From Fibrobacteria bacterium (GTDB taxonomy: Bacteria; Fibrobacterota; Fibrobacteria; UBA11236), in contig JAJNBB010000018.1 of the NCBI GenBank assembly GCA_021155885.1, positions 1 to 58,702 of the forward strand: a DNA stretch of 58,702 bases, given 5' to 3'. The position numbers and the translations under genes are program-made. How positions within the stretch are numbered: position 1 is the stretch's first letter; each line of letters begins with the position of its first letter. The notes under the pieces are model-generated. The model was not told the DNA's origin. It ran no database searches and was given only the letters and a program-made list of their open reading frames with translations. Shown here one piece after another: positions 1 to 58,702 of the stretch.

Positions 1-2735
1 TGCGCATGCGCTGGGGTAACGCCGGCGCCTTCGACAGCTCCAGTGGAACCGCGGTGTTCGACACCGCGAAGGGCTTCAAGGCCGTGTGGCATTTCAGCGA
101 AGGAACCGCCAGCGACAGCGCCCGTGACGCCACGGCGAACAAGTTGAACGCGGAACCACTGCGGGGCGGCAACAACGCCTCCAGTTATGATCTTGCTCCC
201 GGGGATACGGTCGGCATTATCGGCCGTGCCCGCCGCTTCGGCTTCGGCACGGGCTCCAACTACAGCGCCACGAGCGGATCGCATGGCAACTACTACTCGG
301 TTCCCAATTCCGCCAGCGGCCCGCTGAATTTTCCCGAGGATGGGGTTTATTCGGTTTCCGCCTGGGTGAACGTGAACGCGGTGGGCACGTCCCGCACCAT
401 CGCCTCCAAGGGCAACATGCAGTACTATCTCGAGTTGCGGGCTTCCGGCCGCCAGTGGGAGTTTACCGAGTACCAAGGCGGGACCGGCTACGAGCAGGTA
501 TTGGGCGATACGATCAAGGCGTCGACCCCGCTGGAAGCGGCCACCAACAACCAGTGGCAGCACCTCGTGGGCGTGCGCAACGGCACGAGCCAAAAGTTGT
601 ACTGGAACGGGGTGATGGTGGATAGCACCATTAACCTCGACGCGAACACGGGCGCCCGCACCACTTCGAATTTCCATATCGGCAAGAACCCGAACGGGAC
701 GGATCGTTTCTGGCGCGGCGAACTCGATGAGATCCGCGTGGCCGGGGTTTCGCGCAACCTCGACTGGATCAAGCTGGAATTCGAGAACCAGAAGGCCGCC
801 CAAAGCCTGCTCGTGGTGGTCGGGCCGCCCACGGCGCTCGACTATTCCCAGGATACGGCGGCATACGGGCTCGGAGCGGCGATCACGCCGAACGTCGCGA
901 CGGTGACGGGGGCGGTGGACAGCTTCACGGTGGCCCCCGCGCTTCCCGCGGGCCTCTCGCTGAACAAGACCACGGGCGCCATCACCGGTACGCCCACGGC
1001 GATCACGGCGGCGGCGAACTATGTGGTGAGCGCGATCAATGGGTTCGGCACGGCCAAGGACACCCTGCGCCTGAGCATCGTGTCGGCGCCCCCGGCGATC
1101 AACTACGTCTCCTCGGTCACCTACCTGCTGAACGCCACCATCGCAACCTTGAGCCCTTCGGTCGCGGGTTCGGTGGACAGCTTCACGGTGTCCCCGGCGC
1201 TTCCCGCGGGGTTGACGCTTCACAAAACCTCGGGGGCGATCTCGGGAGCTCCCACGGCGGCGAGCGCCGCCGCGAACTATGTGATCACCGCGGCCGGCGC
1301 CACCGGCACCGGCAAGGATACGGTGAGCATCACGGTCATCGCCAGCGAGGATTATACCACCTGGAGCCGCCACAAGACCCTATGGCTGAATACCACCAAT
1401 ACGGGAGCCAACGTTCCGGGCACGGTTCTGAACTTCCCGGTGCTGGTCCGTTTCTCGACTACCGACACGGTGTATTCGCAGATGCTGGCGGGCGCCGCCG
1501 ACCTTCGCTTCACGAAATCCAACAATGTGACGCGGCTGCCCCACCAGATCGAGACCTGGGACAGCGCGGGCAAGTCCGCCGCGGTGTGGGTGTTGGTCGA
1601 CAGCATCCTGGGCGGCAACGGTACCCAGAACATTCGCATGCACTGGGGCAAGGCCGCGACGCCGAATCTCTCGAGCGGTCCCGCGGTTTTCGACACGTCC
1701 AAGGGATTCCGGGCGGTGTTCCACTTCAGCGAACGCACGAACGACACGGCGTTTAATTCCACGCAATACACCTTCAGGGGCGTTCCCCAGCGCACCGCCA
1801 CGACCTACAGCTTCCCCGAGGATACGGTCGGGGTGATCAGCCGGGCCCGGCGCTACGGCATCGGCGCCGGCACGGCGACCACCAACAACGCCGGCAGCTA
1901 CTTCACGGTCAACGGCTCCGCCGCGCCGCTGGACTTCGCCATGAACGGACCCTATACGCTTTCGCTATGGGCCTTCGTGAACGAGACGGGCACGTCCCGC
2001 ACGATGGTTTCCAAGAGCGACCGCCAGTACGCCTTCGAGCGCCGCAACACCGGCGCCGATTGGGAATTCGCCGAGCACAACGTCCCGCTGGGCGGATGGC
2101 AGGTGGTAGGTTCCCCCTCCACCGCGGGCGTGTGGACGCATTTGGTGGGCGTGCGCAACAACGGGGGTTCGGCGCTGTATGTGGACGGAGCGCTGGTGGA
2201 CACGGTCCCGAACAGCGACGCCACCACGACGGCGCGGATCACGACCACGGACCTGAACATCGGGCGCAGCCCCGACGGCGGCACCAACAACGCGGCGCGT
2301 TACTACTGGCGCGGCATGCTGGATGAGGTGCGCGTGGCCGGGGTGTCCCGCAGCGCGAACTGGGCCAAGCTGGAGTTCGAAAACCAGAAGGCCGCCCAAA
2401 CCTTGGTGTCGCCCACCCAACCGGTGGGCATCCTGCCGAGGAACGCGCGCGTGAACGCGCACGGCGAGGGAATCGCGGCGAAGGCCCTGGGCACCGGCAT
2501 GTTATTCCAGCTCTCGGGAGCCCCGCAAGGCGGCAAGCTTAACCTGATGAACATGCAGGGACGGACGATCTGGAGCGGGACGTTCTCGGCCGGAATGGAA
2601 CACTTGGCCTGGAACGGCACCGCGGCGAATGGTCAGGCAGTGCCCGCCGGCATCTATCTGGTTCGGGTAAAGCTGTCGGACAAGGCGGGCGACGCGGGGC
2701 GTACCCTTAGCCTCAAGGTGCCGTATACGCCCTAA
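1..2735 (+). CDS. Secreted DUF2341/LamG adhesin-like protein (5' partial)
   Basis: The reading frame is open from the first base, and the visible part begins inside a DUF2341 domain (the LRMHWGN-type motif seen in the paralogues downstream), so the true start lies outside the window. Order of domains: end of DUF2341, LamG/concanavalin-like domain (about residues 20-260), two putative-Ig (He_PIG-like) repeats with the SPALPAGL motif (about 280-445), a second DUF2341 (about 450-545), a second LamG (about 555-800) and a C-terminal FlgD-like beta domain ending in KVPYTP. The family is extracellular and probably binds carbohydrate or other surfaces; the exact ligand cannot be read from sequence. 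First of five tandem paralogues. A strong terminator follows the stop codon. Confidence 0.85.
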   Translation, partial: RMRWGNAGAFDSSSGTAVFDTAKGFKAVWHFSEGTASDSARDATANKLNAEPLRGGNNASSYDLAPGDTVGIIGRARRFGFGTGSNYSATSGSHGNYYSVPNSASGPLNFPEDGVYSVSAWVNVNAVGTSRTIASKGNMQYYLELRASGRQWEFTEYQGGTGYEQVLGDTIKASTPLEAATNNQWQHLVGVRNGTSQKLYWNGVMVDSTINLDANTGARTTSNFHIGKNPNGTDRFWRGELDEIRVAGVSRNLDWIKLEFENQKAAQSLLVVVGPPTALDYSQDTAAYGLGAAITPNVATVTGAVDSFTVAPALPAGLSLNKTTGAITGTPTAITAAANYVVSAINGFGTAKDTLRLSIVSAPPAINYVSSVTYLLNATIATLSPSVAGSVDSFTVSPALPAGLTLHKTSGAISGAPTAASAAANYVITAAGATGTGKDTVSITVIASEDYTTWSRHKTLWLNTTNTGANVPGTVLNFPVLVRFSTTDTVYSQMLAGAADLRFTKSNNVTRLPHQIETWDSAGKSAAVWVLVDSILGGNGTQNIRMHWGKAATPNLSSGPAVFDTSKGFRAVFHFSERTNDTAFNSTQYTFRGVPQRTATTYSFPEDTVGVISRARRYGIGAGTATTNNAGSYFTVNGSAAPLDFAMNGPYTLSLWAFVNETGTSRTMVSKSDRQYAFERRNTGADWEFAEHNVPLGGWQVVGSPSTAGVWTHLVGVRNNGGSALYVDGALVDTVPNSDATTTARITTTDLNIGRSPDGGTNNAARYYWRGMLDEVRVAGVSRSANWAKLEFENQKAAQTLVSPTQPVGILPRNARVNAHGEGIAAKALGTGMLFQLSGAPQGGKLNLMNMQGRTIWSGTFSAGMEHLAWNGTAANGQAVPAGIYLVRVKLSDKAGDAGRTLSLKVPYTP

Positions 2736-2754
2736 AGCCGGTCGCACTCCCGAT

Positions 2755-2785
2755 AAAAAAAGCCTCCCTTGGGGAGGCTTTTTTT
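2755..2785 (+). terminator. Rho-independent terminator
   Basis: AGCCTCCC (2761-2768) pairs with GGGAGGCT (2772-2779) across a 3-nt loop. The stem is extended by an A-run before and a T-run after, and it lies 20 nt after the upstream stop codon. It is symmetrical enough to act on either strand. Confidence 0.9.
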
Positions 2786-2929
2786 ATGGAAGCCGCCTTT
2801 TAAGAGGTTTTTGAGAGCGGTAGTGTTTTTGTGAGAAGTAAGCATCCCAAGTAGGAGTTTCGCGATAGATTTGTCTTCAGTCTTGTGGGGCTTCGAGGCT
2901 TTCTGGACATGAAACGTGAGGGGGATCGA

Positions 2930-5806
2930 ATGAAAAAGGAATTTTTGGGGCTGGCTGTCGTTTTGGGGGCCACCGCGTTTTTGAATGCCCAGGAAAACTA
3001 TTCCACGTCGTGGTCGCAGCATAGGAGCTACGTCCTGAACACCACGGCTTCCGGAGCCAACGTGCCGGGAACCGTGTTGAACTTTCCGGTGCTCGTCCGC
3101 TTGAGCGCCGCAGACTCCGCGGTCTTCACCGGCGCGAAGGCGGGCGGGGTTGACCTGCGCTTCACCAAGGCGAACAACGCCACGCGGCTGCAGCATGAGA
3201 TCGAGTCCTGGAACGCGACGGGTCGCACGGCCGCCATTTGGGTGAAGGTCGACACGGTGCCCGGCAATGCCACGGCGACCCTTCGCATGCACTGGGGGAA
3301 CAGCGGCGCCGCGGATAGTTCCAAGGGTTCCGCCGTGTTCGACACGGCCAACGGCTTCGAGGCCGTCTTTCACCTGAACGGCGCCGCCGGGGATACGGTG
3401 CGGGACGTTACCGCCAATGGTTATCGCGGCGTTCCCACCGTGGGAACCACTGCGGGGAGCACCGTTCCCAAGGATACGGCCGGAGTCATCGGCTCCGCCA
3501 AGGCGTTCGGGGGCACCAACAGCGACGACACCACCGGCGCGCAAACCGGCGGCGCTTACCGCCTTGAGACCGCAGGCGGCGGGCGGACCAACAACTCCTT
3601 CAACTATGTGGGCAATGACGCTGAGTTTACCCTCTCCGTATGGACGAATTTCGATGCGTTCCGCCCCACGGGAAACTTCTCGCGTCGCCGCGGCCTTATC
3701 ACCAAGGCGAGCGCATTGACCGATGGAACTCCCGCGACTGCCGACACGGCGCTCGGGTTCGCGCCCAGCAACAATGACCCGCTTACGCAGTGGTATCTCC
3801 GGCCCAACAACGTGGACCGGGTCATGCACGTGCAGAGGAGCACGATCCCCGCCGGCGGCACGGCGCCGTACAGCATCGTGGCGAGCGGCGGCGTTTCCAA
3901 CGTGCTGAACAACTGGAATTATGTCTCCTACGCGGCGGCGGGCGCGACGGCCAACGGAAACCGCTTCCGCCTTTATAACAGTACCGGGACGACGACACGG
4001 GAAATCAACGACGAGCCCGGATTGAACAAGGACGTGGACGTGTTCATCGGCGCGCTGGCCGCGGGAGCCGGATCCAAGAACAACGGCATGCTCTTCCTGA
4101 ACGGCATGATGGACGAGGTGCGCATCTCCAAGGTGGCGCGCGATTCGAACTGGGTGAATCTGGAGTACGCCAACCAGAAGGCGGGGCAAACCTTGGTATC
4201 CGTGGCGGGGCCACCGACCGCCCTGGATTATTCCTCGGATACGGCGGCCTATGCCCTTGGCGGGTTGATCACGCCGAACCTGGCGACGGTCACGGGAGCG
4301 GTGGACAGCTTCACGGTGGCCCCGGCGCTGCCGGCGGGCCTGGCGTTGAACAAAACCTCGGGTGCCATCACCGGCACTCCCACGGCGATCACGGCAGCGG
4401 CCAACTATGTCGTTACCGCGATGAACGGCTTCGGCACGGCCAAGGACACCCTGCGCCTGAGCGTCACGGCCCCCGTCAACGAGGACTATGCCACCTGGAC
4501 CCAGCGCGACACGCTATGGCTGAACACCCAGACCAATGGCGCGGGCACCACCGCGCTGGTGCGGGATTTCCCCGTGCTGGTGCGGCTTGACTCCTCGGCA
4601 TTCGCTTCGGTGTATACCCAGTCCACCGGCCGGGGCGCGGACCTGCGCTTCTTGAAGGGCGCCGCCAACGTGCGCTTGCCGCACCAGATCGAGTCGTGGG
4701 ATAGCGCGGGCAAAAAGGCGGCCATCTGGGTCCTGGTGGACAGCGTGAAGCCCAACGACCGGACGCAAACCATCCGGATGTTGTGGGGCAAGGCGGGCGC
4801 GCCCAGCCTCTCCAGCGGCCCCTCCGTGTTCGATACCGCCAATGGCTACGTGGGCGTTTGGCACATGGGCGGATCCGACACCGTGACCGACGCGACGGGT
4901 AACGGCTTCAATGGCACGAACATCGGCAGCACGGCCGCCGCGGGCCTCCTGGGCCCGGCCCGTGCGTTCAACGGCACCGACCAGCGCATCGCGGTCCCGC
5001 ATAACGCCAAGTTCAACATCGCCCAGAACCTGACCCTGTCGGTCTGGATCAATCCCGCCACCTGGGAGGGAAGCAAGTACTTCGTGAACAAGGGTTCCGG
5101 TCAGAACGGGTCGGCGATCTGGGGCTTGCGGGACAACAGCACCGGGTTCATGTTGCTGGAAACCGGCCCCACGACCAACACCGTCAACATGGCGGACGAC
5201 CAGCTGCCGCTGAACACGTGGTACTACATCACCGGCACCTATGGCGGCGGGCAGGCCAAGATATACAGAAACGGCGTGCTGATGAATACGATTGCCAGCA
5301 CCACCGACCTGACCACCACCAACACGCAGGAGGTCGGCATCGGCCGAAGGTCCACGACCTCCGACGGGACCCACTGGTTCTCGGGCATCATGGATGAGGT
5401 CCGCGTGCAAAAATCGCTGCGCGACTCGAACTGGATCAAGATGGAGTACCATAACCAGAAGGCCGGCCAGAACCTGGTATGGCTGAGCCAGCCTCCCATC
5501 GTGGTAGGCGTGGGCGCGCGCATGGCGTCGGTGTCGCCTCTGGGATTCTCGGTGAAGCCTCTCGGGAGCGGAATGCTGTTTCAGCTTACGGGCACGACCT
5601 TGGGCGGCAAGATCGCTCTGATGGATATTCACGGGCGCACGATCTGGACCGGGGTCTTCCCGGCCGGGGTGAACCAGGTGACCTGGAACGGCGTGGCCGG
5701 CAACGGTCACGCGGTTTCCGGAGGCGTCTACCTTGTCCGCGTCACTCTCGGCGCTGTGAACGGCACGGCAAAGGTGCTTGAAGCGAAGGTGCCCTTCACG
5801 CCCTAA
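2930..5806 (+). CDS. Secreted DUF2341/LamG protein, two-module form
   Basis: 958 residues. I chose the ATG at 2930 because it has an AGGGGG ribosome-binding site about 8 nt upstream and begins a clean signal peptide (MKKEFLGLAVVLGATAFLNA); an in-frame GTG at 2885 only adds a poor N-terminus. Mature order: DUF2341 (NFPVLVRL, LRFTKANN, IWVKVDT, LRMHWGN), LamG, one putative-Ig repeat, second DUF2341, second LamG, C-terminal FlgD-like domain (IALMDIHGRTIW, GGVYLVRV) ending KVPFTP. The Ig repeat is almost the same as the first one in the preceding gene, so the two long paralogues share a recent duplication. Predicted to be exported and cell-surface or secreted; function beyond surface binding is unknown. 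Confidence 0.9.
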   Translation: MKKEFLGLAVVLGATAFLNAQENYSTSWSQHRSYVLNTTASGANVPGTVLNFPVLVRLSAADSAVFTGAKAGGVDLRFTKANNATRLQHEIESWNATGRTAAIWVKVDTVPGNATATLRMHWGNSGAADSSKGSAVFDTANGFEAVFHLNGAAGDTVRDVTANGYRGVPTVGTTAGSTVPKDTAGVIGSAKAFGGTNSDDTTGAQTGGAYRLETAGGGRTNNSFNYVGNDAEFTLSVWTNFDAFRPTGNFSRRRGLITKASALTDGTPATADTALGFAPSNNDPLTQWYLRPNNVDRVMHVQRSTIPAGGTAPYSIVASGGVSNVLNNWNYVSYAAAGATANGNRFRLYNSTGTTTREINDEPGLNKDVDVFIGALAAGAGSKNNGMLFLNGMMDEVRISKVARDSNWVNLEYANQKAGQTLVSVAGPPTALDYSSDTAAYALGGLITPNLATVTGAVDSFTVAPALPAGLALNKTSGAITGTPTAITAAANYVVTAMNGFGTAKDTLRLSVTAPVNEDYATWTQRDTLWLNTQTNGAGTTALVRDFPVLVRLDSSAFASVYTQSTGRGADLRFLKGAANVRLPHQIESWDSAGKKAAIWVLVDSVKPNDRTQTIRMLWGKAGAPSLSSGPSVFDTANGYVGVWHMGGSDTVTDATGNGFNGTNIGSTAAAGLLGPARAFNGTDQRIAVPHNAKFNIAQNLTLSVWINPATWEGSKYFVNKGSGQNGSAIWGLRDNSTGFMLLETGPTTNTVNMADDQLPLNTWYYITGTYGGGQAKIYRNGVLMNTIASTTDLTTTNTQEVGIGRRSTTSDGTHWFSGIMDEVRVQKSLRDSNWIKMEYHNQKAGQNLVWLSQPPIVVGVGARMASVSPLGFSVKPLGSGMLFQLTGTTLGGKIALMDIHGRTIWTGVFPAGVNQVTWNGVAGNGHAVSGGVYLVRVTLGAVNGTAKVLEAKVPFTP

Positions 5807-5822
5807 GCGACGCCTTGACTTG

Positions 5823-5855
5823 AAAAAAGCCTCTCCTCTAAAGGGAGGCTTTTTT
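5823..5855 (+). terminator. Rho-independent terminator
   Basis: An A-run, AGCCTC, a short loop region, GAGGCT and a run of Ts follow the stop codon of the two-module protein by about 20 nt. The AGCCTC/GAGGCT core is the same as in the terminator at 2755-2785. Confidence 0.85.
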
Positions 5856-5916
5856 CTGCGGGCGCGGTTAATTTGGTTTCATAAACTTGTTTCGAATGCT
5901 CAAGAAAAGGGATAAC

Positions 5917-7308
5917 ATGAAGTACAGGGCAAGATTTTCCGCACGGGCGTTTTCCGCCGTCTGCGTTTCGCTCCTCTCGATGGCGGCCGCGCAGGAAGAT
6001 TATTCCACCTGGGCTCACAACGAGTCCATCAAGGTGAACACCGCGGCCACCGGCGGAGGCGCCGGCACCACGACCGTGCTGACCGGGTTTCCCGTGCTGG
6101 TTCGGCTGACCGCGGCGCAGGCCACGGTATTCGCCCAGGCCAAGGCCGGCGGCGCCGACATCCGGTTCCGCAGGGGAACCGCGACCGTGCTTCCGTACCA
6201 GATCGAGCGGTGGGATTCGGCCGGAAAGGCGGCGGAAATCTGGGTTCGCCTGGACAGCGTGCAGGCCAATAACGCCACGCAGGCTTTCACGATGTATTGG
6301 GGCAAAAGCTCGGCGGCGGACAGCTCGAAGGGCGTCGCCGTCTTCGATACGGCCGGAGGTTACCAGGGGGTGTGGCACTTCAACGGCGCGCTTAACGACG
6401 CGACGCGCAACGCCTACAACGGAACCGACAACGGCACGGGCGAGGCGGCCGGGGCCGTGGGCCGCGGCCGGAGCTTCAACGAGGCGAGCAGCATCAGCCT
6501 GGGCAATCCGTCCAAGATGCGAAGCGGGGACGCGGACCGGTTCACGGTCGAATCCTGGGTGAACTGGACCTCTATCGGCACCGGCGCCAGCGACCGCTAC
6601 CGCACTATCATCAACCATGGGACGACCAACAACGCGGACCAGTTCTTCATGTACGCGCGCAATCCCTCGTCGGGCGGGGAGGATCCCTATTACGCCTTCG
6701 GGTATTACACCGGTTCGACCTCGAACAACGCGACGAATCCGGGCATCGCGTCGGACATGGGTACCTGGGTGCACGTTACCGGAGTGTACGACGGGACGGA
6801 ATGGCGGGTCTACCGGAACGGGGTGCTCGGGGGAACGACCCCCAAGGAGGGGACGCCCGTGAACTCCAGCGCCGACTGGATCATCGGCGCCTGGGGGACG
6901 TCGCGTTATTTTCTCGGAACGATGGATGAAATCCGCTTCTCCAACCGGGTGCGCAGCGCCGACTGGATCAAGCTCGCGCACGCGACGCAGAGGCCGGGCG
7001 CTACGGCGGTGGTCTTCGGGACGCCGGCGGCATTGCGGGATGCCGACGCGTCCCTCGCCGAATCCTTCAGGGTGGTCCCTTCGGCGGCGGGGGTTACGTT
7101 CACCTTGCCCGCCGGTTCGGGCCGGGTTTTGTTGACGGTGAACGACATGCGGGGCAAGGTGCTCTGGAGCCGCGAGGCGGAGCTGGGTTCCAGCCTGACC
7201 TGGTCGGGCAAGGGTTTGCCGGCGGGCCTGTATGCGGCCCGGATGACCTTAAAGGAAGGCGACCGCGAAGGGCGCTCCTTCCAGAAGCAATTCTCCCTAG
7301 CACGGTGA
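5917..7308 (+). CDS. Secreted DUF2341/LamG protein, single-module form
   Basis: 463 residues. ATG at 5917 is preferred: AAAAGG lies about 7 nt upstream and the N-terminus is a good signal peptide ending AAAQ. In-frame ATG 5896 and TTG 5887 are possible alternatives. Domains: DUF2341 (about 35-125), LamG (about 135-355) and a C-terminal beta domain (LLTVNDMRGKVLW, GLPAGLYAARM) ending FSLAR. The C-terminal domain is closely related to that of the next gene and differs from the KVPxTP-ending tails of the other three paralogues. Presumed exported surface protein with a carbohydrate-binding-like fold. Confidence 0.88.
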   Translation: MKYRARFSARAFSAVCVSLLSMAAAQEDYSTWAHNESIKVNTAATGGGAGTTTVLTGFPVLVRLTAAQATVFAQAKAGGADIRFRRGTATVLPYQIERWDSAGKAAEIWVRLDSVQANNATQAFTMYWGKSSAADSSKGVAVFDTAGGYQGVWHFNGALNDATRNAYNGTDNGTGEAAGAVGRGRSFNEASSISLGNPSKMRSGDADRFTVESWVNWTSIGTGASDRYRTIINHGTTNNADQFFMYARNPSSGGEDPYYAFGYYTGSTSNNATNPGIASDMGTWVHVTGVYDGTEWRVYRNGVLGGTTPKEGTPVNSSADWIIGAWGTSRYFLGTMDEIRFSNRVRSADWIKLAHATQRPGATAVVFGTPAALRDADASLAESFRVVPSAAGVTFTLPAGSGRVLLTVNDMRGKVLWSREAELGSSLTWSGKGLPAGLYAARMTLKEGDREGRSFQKQFSLAR

Positions 7309-7378
7309 CCCGCCGTTGCCGCACCCTTTTCACCATCGGTAACTTGAAAGTCAAGGACATATTTCCGTGGAGAGCAGC

Positions 7379-8728
7379 ATGACAAAATTTCTTGCCCTTG
7401 CGGCGTTTACCGCCTTTCTGACGCCCCTTCTCGCCCAGGAAAATTACGCCCAATGGACGGGCCAACGCTCCTATTATCTTAACACTACGGCGAGCGGCGC
7501 GAACGTGCCGGGAACGGTCCGCAATTTTCCGGTACTCATTCGGCTGAGCGTCGCCGACTCCGCAATTTTCACCGCAGCCAAGGCGGCCGGGGCCGACCTG
7601 CGCTTCACGAAGCCGAACGGCACGCGGCTCCAGCATCAGATCGAGTCCTGGAGCGCGACCGCGAAGACCGCGGCCATCTGGGTGCGGGTCGACACCGTGC
7701 GCGGCAATACCGCGAATCAGGTGCTCCGGATGCACTGGGGCAAGCCGGACGCCGCCGACAGTTCGCGCGGCGCGGCGGTGTTCGACACGGCCAATGGCTT
7801 CGTGGCGGTCTGGCACATGACCGGTGCGGGCAACGCGGAGTTCAGCTCGACGGCGAATCAACTGGATGCCGTCCCGGGATCGGCCGTGCCCGGTTCGGCT
7901 GCCGGCAACATCGGGTCGGGCCGCACTTTCGATGGGTCGACGCAATACTTCACGGTGAACGATAACCCGCGCCTGAACTTCACGGAACAAATCACGATTT
8001 CGCTCTGGGTGAACGCGACAAACTGGAACGGCAGCACCCGCCTCATCCAGAAAAGCGCCGCCGGCGACAACAACTCCGGCCAATACGGCTTGCGCGACGA
8101 CAGCAACAACATGCTTGCGCTCAACCTCAACGGAGTGCACACCGCCAACGGGGCGGCGCCGTCTCCGGCCGTGGGAGAATGGCACTTGGTCCACGTCACG
8201 TTCGACGGCAGCGCGACCGCCCAGTATCAGGACGGCGCCCTGGTGGCTTCCGGGAGCAACAGCGCGCCCATCGCCACGAGCAACGGGGACCTGAACATCG
8301 CCCGCCGCCCGGATGGTACCAGCTTCTTCACCGGCACGATGGACGAAGTGCGCATCAACAAGGTGGCGCGAAGCGCGGACTGGGCGAAGCTGGAGTACGA
8401 AAACCAGAAGGCCGGGCAAACCCTGATGACGCTGAACCCCGTGGGCGTGCGCTTTTCGGGCTCGACGGGTGCGCGCGGAGAGTCCTTCGCAGTGGCGTCC
8501 TCGGCTGCCGGGGTCACCTTCACCCTGCCCGCCGGATCGGGGCGAGCGCTATTGACGGTGAGCGATATGCGGGGCAAAGTGCTCTGGAGCCGCAAGGCGA
8601 ACCTCGGCTCCCGCCTGACCTGGTCGGGCAGGGGATTGCCGGCGGGCGCCTATACGGCCCGGGCGACCCTTCTTGAAGGCATCCAGAAGGGCCTTTCCTT
8701 CCAGAGGAATTTCGTCCTGGCCAGGTGA
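7379..8728 (+). CDS. Secreted DUF2341/LamG protein, single-module form
   Basis: 449 residues, starting at ATG 7379 with GGAG about 7 nt upstream; GTG 7367 is in frame but lies upstream of the natural signal peptide (MTKFLALAAFTAFLTPLLAQ). DUF2341 (NFPVLIRL, LRFTKPNG, LRMHWGKP), LamG with the MDEVRINKVARS motif, then a C-terminal domain (LLTVSDMRGKVLW, NFVLAR end) nearly the same as in the preceding gene. The gap from the preceding stop is only 70 nt with no terminator, so these two may be co-transcribed. A very strong terminator follows. Confidence 0.88.
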   Translation: MTKFLALAAFTAFLTPLLAQENYAQWTGQRSYYLNTTASGANVPGTVRNFPVLIRLSVADSAIFTAAKAAGADLRFTKPNGTRLQHQIESWSATAKTAAIWVRVDTVRGNTANQVLRMHWGKPDAADSSRGAAVFDTANGFVAVWHMTGAGNAEFSSTANQLDAVPGSAVPGSAAGNIGSGRTFDGSTQYFTVNDNPRLNFTEQITISLWVNATNWNGSTRLIQKSAAGDNNSGQYGLRDDSNNMLALNLNGVHTANGAAPSPAVGEWHLVHVTFDGSATAQYQDGALVASGSNSAPIATSNGDLNIARRPDGTSFFTGTMDEVRINKVARSADWAKLEYENQKAGQTLMTLNPVGVRFSGSTGARGESFAVASSAAGVTFTLPAGSGRALLTVSDMRGKVLWSRKANLGSRLTWSGRGLPAGAYTARATLLEGIQKGLSFQRNFVLAR

Positions 8729-8754
8729 GACGCGCGGGATTTCCGGAAGATTCC

Positions 8755-8794
8755 AGGCCTTCTCCCGGCAACCCCGGGGGAAGGCCTTTTTTTT
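8755..8794 (+). terminator. Strong Rho-independent terminator
   Basis: Fourteen consecutive pairs (AGGCCTTCTCCCGG at 8755-8768 with 8774-8787, one G-T wobble), a 5-nt loop and a run of eight Ts. It closes the 5917-8728 pair. Confidence 0.92.
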
Positions 8795-8875
8795 CAGGAG
8801 ATGGGTCCGTTCATTAAAAACGACGCAATTTCGCAGGTTCGGCGATAGATTATCAGCACCATCAAGGAGCGCCAT

Positions 8876-10342
8876 GTGAAACGACAATTTCTGGGCTTGG
8901 CGGCCGTCCTCGGTTTCGCCGCCATTTTGAACGCGCAGGAAACCTATGGCACCTGGACGAATCACCGCAACGTTTATTTGAACACCTCGGCTTCCGGAGC
9001 TTCCGTGCCGGGCACGGTGACGAATTTTCCGGTGTTGGTCCGCCTGACCGCCAAGGATTCGGCCACCTTTTCGCAGGCGCTGGCCGGCGGCGCCGACATT
9101 CGCTTCACCCTGGCGGGCGACGTGACGCGCCTGAAGCACCAGATCGATTCCTGGGACGCCGTTGCCAGGACCGCCGCGATCTGGGTGCGTGTCGATAGCG
9201 TGAGAGGCAACAACAGAACGCAAATGATTCGCATGCATTGGGGCAAGCCCGGCGCGGCGGACAGTTCCAGCGGAACGGCGGTGTTCTCCAACGGCTTCAC
9301 GAATGTGTGGCACCTCGGCAACGCCGCCGGCGTGGCCGCGCGCCCCAACGCGATCACCGGCGGCAACGCGGCGACCCCCGTCAACTTCCCCGGAGCCTAC
9401 AGCGCTCCCGTCGCCCTGATCGGCAAGGGCGAGTACCTGCGCGGCGGCAACGGCTATTCCGCGGGCGCTCCGACCGCGTCCCTCCTGAACGATTATCTCG
9501 ATCTCGGCAGCATCACCGCCGACTACAGCCAGGGCTTTACCGTCTCGCTTTGGATCAAGCAGGACGTCCTCGGCAACAACACCGCCTACTTCACCGCCTC
9601 GGAAACCCCGGCGGGCACGGCGACGGGCGGCCTGATCGTGTTCGGCGGCCAAGGTAACGAGGGCGCCCTCGGCGCCAAGATGCGCCAGCGCAACGGCACG
9701 ACGGGTTCCAACACGGGCATCCTCAACACCGACGGATCCCTGGGCGTCGTCGTCGGCTCCTGGTGCCACGTCCTGGGTACCTTGAACAACAGCGGGGACA
9801 TGGCCTATTACCTGAACGGCGTGTCCGTCGGAAGCACCAGCGGGATAACGGCTTATTCCAGCGTGACCCGTCCTGTCAACCAACTCGGCACCAGCCTCGC
9901 CCACGCCCAGTATGTCGATTCGAGCTTCCACGGCACCCTCGACGAGGCGCGGCTCGCCAACGTGGGCCGCTCCGCCGACTGGGCGAAACTTGAATACGAG
10001 AATCAAAAGCCCGCGCAGACCCTCGTGTCCTTCGACACGGTTCCTCCCGCTTCGATCGGGCGTTCGGCGCGGATGGCATCGCGTCCGGTCCTTTCCGCCC
10101 GCGCCCGCGGCCGCGAGGTGACCTTCCAGGTTTCCGGCATCGAGGCCGGCGGCGGCCTCCTTTCGATTTCGGACATGCGGGGGCGCACCGTGTGGCAGGC
10201 GGCGTTCGCTCCCGGCTCGAACCTCCTGGTTTGGGACGCCGTTCGCGCGCCCTCGGGCATCTACATGGCGAGCGCGCGCTGGATGAACGCCCAGGGAAAA
10301 CCCGTGAAGGTTCTTCAGGCGAAAGTCCCCCTCACGCGTTAA
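8876..10342 (+). CDS. Secreted DUF2341/LamG protein, single-module form
   Basis: 488 residues from GTG 8876, with AAGGAG at 8864-8869. An ATG two bases earlier (8874) is out of frame and is followed at once by a stop, which confirms the GTG start. Signal peptide MKRQFLGLAAVLGFAAILNA, DUF2341 (NFPVLVRL, LKHQIDSWD, MIRMHWGK), LamG, then an FlgD-like C-terminal domain (LLSISDMRGRTVW, GIYMASAR) ending KVPLTR. Fifth and last paralogue of the array; it is convergent with mtgA, whose stop codon is only 15 nt away. Confidence 0.88.
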   Translation: MKRQFLGLAAVLGFAAILNAQETYGTWTNHRNVYLNTSASGASVPGTVTNFPVLVRLTAKDSATFSQALAGGADIRFTLAGDVTRLKHQIDSWDAVARTAAIWVRVDSVRGNNRTQMIRMHWGKPGAADSSSGTAVFSNGFTNVWHLGNAAGVAARPNAITGGNAATPVNFPGAYSAPVALIGKGEYLRGGNGYSAGAPTASLLNDYLDLGSITADYSQGFTVSLWIKQDVLGNNTAYFTASETPAGTATGGLIVFGGQGNEGALGAKMRQRNGTTGSNTGILNTDGSLGVVVGSWCHVLGTLNNSGDMAYYLNGVSVGSTSGITAYSSVTRPVNQLGTSLAHAQYVDSSFHGTLDEARLANVGRSADWAKLEYENQKPAQTLVSFDTVPPASIGRSARMASRPVLSARARGREVTFQVSGIEAGGGLLSISDMRGRTVWQAAFAPGSNLLVWDAVRAPSGIYMASARWMNAQGKPVKVLQAKVPLTR

Positions 10343-10343
10343 G

Positions 10344-10366
10344 AGCGGGAGCCCCGCTTACTTTTC
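10344..10366. terminator. Short hairpin in the convergent gap
   Basis: AGCGGG and CCCGCT pair across a 3-nt loop between the stops of the fifth DUF2341 gene and mtgA. It is followed by TACTTTT on the plus strand. It is short and weak, and overlaps the mtgA stop. Confidence 0.4.
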
Positions 10367-11101
10367 GCGCCCCAGAAAGGCGGGCAGCTGCCGCAGGATC
10401 CATCCCTCGCGGCGCTCCACCCTTCGCGGCGGGTACACGGGCGACCAGGAGCGGGGCTTGGGCAAAATGGAGGCGAGCCGCGCGGCCTGCGGGCGCGTGA
10501 GGCGCCGGGCGTCGCGGCCGAACCAGTGCCGCGACGCGGCCTGGGCTCCATAAATCCCCGGGCCCATCTCGGCCACGTTGAGGTACATCTCCAGGATGCG
10601 CCGCTTGGGCCAGAGGGTTTCGATCAGCACGGTGAAATAGACCTCAAGTCCCTTGCGGGCCCAGGAGCGCGCGGGCCAGAGGAAAAGGTTCTTGGCGGTT
10701 TGCTGGCTGATGGTGCTCGCGCCGACCACCCGGGTGCGGCCGCGGGCCCGCGCGCGTTCGTTGCGCCGCAGGGCGTTCCGGATGGCCTCGAAGTCGAAGC
10801 CGTGGTGGTCGTAGAACCTCTGGTCCTCGGCGACCACCACGGCCGCGGCCAGGTACGGGGAGATTTCGTCCAGCGAACGCCAGTCCTTGTAAAGTTTCAG
10901 GGGTTGGTCCCCGGCGATCTGATCCCCCAGCCGGAGCAGCATGAGGGGGGTGACGGGAGGCGGAACGAAGCGGTAAACCAGCACGACGCTCACCGTGGAG
11001 ACCACGAAAAAGACCACGGCTAGGCGCACGGCATGCAGCAAGCGCAGGAAGAGGGGCGTTCCCTTTCGGAACAGCGGCGCGGGCGAGAAAATCTTTTTCA
11101 T
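10358..11101 (-). CDS. mtgA: Monofunctional peptidoglycan glycosyltransferase
   Basis: 247 residues. It polymerises lipid II into glycan strands at the inner membrane (GT51 family). Visible: an N-terminal hydrophobic anchor, motif EDQRFYDHHGFD carrying the catalytic Glu, RVVGASTISQQTAKNLFLW, and RILEMYLNVAEMGPGIYGAQ. There is no transpeptidase domain, and the length suits a monofunctional enzyme. The start is ATG at 11101; a TTG two codons upstream is less likely. It is divergent from secA with about 135 nt between them. Confidence 0.93.
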   Translation of the reverse strand: MKKIFSPAPLFRKGTPLFLRLLHAVRLAVVFFVVSTVSVVLVYRFVPPPVTPLMLLRLGDQIAGDQPLKLYKDWRSLDEISPYLAAAVVVAEDQRFYDHHGFDFEAIRNALRRNERARARGRTRVVGASTISQQTAKNLFLWPARSWARKGLEVYFTVLIETLWPKRRILEMYLNVAEMGPGIYGAQAASRHWFGRDARRLTRPQAARLASILPKPRSWSPVYPPRRVERREGWILRQLPAFLGREK

Positions 11102-11180
11102 GGGCAACCGACCAAGAATAGGCTAAAACCGCCGGAAAAACAGGCTTAAAGTTAACCCCGGACGCCCGATTTAATACTTT

Positions 11181-11220
11181 AGGAGCCCCTGTGCCCCGCC
11201 CAAGGGGCGCCTTTTTCTTT
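11181..11220 (+). promoter_or_regulatory. Terminator-like hairpin in the secA leader
   Basis: GTGCCCC (11191-11197) can pair with GGGGCGC (11204-11210), followed by CTTTTTCTTTTT. The same 3' arm can instead pair with AGGAGCCCC (11181-11189, one mismatch). The structure ends about 15 nt before the secA start, and no gene upstream runs in this direction, so it looks like a leader attenuator or a stand-by structure rather than the end of another unit. Secretion-dependent control is known for secA in E. coli through SecM, but no secM-like gene is seen here. Confidence 0.4.
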
Positions 11221-11236
11221 TTCGAGCGACGGTTTC

Positions 11237-14098
11237 ATGATCTTCAATACTCTGCTCACCAAAATTTTCGGCACCACGCACGAACGCGAGGTCAAGCGGC
11301 TTCTGCCCCAGGTGGAGGCGATCAACGCCTTGGCCCCTCGCGTCGAGGTTCTGGACGACGCCCAGTTGCGCGGCAAGACCGTGGAGTTCCGTGAGGCGTT
11401 GAAGCAGGGCAAGACTTTGGACGACCTGCTTCCCGAGGCCTTCGCGGTCTGCCGCGAGGCCGCCGACCGGCGCCTGGGCATGTTGAACGTCCTGAACCCG
11501 GCCTTCGGCTTCGACCTGGGCCTTTTGTCGGCGGCCTCGCGCGCCGCGGCGGAGGACGCCAAACAGAAGCTCGCCGACGGCGCCCCTCATCCCGACCTTT
11601 TCTTCCCGGCCTCCTTTTACGCCGAGATCCGCGCTCTGCATCCCGAAAGCCGCTTCCCGTTCCGTTACCGTCCCTTCGACGTCCAGCTCATCGGCGGCAT
11701 GGTGCTGCACGAGGGCAAGATCGCCGAGATGAAAACCGGCGAAGGGAAGACCGTGGTCGCGACCGCGCCCGTCTATCTCAACGCGCTCTCCGGCAAGGGC
11801 GTGCACGTGGTCACGGTGAACGACTACCTGGCCTCGCGCGACGCCGAGACCATGGCGAAGGTCTACCGCTTTTTGGGCCTGACGGTCGGCGTCATCGTGC
11901 ACGGACTCAACGAGACGCAGCGCAAGGAGAGCTACGCGGCCGACGTGACCTACGGGACGAACAACGAGTTCGGCTTCGATTACCTGCGCGACAACATGGC
12001 GCACGACATCGCCGATTGCGTGCAGCGCGAGCTGAACTTCGCCATCGTCGACGAGGTCGACTCCATCCTGATCGACGAGGCGCGCACGCCCCTGATCATC
12101 TCCGGCCCGGCCGACGAGTCCACCGACAAATACGTCAAGGCCAACGAGGTCGTCCGCCACCTCCAGAAGGACGTGCACTTCACCGTCGAGGAGAAGGACA
12201 AGCACGTCTCTCTGACCGAGGAGGGCGTGAACGTCATCGAGAAGCACCTGGGCCTGGACAACCTGTACGGCGACCTCAACGTCGAATGGGTGCACCATGT
12301 GCAGCAGGCGCTGAAGGCGCACGGCCTGTTCAAGCGCGACGTGGACTACGTGGTGCGCGACCGGCAGATCCTGATCGTCGACGAGTTCACCGGCCGCCTG
12401 ATGGAAGGGCGCCGCTATTCGGACGGCCTCCACCAGGCTATCGAGGCGAAGGAAAACGTGCCCATCCTGCGCGAGAATCAGACGCTCGCCACCATCACCT
12501 TCCAGAACCTGTTCCGCCTCTACCACAAGCTCTCCGGCATGACGGGCACGGCCGACACCGAAGCCACCGAGCTCATGCAGATCTACAAGCTGCGCGTCGT
12601 CATGATCCCGACGAACAAGCCCATGATCCGCATCGACCAGGACGACGTCGTCTACAAGTCGCGGGCGACCAAGATCAAGGCCATCGCCGAGGACATCAAG
12701 GCGCGTCACGAGAAAGGCCAGCCCGTGCTGGTCGGCACCGTCTCCATCGAGAAATCCGAGGAGCTCGCGCACCTGCTTTCGCGCGAGGGCGTCCCGCATG
12801 ACGTGCTCAACGCGAAGAACCACGGCCGCGAGGCGACCATCATCGCCGAGGCGGGCACGCGCGGCAAGGTCACCATCGCCACCAACATGGCGGGCCGCGG
12901 CACCGACATCCAGCTCGGCCCGGGCGTCGCGGACCTCGGCGGCCTGTACGTGCTCGGCACCGAGCGCCACGAGAGCCGCCGCATCGACAATCAGCTGCGC
13001 GGCCGCGCCGGCCGCCAGGGCGATCCCGGCGAGTCGCACTTCTATCTGTCCCTCGAGGACGATCTCATGCGCATCTTCGGCGGTCCCGACCGCATCATGA
13101 AGTGGATGGACCGCATGGGCGTCAAGGACGACGAGGTGATCTCGCACTCGATGGTGAACCGCGCCATCGCCACGGCGCAGAAGCGCGTCGAGGGCCAGAA
13201 CTTCGAGGTGCGCAAGCATCTGCTCGAGTACGACGACGTGCTGAACAAGCAGCGCACGGTGATCTACGGCCTGCGCCGCCGCATCCTCCAGGGCGAGGAA
13301 ATCCAGGACGAAATCCTTTCCCGCCTGGACGAGGCCGCCGACCTGGTGGTCGCCCCCTACGCCATCGAGGGCAATTACCCCGAGGCGTGGGAGCTCGACA
13401 AGCTGTACGCCGAGGTCAAGCGCGCCTTCGGGATCGATTACCAGATCGCCCCCGAAGGCCTGCAGGGACAGACGGCGGCCGAGACCGCCGAACAGATCTC
13501 GGAAAAGATCAAGGAGCGCTACGCGCAGATCGAGGCGGGCGTCGGCCCCGAAACCTTGCGCGACATCGAGCGCCAGGTGCTGCTGGGCGTGATCGACCAC
13601 TCCTGGCGCGAGCACCTGTACGCCATGGACGGCCTGCGGGACGCCACCCGCTTCCGCGGTTACGCGCAGAAGGACCCGCTCCAGGAGTACAAGAAGGAAG
13701 GCTTCGCCATGTTCGGGGGCACGCTCGAGCGCATTGCCCTGGAAACCGTGCAGCGCCTGCTCCACATCGACCCCGAATTTCTTGCGCGCCAGCAGGAGGC
13801 CATGCGTCAGGCGCAGGAACAGGAAGCGCGCCGCCGCCGGCAGATGCAGTTCATCGCCCCCGGAGAGCCCGGCGAGGGCCCGCAAACCTCCGGCGCCTCG
13901 GCCACCGCCGTCCCGCAGTTCTCCGCGCCGCAGTCGCGTCCCATGGCCGGACCCCTGCCGGGCACCGTGGTCCAGCGCCCCGCCGGCGCGCCCCAGGGCT
14001 TCGGCCCGGGCCCCAGCCTCAAGGACGTCGGCCGCAACGATCCCTGCCCCTGCGGTAGCGGGAAGAAGTTCAAGAAGTGCCACGGGGCGGAGGCGTGA
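11237..14098 (+). CDS. secA: Preprotein translocase ATPase SecA
   Basis: 953 residues. This is the motor that pushes preproteins through SecYEG. Visible: Walker A MKTGEGKT (about 165-172), Walker B region [15 protein letters not shown] (about 271), preprotein-binding domain, the second nucleotide-binding fold with [10 protein letters not shown] (about 548) and [13 protein letters not shown], helical scaffold and wing domains, a Pro/Gly/Gln linker, and the C-terminal zinc-binding SEC-C motif [16 protein letters not shown] 11237 gives the standard [13 protein letters not shown] start, although no strong ribosome-binding site precedes it. Needed for export of the many signal-peptide proteins in this window. 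Confidence 0.98.
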
Positions 14099-14128
14099 AG
14101 GCGCCTCTGCGCCGCATGCCCTTCGTTC

Positions 14129-14222
14129 GTTGTTAGTTGTTGGTTGTTAGTTGTTCGAAAACGCAACATAGAGCGGGGTTCGATTGTCTTCTCCAACAAC
14201 CAACAACCAACAACCAACAACC
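14129..14222. repeat. Heptad inverted-repeat element, copy A
   Basis: Left arm 14129-14155 is a run of GTTGTTA/GTTGTTG heptads. Right arm 14193-14222 is four CCAACAA heptads, i.e. the reverse complement. The core is 37 nt. It starts 31 nt after the secA stop and ends 3 nt before the tmk start codon. One of five related elements in the window (others at 23070, 27783, 29816 and 43679). Confidence 0.85.
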
Positions 14223-14225
14223 CCT

Positions 14226-14858
14226 GTGTTCCGTTCCTTCTTCGTCATCGACGGGATCGACGGGGCGGGCAAGTCGACCCAGGCGGCCCTGCTGACCGAA
14301 GCGCTGGAAGCGCGCGGCCTGTCGGTGCTACGCGTGCGCGATCCGGGCGGCACCGGTCTCTCCGACCGCATCCGGGCCCTGCTGCTGGCGCCGGAACACC
14401 CCGTTTCTCCCGCCACCGAGCTTTGCCTGTATGCCGCGGCACGCGCGCAGCTCGTGCACGAGAAAATCCGCCCCGCGCTCGAGGCCGGGCACATCGTGGT
14501 CTCGGACCGCTTCACCTGGTCCACGCACGCCTATCAGGGCGCCGGACGCGGCCTCGACGCCTCCCACATCGCCCGGCTTGAGGAGATCGCCTGCGCCGGC
14601 ATTCGCCCGGCCCATGTGTTCGTTCTCGATCTCGACCCCGCCCGCCGCGGCGCACGCCTTGGGGAGCGGGGGGGCGAACCCGACCGGCTGGAACGCGAGG
14701 GGGACGCATTTTTCGGGCGGGTCCGGCGGGGTTTCCTCGATCTGGCCGCCTCCCGGGCCCGGGAAAGCACCGTGCTGGACGCGACGCGCCCGGCGGCGGA
14801 GCTGCACGCGGAGATTCTGGGGAAGGTGCTGGGAATATTGGACGGGGGACGGGAGTAG
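14226..14858 (+). CDS. tmk: Thymidylate kinase
   Basis: 210 residues. Phosphorylates dTMP to dTDP. Visible: P-loop GIDGAGKST, DPGGT substrate loop, SDRFTWSTHAYQG (the DR-x-x-x-S-x-x-AYQG motif) and a C-terminal helical lid region. I start it at GTG 14226, which gives the usual VFRSFFVIDGIDG N-terminus. Longer frames would translate the upstream heptad repeat into PTTNNQQPTT, which is clearly not protein-coding. There is no visible ribosome-binding site because the repeat directly abuts the start. Its stop codon lies inside another inverted repeat. Confidence 0.92.
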   Translation: MFRSFFVIDGIDGAGKSTQAALLTEALEARGLSVLRVRDPGGTGLSDRIRALLLAPEHPVSPATELCLYAAARAQLVHEKIRPALEAGHIVVSDRFTWSTHAYQGAGRGLDASHIARLEEIACAGIRPAHVFVLDLDPARRGARLGERGGEPDRLEREGDAFFGRVRRGFLDLAASRARESTVLDATRPAAELHAEILGKVLGILDGGRE

Positions 14859-14939
14859 GGGGACGAGAGTCAACGCAAAAACCGACAAGGTTGTTTGCGT
14901 TTGGTGTTCCTCCCGTCCCCCTACTCCCGTCCCCCGTCC
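14840..14939. repeat. Long inverted repeat with GGACGGG-type heptad arms, overlapping the tmk stop
   Basis: A 26-bp perfect inverted repeat: 14840-14865 and 14914-14939. The left arm reads as heptads GGACGGG, GGACGGG, AGTAGGG, GGACGAG. A second, inner inverted repeat AACGCAAA (14872-14879) / TTTGCGTT (14894-14901) continues the stem. There is no T-run, so it is not a standard terminator. The tmk stop TAG is part of the third heptad. Confidence 0.85.
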
Positions 14940-14967
14940 CACTTGCTCCCCAACTATCTTTACCTTC

Positions 14968-16716
14968 ATGACCAAAGGCAAGACCTACTTCGTCGTCGCG
15001 ACCGCGCTGGTCGCCGGCCTGGTTCTCATCGGCAACCGCGCCGAGGCGGAGGGAGACCGGTTTTATTCCGACCTCAATCGCCTGGATAAAATCGTCACGA
15101 AGATAAACGAGAACTACGTCGAACCGGTTTCCACCGAGGAGCTGGTCGACGCGGCCATCGACGGGATGCGCGACATCCTCGACCCGCACACGGCGTACTT
15201 CGGCGCCCGGGACTATGAGGACCTCAAGGTCACCACCGAGGGCGAGTTCGGCGGGCTGGGGATCCAGATCGGCGTGCGCGACCAGGTCCTGACCGTGATT
15301 TCACCGCTGGCGGGCACGCCCGCGCACCGCCTGGGATTGCGGGCCGGCGACAAGATCCTGCGCATCGACACGGCCGACACGCGCGGCATCACGGTGGACA
15401 AGGCGGTGGACAAGCTGCGCGGCAAGGCGGGCACCAAGGTCACCCTGCGCATCCGCCGCGAGGGCGTGGCCGACCCCCTCGACTTCACGATCACGCGCGA
15501 AATCATCAAGATCGAGAGCGTTCCCTATGCGGCCATGCTGGGCGACTCGATCGGCTACGTCAAGGTCACGCAATTCGCGCGGCTCACCGGAAGCGACCTG
15601 GAAAACAAAATAACGGAACTGATGAAGCGCCACCCGCGCGGCCTGATCCTGGATTTGCGCATGAACCCCGGAGGCCTGCTGAGCCAGGCGATCGAGGTCT
15701 CGGAGCTTTTCCTGGCGCAGGGCAGCCTGGTGGTGTTCACGAAGGGGCGCGCGTCGACGCAAAGCCAGGAATACAAAAGCCGCCGCCCGCCGCTCTGGAC
15801 GGGCAAGCTGGTGGTGCTGGTCAACGGAAGCTCGGCCTCGGCCTCGGAGATCGTGGCGGGGGCGGTCCAGGACTGGGATCGCGGCGTCATCCTGGGGCAA
15901 AACACCTACGGCAAGGGGTCGGTGCAGGAAGTGTTGCGGCTCGACGACCGCGACAACGCGCTCAAGCTGACCACCGCGTATTATTACACGCCCGCCGGCC
16001 GGTGCATCAACAAGCCCGAAAACGGCGCACGCCTGAAGGCGGCCGAAGAAGACGATTCTTCCGGCGCCCCGGAAAAGGCCGCCAAGGCCGACACGTCCCT
16101 GTTCAAGACCCGCGGAGGCCGCCTGGTCAAGGCGGCCGGGGGCATCACCCCCGACATCGCCGTCGCCGACCGCAAGTATTCCCGCTTCGCGCTGGAGTTG
16201 TTCCGCCGCGGCTTGTTCTTCGGCTACGTGGTAAAGGCGCGCGGCGAGATTTCGGCGCGCGGACCGGTGACCCCGGCCTTCGAGGTGACCCCCGAAATCC
16301 TGGAAGACTTCCGCAAGTACGCGTTCGCCGACTCGGCCTTCAAGCGCTTCCGCAGCACCCCGCTGCAGGAGATCGACCAGGCGCGCGCGGCCTGGAAGAA
16401 GGATCGCGCCGACCGGGGTGAAGACAGTTCGAAGGCTTCGCCGGAGTTCGACCGCGCCTACGCGGCGCTGGAAACCGTGCTGAAGGCCGAGGCGGAGCAC
16501 GAGTTCGCCGCCAACCGGGAGTTGATCCGGCGCGAGATCAAGGCCGAACTATTGGGGGCGGTGCTGGGCGAGGACGCGCGCACCGCCTTCGAGATCCAGG
16601 GCGACGCCCAGGTGCGCGAGGCGCTGCGCTATCTCGGGGACGGGAAGCTCTATGCCGCGACCCTCAAGCCGGCCAGGTCGAAGGCGACCACCGAAAAACC
16701 CACCAGGGCGAAGTAA
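14968..16716 (+). CDS. S41 family C-terminal processing peptidase
   Basis: 582 residues. A CtpA/Prc-type serine protease with an N-terminal signal anchor (FVVATALVAGLVLI), so active in the periplasm. Order: anchor, DPHTAYF region, PDZ domain (GGLGIQIGVRD ... PAHRLGLRAGDKI), then the S41 core with catalytic Ser in VNGSSASASEIVAG and Lys in NTYGKGSVQE. The last 200 or so residues are a charged, mostly helical extension. ATG 14968 was chosen because the upstream part of the frame runs through the inverted repeat and tmk. It sits 12 nt from murA and is probably co-transcribed with it. Confidence 0.9.
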   Translation: MTKGKTYFVVATALVAGLVLIGNRAEAEGDRFYSDLNRLDKIVTKINENYVEPVSTEELVDAAIDGMRDILDPHTAYFGARDYEDLKVTTEGEFGGLGIQIGVRDQVLTVISPLAGTPAHRLGLRAGDKILRIDTADTRGITVDKAVDKLRGKAGTKVTLRIRREGVADPLDFTITREIIKIESVPYAAMLGDSIGYVKVTQFARLTGSDLENKITELMKRHPRGLILDLRMNPGGLLSQAIEVSELFLAQGSLVVFTKGRASTQSQEYKSRRPPLWTGKLVVLVNGSSASASEIVAGAVQDWDRGVILGQNTYGKGSVQEVLRLDDRDNALKLTTAYYYTPAGRCINKPENGARLKAAEEDDSSGAPEKAAKADTSLFKTRGGRLVKAAGGITPDIAVADRKYSRFALELFRRGLFFGYVVKARGEISARGPVTPAFEVTPEILEDFRKYAFADSAFKRFRSTPLQEIDQARAAWKKDRADRGEDSSKASPEFDRAYAALETVLKAEAEHEFAANRELIRREIKAELLGAVLGEDARTAFEIQGDAQVREALRYLGDGKLYAATLKPARSKATTEKPTRAK

Positions 16717-16728
16717 AAGGCGGACCGC

Positions 16729-18042
16729 ATGGCACGCAAATATCTGATCGAAGGCGGGGTCCGCCTCCACGGCGAAATCACGATCCGCGGGGCGAAGAAC
16801 GCCGTGACGAAGGAAATGGTCGCGGCCATGCTCGCGCCCGGCGTCTCGACCCTGCGCAATGTTCCCGACATCGGGGACGTCGACATCACCCGCCGCGTGC
16901 TGGAGTCCATCGGCTGCCGCGCCGTGCACGACGCCGCGGCGGGCACGCTCACGATCGACGCCTCGAACCTGAACGGCCCCGAGGTTCCCGCGGAATACTC
17001 CGGTTTGAACCGCATCCCCATCCTCATGGCGGGCGCGCTCATTCATCGTTTCGGCAAGGCCGTGATTCCCATGATGGGCGGCTGCGACATCGGCGCGCGC
17101 CCCGTCGACTTCCATCTGCAGGGATTCGAACGCCTCGGCGCCACCGTCGAATACCGGGACGGCGCCTACCACTTCTCGGCCGACCGGCTGGTGGGCACCC
17201 GCATCACCTTGCCGTTCCCGAGCGTGGGCGCGACGGAAAACCTCATGATGGCCGCCGTGCTCGCGCGCGGCACCACCGAGATCCGCAACGCCGCCGTCGA
17301 GCCCGAAATCGTCGACCTCGCCCTGCTGCTCCAGTCCATGGGCGCGATCATCTCCCAGGAAACCGACCGCACCTGGATCATCCAGGGCGTCGACGCGCTG
17401 ACGCCCTTCGACCACCGCGTGCTCAATGACCGCATCGAGGCGGCTTCCTTCGCGGCCGCCGCGATCGCGACGCGCGGCGACGTGCTCATCCGGGGAGCCG
17501 ACCAGCTCCATTTGCTCACCTTCCTGAACTGGCTCCGCCGCGCCGGCGGCGAGTTCGCCATCCAGGCCGACGGCATCCGCTTTCGCGGCAAGGATTCGCA
17601 CTTGAAGTCGGTCGCCGCCGAGACCGGCGTTCACCCCGGCCTGATGACCGACTGGCAGCAGCCGCTGGTGATCCTGCTGACGCAGGCCTCGGGCATGTCG
17701 GTGATCCATGAAACGGTGTACGAGAACCGCTTCGGCTACACCGAGGCCTTGGGTCGCATGGGCGCCAACATCCAGCTCTTCAGCGAATGCCTGGGCGGCA
17801 GCGATTGCCGGTTCCGGCACCTGGGCCACAAGCACTCCGCGGTCATCCTGGGGCCCACGCCCCTGCACGGCGCGGAGATCGAGATTCCCGACCTGCGCGC
17901 CGGCTTTTCCTACATGGTGGCCGCGGCGCTGGCCAAGGGCCGCACGACTCTGAGCGGCGTCCGCTACATCGAGCGGGGATACGATCGGATCGTGGAAAAA
18001 TTCGGGGCCCTGGGGCTGCCCATCCAGGTCGTCGAGGAGTAG
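16729..18042 (+). CDS. murA: UDP-N-acetylglucosamine 1-carboxyvinyltransferase
   Basis: 437 residues. First committed step of peptidoglycan precursor synthesis: adds enolpyruvyl from PEP to UDP-GlcNAc in the cytoplasm. Visible: KNAVTKE at about residues 23-29, the loop GGCDIGARPVDFH with the catalytic Cys at 119 (the fosfomycin target in this family), NRFGYTEALGRMGA, and the C-terminal RYIERGYD. Length is typical. The catalytic Cys is present, so intrinsic fosfomycin resistance by Cys-to-Asp change is not indicated. Confidence 0.96.
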   Translation: MARKYLIEGGVRLHGEITIRGAKNAVTKEMVAAMLAPGVSTLRNVPDIGDVDITRRVLESIGCRAVHDAAAGTLTIDASNLNGPEVPAEYSGLNRIPILMAGALIHRFGKAVIPMMGGCDIGARPVDFHLQGFERLGATVEYRDGAYHFSADRLVGTRITLPFPSVGATENLMMAAVLARGTTEIRNAAVEPEIVDLALLLQSMGAIISQETDRTWIIQGVDALTPFDHRVLNDRIEAASFAAAAIATRGDVLIRGADQLHLLTFLNWLRRAGGEFAIQADGIRFRGKDSHLKSVAAETGVHPGLMTDWQQPLVILLTQASGMSVIHETVYENRFGYTEALGRMGANIQLFSECLGGSDCRFRHLGHKHSAVILGPTPLHGAEIEIPDLRAGFSYMVAAALAKGRTTLSGVRYIERGYDRIVEKFGALGLPIQVVEE

Positions 18043-18159
18043 CCGCGTCGGCCATTCTTTGCGTGTTGCCGGCCGTTTTGGCCGACCGATCCCTGCATGT
18101 GCCCTCAGGCGCTAAAACAACGGCAAATAACGACATTCCCTAGTGGCACATAAATAGCT

Positions 18160-18176
18160 CTAACGTAAGGCGTTAG
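18160..18176. promoter_or_regulatory. Small inverted repeat upstream of the lipoprotein gene
   Basis: CTAACG-5 nt-CGTTAG, 26 nt before the start at 18202. It could be an operator or a 5'-UTR hairpin. The rest of the 18043-18201 gap shows no gene. Confidence 0.3.
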
Positions 18177-18201
18177 GGCTGTGCGCCCGGGGAGTAGCGG
18201 C

Positions 18202-19461
18202 ATGAAGAGAGTTCAATGGATGGCCGGAGCGGGGGTCTCCCTGCTGTTGGCGGGCTGTCTGAACGATCCCGATTCTTCAGGTCCCCATACCCCCGGGATG
18301 ACCATCGACAATGACGCGTCTTCCCTGGGCGTTCGCTTCACCCCTCGTCAGGAACGCATCCTTCTCGAGAACGCCGAGGGCGCTTTGCTCAAGGGGGCTG
18401 CCTACGAGAGTTTTACGATGACGCTGGTCGCCGAAATCGAACCGCCCCGGGTGAACGGCGTTGCGCTGCAGGCCACCAGCGTCTCCCTGAACGACGGCTA
18501 CGCCTACATCAGTTACAACACGGCGGGGGAGGCTTACGCCGGCGGGGTGGACGTGGTGCGGGTCAATTCCGGAATGGATCCCGAGATCGTTTCAAGCGTC
18601 GTGTACGACAGCGCGGATGTGCATTCCCTCTACTACCGCGACGGGGATCTCTATCTCGCGGAATCCGCCAGCGAACCCGAAGGCTCGCTGGCGGTTGTTG
18701 AGAGGATGCGCGTGGAAAACGGCAAGCTGCAGCACAAGGCGCGCGAACGCACCTTTCTCAATAGTTTCGCGATCACCGCGGTGACGGTACAGGAGGACAA
18801 GGTCTTCGCGACCTCGGGTAATACCGGCGGCTTGCATGTGCTTTCGCGCGAGACCTTCGAGGCCGGCTCGTCCATCGAGGCCGATGACGCCCGCTGGGTT
18901 GACGCCGATGAGTCGCGGGTGGTGGTCGTGCAGGGCATGCCGGGACGGATATCCGTTTATGACAAGGCGAAACTGGCCTTGATCGGCCTGTGGTCCTTCG
19001 CGGGGGCCGACATTCCGGAGGCCAAAACGACCGTGCGCCTGGTCGGAGGCAAGGCGTTGATCGCCGCCGGGACCGGCGGGATCCAGTTGATGAATTTGGA
19101 GACGGGAAAAATAGTGGGATCGGTGGCGGCGCCGGAGATAAAGGGAATGAGCGCCTCCCAGACCGTGGCCAATGCCGCCGACGGCGCGGGAGACCTGATT
19201 TACGCTTCCAACGGCGAGGCCGGCGTCTATGCGATCCAAGCCTCCGGCAATCTGGAGGACCTAACCGGCGACAAGGAGGTGGAACTGACTTCGTTGGGAA
19301 GGCTTGCCTTCGAGGGGTTGGAGTCGGTGAACCATGTCGCCTTCGACGGAAACATCCTGGTCATCGCCACGGGTCGTGGCGGTGTCAAAATCGTCTCCGT
19401 GGAGCCCAAACCGGTCGTCATCGAAGTACGGGGAGTCATTGGTTCCACGGAGATCGATTAA
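18202..19461 (+). CDS. Beta-propeller-like lipoprotein, paralogue 1
   Basis: 419 residues, ATG 18202 with GGAG about 8 nt upstream. Signal peptide with lipobox LLAGC (Cys19), so lipid-anchored. The body is a series of short beta-rich repeats of the LVIVD/YncE kind (AYISYNTAGEAYAGGVDVVRV, GGKALIAAGTGGIQLMN, NHVAFDGNILVIATGRGGVKIV). It carries a C-terminal extension (about 15 residues after KIVSVEPK) not found in the other two. Function unknown; the fold suggests a surface or periplasmic binding scaffold. First of three tandem paralogues. Confidence 0.85.
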   Translation: MKRVQWMAGAGVSLLLAGCLNDPDSSGPHTPGMTIDNDASSLGVRFTPRQERILLENAEGALLKGAAYESFTMTLVAEIEPPRVNGVALQATSVSLNDGYAYISYNTAGEAYAGGVDVVRVNSGMDPEIVSSVVYDSADVHSLYYRDGDLYLAESASEPEGSLAVVERMRVENGKLQHKARERTFLNSFAITAVTVQEDKVFATSGNTGGLHVLSRETFEAGSSIEADDARWVDADESRVVVVQGMPGRISVYDKAKLALIGLWSFAGADIPEAKTTVRLVGGKALIAAGTGGIQLMNLETGKIVGSVAAPEIKGMSASQTVANAADGAGDLIYASNGEAGVYAIQASGNLEDLTGDKEVELTSLGRLAFEGLESVNHVAFDGNILVIATGRGGVKIVSVEPKPVVIEVRGVIGSTEID

Positions 19462-19534
19462 AAAACCGGGAATGCCCTGCGGCATCCCGAAAACATGTAT
19501 CTATGGGAAGTCAAAGACCCAAGGAGATTCCAGA

Positions 19535-20743
19535 ATGTTCAAGCCTTTCATCGTCGCAATAGCCGCGCTTTCCCTGCTTCTCGCCAGCTGCCTGAACGAG
19601 GGCGGCAAGGACCTGCCCAGCGGAACGATCGACGGGATGACCATCGACAACGACCCGGCGGGCGAGCGCGTCACGGCGAAGAACGACACGATCCGCCTGG
19701 ACACGGTTCCCGGGGCCCCCAAGCGCGCCGCCACCAAGACCCTGACGCTGACCTTGGTGGCCGAGATCTCGCCGCCTGTTATAGGCGGCAAGACCCTGCA
19801 GGCCTCCAGCGTCGCCCTCGAGGCCGACTTCGCCTACGTGAGCTACAACTACCGGGGCGACACGGCCCTGGGCGGCGTCGACGTCATCCAGATCAAGTCG
19901 GGAAAGAACGCCACGCTTCGTTCCCAGGTCCTGTTCGACGACGCCGACGTGTCCTCGCTGCACTATGACGGCTACCTGTACCTCGCCACGGGGACGTCCG
20001 ATGCCGCGTTCGCGTCCTCCGCCGTGCTCGAGCGCATCCGCGTGGACGGCGGGAAGCTCGTGCTGCAGGCGCGCGAACGCGTCGCCCTCAACAGCTTCGC
20101 TGCCACGGCCGTGACGGTGAGCGGCACCCAGGTTTTCGCGACCTCCGGAAACACGGGCGGCCTGCATGTGCTATCCCAGTCGAGCCTCGCCGGGTCCTCG
20201 ATCCAAACCCTGGGCGATGCCCGCTGGGTCGACTACGACGATACGCGCGTGGTCGTGGCGCAGGGCACGCCGGGCCGCATCGCGGTGTATGCCAAGTCCT
20301 CGATGGCCCTGGCCAACACCTGGACCTTCACGGGCGCCGACGTTCCCGAGGCGAAAACGACCGTGCGCGTGATCGGCGGCAAGGCCCTGATCGCGGCCGG
20401 CACCGGAGGCGTGAAACTGATGAACCTGGCCACGGGCAAAATCGTGGGATCCATCCCGGTGCCGGTCGTGACCGGCGTGTCCGCGGCACTGTCGGTGGCG
20501 AACGCCGCCGACGCGGACGGAGACCTGGTCTACGTCTCCAACGGCGAAGCGGGCGTCTACGCCGTGGGCGCCTCCTCCGATCTTTCAGGTACCACCGGCG
20601 ACGCCGACATCGCCCTCACCGTGCTGGGCAAGCTGAAATTCAACAACCTCCAATCGGTCAACCACGTCGCCTTCGACGGGAACACCCTCGTGGTGGCCGC
20701 CGGCAAGGGCGGCGTGAAGATCATTTCAGTGAAGTGGCAATAA
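19535..20743 (+). CDS. Beta-propeller-like lipoprotein, paralogue 2
   Basis: 402 residues. ATG 19535 has AAGGAG at 19521-19526 and opens a signal peptide with lipobox LLASC. It shares with the neighbours GTIDGMTIDND near the N-terminus, TLTLTLVAEI, AYVSYNYRGDTALGGVDVI, TSGNTGGLHVLS, RWVDYDDTRVVVAQGTPGRI and GGKALIAAGTGGVKLMNL. These are repeated beta-blade units. It ends with KIISVKWQ, nearly the same as paralogue 3. A good terminator follows it, so paralogue 3 has its own promoter. Confidence 0.86.
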   Translation: MFKPFIVAIAALSLLLASCLNEGGKDLPSGTIDGMTIDNDPAGERVTAKNDTIRLDTVPGAPKRAATKTLTLTLVAEISPPVIGGKTLQASSVALEADFAYVSYNYRGDTALGGVDVIQIKSGKNATLRSQVLFDDADVSSLHYDGYLYLATGTSDAAFASSAVLERIRVDGGKLVLQARERVALNSFAATAVTVSGTQVFATSGNTGGLHVLSQSSLAGSSIQTLGDARWVDYDDTRVVVAQGTPGRIAVYAKSSMALANTWTFTGADVPEAKTTVRVIGGKALIAAGTGGVKLMNLATGKIVGSIPVPVVTGVSAALSVANAADADGDLVYVSNGEAGVYAVGASSDLSGTTGDADIALTVLGKLKFNNLQSVNHVAFDGNTLVVAAGKGGVKIISVKWQ

Positions 20744-20751
20744 GGCCGTTT

Positions 20752-20777
20752 GTCGCCTGAACAGGCGGCCTTTTTTT
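20752..20777 (+). terminator. Rho-independent terminator
   Basis: GTCGCCTG (20752-20759) pairs with CAGGCGGC (20762-20769) over a 2-nt loop, followed by C and seven Ts. It lies directly after the second propeller lipoprotein. Confidence 0.88.
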
Positions 20778-20882
20778 GATTGGATCGCGGTGGGGACAAT
20801 CCGTCCCCTGCTTTCTTCCCCCAGAGTGGATTCCCTGTCGGCAACTCCGTACCCTGATATTACAAGGGAAAAGGAGTACTCT

Positions 20883-22124
20883 ATGAAAACATCAACACTT
20901 TTACTGGCCGGACTGATCGGGAGCCTGCCGCTGGCGGGCTGCTTCGGGAATTCCAGCGAGGAGCCCGAAAGCGGGACCATCGACGGCATGACCGTCAACA
21001 ACAAGGAGTCGAGCTTTTCGGGGCGGCTCACCGCGAAGGATGAAACCGTGGTCGTGGACGCCGTTACGGGCCTCCCCAAGTCGGCGGGACCCGACAAGAC
21101 CCTGACGCTGACCTTGGTGGCGGAAATCGCGCCTCCGGTGGTTGCCGGCAAGACGCTGTCGGCCACGGGCGTCGTCCTGAAGGCCAACTTCGCCTACGTA
21201 AGCTATAGCTATCGCGGCGATACCGTGCTGGGCGGCGTGGAGTCCATCCACCTCAAGTCGGGGAAAAACGCGGTGCTGCGCTCGCAGGTGCTCTTCGACG
21301 ACGCCGAGGTGTCGGCCATCGCCTACAGCGGGGGCGAGCCCGAGGGCGCCCAGCACGTCTACCTGGCGACCACTACGACCGATTCCAATTTCACGGCGCC
21401 GGCCGTCGTGGAACGGGTGCGCGTGAACGGGGGCAAATTCGTCCTGCAATCCCGCGTGCGCACGGCCCTCAACAGCTCCTGGGCCACTTCGGTGGCGGTG
21501 GACGAGGACCGCGTCTTCGTGACCACGGGAGACTCCGGCGGGCTGCACGTGCTGTCGAGATTGAGCCTGGCCGGGCAGGGCGCACACCTCGCGGGGAACG
21601 CGCGCTGGGTGGACTTTGACGACACGCGGGTCGTGATCGCGCAGGGAATGCCCGGCCGCCTGGTGGTCTACGACAAGGCCGGCCTGGGCGCGACGAACAC
21701 CTGGTCCTTCACCGGCGCCGACATCGCCGGCGGCAAGACCACCGTGCGCGTCGTGGGCGGCAAGGCTCTCGTCGCCGCGGGAAGCGGGGGAGTGCTGCTG
21801 ATGAACTTGGCCAACGGCAAGGTGGTGGGGAGGGCCTCCGTGCCCGTCGTGAGCGGCTTGACCCTCGCCGCCACGGTCGCCAACTCGGCCGATGCCCGCA
21901 AGGACCTCGTCTTCGTCTCGAACGACGAGGCGGGGATATACGCCTACCGGGCCTCCGCGAACCTCGATTCGATCACCGGGAACGACACGATTTCCCTGGC
22001 TTCCCTCGGCAAGCTGCGCTTCGGGACGCTGCAGGCCGCCTCGCACCTGGCCTTCGATGGCAACACCCTCGTGGTGGCCTCGGGCACGGGCGGCGTGAAA
22101 ATCATCTCGGTGAAGTGGGAATAG
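20883..22124 (+). CDS. Beta-propeller-like lipoprotein, paralogue 3
   Basis: 413 residues. ATG 20883 is preceded by AAAAGGAG. Lipobox LPLAGC. Same plan as the two upstream genes: GTIDGMTVNN, TLTLTLVAEIAPPVVAGKTL, AYVSYSYRGDTVLGGVES, TTGDSGGLHVLS, GGKALVAAGSGGVLLMNL, final KIISVKWE. The low-similarity part is right after the lipidated Cys (acidic, Ser/Glu-rich linker), as expected for a surface tether. No enzymatic motif seen; function unknown. Confidence 0.86.
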   Translation: MKTSTLLLAGLIGSLPLAGCFGNSSEEPESGTIDGMTVNNKESSFSGRLTAKDETVVVDAVTGLPKSAGPDKTLTLTLVAEIAPPVVAGKTLSATGVVLKANFAYVSYSYRGDTVLGGVESIHLKSGKNAVLRSQVLFDDAEVSAIAYSGGEPEGAQHVYLATTTTDSNFTAPAVVERVRVNGGKFVLQSRVRTALNSSWATSVAVDEDRVFVTTGDSGGLHVLSRLSLAGQGAHLAGNARWVDFDDTRVVIAQGMPGRLVVYDKAGLGATNTWSFTGADIAGGKTTVRVVGGKALVAAGSGGVLLMNLANGKVVGRASVPVVSGLTLAATVANSADARKDLVFVSNDEAGIYAYRASANLDSITGNDTISLASLGKLRFGTLQAASHLAFDGNTLVVASGTGGVKIISVKWE

Positions 22125-22148
22125 GAAAGGGCTGACTCCGCCCCGTCC

Positions 22149-22172
22149 CGCGGCGGGCTTCGGCCCGCCGCG
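22149..22172 (+). terminator. GC hairpin with UUCG tetraloop, no T-run
   Basis: CGCGGCGGGC (22149-22158) and GCCCGCCGCG (22163-22172) form a perfect 10-bp stem closed by TTCG, 24 nt after the stop of the third lipoprotein. It is followed by CCCCC, not T, so it may be a 3'-end-protecting hairpin or a Rho-type terminator signal rather than an intrinsic terminator. Confidence 0.5.
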
Positions 22173-22208
22173 CCCCCGTCCCTGGGCATCTTTGCTTATT
22201 CTTTGTCC

Positions 22209-23060
22209 ATGGCCGGGACATTTTGCCTCCTTTCGAAGAAGGGCGGGGTGGGGAAGACCACCTTCACCCTGAACTGCGCGCACGCCCTGGCGTTCTCGGG
22301 TTTCAAGGTCCTGCTCGTCGACCTGGACGCGCAATCCAACCTCACCAAGCATTTGCTCGGACGCAACCAGCCGGGCGGGTTCGTCCGCCGCCCCGACTTC
22401 CCCGACATCTCCAAGGTGCTGACTTCGCGGCACAGCGCGGCCTCGGCGGTCGTCGAGACCGGGTATGCCGGGCTGCACCTGCTCCCGGGCAGTCCCGACC
22501 TCGACGACCTGCCCCTGCTCAACCCGCGCCTCGGCCGCGAGCCTTCGCGCCTTCGCTCCCTGCTGGCGCCCCTGTACCCGCACTACGATTACGTGCTGGT
22601 CGACTGCCCCCCCGTCCTGAACTGGCTCACGCGCATGGCCCTGATGGCCACCGAGAAGGTGATCATCCCCACGCAGCCCGAGGCGTACGCGCTGCAGGGG
22701 CTGCAGGACCTGGTGCCATGGCTCGACAAGATGACCGCCACCGCGCAGCTCTTTAAAATCGTGATCAACATGTACCGGGCGAACACGCAGCTGCACCAGG
22801 CGCTGGCCGCCCAGATCGAGGCCGCCTACCCCGGCCGGGTCGCGCGGCAGCGCGTGCGCCTCACCATCGACCTCGCCGAGGCGGCCCGGGCGGGGTTGAG
22901 CGTCTTCGAGCACGCCCCCACGTCCCTGGCGGCCATGGATCTGTATGCCCTATGCTTTGAGCTGTTCGGCTTGTCGGCAGAGAGCGTGAGGACGCGGATG
23001 AAGGAGCGGGCGGCGGAAGGGTTGGGAACGGAGCAGCAGGGGTTGGCGGTGGGGACCTAG
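22209..23060 (+). CDS. ParA/MinD family ATPase (orphan)
   Basis: 283 residues. Deviant Walker A SKKGGVGKTTF at residues 9-19 with the signature Lys, LLVDLDAQSNLT (Walker A'), and VLVDCPPVLNWLT (Walker B). Members position chromosomes, plasmids or cell-surface machines. There is no parB, parS-like repeat or chemotaxis gene beside it, so its cargo cannot be inferred. I start at ATG 22209; TTG 22203 is in frame. The Gly/Glu-rich C-terminus (KERAAEGLGTEQQ) is not conserved in the family. Confidence 0.85.
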   Translation: MAGTFCLLSKKGGVGKTTFTLNCAHALAFSGFKVLLVDLDAQSNLTKHLLGRNQPGGFVRRPDFPDISKVLTSRHSAASAVVETGYAGLHLLPGSPDLDDLPLLNPRLGREPSRLRSLLAPLYPHYDYVLVDCPPVLNWLTRMALMATEKVIIPTQPEAYALQGLQDLVPWLDKMTATAQLFKIVINMYRANTQLHQALAAQIEAAYPGRVARQRVRLTIDLAEAARAGLSVFEHAPTSLAAMDLYALCFELFGLSAESVRTRMKERAAEGLGTEQQGLAVGT

Positions 23061-23069
23061 GGGAAGTAG

Positions 23070-23210
23070 GGTTGTTAGTTGTTCACCGTGATCCTGTCCA
23101 TTCCCTGTCGTTGTTGGTTGTCAGAGGCGTAGTTTATCGCCAATTTGCCCATTTTTGAAAGAAATATGGGGTTGGATTTTCCAACAACCAACAACTGACA
23201 ACCAACAACC
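23070..23210. repeat. Heptad inverted-repeat element, copy B
   Basis: GTTGTTGGTTGTCAG (23110-23124) pairs perfectly with CTGACAACCAACAAC (23195-23209). An extra GTTGTTAGTTGTT lies at 23071-23083 and CCAACAACCAACAA at 23181-23194. It begins 10 nt after the parA stop. It shares CCCTGTCGTTGTT with copy D. Confidence 0.85.
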
Positions 23211-23373
23211 GCCCCCTAAATTCCCCGAATTCAGGGCCTTGCGGCCCCGCCCCCCTTTAAATACCTTTGCTCTCCTCCCCCAACCGGGAGATTCCTGTCT
23301 TTCGCCCTTGAAAAAGCGCGCGGAAGGCCAATCCGCCGGAAATTCATCCGCCGGGAGTCCAAAGGAAGCCTAC

Positions 23374-23751
23374 GTGAAGCAATACGAGACCATTCTCGTC
23401 GTGGACGCCATGATCCCCGACGAATCCATCACCTCGGAGTTCGACGCCGTCGCGAAGCTCATCGAGTCCCAGGGTAAAATCATCCGCGTCGACCGTTGGG
23501 GCAAGCGCCGCCTGGCCTACTCCATCCGCAAGCGCACGCACGGCGAGTACGCCGCCTTCTATTACGAAGCCGAGCCGGGCTTGCCCGCCGAAATGGAAAA
23601 GCGCCTCCGCATCAACGAGAACGCGCTGCGCTGGCTGACCGTCGTAGAAAACCCCGCCGGCATTCCTCCCGCGCCGACCGCCCAGGTCCCGGGCGAGGGC
23701 GAAGGCGAAGCTGAGGCCGACGAGAAGGCCAAGAAAGAAGGAGAAGAATAA
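23374..23751 (+). CDS. rpsF: 30S ribosomal protein S6
   Basis: 125 residues. GTG 23374 with AAAGGAAG just upstream gives the usual [11 protein letters not shown] start. Conserved core [20 protein letters not shown] and AFYYEAEPG. The last 20 or so residues are an acidic Glu/Ala/Lys tail, longer than in E. coli without its RimK-added glutamates. It binds S18 in the 30S platform. It overlaps rpsR by one base (TAATG), a tight translational coupling that fits the S6:S18 heterodimer. Confidence 0.95.
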
Positions 23752-24038
23752 TGCCCGGACGTGATAGAGACCGCGACGGAAAGAAGGACGCCAAGAAGGA
23801 CGCGAAGCGCGAGGCCAAGACCCGCAAACGCAAAACTTGCTACTTCACCGAAAACAAGATCGCGCACATCGACTACAAGGACGACAAGCTTCTCCGCAAG
23901 TTCATCAACGAGCGCGGCAAGATCGTCTCGCGCAAAGTCTCCGGAACCTCAGCCCGTTACCAGCGCGAGCTGGCGTCGGCCATCAAGCGCGCCCGCCATC
24001 TGGCGCTCCTGCCCTTCGTGGCAGAGAACATGCGCTAA
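23751..24038 (+). CDS. rpsR: 30S ribosomal protein S18
   Basis: 95 residues. Conserved [31 protein letters not shown], then the [26 protein letters not shown] segment typical of S18. The N-terminus has an extra 20-residue Lys/Arg/Asp-rich extension. The single Cys in KTCYF is a leftover of the zinc-type form. No ssb lies between rpsF and rpsR, unlike in many Firmicutes. Confidence 0.95.
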
Positions 24039-24056
24039 GGCCGGGGAAGGAACATC

Positions 24057-24509
24057 ATGGACGTCATTCTCAAGCAAGAAATCCAGGGCCTCGGCAAGCA
24101 GCTCGAGGTCGTGAAAGTCAAGAACGGCTTCGCGCACAACTACCTGTTCCCCCGCGACCTCGCGATGCTGGCCACGCCCGGCTCCCGCAAGCAGCTGGAG
24201 ACGCTGCGCGCCAAGGCCGAGGCCGTGTCGGCCCGCGAAAAGACTTCCTTCGAGGCCCTGGCCGAGAAGCTGAAGACCGTTTCGCTGACCATCGCCGCGA
24301 AGGTCCAGGACGGCGAGAAGCTGTACGGATCGATCCAGGCGCAGGACATTTCCGCCAAGCTGCGCGAGGCCGGCTACGATCTCGACCGCAAGGTCGTGGT
24401 GCTCCCCGAGGCCATCAAGGCCCTGGGCATGTACAGCATCAAGCTGCAGCTGCACAAGGAAGTTGAAGCGAAGGTTAAGCTCTGGGTAATCTCGGACGAA
24501 TCGAAATAA
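24057..24509 (+). CDS. rplI: 50S ribosomal protein L9
   Basis: 150 residues. N-terminal domain MDVILKQEIQGLGKQLEVVKVKNGFAHNYLFP, long connecting helix, and C-terminal domain (GSIQAQDISAKL, KALGMYSIKLQLHKEVEAKV). Length is standard. It is the third gene of the rpsF-rpsR-rplI operon, 18 nt after rpsR, with a ribosome-binding GGGGAAGGA before the ATG. A terminator follows. Confidence 0.96.
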   Translation: MDVILKQEIQGLGKQLEVVKVKNGFAHNYLFPRDLAMLATPGSRKQLETLRAKAEAVSAREKTSFEALAEKLKTVSLTIAAKVQDGEKLYGSIQAQDISAKLREAGYDLDRKVVVLPEAIKALGMYSIKLQLHKEVEAKVKLWVISDESK

Positions 24510-24530
24510 ATTCGATTTAGGGTAGTATGA

Positions 24531-24563
24531 AAAGGCCGCGCGCAAGCGTGGCCTTTTTCTTTT
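24531..24563 (+). terminator. Rho-independent terminator after rplI
   Basis: GGCCGCGC and GCGTGGCC pair (one G-T wobble) around a GCAA tetraloop at 24542-24545, with AAA before and a T-rich run after. A smaller hairpin (AATCGAA / TTCGATT) overlaps the rplI stop. Confidence 0.9.
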
Positions 24564-24565
24564 TC

Positions 24566-24855
24566 GATTGATGGGAATTTAAAGGCGGCATTCCATGGAG
24601 CCGGCAGGGTCGGTACTTCGCTTCGCCGGGCTGCGACCGGCGCGCTAGGTCGTTGCCTTCCGTCGCGAGGCTCCCAGCCTCGCTTCCTCAGGCGCCTACT
24701 AGCGCTTGGTCGGAGCTCCGGCGCCCCTGTTTTCCTTCGTTAAAAATGGTTTTCCGGTGAACTTCAAAATTCCCTTTTGCGTTCTTTTGCGGCCAATCCT
24801 TCTTTTTTTGTCTTGTGTTCTTGCGGCCATTTGCGTTTTCCTATCGTTGTCCATT
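24566..24855. other. Gene-free stretch with GC palindromes before dapB
   Basis: No gene seen. The first half is GC-rich and structured: GCGAGGCT-3 nt-AGCCTCGC (24664-24682), and GCGCTAG (24642-24648) with CTAGCGC (24699-24705). The second half is T-rich and holds two near-copies of GTTCTTGCGGCCA-like sequence. The latter part probably contains the dapB promoter, but no convincing -35/-10 pair stands out. Confidence 0.4.
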
Positions 24856-25659
24856 ATGTCAAATCCAGTAGAGATCATTGTTTTAGGCGCCAAGGGGCGC
24901 ATGGGCCAAAACGTTCTCGCCGCCTGCGCCAAGGCGGAGCGCGAAAAGCCCGGGACGCTCAAGATCCTCGCGGGCGTGGAGGCGCAAGGCGCCTCCGGCT
25001 CGATCGCGGTCGACGGTCTCGAGGTCCCGCTTACCGACTCCCTGCAATCCGTGATCAAGCCCGGCGCGGTGGTGATCGACTTCACCACCCTCGAATCCTC
25101 GTTGTCCGCGCTCGCGATTTGCGAGAAGGCGGGCGCGGCGCACGTCCTGTGCACCACGGGTTTCAGCCCCGAGCAGAAGGCGGCCATCGGGGCCGCCGCG
25201 CAAAAGATCCCCGTGCTGTTCTCGCCCAACATGAGCATCGGCGTCAACGTGCTCTTCAAGGCCGCCGAGGCGGTGGCCCGGGCGCTGGGCGCCGACTTCG
25301 ACGTCGAGATCATCGAGGCCCACCACAACCAGAAGAAGGACGCGCCCAGCGGCACGGCCCTGGGCTTCGCCGAGGCGGTGGCCCGCGGCCTGGACGTGAA
25401 CCTGAAGGACCACGCGGTGTACGGCCGCGAGGGGATGGTCGGCGCGCGTCCGCGCGGCGAGATCGGCATCCATGCCGTGCGCGGCGGGGACATCGCGGGC
25501 GACCATACGGTGCTCTTCGCCGGCGACGGCGAACGGATCGAGATCCGCCACGTGGCGCACGGCCGCTCCGTCTTCGCTCAAGGCGCCCTCCGGGCGGCCT
25601 TGTTCCTGGCGGGTCGCAAGCCGGGGTTGTATACGATGGCCGACGTTTTGTCCTTGTAG
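24856..25659 (+). CDS. dapB: 4-hydroxy-tetrahydrodipicolinate reductase
   Basis: 267 residues. NAD(P)H-dependent step of lysine and meso-diaminopimelate synthesis, feeding peptidoglycan. Visible: N-terminal dinucleotide-binding GAKGRMGQ, DFTT, CTTGFS, SPNMSIGVNVLF, and the catalytic/substrate motif EIIEAHHNQKKDAPSGTAL. ATG 24856 was chosen over upstream in-frame codons because they would add a hydrophobic leader atypical for this cytoplasmic enzyme. The stop codon is part of a perfect palindrome. Confidence 0.96.
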   Translation: MSNPVEIIVLGAKGRMGQNVLAACAKAEREKPGTLKILAGVEAQGASGSIAVDGLEVPLTDSLQSVIKPGAVVIDFTTLESSLSALAICEKAGAAHVLCTTGFSPEQKAAIGAAAQKIPVLFSPNMSIGVNVLFKAAEAVARALGADFDVEIIEAHHNQKKDAPSGTALGFAEAVARGLDVNLKDHAVYGREGMVGARPRGEIGIHAVRGGDIAGDHTVLFAGDGERIEIRHVAHGRSVFAQGALRAALFLAGRKPGLYTMADVLSL

Positions 25660-25683
25660 GGGCGGGGGTGACCCCGCCCCTAC
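25656..25683. repeat. GC-rich perfect palindrome overlapping the dapB stop
   Basis: GTAGGGGCGGGG (25656-25667) and CCCCGCCCCTAC (25672-25683), 12 bp, loop GTGA. There is no T-run. The TAG stop of dapB lies within the left arm. It is similar in placement to the IR at the tmk stop. Confidence 0.8.
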
Positions 25684-25793
25684 CTACCCACCGATCCATA
25701 CCGTCGGCCATCCGGGTCGGGCCCGGGTTTCCCGGCCGTTTTTCGGCCCCTGCGGTGTACCCGGCGGGCCTGATTTTGTAGATTCCCCGCAAC

Positions 25794-27026
25794 ATGTCGC
25801 TTTCTCTTTTCAACGCCCCCCGGGCCCTTGCCCTGGTTTTCGCCGCCGGCCTTTTGTCGGGTTTGGGAGCGACCGCCTTCGCCGCGCCCGCCGTGGCCCA
25901 GGCGGCCCCCGCCGAGGATCCTTATGGCATCGGGACGTCTCCGGTCGCGCCCGGTACGCCCGATACGGGGGCCGTTCCCCCGCCCGCTCCCGGCGCCGTG
26001 CGCGCCGATACCGCGCGTCCCGCGGCTCCCGCGCCCGATACCGTGCCCACCTTGCAGATGGGGCGTTCCACTTCGGACACGGTCGTGCCCCGCGCCCCGC
26101 GCCCGCGCATCACGCGGGAGACCACCGTCAACCCGATGGACGTGCAACGCGGAAGCTACCGCAACCCCAAGAAGGCCCTGTTCATGTCGCTGGTCGTGCC
26201 GGGCCTGGGGCAGGCCTACATCGGCCAGAGCAAGTTCAACTACGTCCGCGCCGCGTTGTACTTCACCGCGGACGTGACGATGGGGTATTTATGGTACGAC
26301 TACAGCGTGGTGAAGTACGACAAAAAGGTCAAGCAGTACCGTGCCTTCGCGGACCAGCACTGGCGCCAGGCGAGCTATGAGGACAAGATCACCGAGATGG
26401 TCGGCACCGTGACGGAGCAGGCCCTGTTCGAGCAGCTCAATCCCAGCCGCGCCAACTATTGCGCCGCCGTGCAGTCCGACGAAGGTTCGGGAGCGGACCT
26501 GGTGTCGGGTTGCACCCGCGTCTGGAGCCAGGAAAACGCGGACGAGATCAATTACGCCGATTTCAAGACGACGTACGCGGGCGACGTGCCGGGCCCGGCC
26601 ACGGGCGCGCGACGCGCGGGATTCCCCGGCGACGTGGAGTTCTACGAAATGATCGGGCGCGACCAGGAGTTCGTTTTCGGCTGGGACGACGTGGCGGCCG
26701 ACCCGGGCCGGCCGGTGAGCGCCTCCAACCCCGGGTTCGACCTGACGGACACCAGTTGGGTCGGCGTCAGCGCCAACCGCGACCGCTACAACTCCATGCG
26801 GCAGACGGCCAAGGATTATTCGCGCATGCAGACCTGGTTCCTCGGCGGCATTGTGCTGAACCACATCGCCTCGGCGGTGGATGCCGCCATCACGGCGCGG
26901 CGCCATAACCGCGTCCTCTACGAGGACGGCGGGGCGCGTTGGTACGACAAGGTCAATCTGGACGGCGGCATGGCCATGGACCTGGGCCGTCCGCGCACGT
27001 ACCTGACCGCCTACCTGTCTTTCTGA
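25794..27026 (+). CDS. DUF5683-like envelope protein
   Basis: 410 residues with a signal peptide (ending about AAPAVAQA) and a 100-residue Pro/Ala/Asp-rich linker, then a domain starting KKALFMSLVVPGLGQAYIGQSKFNYVRAA. This PGLGQ-Y-x-G pattern is typical of DUF5683-type membrane proteins. A long charged region (110-200) is followed by a second hydrophobic segment (FLGGIVLNHIASAVDAAI). Function unknown. It is coupled by TGATG to the next gene, which looks like a shorter relative. Confidence 0.8.
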   Translation: MSLSLFNAPRALALVFAAGLLSGLGATAFAAPAVAQAAPAEDPYGIGTSPVAPGTPDTGAVPPPAPGAVRADTARPAAPAPDTVPTLQMGRSTSDTVVPRAPRPRITRETTVNPMDVQRGSYRNPKKALFMSLVVPGLGQAYIGQSKFNYVRAALYFTADVTMGYLWYDYSVVKYDKKVKQYRAFADQHWRQASYEDKITEMVGTVTEQALFEQLNPSRANYCAAVQSDEGSGADLVSGCTRVWSQENADEINYADFKTTYAGDVPGPATGARRAGFPGDVEFYEMIGRDQEFVFGWDDVAADPGRPVSASNPGFDLTDTSWVGVSANRDRYNSMRQTAKDYSRMQTWFLGGIVLNHIASAVDAAITARRHNRVLYEDGGARWYDKVNLDGGMAMDLGRPRTYLTAYLSF

Positions 27027-27778
27027 TGATCCCCGTGCGTCGTTTCTTGCTCTGGACCGCGGCCTGCGCATTCACCGCGCAGGCTGCGTGGGCCCAGTCG
27101 CCCGACACCTTCGATCCTTCCCAGGGCCAGGCGCTGGAGGGCGGCCGCGAATTCACCGTCGAGCTCGATACCGCGCGCGGCCGCAACGCCGAGCGTTCGC
27201 TCGGCCTGGCGCTGCTGGCCTCGGCGCTCCTTCCGGGCACGGGGGAGGCCTATCTCCATGAGGATCGATCGGCCCGCGCCTTCTGGCTGGCCGAGGCGGG
27301 CTTTTGGGCGGGCCTGTTCTTCGCGACCCGCATCAAGGCCGACCACATGCAGTCGGCGCGCAACTTCGCCTCGGAATACGCGGGCGCCGACGCCTCCGGA
27401 CAGGGCGAGGCCTACCTCGAGCGCATGGCTTCCTTCCGGTCCTACCGCGAGAAGGAGCATCGCCAGGACAGCTACGAGCTGAACCAGATACTGACCGGGC
27501 AGGAAGTGGCCGCCATGCCCGACTGGGATTTCGGCAGTTCGGCAACCCCCGAAAACACCGCGCGGTGGAACGAGTACCAGTCCATCATGCGCCACTACCG
27601 CGGGGCCAAGGTCGCGATCTCCTTCGCCGTCGGCGCGCTGGTCCTGAACCGGGCCGCCTCGCTAGCCCACACTTTGCGGGTCTACCGCCGCACCAGCGGC
27701 AAGGGCATCGGGGACTACCGCTTCGAGCCGGAGATTTTCGACGGCGGCAGCGGGCTGAAGTTTTCGGTGAATTTCTAG
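27026..27778 (+). CDS. DUF5683-like envelope protein, shorter relative
   Basis: 250 residues. Begins at ATG 27026, overlapping the stop of the previous gene by one base (TGATG). Signal peptide ending AAWAQ, then LALLASALLPGTGEAYLHEDRSARAFWLAEAGFW, a match to the PGLGQ-Y segment of the upstream protein, a charged alpha-helical middle and a hydrophobic ISFAVGALVLNRAASLAHTLRVY near the end. The two genes probably form a small operon and may work as a pair in the envelope. No known enzymatic motif. Confidence 0.8.
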   Translation: MIPVRRFLLWTAACAFTAQAAWAQSPDTFDPSQGQALEGGREFTVELDTARGRNAERSLGLALLASALLPGTGEAYLHEDRSARAFWLAEAGFWAGLFFATRIKADHMQSARNFASEYAGADASGQGEAYLERMASFRSYREKEHRQDSYELNQILTGQEVAAMPDWDFGSSATPENTARWNEYQSIMRHYRGAKVAISFAVGALVLNRAASLAHTLRVYRRTSGKGIGDYRFEPEIFDGGSGLKFSVNF

Positions 27779-27782
27779 GGAA

Positions 27783-27905
27783 GTTGTTGGTTGTTAGTTG
27801 TCGGTTGTTGGTTAAGGCAGCAACGGCAGCAACCCGGATCTTTTAACTTTTCCAACAACCAACAACAACAGGGATAAAACCCGGAAGCCTTAACAACCAA
27901 CAACC
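27783..27905. repeat. Heptad inverted-repeat element, copy C
   Basis: Left arm 27783-27813 of GTTGTTG/GTTGTTA/GTTGTCG heptads; right arm in two parts, 27851-27870 and 27891-27905 (AACAACCAACAAC). It begins 5 nt after a stop codon and lies just upstream of the leuA promoter and attenuator. Confidence 0.8.
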
Positions 27906-27943
27906 TGCCACAAATTCGTTAAATTTTGGCTTTTCCAAACCCC

Positions 27944-27973
27944 TTCCCAACCCCCTTCCCAGTTTGCTATAAT
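27944..27973 (+). promoter_or_regulatory. Sigma70-type promoter of the leu leader
   Basis: A perfect -10 TATAAT at 27968-27973, with a weaker TTCCCA at 27944-27949 (18-nt spacer). The expected start site is about 27979-27981, i.e. at or next to the leader-peptide ATG. Confidence 0.65.
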
Positions 27974-27979
27974 GAATTC

Positions 27980-28033
27980 ATGTCCTTCGCGACCCACAAT
28001 GCGCAACTCCTACTTCTTGGCCTTATCGGCTAA
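27980..28033 (+). CDS. Leu-rich attenuator leader peptide
   Basis: A 17-codon frame, MSFATHNAQLLLLGLIG, with four Leu codons in a row (28007-28018) then Leu-Ile. It sits between a perfect TATAAT and an intrinsic terminator, upstream of 2-isopropylmalate synthase. In enteric bacteria leuL works by the same plan: ribosome stalling at Leu codons when leucyl-tRNA is low. There is no ribosome-binding site, and the predicted transcript start falls on the ATG, so translation may be leaderless. An overlapping frame from 27972 gives a peptide much poorer in Leu. Confidence 0.7.
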   Translation: MSFATHNAQLLLLGLIG

Positions 28034-28088
28034 GGAGGGGTGACGCGTTTGGAAAAAAGCCCGCTCCTTTCGAGCGGGCTTTTTCTTT
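28021..28088 (+). promoter_or_regulatory. Transcription attenuator of the leu gene (pause, antiterminator and terminator arms)
   Basis: Terminator: AGCCCGCTC (28058-28066) with GAGCGGGCT (28072-28080), loop 5 nt, then TTTTTCTTTT. Antiterminator: AAGGAGGGG (28032-28040) pairs with 28060-28069 (nine pairs, one bulged G at 28063). Pause hairpin: CCTTA (28021-28025) with TAAGG (28031-28035). The three structures are mutually exclusive in the classic 1:2 / 2:3 / 3:4 way, and the leader stop codon overlaps arm 2. Confidence 0.75.
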
Positions 28089-28229
28089 TCCGTGCGGCCG
28101 TTCCCGAGAGGGGCGGGCGGCCGGGTTAAGAGGTTCGCCGCAAGGAACATCAGCTATATCCAGACGCTGCGCGGTGGTTCACACGCAGAGGACGGAAAGG
28201 AGCGGCCCCGACCGGGACGCAAAACAAAA

Positions 28230-29813
28230 ATGGACGACTCAAAGAGCGGAATCAATATCGACACATCGAACGGGCGCCGGCCGTTCTTCTACGACGTCAC
28301 CTTGCGCGACGGCAACCAGGCGCTGCGCAATCCCTGGAACCTCCACGAGAAGGAGAAGGTGTTCCGCCAGCTCCTGAAGCTGGGCGTGCAGGGCATCGAG
28401 GTGGGCTACGCGGGCGCGAGCCCGATGGACTTTGCCTCGGTCGAGCACCTCGCGCGCCTCGCCCCGAAGGACGTGGTGGTCGCGAGCCTGGCCCGTGCCG
28501 TGCCGCGCGACATCGAGATGGCCGGCCGGGCGATCCTGCACGCCCCCCGTCCGCGCATCCACACCTTCATCGGCCTCTCGCCCTTCGCGATGGAGAACGT
28601 GCTGCGCATGGAGCCCGCGAAGGTGGCGCAAAAGGCCGTCGAATCCGTCGCGCTGTGCAAGTCCGTCCTGGGCGGCAAGGGCGACGTGCAGTTCTCGGCG
28701 GAGCACTTCGGCGACAGCATGGACAACCTCGACTTCGTGATCGAGACCTTCCATCGCGTGATCGAGGCCGGCGCGACCGTGATCAACCTGCCCAACACGG
28801 TGGAGCGTTACCGCCCGCTGGTGTTCGTCGAGATGGTGCGCAAGGTCGTGGCCGCGCTGCCGAAGCACGTGACCGTCGCGGTGCACACGCACAATGACCT
28901 GGGCATGGCGACCGCCACCACGGTGGAAAGCTTCTTCGCGGGCGCGACGCAGCTGGAGTGCGCGTTGAACGGCCTCGGCGAGCGCGCGGGCAACACCAAC
29001 CTCTACGAGGTGGCGGTGGCCATCCATAATTGCGGCGTCGAGAACCCCGTGAACATGCGCGAGATCTACGAGACCTCCCTGCAGGTTTCGGAGTGGTCGC
29101 GCGTGCCGATCTACGAAAAGGCGCCGCTGGTCGGCTCCGACGTGGTCGCGCACCGCAGCGGCATCCACCAAGACGGCGCCTCGAAGACCCAGGGCATGAA
29201 GAAGGGCGCCTACCGCGCCGTCGAGGGCGACCTGATCGGCCGCGGCGAGTCGGATCGCATCGCCTTCACCAGCCAGTCGGGCAAGAGCGCCGTTCATGAG
29301 ATCGTGAAGGGGCTCGGCCTGCCGATCACTTTGGAGGAGGCCGCGGTGCTGCAGCCGGCGCTGAAGGCCGCCTCGGAGCAGGCCGGCGGGGAGCTGTCCG
29401 ACGCGCAGATCAAGGCGGTGTACTTCGACACGCTCGTCAACCGGAACGCCCCGCTGGTGTTCTCCGGGATGAAGGCGAACGCCGACGGAGACGGGTTCAC
29501 CTTCAAGGTGGTCTGGAACGGCGAGCAGAAGTCGTTGTCCGGAAGCGGAACCGGCCCGGTGGATGCGTGCATGCACGCCGTGGAGCAGATCGGGATGTAC
29601 TTCCACCTCGTAGAGTACACCCAGCAGGCGCTCGATCCCGAGGGCAGCGAATTCGCGGCGGAGGCGCTGTCGCAAATCCGGCTGCAGCGCAAGGCGAACG
29701 CGGGCGCCCAGCCCGAGGGCCCGGTCGTGATCGGCCGCGGCAAGGACGCCGACACCGTGCTGGCCAACGTCCGGGCGCTGTTCAGCGGGATGAATTTGTT
29801 GTTGGCGGGGTAG
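28230..29813 (+). CDS. leuA: 2-isopropylmalate synthase
   Basis: 527 residues. Condenses acetyl-CoA with 2-oxoisovalerate, the first step of leucine synthesis. Visible: DVTLRDGNQAL with the catalytic Arg/Asp at the start of the TIM barrel, HTHNDLGMATATTVESFFAGATQLE (metal-binding His pair region), GLGERAGNTNLYEV, AHRSGIHQDG, and a C-terminal regulatory-type domain. I took ATG 28230; earlier in-frame codons give a basic, unconserved extension, but the nearest AGGAG is 28 nt upstream, so an alternative start is possible. The Leu-codon attenuator just upstream supports the leucine assignment over homocitrate or citramalate synthase. Confidence 0.9.
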   Translation: MDDSKSGINIDTSNGRRPFFYDVTLRDGNQALRNPWNLHEKEKVFRQLLKLGVQGIEVGYAGASPMDFASVEHLARLAPKDVVVASLARAVPRDIEMAGRAILHAPRPRIHTFIGLSPFAMENVLRMEPAKVAQKAVESVALCKSVLGGKGDVQFSAEHFGDSMDNLDFVIETFHRVIEAGATVINLPNTVERYRPLVFVEMVRKVVAALPKHVTVAVHTHNDLGMATATTVESFFAGATQLECALNGLGERAGNTNLYEVAVAIHNCGVENPVNMREIYETSLQVSEWSRVPIYEKAPLVGSDVVAHRSGIHQDGASKTQGMKKGAYRAVEGDLIGRGESDRIAFTSQSGKSAVHEIVKGLGLPITLEEAAVLQPALKAASEQAGGELSDAQIKAVYFDTLVNRNAPLVFSGMKANADGDGFTFKVVWNGEQKSLSGSGTGPVDACMHAVEQIGMYFHLVEYTQQALDPEGSEFAAEALSQIRLQRKANAGAQPEGPVVIGRGKDADTVLANVRALFSGMNLLLAG

Positions 29814-29815
29814 GG

Positions 29816-29996
29816 TTGTTGACAACGACAGGGGTGGGATGGTTGTTAAAACCTTCCGGCCCGCACCCTGTCGTTGTTAGTTGTTGGTTGTTGGTGAAAT
29901 CACAGGACACAAGACTTCCCCGCTTTCATTCTGACATTAATCCTCTTTTCTTCTCGCTTTCTCTGACAACCAAGAACTAACAACCAACAACGAACG
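29816..29996. repeat. Heptad inverted-repeat element, copy D
   Basis: A nested structure. ACAACGACAGGGGTG (29823-29837) is the inverse of CACCCTGTCGTTGT (29864-29877, one extra G). It continues with GTTGTTAGTTGTTGGTTGTTGG (29873-29894), whose counterpart CTAACAACCAACAAC ends at 29991. It starts 3 nt after the leuA stop and ends 13 nt before rapA. Confidence 0.8.
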
Positions 29997-30009
29997 TAGA
30001 ACAGACCCT

Positions 30010-32976
30010 ATGAGTAAGTTCATCCCCGGCCAGCGCTGGGTCAGCGACAGCGAGCCCGAGCTGGGCCTCGGCGTAGTGCTGGAGGCGGGCTTCCGCGACG
30101 TGAAGGTCCATTTTCCCGCCGCGGACGAGACGCGCTTGTACATGCAACGCAGCGCGCCGCTGCGGCGGGCGCGCCTGGGCAAGGGCGACCGCGCGCGCGG
30201 CCGGGCCGGCGAGATGTTCGTGATCCAGGCGGTGGAGGAGCAGGCCGGCCTGCTGACCTACCGGGGCGGAGGGCACGTTCTGCCCGAGGGCGACCTTCTC
30301 GATCGCCTGAGCTTTTCCGATCCGGACAAGCGCCTGCTGGCCGGTCAGGTCAGCAAGCCGCGCACCTTCTCCCTGCGCCTGCGCACGCTGGAGCTCCAGC
30401 GGGACATGCTGGGTTCGCCGGTGCGCGGCCTGGCCGGCGCGCGCATGGAACTGCTGCCCCACCAGATCGGCATCGCCCACGAGGTGGCCTCGCGCCACAA
30501 CCCGCGCGTGCTGCTGGCCGACGAGGTGGGCCTGGGCAAAACCATCGAGGCCGGCCTGATCTTCCACCGCCTGCACGCCACCGGCCAGATCAACCGGGTC
30601 GTGGTCGTGGCGCCCTCGCAACTGGTCCATCAATGGATGGTGGAACTTTACCGCCGCTTTCATCATCTCTTCACGGTGCTCGACGAAGAGACCTGCCGCG
30701 CGGAAGAAAAGGGCGACGCCACGAAGAACCCCTTCGCCCAGCGCCCCCTGATCCTCTGCCCCCTGGACCTTTTCGAGGGCAACGGATCAAGCGCGGGTTC
30801 CGGCGCGCGCCGCGTGGAACAGGCCGCGGCGGCGGGCATCGACCTTCTCATCGTCGACGAGGCCCATCACCTGCAGTGGTCCCCCGAAAAGGTCTCGCCC
30901 GCCTATGCCGCGATGGAAAAGCTGGCGCGCGTGGCGCGCGGCGTCCTGCTGCTCACGGCCACGCCCATCCAGCTCGGCCAGGCCGGCCACTTCGGCCGCC
31001 TGCGGCTGCTCGACCCGGGCCGGTTCGCCGACTTCGGCGCCTACCTGGAGGAGACCCGGCATTACGAGGCCCTGGCGCGGTGGGCCGATGCCCTGCTCAC
31101 CTCCGAAGTCCCGAGCGCCGAGGCGGCGGCGGGCTTACGCGCGGCCTTTCCCCGCGACGCCGCCCTGCACGCCCGCCTGGAGGAATACCTCGCCGGCGCG
31201 GCGGGCGCGCGCGAAAAACTCGTCGAGGACCTGATCGACCGCCACGGGACGGGCCGCCTCATGTTTCGCAACCGCCGCCAAGCGATGGGCGGCTTTCCGG
31301 GCCGCGTCCTGCACCCCGTGCCGCTCGAGGCCCCGCCGGAGCACGCGGAATTCGCGAAGGCGGCGGGTTGGGCCGGGGATGCCGCGGGGGTGACGTCTGC
31401 GTTACCTCCGCACGAAACATCCCTGGCCAAATATTTGTCCGGCGCCCCGGCCTATACGGCATCGGATTTTCCCGGTCACGCGGACGCGGGCGAATTGCCG
31501 GCGCGCGCCTGGCGCCGCGATGCCCGCCTCGCCTGGCTGGCCGATTTCCTCAAGGAACACCCCGGCGAGAAGGTGCTGCTGCTGTGCGCCCACAAGTCCG
31601 TGGTCTTCGCGCTGCAGGACATCCTGCCGACGCTGACCACCGCGCCGTTCACGTCGTTCCACGAGAACCTGACCATGACCACGCGCGACAAGAACGCGGC
31701 GTGGTTCGCGCAGGCGGACGGGGCGCAGGTCCTGATCAGCTCCGAGATCGGCAGCGAGGGGCGCAACTTCCAGTTCGCGCGGCACCTGGTGCTGTTCGAC
31801 CTTCCGCTCGACCCGAGCGTGCTGGAGCAGCGCATCGGCCGCCTCGACCGCATCGGCCGCAAGGGCGACGTGCAAATCCACGTTCCCTACCTGCGCGGCA
31901 CCGCGCAGGAAACCGTCTTCCGCTGGTACCACGAGGGTTTCGACGCCTTTCGCCGCACCGTGCTCGGCTCCGACACCTTTCATGAATTGCTGATCGGGAA
32001 GGTGCTGGAGGCCGCGCGTTCGGGCGACGAAGCTTCCGTGACGGCGTTGATCGCCCTGACCCGCGACACTTCCGCCCGGGTCCGGGAGACTTTGGAAAAG
32101 GGACGCGATCGCCTGCTGGAGATCAACAGCAGCCGCGCCGGGCTGGCGAACGGCCTGATCGCCGCCATTCAAAAGGCCGATGGGGATCCTTCCCTGGAAA
32201 CCTACCTGGAAGAGGTGTTCGACCACTTCGGGCTCGAGTCGCAGAAAACCGCCGTGAAGCGGGGCTACCTGGTGGTGCCCGCCGAGAGGATGCTGCTCGA
32301 CTCCTTCCCCGGGATTCCCGAGGAGGGGCTGGTGCTGACCTATGACCGCGGGGAGGCGCTGGCGCGCGAGGAGATCGCGTTCCTCTCCATCGACCACCCG
32401 CTCGCGCGCACGGCGGTGGACCTGATGCTCGAAGGCGAGGAAGGCACGGCGGGCTTCGTGGAGTGGCGCGGCGCGCCCCGTCAGGAAGGCCGAAAGAGCG
32501 GAGGCGTCGCCCTGGAGGCGGTGTTCGTGCTTTCGGCGACGGCCCCCGGAACCTTGCACCTCGACCGCTTTCTCCCGCCGACGCCCATCCGCGTGCTGGT
32601 GGACCAGGAAGGGGACAGCCTCGGGCATTTGCTCAAGGATCTCGACGCGGCCGAACTTGACATGGCTCCCACGGGCTTGCTCGAGGAGCATCACGAGCAT
32701 TTCGAACCGCTGCTTCCCAAATTGCTGGACGCCGCCCAGGAGCACGCGGCCTTCAAGATGTCGATGCTGAAGAAGGAAGCCCATCAGGAGGCCGAGGCTC
32801 GCCTGCTATCGGAGTTCGACCGTCTGTGCACGTTGCGCGCGGTCAACCCCCTGGTGTCGGAGTCCGAAGTGCGGCTGGCCGAGGCGCGCGCCGAGCGCGT
32901 GCTGGGCGCCATCGCCCAGGCCGAGCTGCGGCTCGACTCGGTGCGGTTGATCCTGATGGGGAAAACGGGGCTCTAA
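30010..32976 (+). CDS. rapA: RNA polymerase-associated helicase-like protein RapA
   Basis: 988 residues. A Swi2/Snf2 ATPase that recycles stalled RNA polymerase. The N-terminal FIPGQRWVSDSEPELGLG matches the RapA N-terminal domain. Helicase motifs: ADEVGLGKTIEAG (Walker A), IVDEAHHLQWS (DEAH), LLTATPIQLG, and in the second RecA fold ISSEIGSEGRNFQFARHLV and QRIGRLDRIGRKGDV. Length and order match the enterobacterial protein. The last four bases overlap the convergent lipoprotein gene. Confidence 0.93.
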   Translation: MSKFIPGQRWVSDSEPELGLGVVLEAGFRDVKVHFPAADETRLYMQRSAPLRRARLGKGDRARGRAGEMFVIQAVEEQAGLLTYRGGGHVLPEGDLLDRLSFSDPDKRLLAGQVSKPRTFSLRLRTLELQRDMLGSPVRGLAGARMELLPHQIGIAHEVASRHNPRVLLADEVGLGKTIEAGLIFHRLHATGQINRVVVVAPSQLVHQWMVELYRRFHHLFTVLDEETCRAEEKGDATKNPFAQRPLILCPLDLFEGNGSSAGSGARRVEQAAAAGIDLLIVDEAHHLQWSPEKVSPAYAAMEKLARVARGVLLLTATPIQLGQAGHFGRLRLLDPGRFADFGAYLEETRHYEALARWADALLTSEVPSAEAAAGLRAAFPRDAALHARLEEYLAGAAGAREKLVEDLIDRHGTGRLMFRNRRQAMGGFPGRVLHPVPLEAPPEHAEFAKAAGWAGDAAGVTSALPPHETSLAKYLSGAPAYTASDFPGHADAGELPARAWRRDARLAWLADFLKEHPGEKVLLLCAHKSVVFALQDILPTLTTAPFTSFHENLTMTTRDKNAAWFAQADGAQVLISSEIGSEGRNFQFARHLVLFDLPLDPSVLEQRIGRLDRIGRKGDVQIHVPYLRGTAQETVFRWYHEGFDAFRRTVLGSDTFHELLIGKVLEAARSGDEASVTALIALTRDTSARVRETLEKGRDRLLEINSSRAGLANGLIAAIQKADGDPSLETYLEEVFDHFGLESQKTAVKRGYLVVPAERMLLDSFPGIPEEGLVLTYDRGEALAREEIAFLSIDHPLARTAVDLMLEGEEGTAGFVEWRGAPRQEGRKSGGVALEAVFVLSATAPGTLHLDRFLPPTPIRVLVDQEGDSLGHLLKDLDAAELDMAPTGLLEEHHEHFEPLLPKLLDAAQEHAAFKMSMLKKEAHQEAEARLLSEFDRLCTLRAVNPLVSESEVRLAEARAERVLGAIAQAELRLDSVRLILMGKTGL

Positions 32977-34118
32977 AACAGGCACTGCCAGGCGGAGCGG
33001 GTCGCCTTGGCCTGAAGGAGCCCGAACCGCGGGGGCTGGTAATACAGTTTCACGCCGCGCGCGGCCTTGCGCGCGTCGAAGGCCGGGTCTTCGGCGCAGT
33101 CCCTCCAGACGCCCTTGGCCTTCGGTTTCGCGGCGGGCGCGGCGTACGGGGCCAGAAAGGTTTTCAGCGAATCCGCCCTATACACTCCGACGGTGATCTC
33201 GGTTTGCGTTCTGCCTTTCAATTGCGCGAAGGATTGCGCGGCGACGCTATCGGCCAGGGCGCGCACGTCCCGTTTGGTATAAGGGTCCTTGCGATGCCGT
33301 GCCAGGTTGCGCGCATAATCCGCGGTGAAGTTCGCCAGCGCGCGGGTATCCAGGTAGGACAAATGGAGATAGGCCGGCGAGGCGATCACCTGGTCCGCCA
33401 GGGGCGCCAGCGCCTGGAGCATCCAGGGCGAACCTCCGTAGCACATGGACAGGACCGCCAGATCGAAGGCCTTGTCGCCCGGGGGCCGCTCGGACCGGTT
33501 CAGCGCGCTGTCGAGGTGCTGCAGTCCCTGGGCGAAACGGGGGACGGAGAAGTCCCGGTCGGGATCGGATCCGAAGTAGCCCTTGCGGTCCGCGGGGGGG
33601 ATTTCGTGGCCGAAATAGACGAACACGGTAAAGGCCTTCACGGAATCGGCGTCGCGCCGCAGCAGCGCGGCCTCGGCCTCAAGATAGGGGCCGTCGGCGC
33701 GGTAATAGCTGGTGCGCTGCAGCATGGTCCCCGAATGATAGTGGTAGTAGTTACCCACCTTCTGGGCCTTTTCAAAAAGGCGCGGCTTGGAGGAAATCTG
33801 GTGAAAGATGAAAACCTCCGTGCGTTGCGCGCGCCGTCCCACCTCGCGGGCCTGCTTCACGGCCTCGCGGTCGGCGAACAACCGGTTTCCGATGGAATCG
33901 TGAAAGGAATAATCCGCGTCGCCGTGGATCACGTAGACCACGCGCAAATCGACGGGTTCGGGAGAGTACAGGGAATCGGGGAGGACCGTCGCCTCGGCTG
34001 AATCCGAAGGGAGATCTTCCGGCGACGGGCGCACGGTCGCGCAGGCGCCCAGCAGGACGCCCGCGCAAATCGCCGCCAGAAGTCCCGGCCGCGCGCGATG
34101 GCGGAACGCGGGACGCAC
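32973..34118 (-). CDS. Lipoprotein with possible clan CD (clostripain-like) peptidase fold
   Basis: 381 residues from GTG 34118 (no ATG is available ahead of the signal peptide). Lipobox LLGAC (Cys26). Two segments look like clan CD: a beta strand ending in His (FTVFVYFGHEI, His171) and a later one ending in Cys (FDLAVLSMCYGGSP, Cys226), followed by ADQVIASPAYLH, reminiscent of the C11 'IASE' strand. Known C11 enzymes use this His/Cys pair. The HG of the usual His motif is replaced by GHE, so activity is not certain. The stop overlaps that of rapA by 4 bp in convergent orientation. Confidence 0.6.
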   Translation of the reverse strand: MRPAFRHRARPGLLAAICAGVLLGACATVRPSPEDLPSDSAEATVLPDSLYSPEPVDLRVVYVIHGDADYSFHDSIGNRLFADREAVKQAREVGRRAQRTEVFIFHQISSKPRLFEKAQKVGNYYHYHSGTMLQRTSYYRADGPYLEAEAALLRRDADSVKAFTVFVYFGHEIPPADRKGYFGSDPDRDFSVPRFAQGLQHLDSALNRSERPPGDKAFDLAVLSMCYGGSPWMLQALAPLADQVIASPAYLHLSYLDTRALANFTADYARNLARHRKDPYTKRDVRALADSVAAQSFAQLKGRTQTEITVGVYRADSLKTFLAPYAAPAAKPKAKGVWRDCAEDPAFDARKAARGVKLYYQPPRFGLLQAKATRSAWQCLF

Positions 34119-34122
34119 GGCT

Positions 34123-34578
34123 TCAGGTAACGAGAATGATGATCAGCAGGATGATGATGATCGCGCCGGCGCTGAGGTAAATGCCCCCGTTGCCCCACGC
34201 GGCATCCGCCGCCTGTTCCAGATCCTGCTGGACGAAGGAGGCGAAGGAATCCAGGTCCTTGTCCTCCACGCCGGCCTTCAGCGTCGCTTCGTACCCGCCG
34301 AACTTATCTTCGAGCACGGCGAGGGCGGCGCGATTCTCCGCGGGCAGGAAGGGGATTTTGGCGGCCAGTTCGGCGCGGTGCTCGATCTTGCCCAGGAAGC
34401 GGTCCAGCACGGCGCGCTTGTCGTCGGGGGTCTCGGCGGACTTCACGTCCTGCACCATCTCGTTGAGCGCCACCTTCACGCGCGCCTGCAGCAAGCCCTG
34501 GTCGGGGGCGGCATGCGCGGGGAGCGCGACGGCCGCCAGAACGAACAGGACTCCCGCGAATTTCGATAGTGTTTTCAT
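34123..34578 (-). CDS. Small exported protein with C-terminal membrane tail, paralogue 1
   Basis: 151 residues. ATG 34578 with GGAG upstream. Signal peptide ending AHAAPDQ, then a helical domain (MVQDVKSAETPDDKRAVLDRFLGK), then FASFVQQDLEQAAD, and a hydrophobic tail of about 18 Ile/Leu-rich residues ending VT. Close relative of the next gene on the same strand. The likely topology is soluble periplasmic domain with C-terminal anchor. I do not recognise the family. It ends 5 nt before the GTG of the downstream lipoprotein and may be co-transcribed with it. Confidence 0.75.
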   Translation of the reverse strand: MKTLSKFAGVLFVLAAVALPAHAAPDQGLLQARVKVALNEMVQDVKSAETPDDKRAVLDRFLGKIEHRAELAAKIPFLPAENRAALAVLEDKFGGYEATLKAGVEDKDLDSFASFVQQDLEQAADAAWGNGGIYLSAGAIIIILLIIILVT

Positions 34579-34705
34579 GGCTTTCTCCTTGTTTGGCAAG
34601 CCCGCCTTTTGCGGGGCGGGCCGCCTGGTTCATCTGCGTCTCAAGAGCAATATATACCGATCGCCCTCGCGAACCTGTAACGATTCGCAACGCGTGGGTA
34701 CGGGA

Positions 34706-35158
34706 TTAAAGCAGAATGATGAGGATCAGCAAGATGATGATAAGCGCGCCGACGCTGAGGTAAACGCCATCGGCTTGTTCCACGTCCTGCTGCAGGAAGG
34801 CGGCGAAGTGGTTGAGGTTTCCCGAGGCCGCGGGGCCCTGCATGTCCATGGAATTCAGATCGGCGAGATACCCCTGCACCTTGGCGCGCATGTCGGTCGC
34901 CTGCAGGCTCGCGGGCTTCGAAGCCGGCACGTACTTCTCCACGATGCCGAGGCCGCGGTCCATGCGCTTGAGGAAGGCCGCGATGACGGCGCGCTTTTCG
35001 GCGGGGTCCTCGGTTTTCCGGACGTCCTGGACCATGTTGTTATAGGAGGCCTTCAGGCGCTGCTCCAGGAGGGCGGAGGGGGATTCGGCGCGGGCGTCCG
35101 GTGCGATCAGGAGCGTCAGCAGGAGGAAGGGGGCGGTCAACAGGGCAAGCTTTTTCAT
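34706..35158 (-). CDS. Small exported protein with C-terminal membrane tail, paralogue 2
   Basis: 150 residues from ATG 35158 (GGAG upstream). Signal peptide ending DARAE, helical middle with MVQDVRKTEDPAEKRAVIAAFLKRMD matching paralogue 1, FAAFLQQDVEQADGVYLSVGA, then an almost pure Ile/Leu tail at the very C-terminus. The order signal peptide + domain + terminal hydrophobic tail without any positive residues after it is unusual. Family not recognised. Confidence 0.75.
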   Translation of the reverse strand: MKKLALLTAPFLLLTLLIAPDARAESPSALLEQRLKASYNNMVQDVRKTEDPAEKRAVIAAFLKRMDRGLGIVEKYVPASKPASLQATDMRAKVQGYLADLNSMDMQGPAASGNLNHFAAFLQQDVEQADGVYLSVGALIIILLILIILL

Positions 35159-35288
35159 GTTCGGCTCCAGGATGGGGTGGCGCCGGAAACGTCCGGCCTG
35201 ATATCCAATTACGAAAACATCTGCGCGGAAGCTAGGGGGGTGAAAGCCGAATGGGAGGGAAAGGGAAAAGAGGGCAAGTTTGCTCCCG

Positions 35289-35305
35289 GTACCAGAACTT
35301 GGTAC
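35289..35305. promoter_or_regulatory. Palindrome GTACCA-5 nt-TGGTAC upstream of a small membrane protein
   Basis: A perfect 6-bp dyad with a 5-nt spacer, 22 nt before the start codon at 35327, in the gap between divergent genes. Could be an operator or a 5'-UTR hairpin. Confidence 0.4.
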
Positions 35306-35326
35306 TTCGTTCCACAGGAGACCATT

Positions 35327-35458
35327 ATGGCCATTATCAAGAAAATCGCGGTTACGGGGCTGCTGGCCGCCGTGGGCGTAGTGCTGTTCCGCTTCGGGCG
35401 CATCGTGGTGCGCGTGCTCCGCCAGGAGTCCGCCTCCCATCGCGCGCGCAGGGCCTAG
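35327..35458 (+). CDS. 43-residue membrane protein
   Basis: ATG 35327 with AGGAG at 35316-35320 (6-nt spacing). MAIIKKIAVTGLLAAVGVVL forms one membrane segment, followed by an Arg-rich tail (RFGRIVVRVLRQES...RARRA). Positive-inside rule suggests a cytoplasmic C-terminus. Its stop TAG and the stop of the convergent phosphatase gene share the palindrome CTAG. Function unknown; small basic single-span proteins of this size are often regulators or envelope-stress factors, but nothing here proves that. Confidence 0.6.
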   Translation: MAIIKKIAVTGLLAAVGVVLFRFGRIVVRVLRQESASHRARRA

Positions 35459-35946
35459 CGTTTCGCCGGGGCCAGCGAGTCCAGGAAGTTTTCGCAGGAG
35501 CGCCGGAGCATGGCGTACATCGTGTCGAATCCCTGCGGGCCGCCGTAATAAGGGTCGGGGACCTCGTCCGTTTCGCGCTCGCCGATCTGGTCGTCGAATT
35601 CGCGCATGAGATGGATTTTGCGCTGGTGCTCTTCCGGGGACAAATGCAGGAGATCCCGAAGGTTCTGCCGGTCCATCGCGATTATCCAGTCGAAATATTC
35701 GAAATCGCGGTTCCGGTCGACCTGGCGCGAGGTGCAGGCCAGTTCGATGCCGTTGCGGCGCGCCACGTCCTGCGAGCGCGGATCGGCTGAATGGCCGATG
35801 TGCCAGTCCCCGATGCCGCAGGAGTCGACTTCGAAACGCTCCGACAGGCCCCGTTCCTTGACGAGATGCAAAAAGATTCCCTCGGCCACGGGAGACCGGC
35901 AAATGTTGCCCATGCACACGAAGAGAACGCGCACCGGTCGAGCCAT
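35455..35946 (-). CDS. Low-molecular-weight protein tyrosine phosphatase
   Basis: 163 residues. Catalytic P-loop VCMGNICRSP (Cys11, Arg17) at the N-terminus and the general-acid loop VPDPYYGG. In bacteria this family usually dephosphorylates tyrosine kinases of polysaccharide export, or arsenate reductase-like substrates; no such partner is beside it. It starts at ATG 35946, overlapping the trpC stop by one base (TGATG), so the two are translationally coupled. Confidence 0.93.
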   Translation of the reverse strand: MARPVRVLFVCMGNICRSPVAEGIFLHLVKERGLSERFEVDSCGIGDWHIGHSADPRSQDVARRNGIELACTSRQVDRNRDFEYFDWIIAMDRQNLRDLLHLSPEEHQRKIHLMREFDDQIGERETDEVPDPYYGGPQGFDTMYAMLRRSCENFLDSLAPAKR

Positions 35947-36743
35947 CAGTCCCGTATCCCCAGCAAGGCGCGGAGCTTGTCCTCGGGAAAGTCGTCGCGC
36001 ATCAGGCTTTCGCCGACCAGCACGGCGTTGACGCCCTCGGCCTCCAGGGCCAGGATATCCTGGCGCACGAAGATGCCGGACTCGGAAACGAAGGGGATTT
36101 CCTTCGGGACCATTTTCCGCAGGCGGAAGGTGGTGTTCAGGGAGATCTCGAAGGTGCGCAGGTCGCGGTTGTTCACGCCGATCAGCGGCGCCCCCGCGCG
36201 GAGCGCGGTCTCGGTCTCGGCCTCGTCGTGCACCTCCGTGAGGGGGGTAAGGCCGAGCTCCGCCCCGAGCGCGATCAGGTCGCGCAGCACGGGCTCCTCG
36301 AGGCAGGAGACGATGAGCAGGTACGCGCTCGCCCCCAACAGCTTCGCTTCGAAAACCTGGTAGGCCTCGGTGAGAAAATCCTTGCGCAAAGTCGGCAGCG
36401 ACACCAGCCCCGAGACTTCGCGCAGGTAGCGGTCCGAGCCCTGGAAGTGATCTTCCTCGGTGAGGATGGAGAGGGCCGAGGCGCCGCCGCGCAAGTAGGC
36501 CTGGGCGATCTCGAGGGGCTTGAAGTCCTCGCGCAACACGCCCTTCGAGGGGGAGGCCTTCTTGATCTCGGCGATCACGTGCATGCCGTGCGGGGCGGGA
36601 GTCTTCAGGATCTCCAGCAGGTTGTAGGCGGGCGCGCCGAAGGCCCGGGCCTTCTTTTCCGCCTCGGCGGGCGGGAGGTGCTTCTTGGCGGCCTCGAGAC
36701 GGGCGGCCTTGCTGGCGATGATTTTGGCGAGGATGTCTTCCAT
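35946..36743 (-). CDS. trpC: Indole-3-glycerol-phosphate synthase
   Basis: 265 residues. Converts CdRP to indole-3-glycerol phosphate in tryptophan synthesis. Visible: VIAEIKKASPSKGVLREDF (catalytic Lys and substrate Ser), LSILTEEDHFQGS, LRKDFL, EVHDEAE, GVNNRDLRTFEI, SESGI and VLVGESLM. It stands alone, without a TrpF fusion, and is separated from trpD by five plus-strand genes, so the locus is split. Confidence 0.95.
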   Translation of the reverse strand: MEDILAKIIASKAARLEAAKKHLPPAEAEKKARAFGAPAYNLLEILKTPAPHGMHVIAEIKKASPSKGVLREDFKPLEIAQAYLRGGASALSILTEEDHFQGSDRYLREVSGLVSLPTLRKDFLTEAYQVFEAKLLGASAYLLIVSCLEEPVLRDLIALGAELGLTPLTEVHDEAETETALRAGAPLIGVNNRDLRTFEISLNTTFRLRKMVPKEIPFVSESGIFVRQDILALEAEGVNAVLVGESLMRDDFPEDKLRALLGIRD

Positions 36744-36822
36744 GGGGGAGAAAATAGCGTTTTATCAGGTCTCGCGGGTAGGCCTTTGATAAGGGTATCC
36801 TGGCCTGGATTACATTTGGACG

Positions 36823-37194
36823 ATGGACGATACGGGTAAAAAGTTTTCCATTTGGGTTCGCCCCGCTTTGGGGGGGTTCGGTTTCGGGATGACCCTGATT
36901 CTTGCCCTTTGGATTTATCGCGGGATCCAAATCGAGAAACGACACTATAAGTCGTTTGAGGCGACCCAGATCGGCGAGTCCATGAACATGGTCCTGAGAC
37001 GGTTTGGAGAGCCTTCGGATGTTTCCGGTTTCAACAGAGGTGACGATCACCTAAGGCAAGCAGCCGATTGCAATCCTCCCTGTTGGATGCGTCTCTGGTA
37101 CGTTTCGCCTTTCGTCGGGAGAGTATCCTCGTATTCCATCGACTTCGACGAACACCAGAACGTCGTGAATAAATTTTACTCGAGTTCACCCTGA
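36823..37194 (+). CDS. Membrane-anchored small protein, possibly BamE-like fold
   Basis: 123 residues. One N-terminal membrane segment (GFGFGMTLILALWIY), then a short domain: ATQIGESMNMVLRRFGEPSDVSGF and WYVSPFVGRVSSYSIDFDEHQNVVNKFY. The order G-x-S-x-x-x-V-x-x-x-F-G-x-P followed by a Tyr-Ser-I-x-F-D strand resembles SmpA/OmlA-type folds, but it lacks a lipobox and I cannot assign it. Two Cys in NPPCWM. AT-richer than its neighbours. Confidence 0.65.
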   Translation: MDDTGKKFSIWVRPALGGFGFGMTLILALWIYRGIQIEKRHYKSFEATQIGESMNMVLRRFGEPSDVSGFNRGDDHLRQAADCNPPCWMRLWYVSPFVGRVSSYSIDFDEHQNVVNKFYSSSP

Positions 37195-37205
37195 AAAGGT
37201 CCAGA

Positions 37206-37673
37206 ATGATCGAAACGCCTCAAATCATGCAAACGCGCGCCCAGCCGGCCGCGGTGATCCACCTGACCATCCCGCGCGGGGAGATGATGAGCGCCTTCGC
37301 GCCGGCCATCGAGGAGATCCTTACGATCCTTCAGGCCCAGTTCGTGGAAGGCGCGGGTCCCGTGTTCGCGCATCACCTCCGGATCACGCCGGAAATCTTC
37401 GACTTCGAGGTGGGCATCCCCATCAACGGGACGATCACCAATGAAGGGCGCGTGCGGCTGGGAGAGATTCCCGCGCGCGCGCGGGTGGCGCATACGATGT
37501 ACACGGGATCGTACGAAGGCCTGCCGGCGGCCTGGGGCGAGTTCACCGCGTGGATGGACGCGCAGGGCGTGAAGCAGGCGGAGGATCTGTGGGAGATCTA
37601 CGCCTACGGCCCGGAATCGAATCCCGACCCGACGACCTGGCGCACGGGGTTGTACCGGCCCCTGGCGGACTGA
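37206..37673 (+). CDS. GyrI-like / AraC effector-binding domain protein
   Basis: 155 residues, 11 nt after the previous gene. It consists only of a GyrI-like small-molecule-binding domain: HLTIPRGEMMSAFAPAIEEILTIL, FEVGIPINGTI, VAHTMYTGSYEGLPAAWGEFTAWM, WEIYAYGPESNPDPTTWRTGLYRPL. In BmrR and Rob this domain binds ligands; stand-alone members may act as antitoxin-like or sequestering proteins. There is no DNA-binding domain attached. Confidence 0.85.
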   Translation: MIETPQIMQTRAQPAAVIHLTIPRGEMMSAFAPAIEEILTILQAQFVEGAGPVFAHHLRITPEIFDFEVGIPINGTITNEGRVRLGEIPARARVAHTMYTGSYEGLPAAWGEFTAWMDAQGVKQAEDLWEIYAYGPESNPDPTTWRTGLYRPLAD

Positions 37674-37693
37674 TCGTTCAGTATTTTTAGCGC

Positions 37694-38332
37694 ATGCTTC
37701 CCACTTTCTCACCGGCGTCCCTGGCCGCCCTGTTCGCGGTCCTGTTCCTGCTCGCGCTCGCGCCCAACCTGAGCGTCCTCATCGTCACGACCCGCGCCGC
37801 GACGGCAGGCTTCAGGCAGGGCGCGGCCGCCGCGGTGGGAATCGTGGTCGCGACGCTCGCGTACATCCTGGCGGCCATCTTCGGCCTGATGATCGTGGCC
37901 GACATGCGTCCCGAGGCGCGTCATGTCCTGCGCCTGATCGCGGCCGCCTGGCTCGTGTGGAACGGCATCGGCCGCATCCAGAAAGCCGCCAAGGCCCCGC
38001 TGGCCTCGCTCCCGGTGACGCACCGCACGGCGGCCAGCTTCACCATGGGCTTCCTGCTGACGATCCTGAACGTCAGGGCCCTGGTTTTCTACGTGGCCCT
38101 GCTCCCGGCCTTCGTGGATCCGGGCGCGATGAGCCTCGGGAAAACGCTGGTGGTACTGGGGGTGGCGGCCGCCGCCCTGGGCGTGGCCAAGCTGAGTTAT
38201 GCCGCCGCCTCCGCGGGCGGCCGCGTGGTGCCGAGCGTCGGGGTGGGGAAGGCGCTGAACGTGATCGCGGGAGCGCTCGTCGCGGCGACGGGATTCATGC
38301 TCGCCACCGGACGGTTTATCCGCCTGGATTAA
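37694..38332 (+). CDS. LysE/RhtB family amino-acid exporter
   Basis: 212 residues with about six membrane segments: LFAVLFLLALAPNLSVLIVTTRAATAGFRQG is the typical first-helix region, then AAAVGIVVATLAYILAA, MGFLLTILNVRALVFYVALLPAFV, and two terminal helices. The usual GPN/PGP motif at helix 1 is ALAPNLS here. Substrate unknown. The location beside trp genes is suggestive but probably chance, since strands differ. Its stop TAA overlaps the remnant of a trpD stop (TTAA). Confidence 0.88.
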   Translation: MLPTFSPASLAALFAVLFLLALAPNLSVLIVTTRAATAGFRQGAAAAVGIVVATLAYILAAIFGLMIVADMRPEARHVLRLIAAAWLVWNGIGRIQKAAKAPLASLPVTHRTAASFTMGFLLTILNVRALVFYVALLPAFVDPGAMSLGKTLVVLGVAAAALGVAKLSYAAASAGGRVVPSVGVGKALNVIAGALVAATGFMLATGRFIRLD

Positions 38333-38364
38333 CCCTTCGTGAACGCCACCCAGTCCTCTACGCT
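38329..38364 (-). pseudogene. Remnant of a trpD 3' end
   Basis: On the minus strand this reads SVEDWVAFTKG followed by TAA, matching the trpD end TLEDWVAFTKA at 38891-38923. At DNA level, 38334-38358 matches 38896-38920 at 23 of 25 positions, and 17 bases (AACGCCACCCAGTCCTC) are identical. Within the shared codons, the differences are synonymous. It flanks the small lipoprotein gene on the side away from intact trpD. Confidence 0.8.
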
Positions 38365-38391
38365 ATTCAAACCCTAACGTTCGGAGATCCC

Positions 38392-38883
38392 ATGAGATTC
38401 GCGATGGCCGTTCTTTCCGCGTCTTTTTTGGTGGCGTGCGCCCCCAGCCTCAAGCGCACCGGGTATTCCAAGGCCGAGACCCGGGAGGCCTCCTGTCCTG
38501 TGGCGTTCGGACGCCAAGGATCCCCCTTGGACACCGACAAGTCGGCGGTGAGCCTGGGGATCGTGGAGGTGAAGGACGGCGGGTTCACGATGTCGTGCAC
38601 CGAGGGGGACATGCTAAAGCTCGTGTGGGCGGAGGTCTGCTCGCAGGGAGGCAACGCGGCGATGATCCTAGATGAAAAGCAGCCCGATCTGTGGAGCAGT
38701 TGTTACCGGGTGAAGGCGGAAATCCTGCACGTGAATCCGGATTCCGTGAAGGCCTGGCAGGACGCGCGCTACGAGCCCGTCTCGGTCGCCAAGCGTTCCG
38801 CCGCCAATTCGGCGTCCCAGACCGCGACGCTGGTGGGAGCGATCGTGGGCGGACTGGTCGCGGGCTTCCTGGTCGCCCGCTAG
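38392..38883 (+). CDS. Small lipoprotein with C-terminal glycine-zipper
   Basis: 163 residues, ATG 38392 with GGAG at 38382-38385. Lipobox SFLVAC (Cys16). The middle has four more Cys (ASCPVAF, MSCTEG, EVCSQGG, SSCYRV), likely two disulfides, and ends with a small hydrophobic segment TATLVGAIVGGLVAGFLVAR rich in Gly. A lipid anchor plus terminal Gly-rich segment suggests an outer-membrane protein. Family not recognised. It is bracketed by a direct repeat of the trpD tail, so it looks inserted. Confidence 0.75.
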   Translation: MRFAMAVLSASFLVACAPSLKRTGYSKAETREASCPVAFGRQGSPLDTDKSAVSLGIVEVKDGGFTMSCTEGDMLKLVWAEVCSQGGNAAMILDEKQPDLWSSCYRVKAEILHVNPDSVKAWQDARYEPVSVAKRSAANSASQTATLVGAIVGGLVAGFLVAR

Positions 38884-38890
38884 GCCTTCG

Positions 38891-39901
38891 CTAGGCCTTG
38901 GTAAACGCCACCCAGTCCTCGAGCGTCTTCTTCGCGGCGCCGGACTCCAGGGCCTTGACCGCCAGCTGCGTCCCCTCCTTGAGGTTCTTCGCGATGCCGG
39001 CCACGTAGAGCGCCGCGCCCGCGTTGAGCGCCACGATATCGCGCTTGGGACCCTTGGCCCCATTAAAGATCTCGCGGAGGATCTCGGCGTTGCGCGCGAT
39101 ATCGCCCCCCAGCAAGTCTTCCTTCACGGCCATCGAGAAGCCGATGTCCTGCGGGTTCAGGATGTACTCCGTGATCCGCCCGTCCTTCAGCTCGGCGACC
39201 TTGGTGGGCGCGCACGTGCTGATCTCGTCCATGCCGTCGGTGCCGGCCACGACCATCACGTGCTCCGACCCCAGGCGCTGCAGCACTTCGGCGAACACGC
39301 GCGTGAGGTTCTGGTCGTAGACGCCGATCACCTGGCGCTTGGCGCGCGCGGGGTTCATCAGGGGGCCGAGGAGGTTGAAGATCGTGCGCTGGCCGAGTTC
39401 CGCGCGCACGGCGGCCACGTGCTTCATGGCCGGGTGCAGGCTGGGGGCGTACAGGAAGCCGACGCCGTGCGCGTCGACCGCGGCGGCGACCTGCCCGGGG
39501 GTTTGCTCGATGTTGACGCCGAGCTCCGACAGGACGTTGGCGCTGCCGCAACGGCTGCTGACCGCGCGGTTGCCGTGCTTGGCGACGGCCGCGCCCGCGG
39601 CGGCCGCTACGATAGCCGAGGCGGTGGAGATGTTGAACGAACCGCTGGAGTCGCCGCCCGTGCCGCAGGTGTCGATCACGGGGGAGCGCTTGACCGGCAC
39701 GACCACCGACTTGCCGCGCATCGAGTCGGCCGCGCCCGCGATCTCGTCGGCGGTCTCGCCCTTGATGCGCAGGGCGATCAAAAAGGCGCCGATCTGCGCG
39801 GGCGTCCACGCGCCCTCGGTGATGCCCTCCAGGCAGGAGCGCATTTCGTCGAAGGTCAGGTTTTCGCCGCGCATGAGCTTGGCGAGCAGGGCCGGGTTCA
39901 T
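38891..39901 (-). CDS. trpD: Anthranilate phosphoribosyltransferase
   Basis: 336 residues. Second step of tryptophan synthesis. Visible: VIDTCGTGGDSSGSFNISTASAIVAAAAGAAVAKHGNRAVSS-type PRPP-binding region, SANVLSELGVNIEQT, MKHVAAVRAELGQRTIFNLLGPLMNPA (anthranilate site) and MDEIS. Starts at ATG 39901, 12 nt after trpG. The last codons (EDWVAFTKA) have a second copy 562 bp downstream. Confidence 0.96.
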   Translation of the reverse strand: MNPALLAKLMRGENLTFDEMRSCLEGITEGAWTPAQIGAFLIALRIKGETADEIAGAADSMRGKSVVVPVKRSPVIDTCGTGGDSSGSFNISTASAIVAAAAGAAVAKHGNRAVSSRCGSANVLSELGVNIEQTPGQVAAAVDAHGVGFLYAPSLHPAMKHVAAVRAELGQRTIFNLLGPLMNPARAKRQVIGVYDQNLTRVFAEVLQRLGSEHVMVVAGTDGMDEISTCAPTKVAELKDGRITEYILNPQDIGFSMAVKEDLLGGDIARNAEILREIFNGAKGPKRDIVALNAGAALYVAGIAKNLKEGTQLAVKALESGAAKKTLEDWVAFTKA

Positions 39902-39913
39902 GTTGATCCTTTT

Positions 39914-40483
39914 TTAGGAACCTTTGATGGACAGGAAGTTCCGGAGCATGTCCTTGCCGTGCTCGGTGAGGATGGACTCGGGATGGAATTGCAGGCCGTG
40001 GATGGGGCGCGCCTTGTGCCGCAGGCCCATGATGATGTCGCCGTGCGAGGCCGTGACCTCGAGTTCCGCGGGCAGGGACTTGCGCTCCACGATCAGCGAA
40101 TGGTAGCGGGTCGCGGTGAAGGCTTTCGGGAGGCCCGCGAACAGGCCCTGCTGGTTGTTTTCCACCACGGAGGTCTTGCCGTGCAGGGGCTCGGGCGCGC
40201 GCAGCACGACGCCGCCGAACGCCTCGCCGATGGCCTGGTGGCCGAGGCACACGCCGAGCAAAGGGATCGAGGCGGGAACCTTGCGGATCAGGTCGATCGA
40301 GATGCCGGCCTCGGCGGGGGTGCACGGCCCGGGGGAGACCACGATGTGCGTGGGCTTCAGCGCGATCGCCTCCTCGGAGGTGATCTTGTCGTTGCGCACG
40401 ACCTTCAGGTCCGGGTTCATCTCGCCCAGGTATTGCACGAGGTTGTAGGTGAATGAATCGTAATTATCGACAAAAAGGATCAT
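39914..40483 (-). CDS. trpG: Anthranilate synthase glutamine amidotransferase subunit
   Basis: 189 residues. A class I glutaminase giving ammonia to TrpE (or PabB). Start [30 protein letters not shown]; catalytic Cys in LLGVCLGHQAIGEAFGG; His-x-Glu in LQFHPESILTEHG. Its first 27 bases are repeated exactly 98 bp upstream as a result of an insertion. The ATG overlaps the stop of the short frame formed by that insertion (ATGA). Confidence 0.95.
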   Translation of the reverse strand: MILFVDNYDSFTYNLVQYLGEMNPDLKVVRNDKITSEEAIALKPTHIVVSPGPCTPAEAGISIDLIRKVPASIPLLGVCLGHQAIGEAFGGVVLRAPEPLHGKTSVVENNQQGLFAGLPKAFTATRYHSLIVERKSLPAELEVTASHGDIIMGLRHKARPIHGLQFHPESILTEHGKDMLRNFLSIKGS

Positions 40484-40581
40484 ATAGATAGGCTCATTTT
40501 CTCCCGGAGGTAGTGCCTGCGGGGGTCTGTGAGACGAAGAAGAAAATGAGCCTCATCGTAATTATCGACAAAAAGGATCAT
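40457..40581 (-). repeat. 71-bp palindromic insertion flanked by a 27-bp perfect direct repeat
   Basis: Direct repeats 40457-40483 and 40555-40581 are identical over 27 bp. Between them lies 40484-40554, which has a 13-bp perfect inverted repeat: AGGCTCATTTTCT (40490-40502) and AGAAAATGAGCCT (40541-40553). The repeated segment is the first nine codons of trpG. The original junction was presumably a trpE stop overlapping the trpG start. Confidence 0.85.
40480..40581 (-). CDS. 33-codon chimeric frame made by the insertion
   Basis: Starts at the outer copy of the trpG start (ATG 40581, overlapping the trpE stop as ATGA), reads MILFVDNYD then runs through the insertion ([20 protein letters not shown]...) and ends in a TGA overlapping the real trpG ATG. 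The insertion is open in this frame along its whole length, so trpE-to-trpG translational coupling could still be passed on. Probably not a functional peptide by itself. Confidence 0.5.
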
Positions 40582-41962
40582 GCGGCGCCCCCCATCGCGG
40601 CTTCCACCGCCAGCATGGCGGCGCGCGCCTTGTGCCGGGTTTCCTGGTACTCGGTCTCGGGCACCGAGTCGGCGACGATGCCGGCGCCGGCCTGCACGTA
40701 GGCCACGCCGTCCTTGAGCAGCAGGGTCCGGATGGTGATGCACGAATCCAGGTTCCCGCGGAAATCGAGGTAGCACACCGCGCCGCCGTAGACCCCGCGC
40801 CGCGTGGGCTCCAGGTCGTCGATGATTTCCATCGCGCGGATCTTGGGCGCGCCCGACAGCGTGCCCGCGGGCAGGCAGGACATCAGCGCGTCGAGCGCGT
40901 GCGCTTCCTTCTTCAGCGTGCCGCGCACCACCGAGACGATGTGCATGATGTGGCTGAGCCCCTCGATTTGCATGAACTGCGGCACGTGCACGGTGCCGTA
41001 GGCCGACACGCGCCCCAGGTCGTTTCGTCCCAGGTCCACGAGCATGACGTGCTCCGCGATTTCCTTCGGGTCCTTCAGCAATTCCTCGCGCAGGGCCTTG
41101 TCCTCGGCCTCGTCCTTGCCGCGCTGTACGGCGACGGATTGATGGCGCGCAGCCGGCGGTAGATCGAGATCGCGTCGGCCGAGACCTTGGCCTCGAAGCG
41201 CTGCGACAGCACGATTTGAAACGCGTCCCCGGCGCGGATGAACTCCTTGCAGCGCTCGACGCCTTCGACGTACTGCCCGGGACCCATGTTGGACTTCCAG
41301 TCCAGGGCGGGCGGGGTCTTGCCGGGCTCCGTGGCCAGCGCTTTCGCCTCGGCGGGCGCGGCGGCCCGCAGGTCCTTCTCCAGCCCCTCGATGAGCGACA
41401 GCGCGCGCGCGTAGGCGGGCTCGAGCCCGCCGAACTCGTCGGGCATCACGTTGGCGACGATGCTGAGACGATGCTTCAAATGGTCGAACACCACGAAGGC
41501 TTCGTAAATCCCGAAGTCGAGGTCGTTGATCCCGTAGTCGTCGCGGCCCGCCTCGGGGATGTTTTCCAGCAGGCGGATGGAGTCGTAGGCGAAGAAGCCC
41601 ACCGCCCCCCCCGAAAACGACGGCAGCTCGGTGTCCTCGACGCCGCGGAAGCGGCCCAAAAAGGCGCGGAATTCCGCGAGGGTATCCCCCTCGTACTTGC
41701 GGGAGTCCTTGCCAAGAATCTCGATTTCGCGGCCGCGCGCGCGGAACACATACAGCGGGTCACGACCGAGGAAGGAGTAACGCGCCAGTTTCTCCCCGAT
41801 TTCGGCGCTTTCCAGCAGGAACGCGCGCCTTCCCGGAAGGCGCAGCTTGAGCAGGGCCGTGATCGGGGTCTCGAGATCGGGCAGAAAATCGCGGCTGATG
41901 GGAACGACGTTCGCTCCCGTCTTCGCGAGGCGGGAACGGACTTCTTCAAACGGTAAAATCAC
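40578..41962 (-). pseudogene. trpE: Anthranilate synthase component I, disrupted by an out-of-frame deletion
   Basis: The N-terminal part is normal ([50 protein letters not shown] ... RAINPSPY) but then shifts frame near 41125 and stops at 41075. The other frame carries [61 protein letters not shown] and so on to 40578. Compared with the family, about 37 residues between NPSPY and RG (including the GSSPE and PIAGTRP motifs) are missing, roughly 110 bp and not a multiple of three. GTG 41962 with GAGG before it is the likely start; TTG 41983 is possible. PabB is an alternative name, but trpG-trpD context favours TrpE. An assembly error is possible. Confidence 0.85.
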
Positions 41963-42015
41963 GCGGGGAACCTCATGGGGCAATAATAGCTTTGTGCTCT
42001 TAATATCTTAACGCC

Positions 42016-43662
42016 ATGCGCGGCCTCCGGTTATGTCTTCTGGCCCTTCTCCTGGCGGCGGGGTTTTCCGCGGCGGAGCCCGTGAAAGTATGGATCTCCC
42101 TCAAGGACAAGGGTCCGGGGACCGTCTTGACGGAACGGACCCGCCGGGCCTATGAAAACGCCCCCGTTTACGCCCCCTATTTGCAGCAATTACAGGGGGC
42201 CGGTTTTGCGGTCGCCGTGACCTTGAAATGGCAAAACCGGGCGTCGGGCTGGGCGGAGCCCGCCGCGCTGGCCGGGATCCGTGCGCTGCCCTTCGTGACG
42301 GACATCGAAGAATTGCCGCGCAAGGCGCCCGCCACCGAGCCGCCCGCGCCGAAAACCTCCCTGCCGAAGGCCCACGCGACCCCCCTGGAACGCTATGGGG
42401 CTTTCCAGCAAATGTTCGACAGCGTCGGCGCGACGGCGCTCACCGACACGGTGTACGCGCGCGGTTCCCGGCCCGGCGAAGGGCTGCGCATCGCCGTGAT
42501 GGACGAGGACTTCTACCTCGGCCACTCCGTGTTCGATTCCCTGTACGCGCGCGGCGCCATCGCGGACCAATACGACTTCGTCGCGAACGCCCCGCAGGCC
42601 GTTTATTCCTCCAACAAGGCCGGCAGCCACGGCGCCTGGGTTCTGTCCCTGATCGGCGGGAACCGCCCCGGACTCGCGGTGGGGCTCGCGCCCTACGCGA
42701 AATTCCTGTTGTACCGCACCGAAAACCGTCCTTCCGAAAGCTACGTGGAAGAAGACTACCTCGCGGCCGCGCTGGAACGCGCGGTGGACTCCGGCGCGCA
42801 GGTGATCAATATCAGCCTGGGTTACCGCTACGACTTCACCAGCGAGGGACAGATTCCCTACAAGTCGATGGACGGGCGCACGCGGCCCGCCTCCCTCGCG
42901 GCGCTGGGCGCGGCGCGGCGCGGGGCGCTGGTGGTGGTGGCCACCGGCAACGAAGGCGCCACGCGTCCGGATTCCGGCAACGGGGCCCCCCCAACGGTCA
43001 CGATCACGTCCCCGGCGGATGCCGACAGCATCCTCTCCGTCGGCATCCAGCTCGACGGAGTCCGTTGCGGCTATTCCAGCACGGGCCCCACGTTCGACGG
43101 CCGCCTCAAGCCCGAGCTGACTTCCGTGGGGCTGGGAGGCGGCTGCAGCGTGTACCTCGCGAACCCCGGAACCGAGACCGGCACCGAGATCGAGAGCGGC
43201 ACGAGCTTCGCCGCGCCCGTGATCGCGGGCGTCGCGGCGCTGCTGCGCCAACTGCACCCCGACAGCGTCGCGTCCACGCAGAAAATCCGGCAGGCGCTGA
43301 TGGTCACGGCGAAGCGTTCCCACAACCCCGACAACCTGGTCGGCAACGGCCTGGCGCGCGCGGGCGCGGCTCATTGCGCCCTTCTGCTCGACTCCTTGGT
43401 CCAGAACCCCATATGCATCCCGCCCGCGCCCCCCTCGGCCGTGAAAGGCGTGCTGGTATGGCGCGGCGGCCAGGTCCGGACTTTGCCCTGGCCCAACAGC
43501 CTGGACCTGGGCCGCGCCCGCATGTGGGACCTGCAGGGCCGCTTGTTCCCGCTGCAGGGAAGCCTCACCGAGGAAGGCGAAGTCCTCCTGCTATCGCGCC
43601 GCCGCCTCGCGCCCGGCACCTTCATCCTCCGCATCCCCCGTCCCGCGGACGACGCGGAGTAA
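42016..43662 (+). CDS. Secreted subtilisin-like serine protease (S8) with sorting-like tail
   Basis: 548 residues. Signal peptide (LRLCLLALLLAAGFSAAE), pro-region to about 150, then the S8 catalytic core: Asp163 in IAVMDEDF, His205 in KAGSHGAW, oxyanion Asn312 in ATGNEG and Ser397 in ESGTSFAAP. The last 90 residues (RMWDLQGRLFPLQG ... RLAPGTFILRIP) resemble the C-terminal beta domain of the DUF2341 proteins at the left end of the window, so it may use the same export or anchoring route. It is divergent from trpE with only about 50 bp between them. Confidence 0.92.
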   Translation: MRGLRLCLLALLLAAGFSAAEPVKVWISLKDKGPGTVLTERTRRAYENAPVYAPYLQQLQGAGFAVAVTLKWQNRASGWAEPAALAGIRALPFVTDIEELPRKAPATEPPAPKTSLPKAHATPLERYGAFQQMFDSVGATALTDTVYARGSRPGEGLRIAVMDEDFYLGHSVFDSLYARGAIADQYDFVANAPQAVYSSNKAGSHGAWVLSLIGGNRPGLAVGLAPYAKFLLYRTENRPSESYVEEDYLAAALERAVDSGAQVINISLGYRYDFTSEGQIPYKSMDGRTRPASLAALGAARRGALVVVATGNEGATRPDSGNGAPPTVTITSPADADSILSVGIQLDGVRCGYSSTGPTFDGRLKPELTSVGLGGGCSVYLANPGTETGTEIESGTSFAAPVIAGVAALLRQLHPDSVASTQKIRQALMVTAKRSHNPDNLVGNGLARAGAAHCALLLDSLVQNPICIPPAPPSAVKGVLVWRGGQVRTLPWPNSLDLGRARMWDLQGRLFPLQGSLTEEGEVLLLSRRRLAPGTFILRIPRPADDAE

Positions 43663-43678
43663 CGCGGTCGGGTCCGGA

Positions 43679-43783
43679 GTTGTTGGTTGTTGGTTGTCGG
43701 TTGTTGGTGAAACCGAAGGGTTTGGGCTGATCCCGGCTTGTTTTCTTGCTTCCAACAACCAACAACCAACAACCCACAACGAC
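43679..43783. repeat. Heptad inverted-repeat element, copy E
   Basis: Left arm 43679-43708 (GTTGTTG, GTTGTTG, GTTGTCG, GTTGTTG heptads), core 43 nt, right arm from 43752 (CCAACAA x3, then CCCACAACGACAG). The ACAACGACAG end is the reverse complement of the CTGTCGTTGT seen in copies B and D. Starts 17 nt after the protease stop. Confidence 0.85.
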
Positions 43784-43813
43784 AGAGAGCGGCCAAGGAA
43801 GTAAATTTCCCTC

Positions 43814-44374
43814 ATGCTTCGCAGAAACCCCTCGGGCGACCGGCCCGTCATCGATCCCTCCGCCTTCATCGACCCCACCGCCATCATTTGCGGGAAGGTG
43901 GTCGTGGAGGAAGACGTTTTCATCGGCCCGTACGCGGTCATTCGCGCGGACGAGCTCGACGCGAACGGTGAAATGCAAGCCATCCGCATCGGCGCGGGCT
44001 CCAACATCCAGGACGGCGTGGTCATCCATTCCAAGGACGGGGCGGGCGTGACCGTCGGCAGGCGCGTCTCGATCGCCCACCGCGCCATCGTGCACGGCCC
44101 GGTCGAGGTAGGCGACGACTGCTTCATCGGCTTCAACGCGGTGGTGTTCAACTGCGTGCTGGGCAAGAGTTGCGTGGTGCGCCACAACGCGGTGGTCGAG
44201 GACGTCACGCTGACGGATTACTTCCATATTCCCGCCGCGTATTCGGTGCACTCCGAAACCGACCTCGACAAGATCCCGCGCATCACCCCCGACGCGGCCA
44301 AGTTCTCGGAGTCGGTGGTGAAGATGAACAACCACTTCGCGCGCGCCTATAAGGCCATCCAGAACGAACTCTGA
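43814..44374 (+). CDS. Gamma-carbonic-anhydrase-like hexapeptide-repeat protein
   Basis: 186 residues. Left-handed beta-helix: repeated [IV]-G-x-x-x-x-[IV] units (AFIDPTAIICGKVVVEEDVFIGPYAVIRADE, IRIGAGSNIQDGVVIHS, VTVGRRVSIAHRAIVHGPVEVGDDCFIGFNAVVFN). The His in VIHS and AHRAIVHG fit two of the three zinc ligands; the third position reads FNAVVFN where many enzymes have a differently spaced His, so catalysis is uncertain. Members act as carbonic anhydrases or acyltransferases of unknown substrate. A short C-terminal helix (VKMNNHFARAYKAIQNEL) is trimer-stabilising in related proteins. Confidence 0.85.
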   Translation: MLRRNPSGDRPVIDPSAFIDPTAIICGKVVVEEDVFIGPYAVIRADELDANGEMQAIRIGAGSNIQDGVVIHSKDGAGVTVGRRVSIAHRAIVHGPVEVGDDCFIGFNAVVFNCVLGKSCVVRHNAVVEDVTLTDYFHIPAAYSVHSETDLDKIPRITPDAAKFSESVVKMNNHFARAYKAIQNEL

Positions 44375-44376
44375 CC

Positions 44377-45171
44377 ATGGAGATGCGGGATCGGCCTCCT
44401 GTCTTTCGCGCCCTCGCGGGGACGGGCCTGCTCCTGTTGCTCCTGGCCTCCGCCGCGGCGGCGCAGTGGTCGTCCGCGCCCGTCGTGCGCCCCGAAATCC
44501 TCGCCGAGATTCCGCACGACACGGGGGCCTTCACCCAGGGCCTGGTGTGGGTCTCAGGCAACCTGTATGAAAGCACGGGCCTATATGGGCAGTCGACCCT
44601 GCGCCAGCTGCATCCCCGCACGGGCGCGGTGCTGCGCCGGCAGAAACTCGACGATCGCTATTTCGCCGAGGGCCTCGCGCACTTTCAGGGCGGCTTTCTC
44701 CAGCTGACGTGGCGCGAGGGCGTGGCGCTGCGCTACGCCCCGAACGACTGGAAAAAACCCTCGCGGTTCCGCTATTCCGGCGAGGGCTGGGGCCTGACGA
44801 ACATCGGCGCCTCGCTGTGGATGAGCAACGGGTCCGATACCCTCTACCGCCGCGACGCCGCGTTCCGGATCACCGGGCGCACGGCGGTGAAACTGAACGG
44901 GAGACCGCTGGCGCGCCTCAACGAACTGGAGGCCGCCGGCGGCAGGATCGTCGCCAACGTGTGGTACAGCGATTCCCTCTTCATCATCGACCCCGCCAAT
45001 GGGCGCGTGCTCGCGGTGGTGGACGCCTCCGCCCTGACCGCGCGCTGCGGACGGCGCTCCGGGGACGAGGTGCTGAACGGCGTGGCCTACGACCCGCTCG
45101 CGAAGGTGTTTTATGTCACCGGGAAAAAATGGCCGAAGCTATTCAAGGTGCGGATTCCCTTCGGGTTTTAG
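44377..45171 (+). CDS. Glutaminyl-peptide cyclotransferase (bacterial, beta-propeller type)
   Basis: 264 residues, 2 nt after the previous gene. Signal peptide ending AAAAQ. Five-bladed propeller pattern: DTGAFTQGLVW, LYESTGLYGQSTLRQ, FAEGLAHFQGGFLQLTW, SGEGWGLTNIGASLWMSNGSDTLY, LNELEAAGGRIVANVWYSDSLFIIDP, DEVLNGVAYD, FYVTGKKWPKLFKV. It forms pyroglutamate at the N-terminus of exported proteins; several mature proteins in this window would begin with Gln after signal cleavage, which would fit its role. Confidence 0.93.
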   Translation: MEMRDRPPVFRALAGTGLLLLLLASAAAAQWSSAPVVRPEILAEIPHDTGAFTQGLVWVSGNLYESTGLYGQSTLRQLHPRTGAVLRRQKLDDRYFAEGLAHFQGGFLQLTWREGVALRYAPNDWKKPSRFRYSGEGWGLTNIGASLWMSNGSDTLYRRDAAFRITGRTAVKLNGRPLARLNELEAAGGRIVANVWYSDSLFIIDPANGRVLAVVDASALTARCGRRSGDEVLNGVAYDPLAKVFYVTGKKWPKLFKVRIPFGF

Positions 45172-45232
45172 CTTTTTCCCCGTTTTCCGCGCTGTTGAAA
45201 CCTGATTCTCAATTAAGCTAGTTTACTCCCCG

Positions 45233-45571
45233 ATGCATTTCGCGCGCCTTCGGAGACTTCGGGGAACTTTCCACGCCCTGCTGGTGCTGGGTTACCTGGC
45301 CTTGGGCTTGGCTTCAGCCTGGCACGCGCCCCACTTTTCGCAGGCGCGGGCGGCGATCGACGTGGACGGCCATGTCGAGCACGAAGCCGTGTTCGACGGC
45401 GCATGCGCGTTGTGCACGGTCAAGGCTTCGTCCGAACTGGGCCCCGCGCGCTTCGTCCACCGTTCGACGGGTGGGGCGGCCTGTGTTTGCCCTGCGCGGC
45501 ATGCGCGCCTCATCGCAGCCGACGGAGCCTGGTCGGCCCGTCCGCGCGCGCCCCCGGCCCTCCTCTCCTAA
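45233..45571 (+). CDS. Small secreted Cys/His-rich protein, first gene of the metal cluster
   Basis: 112 residues. Signal peptide (LLVLGYLALGLASAWHA), then a potential metal-binding layout: HAPHFSQ, DVDGHVEHEAVFDGACALC, FVHRS, AACVCPARHARL. The H-x-x-H and C-x-x-C pairs in an exported protein next to ZnuA-like genes suggest a zinc or other metal chaperone, similar in style to DUF2946-type proteins. Not firmly assigned. 61 nt after the cyclase gene. Confidence 0.65.
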   Translation: MHFARLRRLRGTFHALLVLGYLALGLASAWHAPHFSQARAAIDVDGHVEHEAVFDGACALCTVKASSELGPARFVHRSTGGAACVCPARHARLIAADGAWSARPRAPPALLS

Positions 45572-45603
45572 ACCGCTCCATCCGTCACGGATCCGGAGGG
45601 CGA

Positions 45604-45617
45604 TGAACCACGGTTCA
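45604..45617. promoter_or_regulatory. Palindrome TGAACC-AC-GGTTCA before the metal porin gene
   Basis: A perfect dyad of 6 bp arms with a 2-nt centre, 49 nt before ATG 45666. It does not match the known Zur consensus. Could be an operator of a metal-responsive regulator or chance. Confidence 0.3.
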
Positions 45618-45665
45618 CGCTCCCGTTTTTCCGTCCCCAGACCAAAGCGCTTTTCAGGAGGGGCC

Positions 45666-46757
45666 ATGCCTTTCAATTCGTTTCCAAAAATTTTTAAAAA
45701 GCAGACATTCCTAACATTCTTGATTTCGTTGGCCTCGCTGCCGGCCGCCGCCGTCGCCGGGGTGATGAATCCCGATATTTCGGCCCTCGGGCAGGTGCGC
45801 GCGGCCCTGACCGACGACGCGGGCTCTCCGGACCAAAACCGTCCGACGCTGGGCCTGGGAGAGACCGAATTGATTTTCGACGCGGCCCTGAACCCGTATT
45901 TCCGGGGAGCCTTCACGTTCGCCGCGGGCGAGGAAGGGTTCGGCGTCGAAGAGGCGTACGCGTCCATGATCCAGGGGTTGCCCTGGGGCCTGGGCCTGAA
46001 GGCGGGCAAGTACCGCCTGGGTTTCGGAAGGATCAATCCCGTGCACCCGCACGCCTACCCGTTCCTCGATGCGCCGCGGGCATGGGCGTCGCTGATGCCC
46101 GGAGGCGAGGAGGGCTTCAACGAAACGGCGGTGCAGGTTTCCGACCTGCTGCCGACGCCGGGAACCTGGGCCTCCACGGTGTCGGTGGACGCGATCCAGG
46201 GAAGTTCCTTCCACACGGAGGACGAGCGCACCCGGCTGGGATGGCTGGGCCGCTGGAGCAACGCCTTCCTGATCGGGGAGAAGGGAGCGCTCGAGGCCGG
46301 TGTATCGGGCGCGACGGGACTAGACGCCATCGACGCGGGCGCGCGAGGGTATTTGCTGGGAGCCGACCTCAAGGTGAAGTTTTACCTGTCCGGAGGGTCG
46401 CAGTTCACGTTGCAAACCGAGGCCGCGCTTCGCCGAAGCCATGCGCTGGACACGGCCACCGGGGCGGCTCCGGCGGAGCAGCGGGAGGGTTTTTATGGCT
46501 TCGCGGACTACCGCTTTCGCACGCGCTACAACGCGGGCGTGCTGTTCGAGCAGTGGGAGCGCTCGCTGGCGGAAGGCGGGGTTCCGGGGTCGGCGGACCG
46601 CGCGGTCAAGGTTTTCGCGGGCTTCGCGGTACTCGAGGAAAGCACCGTGCTGCGCGTGGCGTTCGAGCATTTCATGCCGGACGGGGGCCCGGCGGTGAAC
46701 ACCGCGTCGGCGCAGCTTCTCTTCAGCATGGGGCCGCACAAGGCCCACAAATTTTAA
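45666..46757 (+). CDS. Outer-membrane beta-barrel of the metal-uptake cluster
   Basis: 363 residues. ATG 45666 with AGGAGG just upstream was chosen over ATG 45603 because it begins the natural signal peptide (MPFNSFPKIFKKQTFLTFLI). The mature protein is all alternating beta strands (GLGETELIFDAAL, YFRGAFTFAAGEEGFGVEEAYA, GLGLKAGKYRLGFGRINPVHPHAYPFLD) and ends in Phe (HKAHKF), the classic BAM signal. Contains several His in one loop and at the end. Position next to znuA-like genes suggests a metal- or metallophore-permeable channel; I infer this only from context. Confidence 0.75.
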   Translation: MPFNSFPKIFKKQTFLTFLISLASLPAAAVAGVMNPDISALGQVRAALTDDAGSPDQNRPTLGLGETELIFDAALNPYFRGAFTFAAGEEGFGVEEAYASMIQGLPWGLGLKAGKYRLGFGRINPVHPHAYPFLDAPRAWASLMPGGEEGFNETAVQVSDLLPTPGTWASTVSVDAIQGSSFHTEDERTRLGWLGRWSNAFLIGEKGALEAGVSGATGLDAIDAGARGYLLGADLKVKFYLSGGSQFTLQTEAALRRSHALDTATGAAPAEQREGFYGFADYRFRTRYNAGVLFEQWERSLAEGGVPGSADRAVKVFAGFAVLEESTVLRVAFEHFMPDGGPAVNTASAQLLFSMGPHKAHKF

Positions 46758-46766
46758 GGGGAAGTC

Positions 46767-47672
46767 ATGAAACGAGAGCAAAAGTTGGGGGTCATTCTGG
46801 CCGCATTGTGCGCCTCCCTCGCCGGCGCCAAGGTGAAGGTCGCGGCCTCGTTGCCGGACCTGGCGTCGATCGCGGCCTATGTGGGCGGCGATCAGGTGGA
46901 GGTGTTTTCCATCGCGCGGCCGAATGCCAACCCGCATTTCGTCGAGGTGCTGCCATCGTACATGATCCGGGTGGCGCGCGCGGACGTCTACCTCAAGGCC
47001 GGCCTGGGAATGGACCCGTGGGCGGACGCCGTCCTGGAAGGGTCGCGCAATAATTCCATCCGGGTGGTGGACGCCTCCGCGGGCGTCGCGGTGCTCGAGA
47101 AACCCGCGGGGAAGGTGGACGCTTCGCAGGGCGACGTGCACCCCCAGGGGAACCCCCACTACTGGCTCGATCCCGCCAACGGAGCCCGCATCGCGGAAAC
47201 CGTGCGCGACGCCCTGAAGCGGGCCGATCCGGCGCACGCGGCCCTGTACGACGCGAACGCGGCGCGCTTCCGGGCCGAGGCCGAGACCCGCCTCGAAGGG
47301 TGGAAGGAAAGGATGGCCCCGCTCAAGGGAAGCGCCATCGTGACCTATCATTCCTCGTGGGTTTACTTCGCGCGCGCGTTCGGCCTCCGCGTCGTGGGAC
47401 ACGTGGAGCCGTTTCCGGGCATACCGCCCACGGCGCGTCATCTCCGTGATCTCGTGGGCGTTATCCGCGCGAGCCAGGCCAAAATCCTGTTGCAGGAGCC
47501 TTACTACCCGGGCAAAGATCCCGAGTTCCTCGCGCGCGAAACGGGGATACGGGTGCACCGGTTCACCCCCGCGTGCGAGGGAACCGCCCCGGGGGACTAC
47601 CTGAAGCATTTCGACGCCATGGTGGCGGCGCTGTCCGGCGGCGGGTCCGGCGCGAAGGGGGGCAAGCCATGA
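46767..47672 (+). CDS. Zinc/manganese ABC transporter substrate-binding protein (ZnuA family)
   Basis: 301 residues. Signal peptide ending LAGAK. Possible metal ligands: His in NANPHFVEVLPS, His in NPHYWLDPANG, and Glu in VEPFPGIPPTARHL; the fourth ligand would be an acidic residue near the C-terminus. The NPHYWLDP form is seen in a subset of the ZnuA/MntA family. There is no long His-rich loop. 9 nt after the barrel gene; coupled to the next gene by ATGA. Confidence 0.9.
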   Translation: MKREQKLGVILAALCASLAGAKVKVAASLPDLASIAAYVGGDQVEVFSIARPNANPHFVEVLPSYMIRVARADVYLKAGLGMDPWADAVLEGSRNNSIRVVDASAGVAVLEKPAGKVDASQGDVHPQGNPHYWLDPANGARIAETVRDALKRADPAHAALYDANAARFRAEAETRLEGWKERMAPLKGSAIVTYHSSWVYFARAFGLRVVGHVEPFPGIPPTARHLRDLVGVIRASQAKILLQEPYYPGKDPEFLARETGIRVHRFTPACEGTAPGDYLKHFDAMVAALSGGGSGAKGGKP

Positions 47673-48490
47673 TGATTTTCGAGTATCACTTCGTCCTGAC
47701 GGCCCTGGCGCTGTGCTTGATGCTGGCGGGCATCCTCAGCGTCTTCGGCCATCACGTGGTCCGGCGCGGGGTGATCTTCGTCGATCTTGCCCTGGCCCAG
47801 GTCGCCGCGCTGGGCGCCAGCGTGGGCATTCTTCTCGGTTACGGCGAGGACGCGCCGGTGAGGAACTTCCTCCTCTCCCTGACGTTCACGCTGGCGGGCG
47901 CGGCGCTTTTCTCCTGGTTCCGCACGCGCCAGCGCGCGCCCATCGAGGCCCTGATCGGCATCACCTACGCCGCCGCCATGGCCGTTTCGCTTCTCCTGCT
48001 CGAGCGCTCCGCCACCGGCTCCGAGGAACTCAAGGAAATGCTGGTGGGCTCCATCCTCACCGTGCCCCCCGGGCAGCTGTACGGCGCGGCCTTTCTGTGC
48101 GCCTTGACCGGCCTGGTCCTCTGGCTCGCCCGCGGCCCGCTCTTCCGCATCACGGACGATCCCGCGGCCGCCTCAGCCTCCGGGTTGCGCCTCGGCGCCT
48201 GGGACTTTCTGTTCTATGCGGCCTTCGGGGTGCTGGTGACCTTCGCCGTCAAGGCCGCGGGGGTGCTGCTGGTGTTCGCTTTCCTCATCGTGCCTTCGCT
48301 GGCTTCCATCATGGCCGTCAACGGGACGAGGGCGCGCCTGCTCTTCGGCGGGGGGTTCGCATTTATCGGCTGCCTGCTGGGCATGGAGGCCTCGCTGCGT
48401 TTCGACGTCTCCGCCGGTCCCGCGATCGTGGCGGTTTTCGTCGCGCTGCTGGTCCTTTCGGGGAGCATTAAAAGCATTTTTAAGGGGTGA
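47669..48490 (+). CDS. ABC-3 family metal permease (ZnuB/MntB type)
   Basis: 273 residues with about eight membrane segments. ATG 47669 overlaps the stop of the binding protein gene. Recognisable parts: GHHVVRRGVIFVDLALAQVAALGASVGILL (first conserved helix pair of ABC-3), RAPIEALIGITYAAAMAVSLLL, EELKEMLVGSILTV (coupling region) and VFAFLIVPSLASIM. No ATPase for this permease is beside it; the nearest is at 50693. Confidence 0.93.
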   Translation: MMIFEYHFVLTALALCLMLAGILSVFGHHVVRRGVIFVDLALAQVAALGASVGILLGYGEDAPVRNFLLSLTFTLAGAALFSWFRTRQRAPIEALIGITYAAAMAVSLLLLERSATGSEELKEMLVGSILTVPPGQLYGAAFLCALTGLVLWLARGPLFRITDDPAAASASGLRLGAWDFLFYAAFGVLVTFAVKAAGVLLVFAFLIVPSLASIMAVNGTRARLLFGGGFAFIGCLLGMEASLRFDVSAGPAIVAVFVALLVLSGSIKSIFKG

Positions 48491-49662
48491 TCTACCGCTC
48501 CCTTTTGTGCGCCACCGTCCTGCTGTGCACGGCCTGCCAGGACGGCCGCGGCGCCTCGCGCGAGGCCGCTCCCGTCCATCTTGCCGACTCCGCGCGCGCG
48601 GCCCCGCTCCGCTGGGCCAAAAGCGTGTCCTGGGAAAAGCGGGGTTCCCGCGTCGAGGTGATCGTGACGCGGCCCTGGAAGGGGGCCCGCGAGCCCCTGC
48701 GTTACGTGCTGCTGCTTCCCGGGGACACGGGCGCCTCCTTCGGTTCCAAGGCCCCGCAGCCCGCGGCCATTTCCGTTCCCGTGCGCCGCATCGCCTGCCT
48801 GGCCTCGGTGCACGTCGGGTACCTGAAGGCGCTGAACGCGGCCGGGACCATCATCGCCGTGGACGCCGCGAACCACATATACGACGAGGGCGTTCGCAAC
48901 CGCGTGAAGTCGGGAAAAATTTTCGCGGCGGGCTCCGGTTCGCAGCTCAACGTGGAACGCCTGCTCGCCGCCAAGCCCGACCTCGTGGTGGCCAACGCGG
49001 TGGGGCTTTCGGAATACGAGGCCTTGCGGCGGCTGAGCCGCGCCGGGATCCCCGTGCTGGTCACCTCCGAGTGGATGGAGGATCACCCGCTGGCGCGGGC
49101 GGAGTGGGTGCGGTTGTTCGGGTTGCTGCTCGGCAGGGAACGGCAGGCCGATTCCCTTTTCGCCTTCATCGAGGCATCGTACCGCGCCCAGGCCGCCGCC
49201 GCGCGCGCGAAGTCCGTCAAGCCCACCGTGCTGCTGGGCGGTCCCTTTCGCGACCAGTGGTTCGTCTCGGGAGGCCGCAGCTATATGGCCCGCTTCCTCG
49301 AGGACGCGGGCGCGGACTACCTGTGGAAGCGGGACACCACCGCCGGCGGCGTGCCGCTGAGCTTCGAGGCCGTGCTCACGAAGGCGCGCGCCGCGGACAT
49401 CTGGATGTATCCGGGGGATTACACCAACCATTGGCGCACGCTCGCGGACGGTTCCCGGCAGGACGCGCGCTTCGAGGCGTTCGGCGCCTTTCGCCGCGGT
49501 GACGTTTACAACAACGACGCGCGCCGCCTGCCCGACGGGGCCAACGACTATTGGGAGTCGGGGAACGTGAACCCCCATCGCCTGCTCGCCGACCTGGTGT
49601 CGATCTTTCACGGCGACGAGGACTCCCTCTTCTACCACCGGCGCGTCCCCCCCGGCCCGTGA
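48487..49662 (+). CDS. FecB/BtuF-type substrate-binding lipoprotein
   Basis: 391 residues from GTG 48487 (GTGA overlap with the permease stop). Lipobox LLCTAC (Cys17). After a 50-residue linker comes a type III binding-protein fold: RIACLASVHVGYLKAL, IYDEGVRNRVKSGKIFAAGSG, NVERLLAAKPDLVVANAV, LVTSEWMEDHPLARAEWVRLFGLLLG, QWFVSGGRSYMARFLEDAGADYLW, GDVYNNDARRLPDGANDYWESG. The family carries iron siderophores, heme, cobalamin or other metallophores. Confidence 0.9.
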   Translation: MIYRSLLCATVLLCTACQDGRGASREAAPVHLADSARAAPLRWAKSVSWEKRGSRVEVIVTRPWKGAREPLRYVLLLPGDTGASFGSKAPQPAAISVPVRRIACLASVHVGYLKALNAAGTIIAVDAANHIYDEGVRNRVKSGKIFAAGSGSQLNVERLLAAKPDLVVANAVGLSEYEALRRLSRAGIPVLVTSEWMEDHPLARAEWVRLFGLLLGRERQADSLFAFIEASYRAQAAAARAKSVKPTVLLGGPFRDQWFVSGGRSYMARFLEDAGADYLWKRDTTAGGVPLSFEAVLTKARAADIWMYPGDYTNHWRTLADGSRQDARFEAFGAFRRGDVYNNDARRLPDGANDYWESGNVNPHRLLADLVSIFHGDEDSLFYHRRVPPGP

Positions 49663-49670
49663 CCCGCCCG

Positions 49671-50696
49671 ATGAATCGTCCCGCCGTTCTGTTCCCCCTG
49701 CTTTTCCTGATCGTGGCGCTGGCCTTCGCGGCGGACGTCGCGTTCGGCCCCGTGACGGTTTCCTGGAAGGAAATCCTGGCGGCCCTGGGGGGAAGCTGGG
49801 GGAACGGGGGGGACGGCGCGGCTTCCACCATCATCCTCCGCGAGTTCCGCCTGCCGCGCGCCGTGGCCGCGCTCTGCGCGGGGGCGGGCCTGGGCGTCGC
49901 GGGGTTTCTGCTGCAAACGCAGTTTCGCAACCCGCTCGCCGGACCCGCGGAGCTGGGGATCAGCTCCGGCGCGGGCCTGGGCGTGGCGGCCTTGCTGCTG
50001 GTCGAGCCCCTGCTTCCGGCGGCGCTGCTGAACGCGCTCGGCCCCTGGCCCCTGGCCGCCACCGCCGCGCTCGGCGCGGCCGCCACGGTGGCCCTCGTCA
50101 TGGTTCTATCGGCGCGCCTGTGGGACTCCGCCTCGCTGCTGCTGGCCGGCCTGATGATCGCGAGCGCCTGCGGCGCCGTCATCAGCCTCATGCAGTACTT
50201 CAGCGAGGCGGCCCAGCTCAAGGCTTACGCCCTCTGGGGCTTCGGCGGCCTGGGAGGCGTCACCTGGGCCCAGAACGGCGTGCTCGCCCTCTGCGTGGCC
50301 GCCGGCCTGACCGTGTCCTGGATGCTTTCGCGGCCGCTCTATGCGACCTTGCTGGGCGACTCCGCCGCCGCCGCGCTCGGGATTCCCGTGCGGCGCTTCC
50401 GCCTGCTGACGCTCGCGGCCGCGAGCCTGCTCTCCGGGGTCGTGACGGCCTTCTGCGGCCCGGTCGCCTTCGTCGGCCTGGCCGTCCCGCACCTCGCGCG
50501 GTTCTGCGTGCGCGGATCGGACCCGCGCCTCGTGCAGCCCGCCTGCATGCTGATCGGCGCGGCCCTGCTGCTCATCTGCGACGGCCTCAGCCATTTTCCC
50601 GGACGCGACGCCGTGCTGCCCCTGAACGCGGTCACCTCGCTGTTCGGCGCGCCCACCGTGCTGTACTTCCTGCTGCGCCGCGCGAGGAGCGCGTGA
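49671..50696 (+). CDS. FecCD-family ABC permease
   Basis: 341 residues. Multiple membrane helices with FecCD signatures: LPRAVAALCAGAGLGVAGFLLQTQFRNPLAGPAELGISSGAGLGV, LLLAGLMIASACGAVISLMQYFS, LKAYALWGFGGLGGVTW (coupling), LGIPVRRFRLL, FCGPVAFVGLAVPHLARF. ATG 49671 taken; GTG 49659 (overlapping the stop before it as GTGA, like two other junctions in this cluster) is an equally plausible coupled start. Works with the preceding binding protein and following ATPase. Confidence 0.92.
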   Translation: MNRPAVLFPLLFLIVALAFAADVAFGPVTVSWKEILAALGGSWGNGGDGAASTIILREFRLPRAVAALCAGAGLGVAGFLLQTQFRNPLAGPAELGISSGAGLGVAALLLVEPLLPAALLNALGPWPLAATAALGAAATVALVMVLSARLWDSASLLLAGLMIASACGAVISLMQYFSEAAQLKAYALWGFGGLGGVTWAQNGVLALCVAAGLTVSWMLSRPLYATLLGDSAAAALGIPVRRFRLLTLAAASLLSGVVTAFCGPVAFVGLAVPHLARFCVRGSDPRLVQPACMLIGAALLLICDGLSHFPGRDAVLPLNAVTSLFGAPTVLYFLLRRARSA

Positions 50697-51463
50697 ACGC
50701 CGCGCCCCTTCTCGAAGCGCGCGGCGTGTCCGCGGGCTATGCCGGCGCCCCCCTCTTCCCGGCGTTCGACCTCTCCGTACGCGCGGGCGAGCTCGTCTGC
50801 CTGCTGGGCCGCAACGGCGCGGGCAAGACGAGCTTGCTGAAAACCCTCGGCGGCATCCTGCAACCGCTGTCCGGAACAGTGTCCCTGCAGGGAAACGCCG
50901 CCGCGGGTTTGTCCGGGCGCGAACGCGCCCTACGCGCCGCGCTGCTGCTCACCGACGGCGGCCTGCCGCCCTTTTTGCTGGGGCGCGAACTCGTGGCGCT
51001 CGGCCGCACGCCGCATGCGTCCTGGTTCTCCGCGGCGCGCCCGGAGGACGAACGCATCGCCCGCGCCGCCATGGAGCGGCTTCACTGCGCGCACCTCGCC
51101 GAGCGCCGCCTCGGCGAGCTCAGCGACGGAGAGCGCCAGCGCCTGTGCCTGGCGCGCCTGCTGGCGCAGGACGCCCCCCTGCTGCTTCTGGACGAGCCCC
51201 TCGCGCACATGGATCTTCCCGCGAAAGCCGAACTGCTCGGGCTTCTGCGCGATTGGACGCGCGCGGACCGCGGCGTGCTGGCCGCCGTGCACGAAGTCGA
51301 TCTCGCCCTCGGTTTCGCGGACCGTTGCCTGATGCTCATTCCCGGCGAAGCCCCCTTCCTCGGCGCGCCCGAGGACGCCGCGGGCCCCGCCCTGCGGCGC
51401 GCGTTTCCGGGCTGGCCCGAGTTCTGGAACCCGCTGGGATTAAGGCGCGCGCGGCCCGATTAG
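50693..51463 (+). CDS. ABC transporter ATPase (FepC/BtuD type)
   Basis: 256 residues. GTG 50693 overlaps the permease stop (GTGA) and has GAGGAG upstream. Walker A GRNGAGKTS, signature LSDGERQR (usually LSGGERQR), Walker B LLLLDEPLAHMD, switch His in VHEVD. It is the only ATPase in a cluster with two permeases of different families, so it may energise one or both. Confidence 0.93.
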   Translation: MNAAPLLEARGVSAGYAGAPLFPAFDLSVRAGELVCLLGRNGAGKTSLLKTLGGILQPLSGTVSLQGNAAAGLSGRERALRAALLLTDGGLPPFLLGRELVALGRTPHASWFSAARPEDERIARAAMERLHCAHLAERRLGELSDGERQRLCLARLLAQDAPLLLLDEPLAHMDLPAKAELLGLLRDWTRADRGVLAAVHEVDLALGFADRCLMLIPGEAPFLGAPEDAAGPALRRAFPGWPEFWNPLGLRRARPD

Positions 51464-51858
51464 TCGTTTCAGCCCGTAGAATTTGTAACGGGAAAATTTG
51501 TATCAAATCGACAAAGGGACACTCTTCCCGGCCTTTGCCACAAAGTCAAAAATGATAGCTTTTTGACGAATTCGTTCGCTATTCCGAATAATCAGGACAT
51601 GAGTTTGCGTCTTTATTAACAAGAGATTCTCGCTCTTTCTCACACTTTCACAAGTCCAATTTCGAAATGTGGAATTTGTCGGTATTTTTTGACATTCATG
51701 TTCCGGCATGATTCTTTCTTTACTAAAATCTCACGCATCGCTTCAAACGCGCGGGGTTCAAGGGAACGGTTCGCGGCCCGGCGGCCCGATGCGTTGAAAA
51801 GATTCGTTGCGTAAAATTTCAAAGGCTCCTGTTGCTAGGAGCTAGAACTGACGGTTTC
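51464..51858. other. AT-rich intergenic region before the AAA+ regulator
   Basis: 395 nt, clearly more AT-rich than anything else in the window. No convincing gene. It holds a promoter-like TTGACG (51563) - 18 nt - AATAAT (51587), a palindrome ACGAATTCGT (51566-51575) next to that -35, a consensus TTGACA at 51689 without a good -10, and a hairpin GCTCCT-6 nt-AGGAGC (51825-51842) close to the start of the next gene. Confidence 0.45.
51563..51592 (+). promoter_or_regulatory. Possible sigma70 promoter with overlapping palindrome
   Basis: TTGACG and AATAAT separated by 18 nt; ACGAATTCGT palindrome overlaps the -35. It would give a 5' leader of about 260 nt for the regulator gene. Confidence 0.4.
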
Positions 51859-52851
51859 ATGGACAGCCTTGACGGCCTTTTGCCTCTTCCCGAAATTTCC
51901 GGCTCCGCACTACACGCTCCCGGTTCTCCTCTCGAAGCGATTCTCGATCTGGCCCGCATTCTGGCGCGGCGCGACTCGCCGGTTTTTCTTCAGGGCGAGA
52001 GCGGCACGGGCAAGGAAGTCCTCGCCCGCTTCCTGCATCGCAACAGCCCGCGCAGCGCGGGGCCCTTCGTGGCGGTCAATTGCGCGGCCATCACGCCATC
52101 GCTCGTGGAAAGCGAATTGTTCGGCCATTACCGGGGATCGTTCACCCACGCCGTCTCGGACCGCTCGGGCAGCATCCGCCAGGCGAGCGGCGGCACCTTG
52201 TTCCTGGACGAGATCGGGGACATGCCCCTCGAGCTGCAGGCGCGCTTCCTGCGGGTCCTGCAGGAGAAGGTCGTGCGTCCCGTGGGGGGCGACGAGGACG
52301 TGGCGGTGGACTTTCGCCTCATCTGCGCGACGCACCGCAACCTCGGGCTCGAGGTCCGCGAGGGACGCTTTCGCGAGGACCTGTTCTACCGCCTCAAGGT
52401 CCTGGAGTTGAAGCTGCCGCCCTTGCGGGAGCGGCCGATGGACATCCCGTTTTTACTGCGGGAGTTCCTGACCGAAATGGCCGGCCCGCGGCTCGCCCAG
52501 TCCGCGATGACGCTCGTCCCCGCGTCGCTGCTGCAATACCACTTTCCCGGGAACGTCCGCGAACTGCGCAACTTCGCGGAGCGTTATGCCGCCCTCGCGG
52601 AGATCGGGGGCACGTGGGACCATATCCTCGAGGGGCGCGCGGCGCTGTCGGGCAGCCTGAGGGAGTCGGCGCCGGAATACCCGGGAGGCATCCGCAGTTC
52701 GCGCCTGACGCGCAACGACGTGCTGTCGGCCCTGGAGGCGTGCGGCTACCACCGCGGCAAGGCGGCGGCGAAGCTCGGCGTCACGCGCAGGACGCTGCAG
52801 TACCACCTGGAGCGGATGAAGCGAGAGGGAAATGTAAGGGGAGGTAGGTAG
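51859..52851 (+). CDS. NtrC-type AAA+ regulator without receiver domain, degenerate GAFTGA
   Basis: 330 residues (ATG 51859). AAA+ sigma54-interaction-type domain: Walker A GESGTGKE (46-53), AVNCAAITPSLVESELFGH, Walker B TLFLDE (113-118), FREDLFYRLKVLELKLPPLRER, sensor II FPGNVRELRNF; then a Fis-type helix-turn-helix (NDVLSALEACGYHRGKAAAKLGVTRRTLQYHL). There is no N-terminal sensor domain. The sigma54-contacting loop GAFTGA reads GSFTHA (93-98): changed in two residues, so it might not activate sigma54 RNA polymerase in the normal way. Target genes unknown. Confidence 0.88.
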   Translation: MDSLDGLLPLPEISGSALHAPGSPLEAILDLARILARRDSPVFLQGESGTGKEVLARFLHRNSPRSAGPFVAVNCAAITPSLVESELFGHYRGSFTHAVSDRSGSIRQASGGTLFLDEIGDMPLELQARFLRVLQEKVVRPVGGDEDVAVDFRLICATHRNLGLEVREGRFREDLFYRLKVLELKLPPLRERPMDIPFLLREFLTEMAGPRLAQSAMTLVPASLLQYHFPGNVRELRNFAERYAALAEIGGTWDHILEGRAALSGSLRESAPEYPGGIRSSRLTRNDVLSALEACGYHRGKAAAKLGVTRRTLQYHLERMKREGNVRGGR

Positions 52852-52902
52852 GGAATTATCAATTGATAATTGATAATTCAACAGCGCCGCGGCGCCTACC
52901 TA
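52845..52902. repeat. Inverted-repeat element between convergent stops, GATAATT heptads
   Basis: Outer arms TAGGTAGG (52845-52852) and CCTACCTA (52895-52902). Inner perfect 12-bp inverted repeat 52853-52864 / 52868-52879 with loop GAT, made of GATAATT/AATTATC 7-nt units. Also a self-complementary GCGCCGCGGCGC (52884-52895). The outer arms contain the stop codons of both the regulator and the rhomboid gene. Confidence 0.75.
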
Positions 52903-53741
52903 TCCTTGTAATACTCGCTAATCTCCGCGGACTGCCCGTGCAGGCGGCGCTTCATTTCGCTGACGCGGTCCAGCCTGCGCTTTTCCTCGCGCGTGAGCGA
53001 ATGAATGCCTTCGCGGCCGATCTTCTGCAGGATGGGGTCGATGTCCTCCATCGCCTCCCGGAGCTGCTCGCCCTCGCGTTGCGCTTCCATCCACCGCTTC
53101 TTCACCTGACGGTGCTTCCATTGGGCCATCAGGCTCGTGTTCGGGCCCGCCGCCCAGAAGCGCAGGTAGATCCAGGCGAACAGCGCGCCGCCCAGATGGG
53201 CGGCGTGGGCGATGCGGTCGTTCGAGGTGATGAGCAGCAGCTCGATGGCGCCGATGATCAGCACCGCGTAGCGCACCGGCACGGGGAAGATGAAGAACAT
53301 CAGCAATTGCTGGTCGGGGAAGAAACGGGCGAAGGCCACGAGCAGGGCGAAGATGGCGCCCGAGGCGCCGACGATGACGGCGGGGTTGCCGGTGAAGCCG
53401 TAGAAGCCCATCGAGCACAACCCGGCGAAGACGCCCGCGGCCACGTAGAGGGTGAGGAAGGAGCGTTCGCCCATCTCGCGCGCGACGGGCGCGCCGAACA
53501 TCCACAGCATCAGCATGTTGAACACGATGTGCATCACCGAGCCGTGATCGTGTACGAACATGTAGGTGGCCAGGCGCCAGAACTGGAACTCGCGGGTCAC
53601 CGCCCAGGGATCGAGGGCGAGCCAGGAGGAAAGGAAGGCCCCCCGCGTGATGAAGTCGACGAGGAAGAAACCCACGTTGACCATGAGCAGCACGCGCACC
53701 GAGAAGGGCATTCCGGATTCGGGCGACAGGCGGTAGTTCAT
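52896..53741 (-). CDS. Rhomboid family intramembrane serine protease
   Basis: 281 residues. Six membrane segments. Catalytic Ser127 in VGASGAIF and His182 in IAHAAHLGG, plus HIVFNMLMLW (oxyanion-side Asn). A charged C-terminal cytoplasmic tail (about 80 residues, EEKRRLDRVSEMKRRL) is longer than usual. It cleaves single-span membrane proteins; the substrate is unknown. It follows coaD by 40 nt. Confidence 0.93.
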   Translation of the reverse strand: MNYRLSPESGMPFSVRVLLMVNVGFFLVDFITRGAFLSSWLALDPWAVTREFQFWRLATYMFVHDHGSVMHIVFNMLMLWMFGAPVAREMGERSFLTLYVAAGVFAGLCSMGFYGFTGNPAVIVGASGAIFALLVAFARFFPDQQLLMFFIFPVPVRYAVLIIGAIELLLITSNDRIAHAAHLGGALFAWIYLRFWAAGPNTSLMAQWKHRQVKKRWMEAQREGEQLREAMEDIDPILQKIGREGIHSLTREEKRRLDRVSEMKRRLHGQSAEISEYYKDR

Positions 53742-53781
53742 GATGGGCGGCCTTCCAATAATTAACCCGGCGCGGATGGAC

Positions 53782-54300
53782 TCAGCGCGCGAGCTTGCGG
53801 CGCAGGGTGGTTTCGACTTCGGGAGGAACGAATTCGGAGATGTCGGCGCCCAGCGCGGCCAGCTCGCGCACCAGGCTGGAGGCCAGGTAGGTGTACTGTT
53901 CGGAGGGCATCAGGTAGACGGTCTCGCACTCGGGGTCGAGTTTCTTGTTCATGAGCGCCATCTGGAATTCGTGCTCGAAATCGCTCACGGCGCGCAGGCC
54001 GCGGATGAGCACCTGCGCCTTGCGCTCGCGCAGGCATTCGACCATGAGCCCGGCATGGGACAGCACCTCCACGCCCGGAAGATCGCGGGTGCAGGCGCGC
54101 ACCAGTTCCACGCGCTCCTCGAGGGTGAACAGGCTGGTTTTGCGCGCGTTGACCGCCACGACGACGTCCACCTCGTCGAACAGCTGCGCGGCGCGGCGGA
54201 TGATGTCGAGGTGCCCGTTGGTGACGGGATCGAAGGTGCCGGGATACAGGGCTCGGGCCAAGGCGGGCTCCAGGGAGAAAGTCGGCCCCTGAGCGTTCAT
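53782..54300 (-). CDS. coaD: Phosphopantetheine adenylyltransferase
   Basis: 172 residues. Penultimate step of coenzyme A synthesis. Visible: RALYPGTFDPVTNGHLDIIRRA (TxGH nucleotidyltransferase motif), VVAVNARKTSLFTLEERV, IRGLRAVSDFEHEFQMALMN, SEQYTYLASSLVRELAALGAD. The N-terminus has about 13 extra residues before RALYPG; the true start could be later, but no other start codon is near. Follows rsmD by 23 nt, a conserved pairing. Confidence 0.95.
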   Translation of the reverse strand: MNAQGPTFSLEPALARALYPGTFDPVTNGHLDIIRRAAQLFDEVDVVVAVNARKTSLFTLEERVELVRACTRDLPGVEVLSHAGLMVECLRERKAQVLIRGLRAVSDFEHEFQMALMNKKLDPECETVYLMPSEQYTYLASSLVRELAALGADISEFVPPEVETTLRRKLAR

Positions 54301-54323
54301 CAAGGGCGGCTTTTCAAAAATAC

Positions 54324-54881
54324 TTAGTCGGAGGGACCGAAAACGGCCAGCGACGACTCTCCATACGCCAGGAGGCGGCCCTTGTCTCCCAAGGTGGCCG
54401 CCCAGTCGGGCGGGTTGCGGGTGGGGTATTGGACCACGGCCGCGCCCCCGGGCTCCAGCAGCGGGCGCAGAAGCTCCGGAAGGCCCGAGAAGTCCTGGCC
54501 GAACGGCGGGTCCGCGAACACGACCCCGAAGCGGGCCCGCGTGGCCTTACAGTACGCGCGGGCGTCCTGCCGGGTCCATTCCAGCGCCGCGGGGTCGGCG
54601 CCGCGCGCCAGCAGCAGGCGGCAGTTGGCTTCGAGCACCTTGAAGGCCGCGGGGTGGCTTTCGACCAGCACGGTTTTGCGGGCGCCCCGGCTGAGCGCCT
54701 CGAGCCCCACCGAACCCGAACCCGCGAACAGGTCGAGAAAGCCGGCGTCTTCGACCCGCCCGCGCAAGATGTTGAACAGGGCCTGCCGCACCTTCCCCGA
54801 CGTCGGGCGCGTCAGCCCGGCGCCGGCCGGCGTGCGCAGCACCGATCCGTTGAATTGACCGCCGGTAATGGATAACGCCAT
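54324..54881 (-). CDS. rsmD: 16S rRNA (guanine966-N2)-methyltransferase
   Basis: 185 residues. SITGGQFNGSVLRTPAGAGLTRPTSGKVRQALFNIL matches the family N-terminus; SAM-binding FLDLFAGSGSVGLEALSRGA; catalytic ADPPFG (usual DPPY). I start at ATG 54881; a longer frame to 54959 adds a non-conserved Cys-rich piece. Operon with coaD. Confidence 0.94.
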   Translation of the reverse strand: MALSITGGQFNGSVLRTPAGAGLTRPTSGKVRQALFNILRGRVEDAGFLDLFAGSGSVGLEALSRGARKTVLVESHPAAFKVLEANCRLLLARGADPAALEWTRQDARAYCKATRARFGVVFADPPFGQDFSGLPELLRPLLEPGGAAVVQYPTRNPPDWAATLGDKGRLLAYGESSLAVFGPSD

Positions 54882-55046
54882 GAGTCGAAAGGTAGCAGAA
54901 TGGTCCTGCGCGCACCCGTAGGGGCACGGCACTGCCGCGCCCGTGGTGCAAGCCGGCATGATACGTTTCGAACGAATGTTTCTGGATTCCCGGGAAGCGC
55001 CAGTGACCCTACGGAACGCGAGGCCCCGGGCGCTATCGTCCCGCTG

Positions 55047-56033
55047 CTACCTGGCAGGCGGGCTTGGCTGGGCCGGCGACCGGAAGGGTTGCCATTGCTG
55101 CGGCTTCTTCGGAGGCGCGCCGCGGCGGTACTTGGGCGGCGTGAAGGTGTTGATCCACTGGATCGAGAAAAGATGCGAGTGGTAGAATTCCTGGTAGGTG
55201 TCGTTCCGGTTTTCTTCGCGCGGCCGGTTGATCGCCTGCAGGTAGCCGTAGTTGAGGGAGAACCCCGACTTCCAGTTTTCGCTGACGCGCCATTCCTGGC
55301 CGACCCGCAGCATGAGGGCGGGGCCGATGTCGGTGCGGATGTTCTTGGCGTCGAGGGTGTCGGAATTGATTTTCTGGATCGCGACGATGCCGAGCCCGAC
55401 GGTGGTGCTGAACGAAATGAGGTAGGGGTAGATGATGTAGGTGGTGCCGATGCCGGCGATCAGGTCAAGGGCGTACTCGGCCCGGGCGAACCCGCCGACG
55501 TTGTCGCTGTCGCTCTGGTTGAAACGCAACTGGGTGTAGGGCGTGGCCCGCCCGTAGAAGTCCACGCTGAGGTAAAGCTGGTCGTGCAATTCGTCCTTGC
55601 CGAAGAAATAATCCTTGAGGTAAGGGTCGTTGTCGACCAGCCACCCGACGCGCGCGTCCACGACGCCGCCGAGTCCGCGCAGGTTGATTTCGGGGAAGGG
55701 CGGTTCGCTGGGGAAATCGATGTCGTTGCCGCCCGAGAGCGTGGTGTTGATGCGCGTGGGGGAGACGCCGAGGCCGATCGAGAGCATCAGGCCGTCGTCG
55801 AGGCGCGATTGCTCCTCGAGCCAGCGCTGGTAGCCTTTTTCCCAGAGGGCGTAGTTGCGCTCCCATTCGGCATGCTTGCGGGCCCATTCCTTGTAGGCGG
55901 GGGTCGCGGCGACTTCGGGACTGACCGCGTCGGTTCCGGTGCCTTGGGCGGCGATGATTTCCGCGCGGAGACCTTCCGCCGCGAGGACGGAAAACATCAG
56001 GGCGGAAAGAAACACCTTCAGGTTCTGGGTCAT
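55047..56033 (-). CDS. Predicted outer-membrane protein with N-terminal coiled segment
   Basis: 328 residues. Signal peptide ending LRAE. Residues 40-75 are a helical, aromatic segment (EWARKHAEWERNYALWEKGYQRWLEEQ); the rest alternates in beta-strand fashion (LMLSIGLGVSPTRIN, LYLSVDFYGRATPYTQLRFNQSD, YALDLIAGIGTTYIIYPYLISFSTTVGLGIVAI), suggesting an 8-10 strand barrel, ending in a Pro/Gln/Arg-rich tail after the last strand. The family is not recognised. The gap 54882-55046 to rsmD holds no gene. Confidence 0.7.
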   Translation of the reverse strand: MTQNLKVFLSALMFSVLAAEGLRAEIIAAQGTGTDAVSPEVAATPAYKEWARKHAEWERNYALWEKGYQRWLEEQSRLDDGLMLSIGLGVSPTRINTTLSGGNDIDFPSEPPFPEINLRGLGGVVDARVGWLVDNDPYLKDYFFGKDELHDQLYLSVDFYGRATPYTQLRFNQSDSDNVGGFARAEYALDLIAGIGTTYIIYPYLISFSTTVGLGIVAIQKINSDTLDAKNIRTDIGPALMLRVGQEWRVSENWKSGFSLNYGYLQAINRPREENRNDTYQEFYHSHLFSIQWINTFTPPKYRRGAPPKKPQQWQPFRSPAQPSPPAR

Positions 56034-56147
56034 GGACGGTTCTTCGGAATTCCTCGAAATATCATGCCGTCACGGGATGCTCAAAAGAAGCGGACCCGCG
56101 AAAAAGGCCCGAAAAATATAAACCGGGGCGGAGAGCGCTCTTTGCTC

Positions 56148-58061
56148 CTACCGGCAAAATGCCATTATGTCTAAAAAAACAATTTGGGAATCGGCGGCAT
56201 TTTCAAGCGATACGCGCTGAATGCCGAAAGGAGAGCCCTTCCAGTATTCATGTTCCAGAAAGGCGCGGAGGCGGCCCGAGGCGTCCGCAGCGCCCGGTTG
56301 ACCCAAAGCAGACCGGAGCCGGAAGGGCCGCGCCTCGAAGGTTTCCGCGCTCGTGGGGGCCGGGGCCGCCAGGCTTTCGAAGACGAATCCGGCGTCGGCC
56401 GCGGCCCGCAGGAAATGGCTCACGGTTTCCGCGAGCGAATCGCGGGACGTGACGAGGTTCGGAACCTCCGTGGAATCCGCCCCGTTTTTTTCCGGGGCGA
56501 GGAAGCCTCCGGAGAAAAGGAACTCGAAGGCCCTTCCCGCGGGCCGCGACTCGCTGCGCCGCAGGTCGATGCCCGGAACGAGCACGAGGGATTCCTGAAA
56601 ACGGCTCATGGCTTCCGAGTTTTTGGCGAGGCCTTGCAGCACGAATCCGTCCGGAGACGTGAAGGCGGCCCGCGAGATCCGGATGCCGACGCTGTCCGGA
56701 AGGATCGCGGTTTCGAGTTCGGTCAGCCAGGCGATCGCGGACCGTTGCTGGGCGGACACGATGCGCGAAGCCTCGTTCTCCAGGGCGAGGCGGACCGAAT
56801 CCACTTCGGGAGCCTTCGGCGGGCCGAACCGGATCGCGTCGAACGCGATGCGGCCTTGCACCCAGGCGGGATTCCGGATGGCGAGGCCCGCAAGGACCGC
56901 CGCGACGAGCAAGCCGAACGCGATCCAAAGGCGCTTCGCGGCCGGGCGCCGGTCCCCGCGCGGTTTGAGGGGCTTGGGCGCGCGTACCTTCCGCCTTGGC
57001 GGCGGGCCCGGTTCCCGCTCGGGCGCCGGAAGATGGCGCAACAGGTTCAGGCGCGGCCGCGCGGCCCCGGCTTGCAGATCGCAGGCGCGCAGGGCGAGTC
57101 CCACGGCGGCGGCGAACGGCGCGCCGGGGTAGGCGACCGGATAGGCGTCGGGATCGGGGCCTGAAACCTTGCGGAAGGGGTTCAGCAGGGCGAAGGGCGC
57201 CTGCATCCCGGTTTTCAGCAGTTCGCGAAAGTCCGCGTCGCCGGAGAGGTCGCCGCACAGGAAGATGCGTTCCGGCTCGGTCCATTCCGCGCTTCCATTG
57301 TGAGGAGCGCCGGCGGCACCGCCCAGCGCCAAGGTGATCATGCGCGCGCGGTGCAGCAAGTGCTCGGCGCGCTCATGGGCCTCCATCGCGTGAAAGGGAA
57401 CGTCCGGGCTTTCGCGTTGCACGAGGCCGCCCAGGTATTCGCCGTTGCGGGTGCGGAAAAGCAAGGTGGCTTCCGCGTCGGCCTTGACGATCACCGTGCG
57501 TTCCGGAAGGCACTCGGGGTAGTTGGCGGCGAACGCGTCCAGGGTCGCCAGCGCGTCGATATCGAGCGCCACCGGCGCGGGCGCACCGGCGGCGGCCAAG
57601 GCGGCGAGCAAGGTTTCGACCTCGCTGTGGCGGTAGGCGGCGGCCAGGTAGCGCTGCGCATGGGAGGCTTCGGCATCGCCTTGGGGCAGGAAGTCCAGCG
57701 CGTACCAGTCGAGAGGGCGGGCGAGGTATTGCGCCATGTCCCACCGCAGGGCGGCCGGCACGTCCTCGGTCTCTTCGGGAACCTCGGTCAGGCGCAGAAA
57801 GGCGTGCCGGAGCGGAACGGAGGCGATGAGCGTGCCGCCTTGGGGCCCGGCGCGGAAGGCCACCGTCCGCCGGAGAACCGAGCGGATGCGGTCGGCGTGG
57901 GTGGACGCATCGTCTCCGGCCTCGAGGGTTACGACCCCGGCGGAAAGGACCTGGTTTTTCGGGTTGCCCTCGGGCATCATCTCGACGAAGCGGAGGGTCG
58001 AGGGGCCGAAATCCAGGGCCACGACGCTGGACGCCTTGCCCATGGAGGAACGGAAGGCCAT
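56148..58061 (-). CDS. PilM-PilN-like fusion protein (type IV pilus / competence)
   Basis: 637 residues. The N-terminal 330 residues look like PilM, the actin-like ATPase (VVALDFGPSTLRFVEM, IASVPLRHAFLRLTEVPEE, ALDIDALATLDAFAANYPE, IFLCGDLSGD, NPFRKV). Then an Arg/Pro linker, one membrane segment (LWIAFGLLVAAVLAGLAI) and a PilN-like periplasmic part (AWLTELETAILPDSVGIRISRAAFTSPDGFVLQGLAKNSEAMSRFQESL). A further C-terminal region may stand for PilO. In most species pilM and pilN are separate genes. ATG 58061 with GGGAG before it is preferred to TTG 58079. Confidence 0.8.
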   Translation of the reverse strand: MAFRSSMGKASSVVALDFGPSTLRFVEMMPEGNPKNQVLSAGVVTLEAGDDASTHADRIRSVLRRTVAFRAGPQGGTLIASVPLRHAFLRLTEVPEETEDVPAALRWDMAQYLARPLDWYALDFLPQGDAEASHAQRYLAAAYRHSEVETLLAALAAAGAPAPVALDIDALATLDAFAANYPECLPERTVIVKADAEATLLFRTRNGEYLGGLVQRESPDVPFHAMEAHERAEHLLHRARMITLALGGAAGAPHNGSAEWTEPERIFLCGDLSGDADFRELLKTGMQAPFALLNPFRKVSGPDPDAYPVAYPGAPFAAAVGLALRACDLQAGAARPRLNLLRHLPAPEREPGPPPRRKVRAPKPLKPRGDRRPAAKRLWIAFGLLVAAVLAGLAIRNPAWVQGRIAFDAIRFGPPKAPEVDSVRLALENEASRIVSAQQRSAIAWLTELETAILPDSVGIRISRAAFTSPDGFVLQGLAKNSEAMSRFQESLVLVPGIDLRRSESRPAGRAFEFLFSGGFLAPEKNGADSTEVPNLVTSRDSLAETVSHFLRAAADAGFVFESLAAPAPTSAETFEARPFRLRSALGQPGAADASGRLRAFLEHEYWKGSPFGIQRVSLENAADSQIVFLDIMAFCR

Positions 58062-58132
58062 CAAAGCGCTCCCGGACAACGAATACGATAGCCTGCCATG
58101 GTGAAATTATACCTCTTTCACCTTCCTTCAAA

Positions 58133-58690
58133 CTACGGGCCGGGGATTCCCGAATCCCCGTCAGCGCGCGTTTTCGGGGCATCGCTTCCGTTTACCTGCA
58201 CGAATTTTCGCAGGGCTTCGAATTTTTTGGGACCGATGCCCTTGACATTCAAAAGATCCTCGGACGCGGCGAATTTTCCCTGGGACGCGCGGTAGGCCAC
58301 GATCGCCTTGGCCGTGGACGGGCCTACTCCGGGCAGGGTCGCCAGTTGCGCCTCGTTGGCCGCGTTCAGGTCGAGCGGGCGCGCGGGGCCGTTTTTCTTG
58401 CCGGCAGCCGCGCGCTTGCGCGGTTCCTTCTTCGTCCCCGTCCGGGTGAAGTCCTCCTCGGGGACGGCGCAGGGGTAAGTCCCCTCCGGCTTCGGCGCGC
58501 GTATCACCAGCGCGCGCAGCGAATCCCAATCCTCGACCGGGCCCAGCGCCACGCCCGAACGTTCCCAGGCGCGCAACGCCGCGCCGGCGGCCAGCAGGGA
58601 GAAAAGGATTCCCAGCGCGCCCTTTTCAGGACCCGTGAGGACCGGGAAACGCAGGCGGGAAATGATTTTCGGGAGACGGATTTTCGGCAT
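58133..58690 (-). CDS. ComEA-like helix-hairpin-helix protein
   Basis: 185 residues. One N-terminal membrane segment (LGILFSLLAAGAALRAW), a linker with Lys/Arg, then two helix-hairpin-helix units: LDLNAANEAQLATLPGVGPSTAKAIVAYRASQG and SEDLLNVKGIGPKKFEALRKF. ComEA proteins bind incoming double-stranded DNA in the periplasm during natural transformation. It lies 71 nt upstream of the PilM-PilN fusion on the same strand, consistent with a DNA-uptake or pilus locus that continues beyond the window. ATG 58690 is the first Met; TTG 58696 cannot be excluded. Confidence 0.85.
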   Translation of the reverse strand: MPKIRLPKIISRLRFPVLTGPEKGALGILFSLLAAGAALRAWERSGVALGPVEDWDSLRALVIRAPKPEGTYPCAVPEEDFTRTGTKKEPRKRAAAGKKNGPARPLDLNAANEAQLATLPGVGPSTAKAIVAYRASQGKFAASEDLLNVKGIGPKKFEALRKFVQVNGSDAPKTRADGDSGIPGP

Positions 58691-58702
58691 CCGCAAAATT
58701 TA

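Follow-up and report, generated by a model that had tools for sequence, protein, structure and literature searches.

A candidate leucine attenuator with a predicted leaderless leader peptide upstream of leuA in the Fibrobacteria

The region preceding leuA in a Fibrobacteria bacterium (Fibrobacterota; GCA_021155885.1, contig JAJNBB010000018.1) raises the question of whether this gene is controlled by a leucine attenuator whose leader peptide is translated from an AUG at the very 5' end of the RNA. The stretch of 58,702 nucleotides that was analysed is termed the window; the leader spans positions 27944-28089 of it.

Anatomy and folding of the leader in the window

An earlier note on this DNA had proposed a perfect TATAAT, a 17-residue peptide with LLLLGLI and an intrinsic terminator ahead of leuA. 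All three were present, and the gene behind them matched a LeuA2-type profile (Table 1). A short open reading frame rich in Leu codons was thus found in front of a gene of leucine biosynthesis. The -35 element of the window is weak, while most relatives carry TTGCCA at the same place. The annotated start of leuA (28230) had no clear Shine-Dalgarno sequence and may be misplaced.

Table 1. Coordinates of the leader features and of leuA in the window
Feature	Position	Strand	Basis or remark
-35 element TTCCCA, 18-bp spacer to the -10	27944-27949	+	sequence
-10 element TATAAT with upstream TG (extended -10)	27968-27973	+	sequence
Discriminator GAATTC, 6 nt	27974-27979	+	predicted +1 at 27980, the A of the ATG, from promoter geometry
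Leader peptide ORF MSFATHNAQLLLLGLIG*, 17 aa, contains LLLLGLIG, predicted leaderless	27980-28033	+	ORF reading and relatives
Control codons CTC CTA CTT CTT (Leu10-13)	28007-28018	+	codon reading
Leu15 codon CTT	28022-28024	+	codon reading
1:2 hairpin (anti-antiterminator), forms when the leader is untranslated	27994-28052	+	folding
Region 2, AAGGAGGGGU, 5' strand of the antiterminator	28032-28041	+	pairing
Region 3, GCCC-G-CUCCUU, shared by the antiterminator (as 3' strand) and the terminator (as 5' arm)	28059-28069	+	pairing
Intrinsic terminator, 13-bp stem (28054-28084, -20.9 kcal/mol), then T-rich tail	28054-28089	+	folding
leuA, 2-isopropylmalate synthase (NCBIfam NF042434, LeuA2 type)	about 28230-29813	+	NF042434 match above cut-off

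The anatomy and the alternative pairings of the leader were established by computation. The whole leader RNA folded 6 standard deviations better than dinucleotide shuffles. The antiterminator is mutually exclusive with the terminator and is so placed that a ribosome stalled at the control codons would free it and one at the stop codon would mask it. It contained the one bulge that had been described, a G, but ten pairs (nine Watson-Crick and one U-G) instead of nine. Judged against shuffles, the antiterminator duplex of the window was not better than expected (p = 0.34), and pairing of the arm in the starved state was 0.79 compared with 0.80 for the shuffles, because the GC-rich arm pairs with almost anything. 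Support for the antiterminator comes from the relatives and not from the window alone. In the untranslated RNA of the window a long 1:2 hairpin engaged region 2 (-30.8 kcal/mol, computed for the leader as far as the loop of the terminator), and the terminator arm paired upstream with a probability of 0.08.

By analogy with the classical leu, trp and his attenuators, stalling, termination and the response to leucine would occur as follows. RNA polymerase would begin transcription at the A of the AUG that opens the leader ORF, and a ribosome would load on the 5' end of the RNA without a Shine-Dalgarno sequence. When leucine is scarce, the ribosome would stall on CUC CUA CUU CUU and cover region 1; region 2 would then pair with region 3, the terminator would be blocked and leuA would be transcribed. 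When leucine is plentiful, the ribosome would proceed to the stop codon UAA (28031-28033). Because this codon overlaps the start of region 2, a ribosome positioned there would mask region 2, so that the terminator would form and transcription would end. If the leader is not translated, the 1:2 hairpin would form and the terminator would again win. As judged from the sequences, it is very probable that a ribosome-mediated transcription attenuator of this kind, with a leaderless leader, controls leuA.

Conservation of the leader and of the RNA switch

Some LeuA match was obtained in all 61 genomes of the first search for relatives, and a search of the phylum confined LeuA of the window type to the class of the window. 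To assess conservation, 58 genomes of this class were sampled, which provided 59 regions upstream of leuA. A Leu-rich leader peptide together with an intrinsic terminator was found at 56 of the 59 loci, and none of these 56 leaders lacked the terminator. The leaders encoded 48 distinct peptides, in which Leu made up 27% of the residues after Met; at least three Leu within six residues occurred in 55 of the 56, and outside the Leu codons the peptide sequence varied freely. The earlier note had named a loss of Leu codons in close relatives as evidence against a leucine attenuator; in the sequences of the relatives the codons were kept. The three loci without a leader were all read by eye. One of them is cut by a contig end (G053), and in the other two (G045 and G057, genus g11) leuA is present and the attenuator absent. 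One leader, MTKYFFLPGLF in G033 (L016), contains no more than two Leu, along with two adjacent Phe, while its terminator and antiterminator are kept; this possibly reflects a change of the sensed amino acid or decay.

The Leu codons of the leaders were unusual. CTA accounted for 109 of 284 leader Leu codons (38%), whereas its share of Leu codons was 0.5% across 19 leuA genes and 0.9% across the genes of the window. In the window leader, CTA or CTT occupied four of the five Leu positions, whereas both codons together make up 6.5% of Leu codons in the window genes. Constraints from RNA pairing may contribute to this codon choice.

The pairing in the window, which did not exceed that of shuffles, would also be expected if an unrelated terminator of the upstream gene had come to lie next to a fortuitous short ORF. 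Such a chance arrangement is refuted by the conservation of the architecture in the relatives (56 of 59 loci); the enrichment of rare codons and the recurrence of this layout at trpE, there with Trp codons, also speak against it, and we regard it as extremely improbable. The leucine attenuator that the earlier note had proposed was borne out by the combination of Leu-rich peptide, terminator and co-varying antiterminator at these 56 loci and by the rare Leu codons.

Averaged over the 56 leaders, the probability of upstream pairing by the terminator's 5' arm was 0.91 in the starved state, in which a ribosome occupies the Leu codons, and 0.33 when it stood at the stop codon. Since shuffles averaged 0.67, this measure is weak as a significance test, and it was replaced by duplex energies and swaps between families. 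The region 2:3 duplexes had a mean energy of -16.3 kcal/mol for a leader's own strands, compared with -11.8 kcal/mol when strands were swapped between families and -11.2 kcal/mol for shuffles; taken singly, the own duplex reached p <= 0.05 in 34 of 56 leaders. Across lineages the pairing core appeared as GGAGUG:CACUCC, GGAGCG:CGCUCC or GAAGCG:CGCUUC. This six-pair core was altered on both sides at position 3 (G-C/A-U) and position 6 (C-G/U-A), and 308 of 336 cells were paired, where related sequences were counted without a tree, so that the events are not independent, and the best-complementarity alignment favours pairing. The compensatory changes that had been suggested as a check were therefore seen, terminator and antiterminator changing together between lineages. 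The third, untranslated state was less uniform, with a mean upstream pairing of 0.51 over the 56 leaders. Values of at least 0.5 were reached in 24 of the 56, many of them from the Fibrobacter family, so that the 1:2 hairpin is not a constant feature of the leaders.

Promoter spacing and the start of the leaders

In the window the AUG lies exactly 6 nt after the -10, and the leader has no Shine-Dalgarno sequence (duplex with the anti-Shine-Dalgarno sequence, -0.8 kcal/mol). Between a TANNNT hexamer and the AUG there were 6 or 7 nt in 54 of the 56 leaders, although at automatically picked loci the leader start had been chosen by a rule that requires this spacing (only three loci gave no leader). 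By our own estimate a random ATG would satisfy the rule about 3-6% of the time, and few loci had other candidates. The best -10 match within the 60 nt upstream fell at this place in 42 of 56 leaders, and in most a TTGCCA-like -35 was located further upstream. Two leaders deviated: in G040 no match was found, and G055 has a spacing of 9 nt, which predicts a 5' UTR of about 3 nt. Before the leader AUG, no Shine-Dalgarno duplex at or below -6 kcal/mol was detected in any of the 56 leaders (mean -0.3 kcal/mol), whereas leuA of the same genomes was preceded by one in 40 of 53 cases (mean -7.0 kcal/mol). The proposal of a start without a ribosome-binding site agrees with these values, and a search of the sequences for an upstream start with such a site, the observation that had been named against it, revealed none.

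It must nevertheless be weighed whether the leader of the leucine attenuator is an ordinary one, transcribed from another promoter further upstream and having a longer 5' UTR. The start site of the leader is itself a prediction, and Leu leaders of leuA in Coriobacteriia have no adjacent -10, several of them showing a purine-rich sequence resembling a Shine-Dalgarno sequence. In the Fibrobacteria, however, the 6-7 nt spacing and the TTGCCA-like -35 were shared by families whose flanking sequence was not conserved, and none of the 56 leaders had a Shine-Dalgarno sequence. The ilvB gene of the same genomes served as a contrast: no leader peptide was found there, and by eye the same promoter consensus lies about 40-45 nt before the ATG, as a leadered gene with an ordinary promoter should have it. 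On this evidence an ordinary leader is unlikely, and a leaderless start of the attenuator is preferred.

Leptospirales and Coriobacteriia also have short Leu-rich ORFs without an adjacent -10 before leuA relatives (loci L076, L077, L078, L080, L081 and L082, L095, L109, L113, L116); examples are MNQNFFTTMLLLQLLLM and MTNNAFATALLALALLR, respectively. In the Coriobacteriia example a purine-rich sequence like a Shine-Dalgarno sequence precedes the ATG.

The 6-7 nt spacing was counted genome-wide by pattern searches. In 24 genomes of the class TATAWT-N6-7-ATG occurred 3200 times and TATAWT-N12-13-ATG 1396 times (2.3-fold), while the control phyla, represented by two Leptospirales and two Melainabacteria genomes, gave 1535 versus 1371 (1.1-fold). 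The genome of the window itself had 30 versus 6; one genome of the class (G010) showed no excess. Since the spacing is enriched genome-wide, leaderless starts appear to be common in the class. An ArsR-like regulator (by eye; MDPLTDVLNAISHPTRRAIIGQL) had a conserved promoter, TTGCCAAACATTACACC-TAAGGTATAAT, located 5-8 nt before the ATG at L180-L183 (G008, G004, G005, G006), and is probably leaderless as well.

A search of 31 genomes with the function-blind pattern TTGCCA-N15-19-TATNNT-N5-8-ATG recovered leaderless Trp leaders upstream of trpE that are built like the Leu leaders. In the Fibrobacter family all 11 trpE loci read had such a leader, of the RRWWRGL or WWW type and with 6-7 nt spacing; a terminator and a complementary upstream segment were present in all eight that were checked. 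G023 had a further leaderless Trp leader, MKNVTRINLWWWQAL, before a gene taken by eye to encode a TrpB-like product. No Trp leader was found at trpE of the window or at the other loci read in families f1, f2 and f4, which include the window's own family, and the pattern search gave no attenuator-like match for His leaders. The trpE of the window (40605-41878, minus strand) consists of two overlapping frames, with about 35 profile residues missing at the junction near 41126-41130; this amounts to a frameshifting internal deletion, which is either genuine or an assembly error.

Comparison with known attenuators

The closest counterpart in content is the enterobacterial leuL (Rfam RF00512, Leu_leader), which likewise stands before leuA. 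In E. coli, leuL encodes a Leu-rich leader with rare CUA codons, followed by alternative hairpins and an intrinsic terminator. It differs from the window leader in having a Shine-Dalgarno sequence and a longer 5' UTR. A scan of the window with Rfam gave nothing at the gathering threshold; RF00512 reached 24.2 bits against a cut-off of 50 and scored about equally on the other strand. Sub-threshold matches to Leu and Thr leaders were set aside, as they occurred on both strands and tracked the terminator hairpin.

Leaderless attenuators are known from other lineages. In Sinorhizobium meliloti the 5' end of the trpL RNA (rnTrpL) is the ATG of the leader peptide, and transcription is attenuated (PMC7298713); that system differs in sensing Trp instead of Leu, in belonging to the Alphaproteobacteria and in the trans roles of its terminated RNA and peptide. 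In Streptomyces lividans leuL1, leuL2, trpL and ilvL encode leaderless leader peptides. LeuL2 (leuS) resembles the window leader in its leaderless Leu peptide followed by a hairpin and a U stretch; LeuL1 (leuA) shares the leaderless Leu peptide but is without a typical terminator (PMC8079986), and actinobacterial leuA carries a LEU pseudoknot (PMC1262725). In the ilvB(NC) leader of Corynebacterium (PMC11857589, PMC5784534) a leaderless peptide is coupled to a transcription attenuator of three hairpins, although this leader belongs to a branched-chain ilv operon and is unrelated in lineage and sequence. To go by the title of one report, mycobacterial cysteine leaders are also leaderless attenuator peptides. 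The earlier description of an unusual attenuator design is thus correct in comparison with E. coli but not in general, given these three genera and the class-wide frequency of the 6-7 nt spacing.

Control might also take another route, either as a translational attenuator or through the terminated leader RNA or its peptide acting in trans, like rnTrpL and peTrpL of S. meliloti, with the cis switch being secondary. The terminated product would be a leaderless small mRNA of about 110 nt encoding a peptide, as in S. meliloti, and actinobacterial leuA leaders often have no terminator and may act on translation. All 56 leaders, however, had an intrinsic terminator and, upstream of it, a segment that complements it and co-varies with it; attenuation in cis explains this without a role in trans. 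Their peptide sequences are free to vary outside the Leu codons. This route is very unlikely, and transcription attenuation in cis is retained. It is a rather doubtful suggestion that leaderless initiation is itself part of the regulatory design, the Leu and Trp attenuators depending on the leaderless pathway or the terminated leader acting in trans. If true, such dependence could arise, for example, via the balance of initiation factors or stress-altered ribosomes, in a phylum where leaderless genes would be widespread but unreported.

The principal survey of leaderless genes, in many phyla, does not mention Fibrobacteres (PMC3160421), and according to another the Shine-Dalgarno signal is less obvious but detectable in this group (PMC3155529). 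In the open-licence papers searched, none was found on attenuation, leaderless genes or start sites in Fibrobacter. The design is already known, while its occurrence and conservation in Fibrobacterota seem to be new. The distribution of leaderless attenuators would gain a phylum, and, to judge from the enriched spacing, leaderless genes appear to be common in Fibrobacterota. The sharing of this layout by Leu and Trp sensors in groups as distant as Fibrobacterota, Actinobacteria and rhizobia points to a 5'-terminal AUG being favourable for attenuation, perhaps through early loading of the ribosome and little RNA being spent. For cellulose-degrading rumen bacteria the leaders provide a candidate mechanism of leucine and tryptophan control.

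The window also contained at least five elements of 7-bp repeats (CAACAAC/TAACAAC), apparently intergenic, at 14129-14221, 23071-23209, 27783-27904, 29873-29991 and 43679-43780; one of them closely precedes the leu promoter. Allowing up to two mismatches, CAACAACCAACAAC had 28 matches compared with 0.14 expected. The elements are inverted arrays, in which minus-strand copies are followed by plus-strand copies, and they resemble dispersed palindromic repeat elements.
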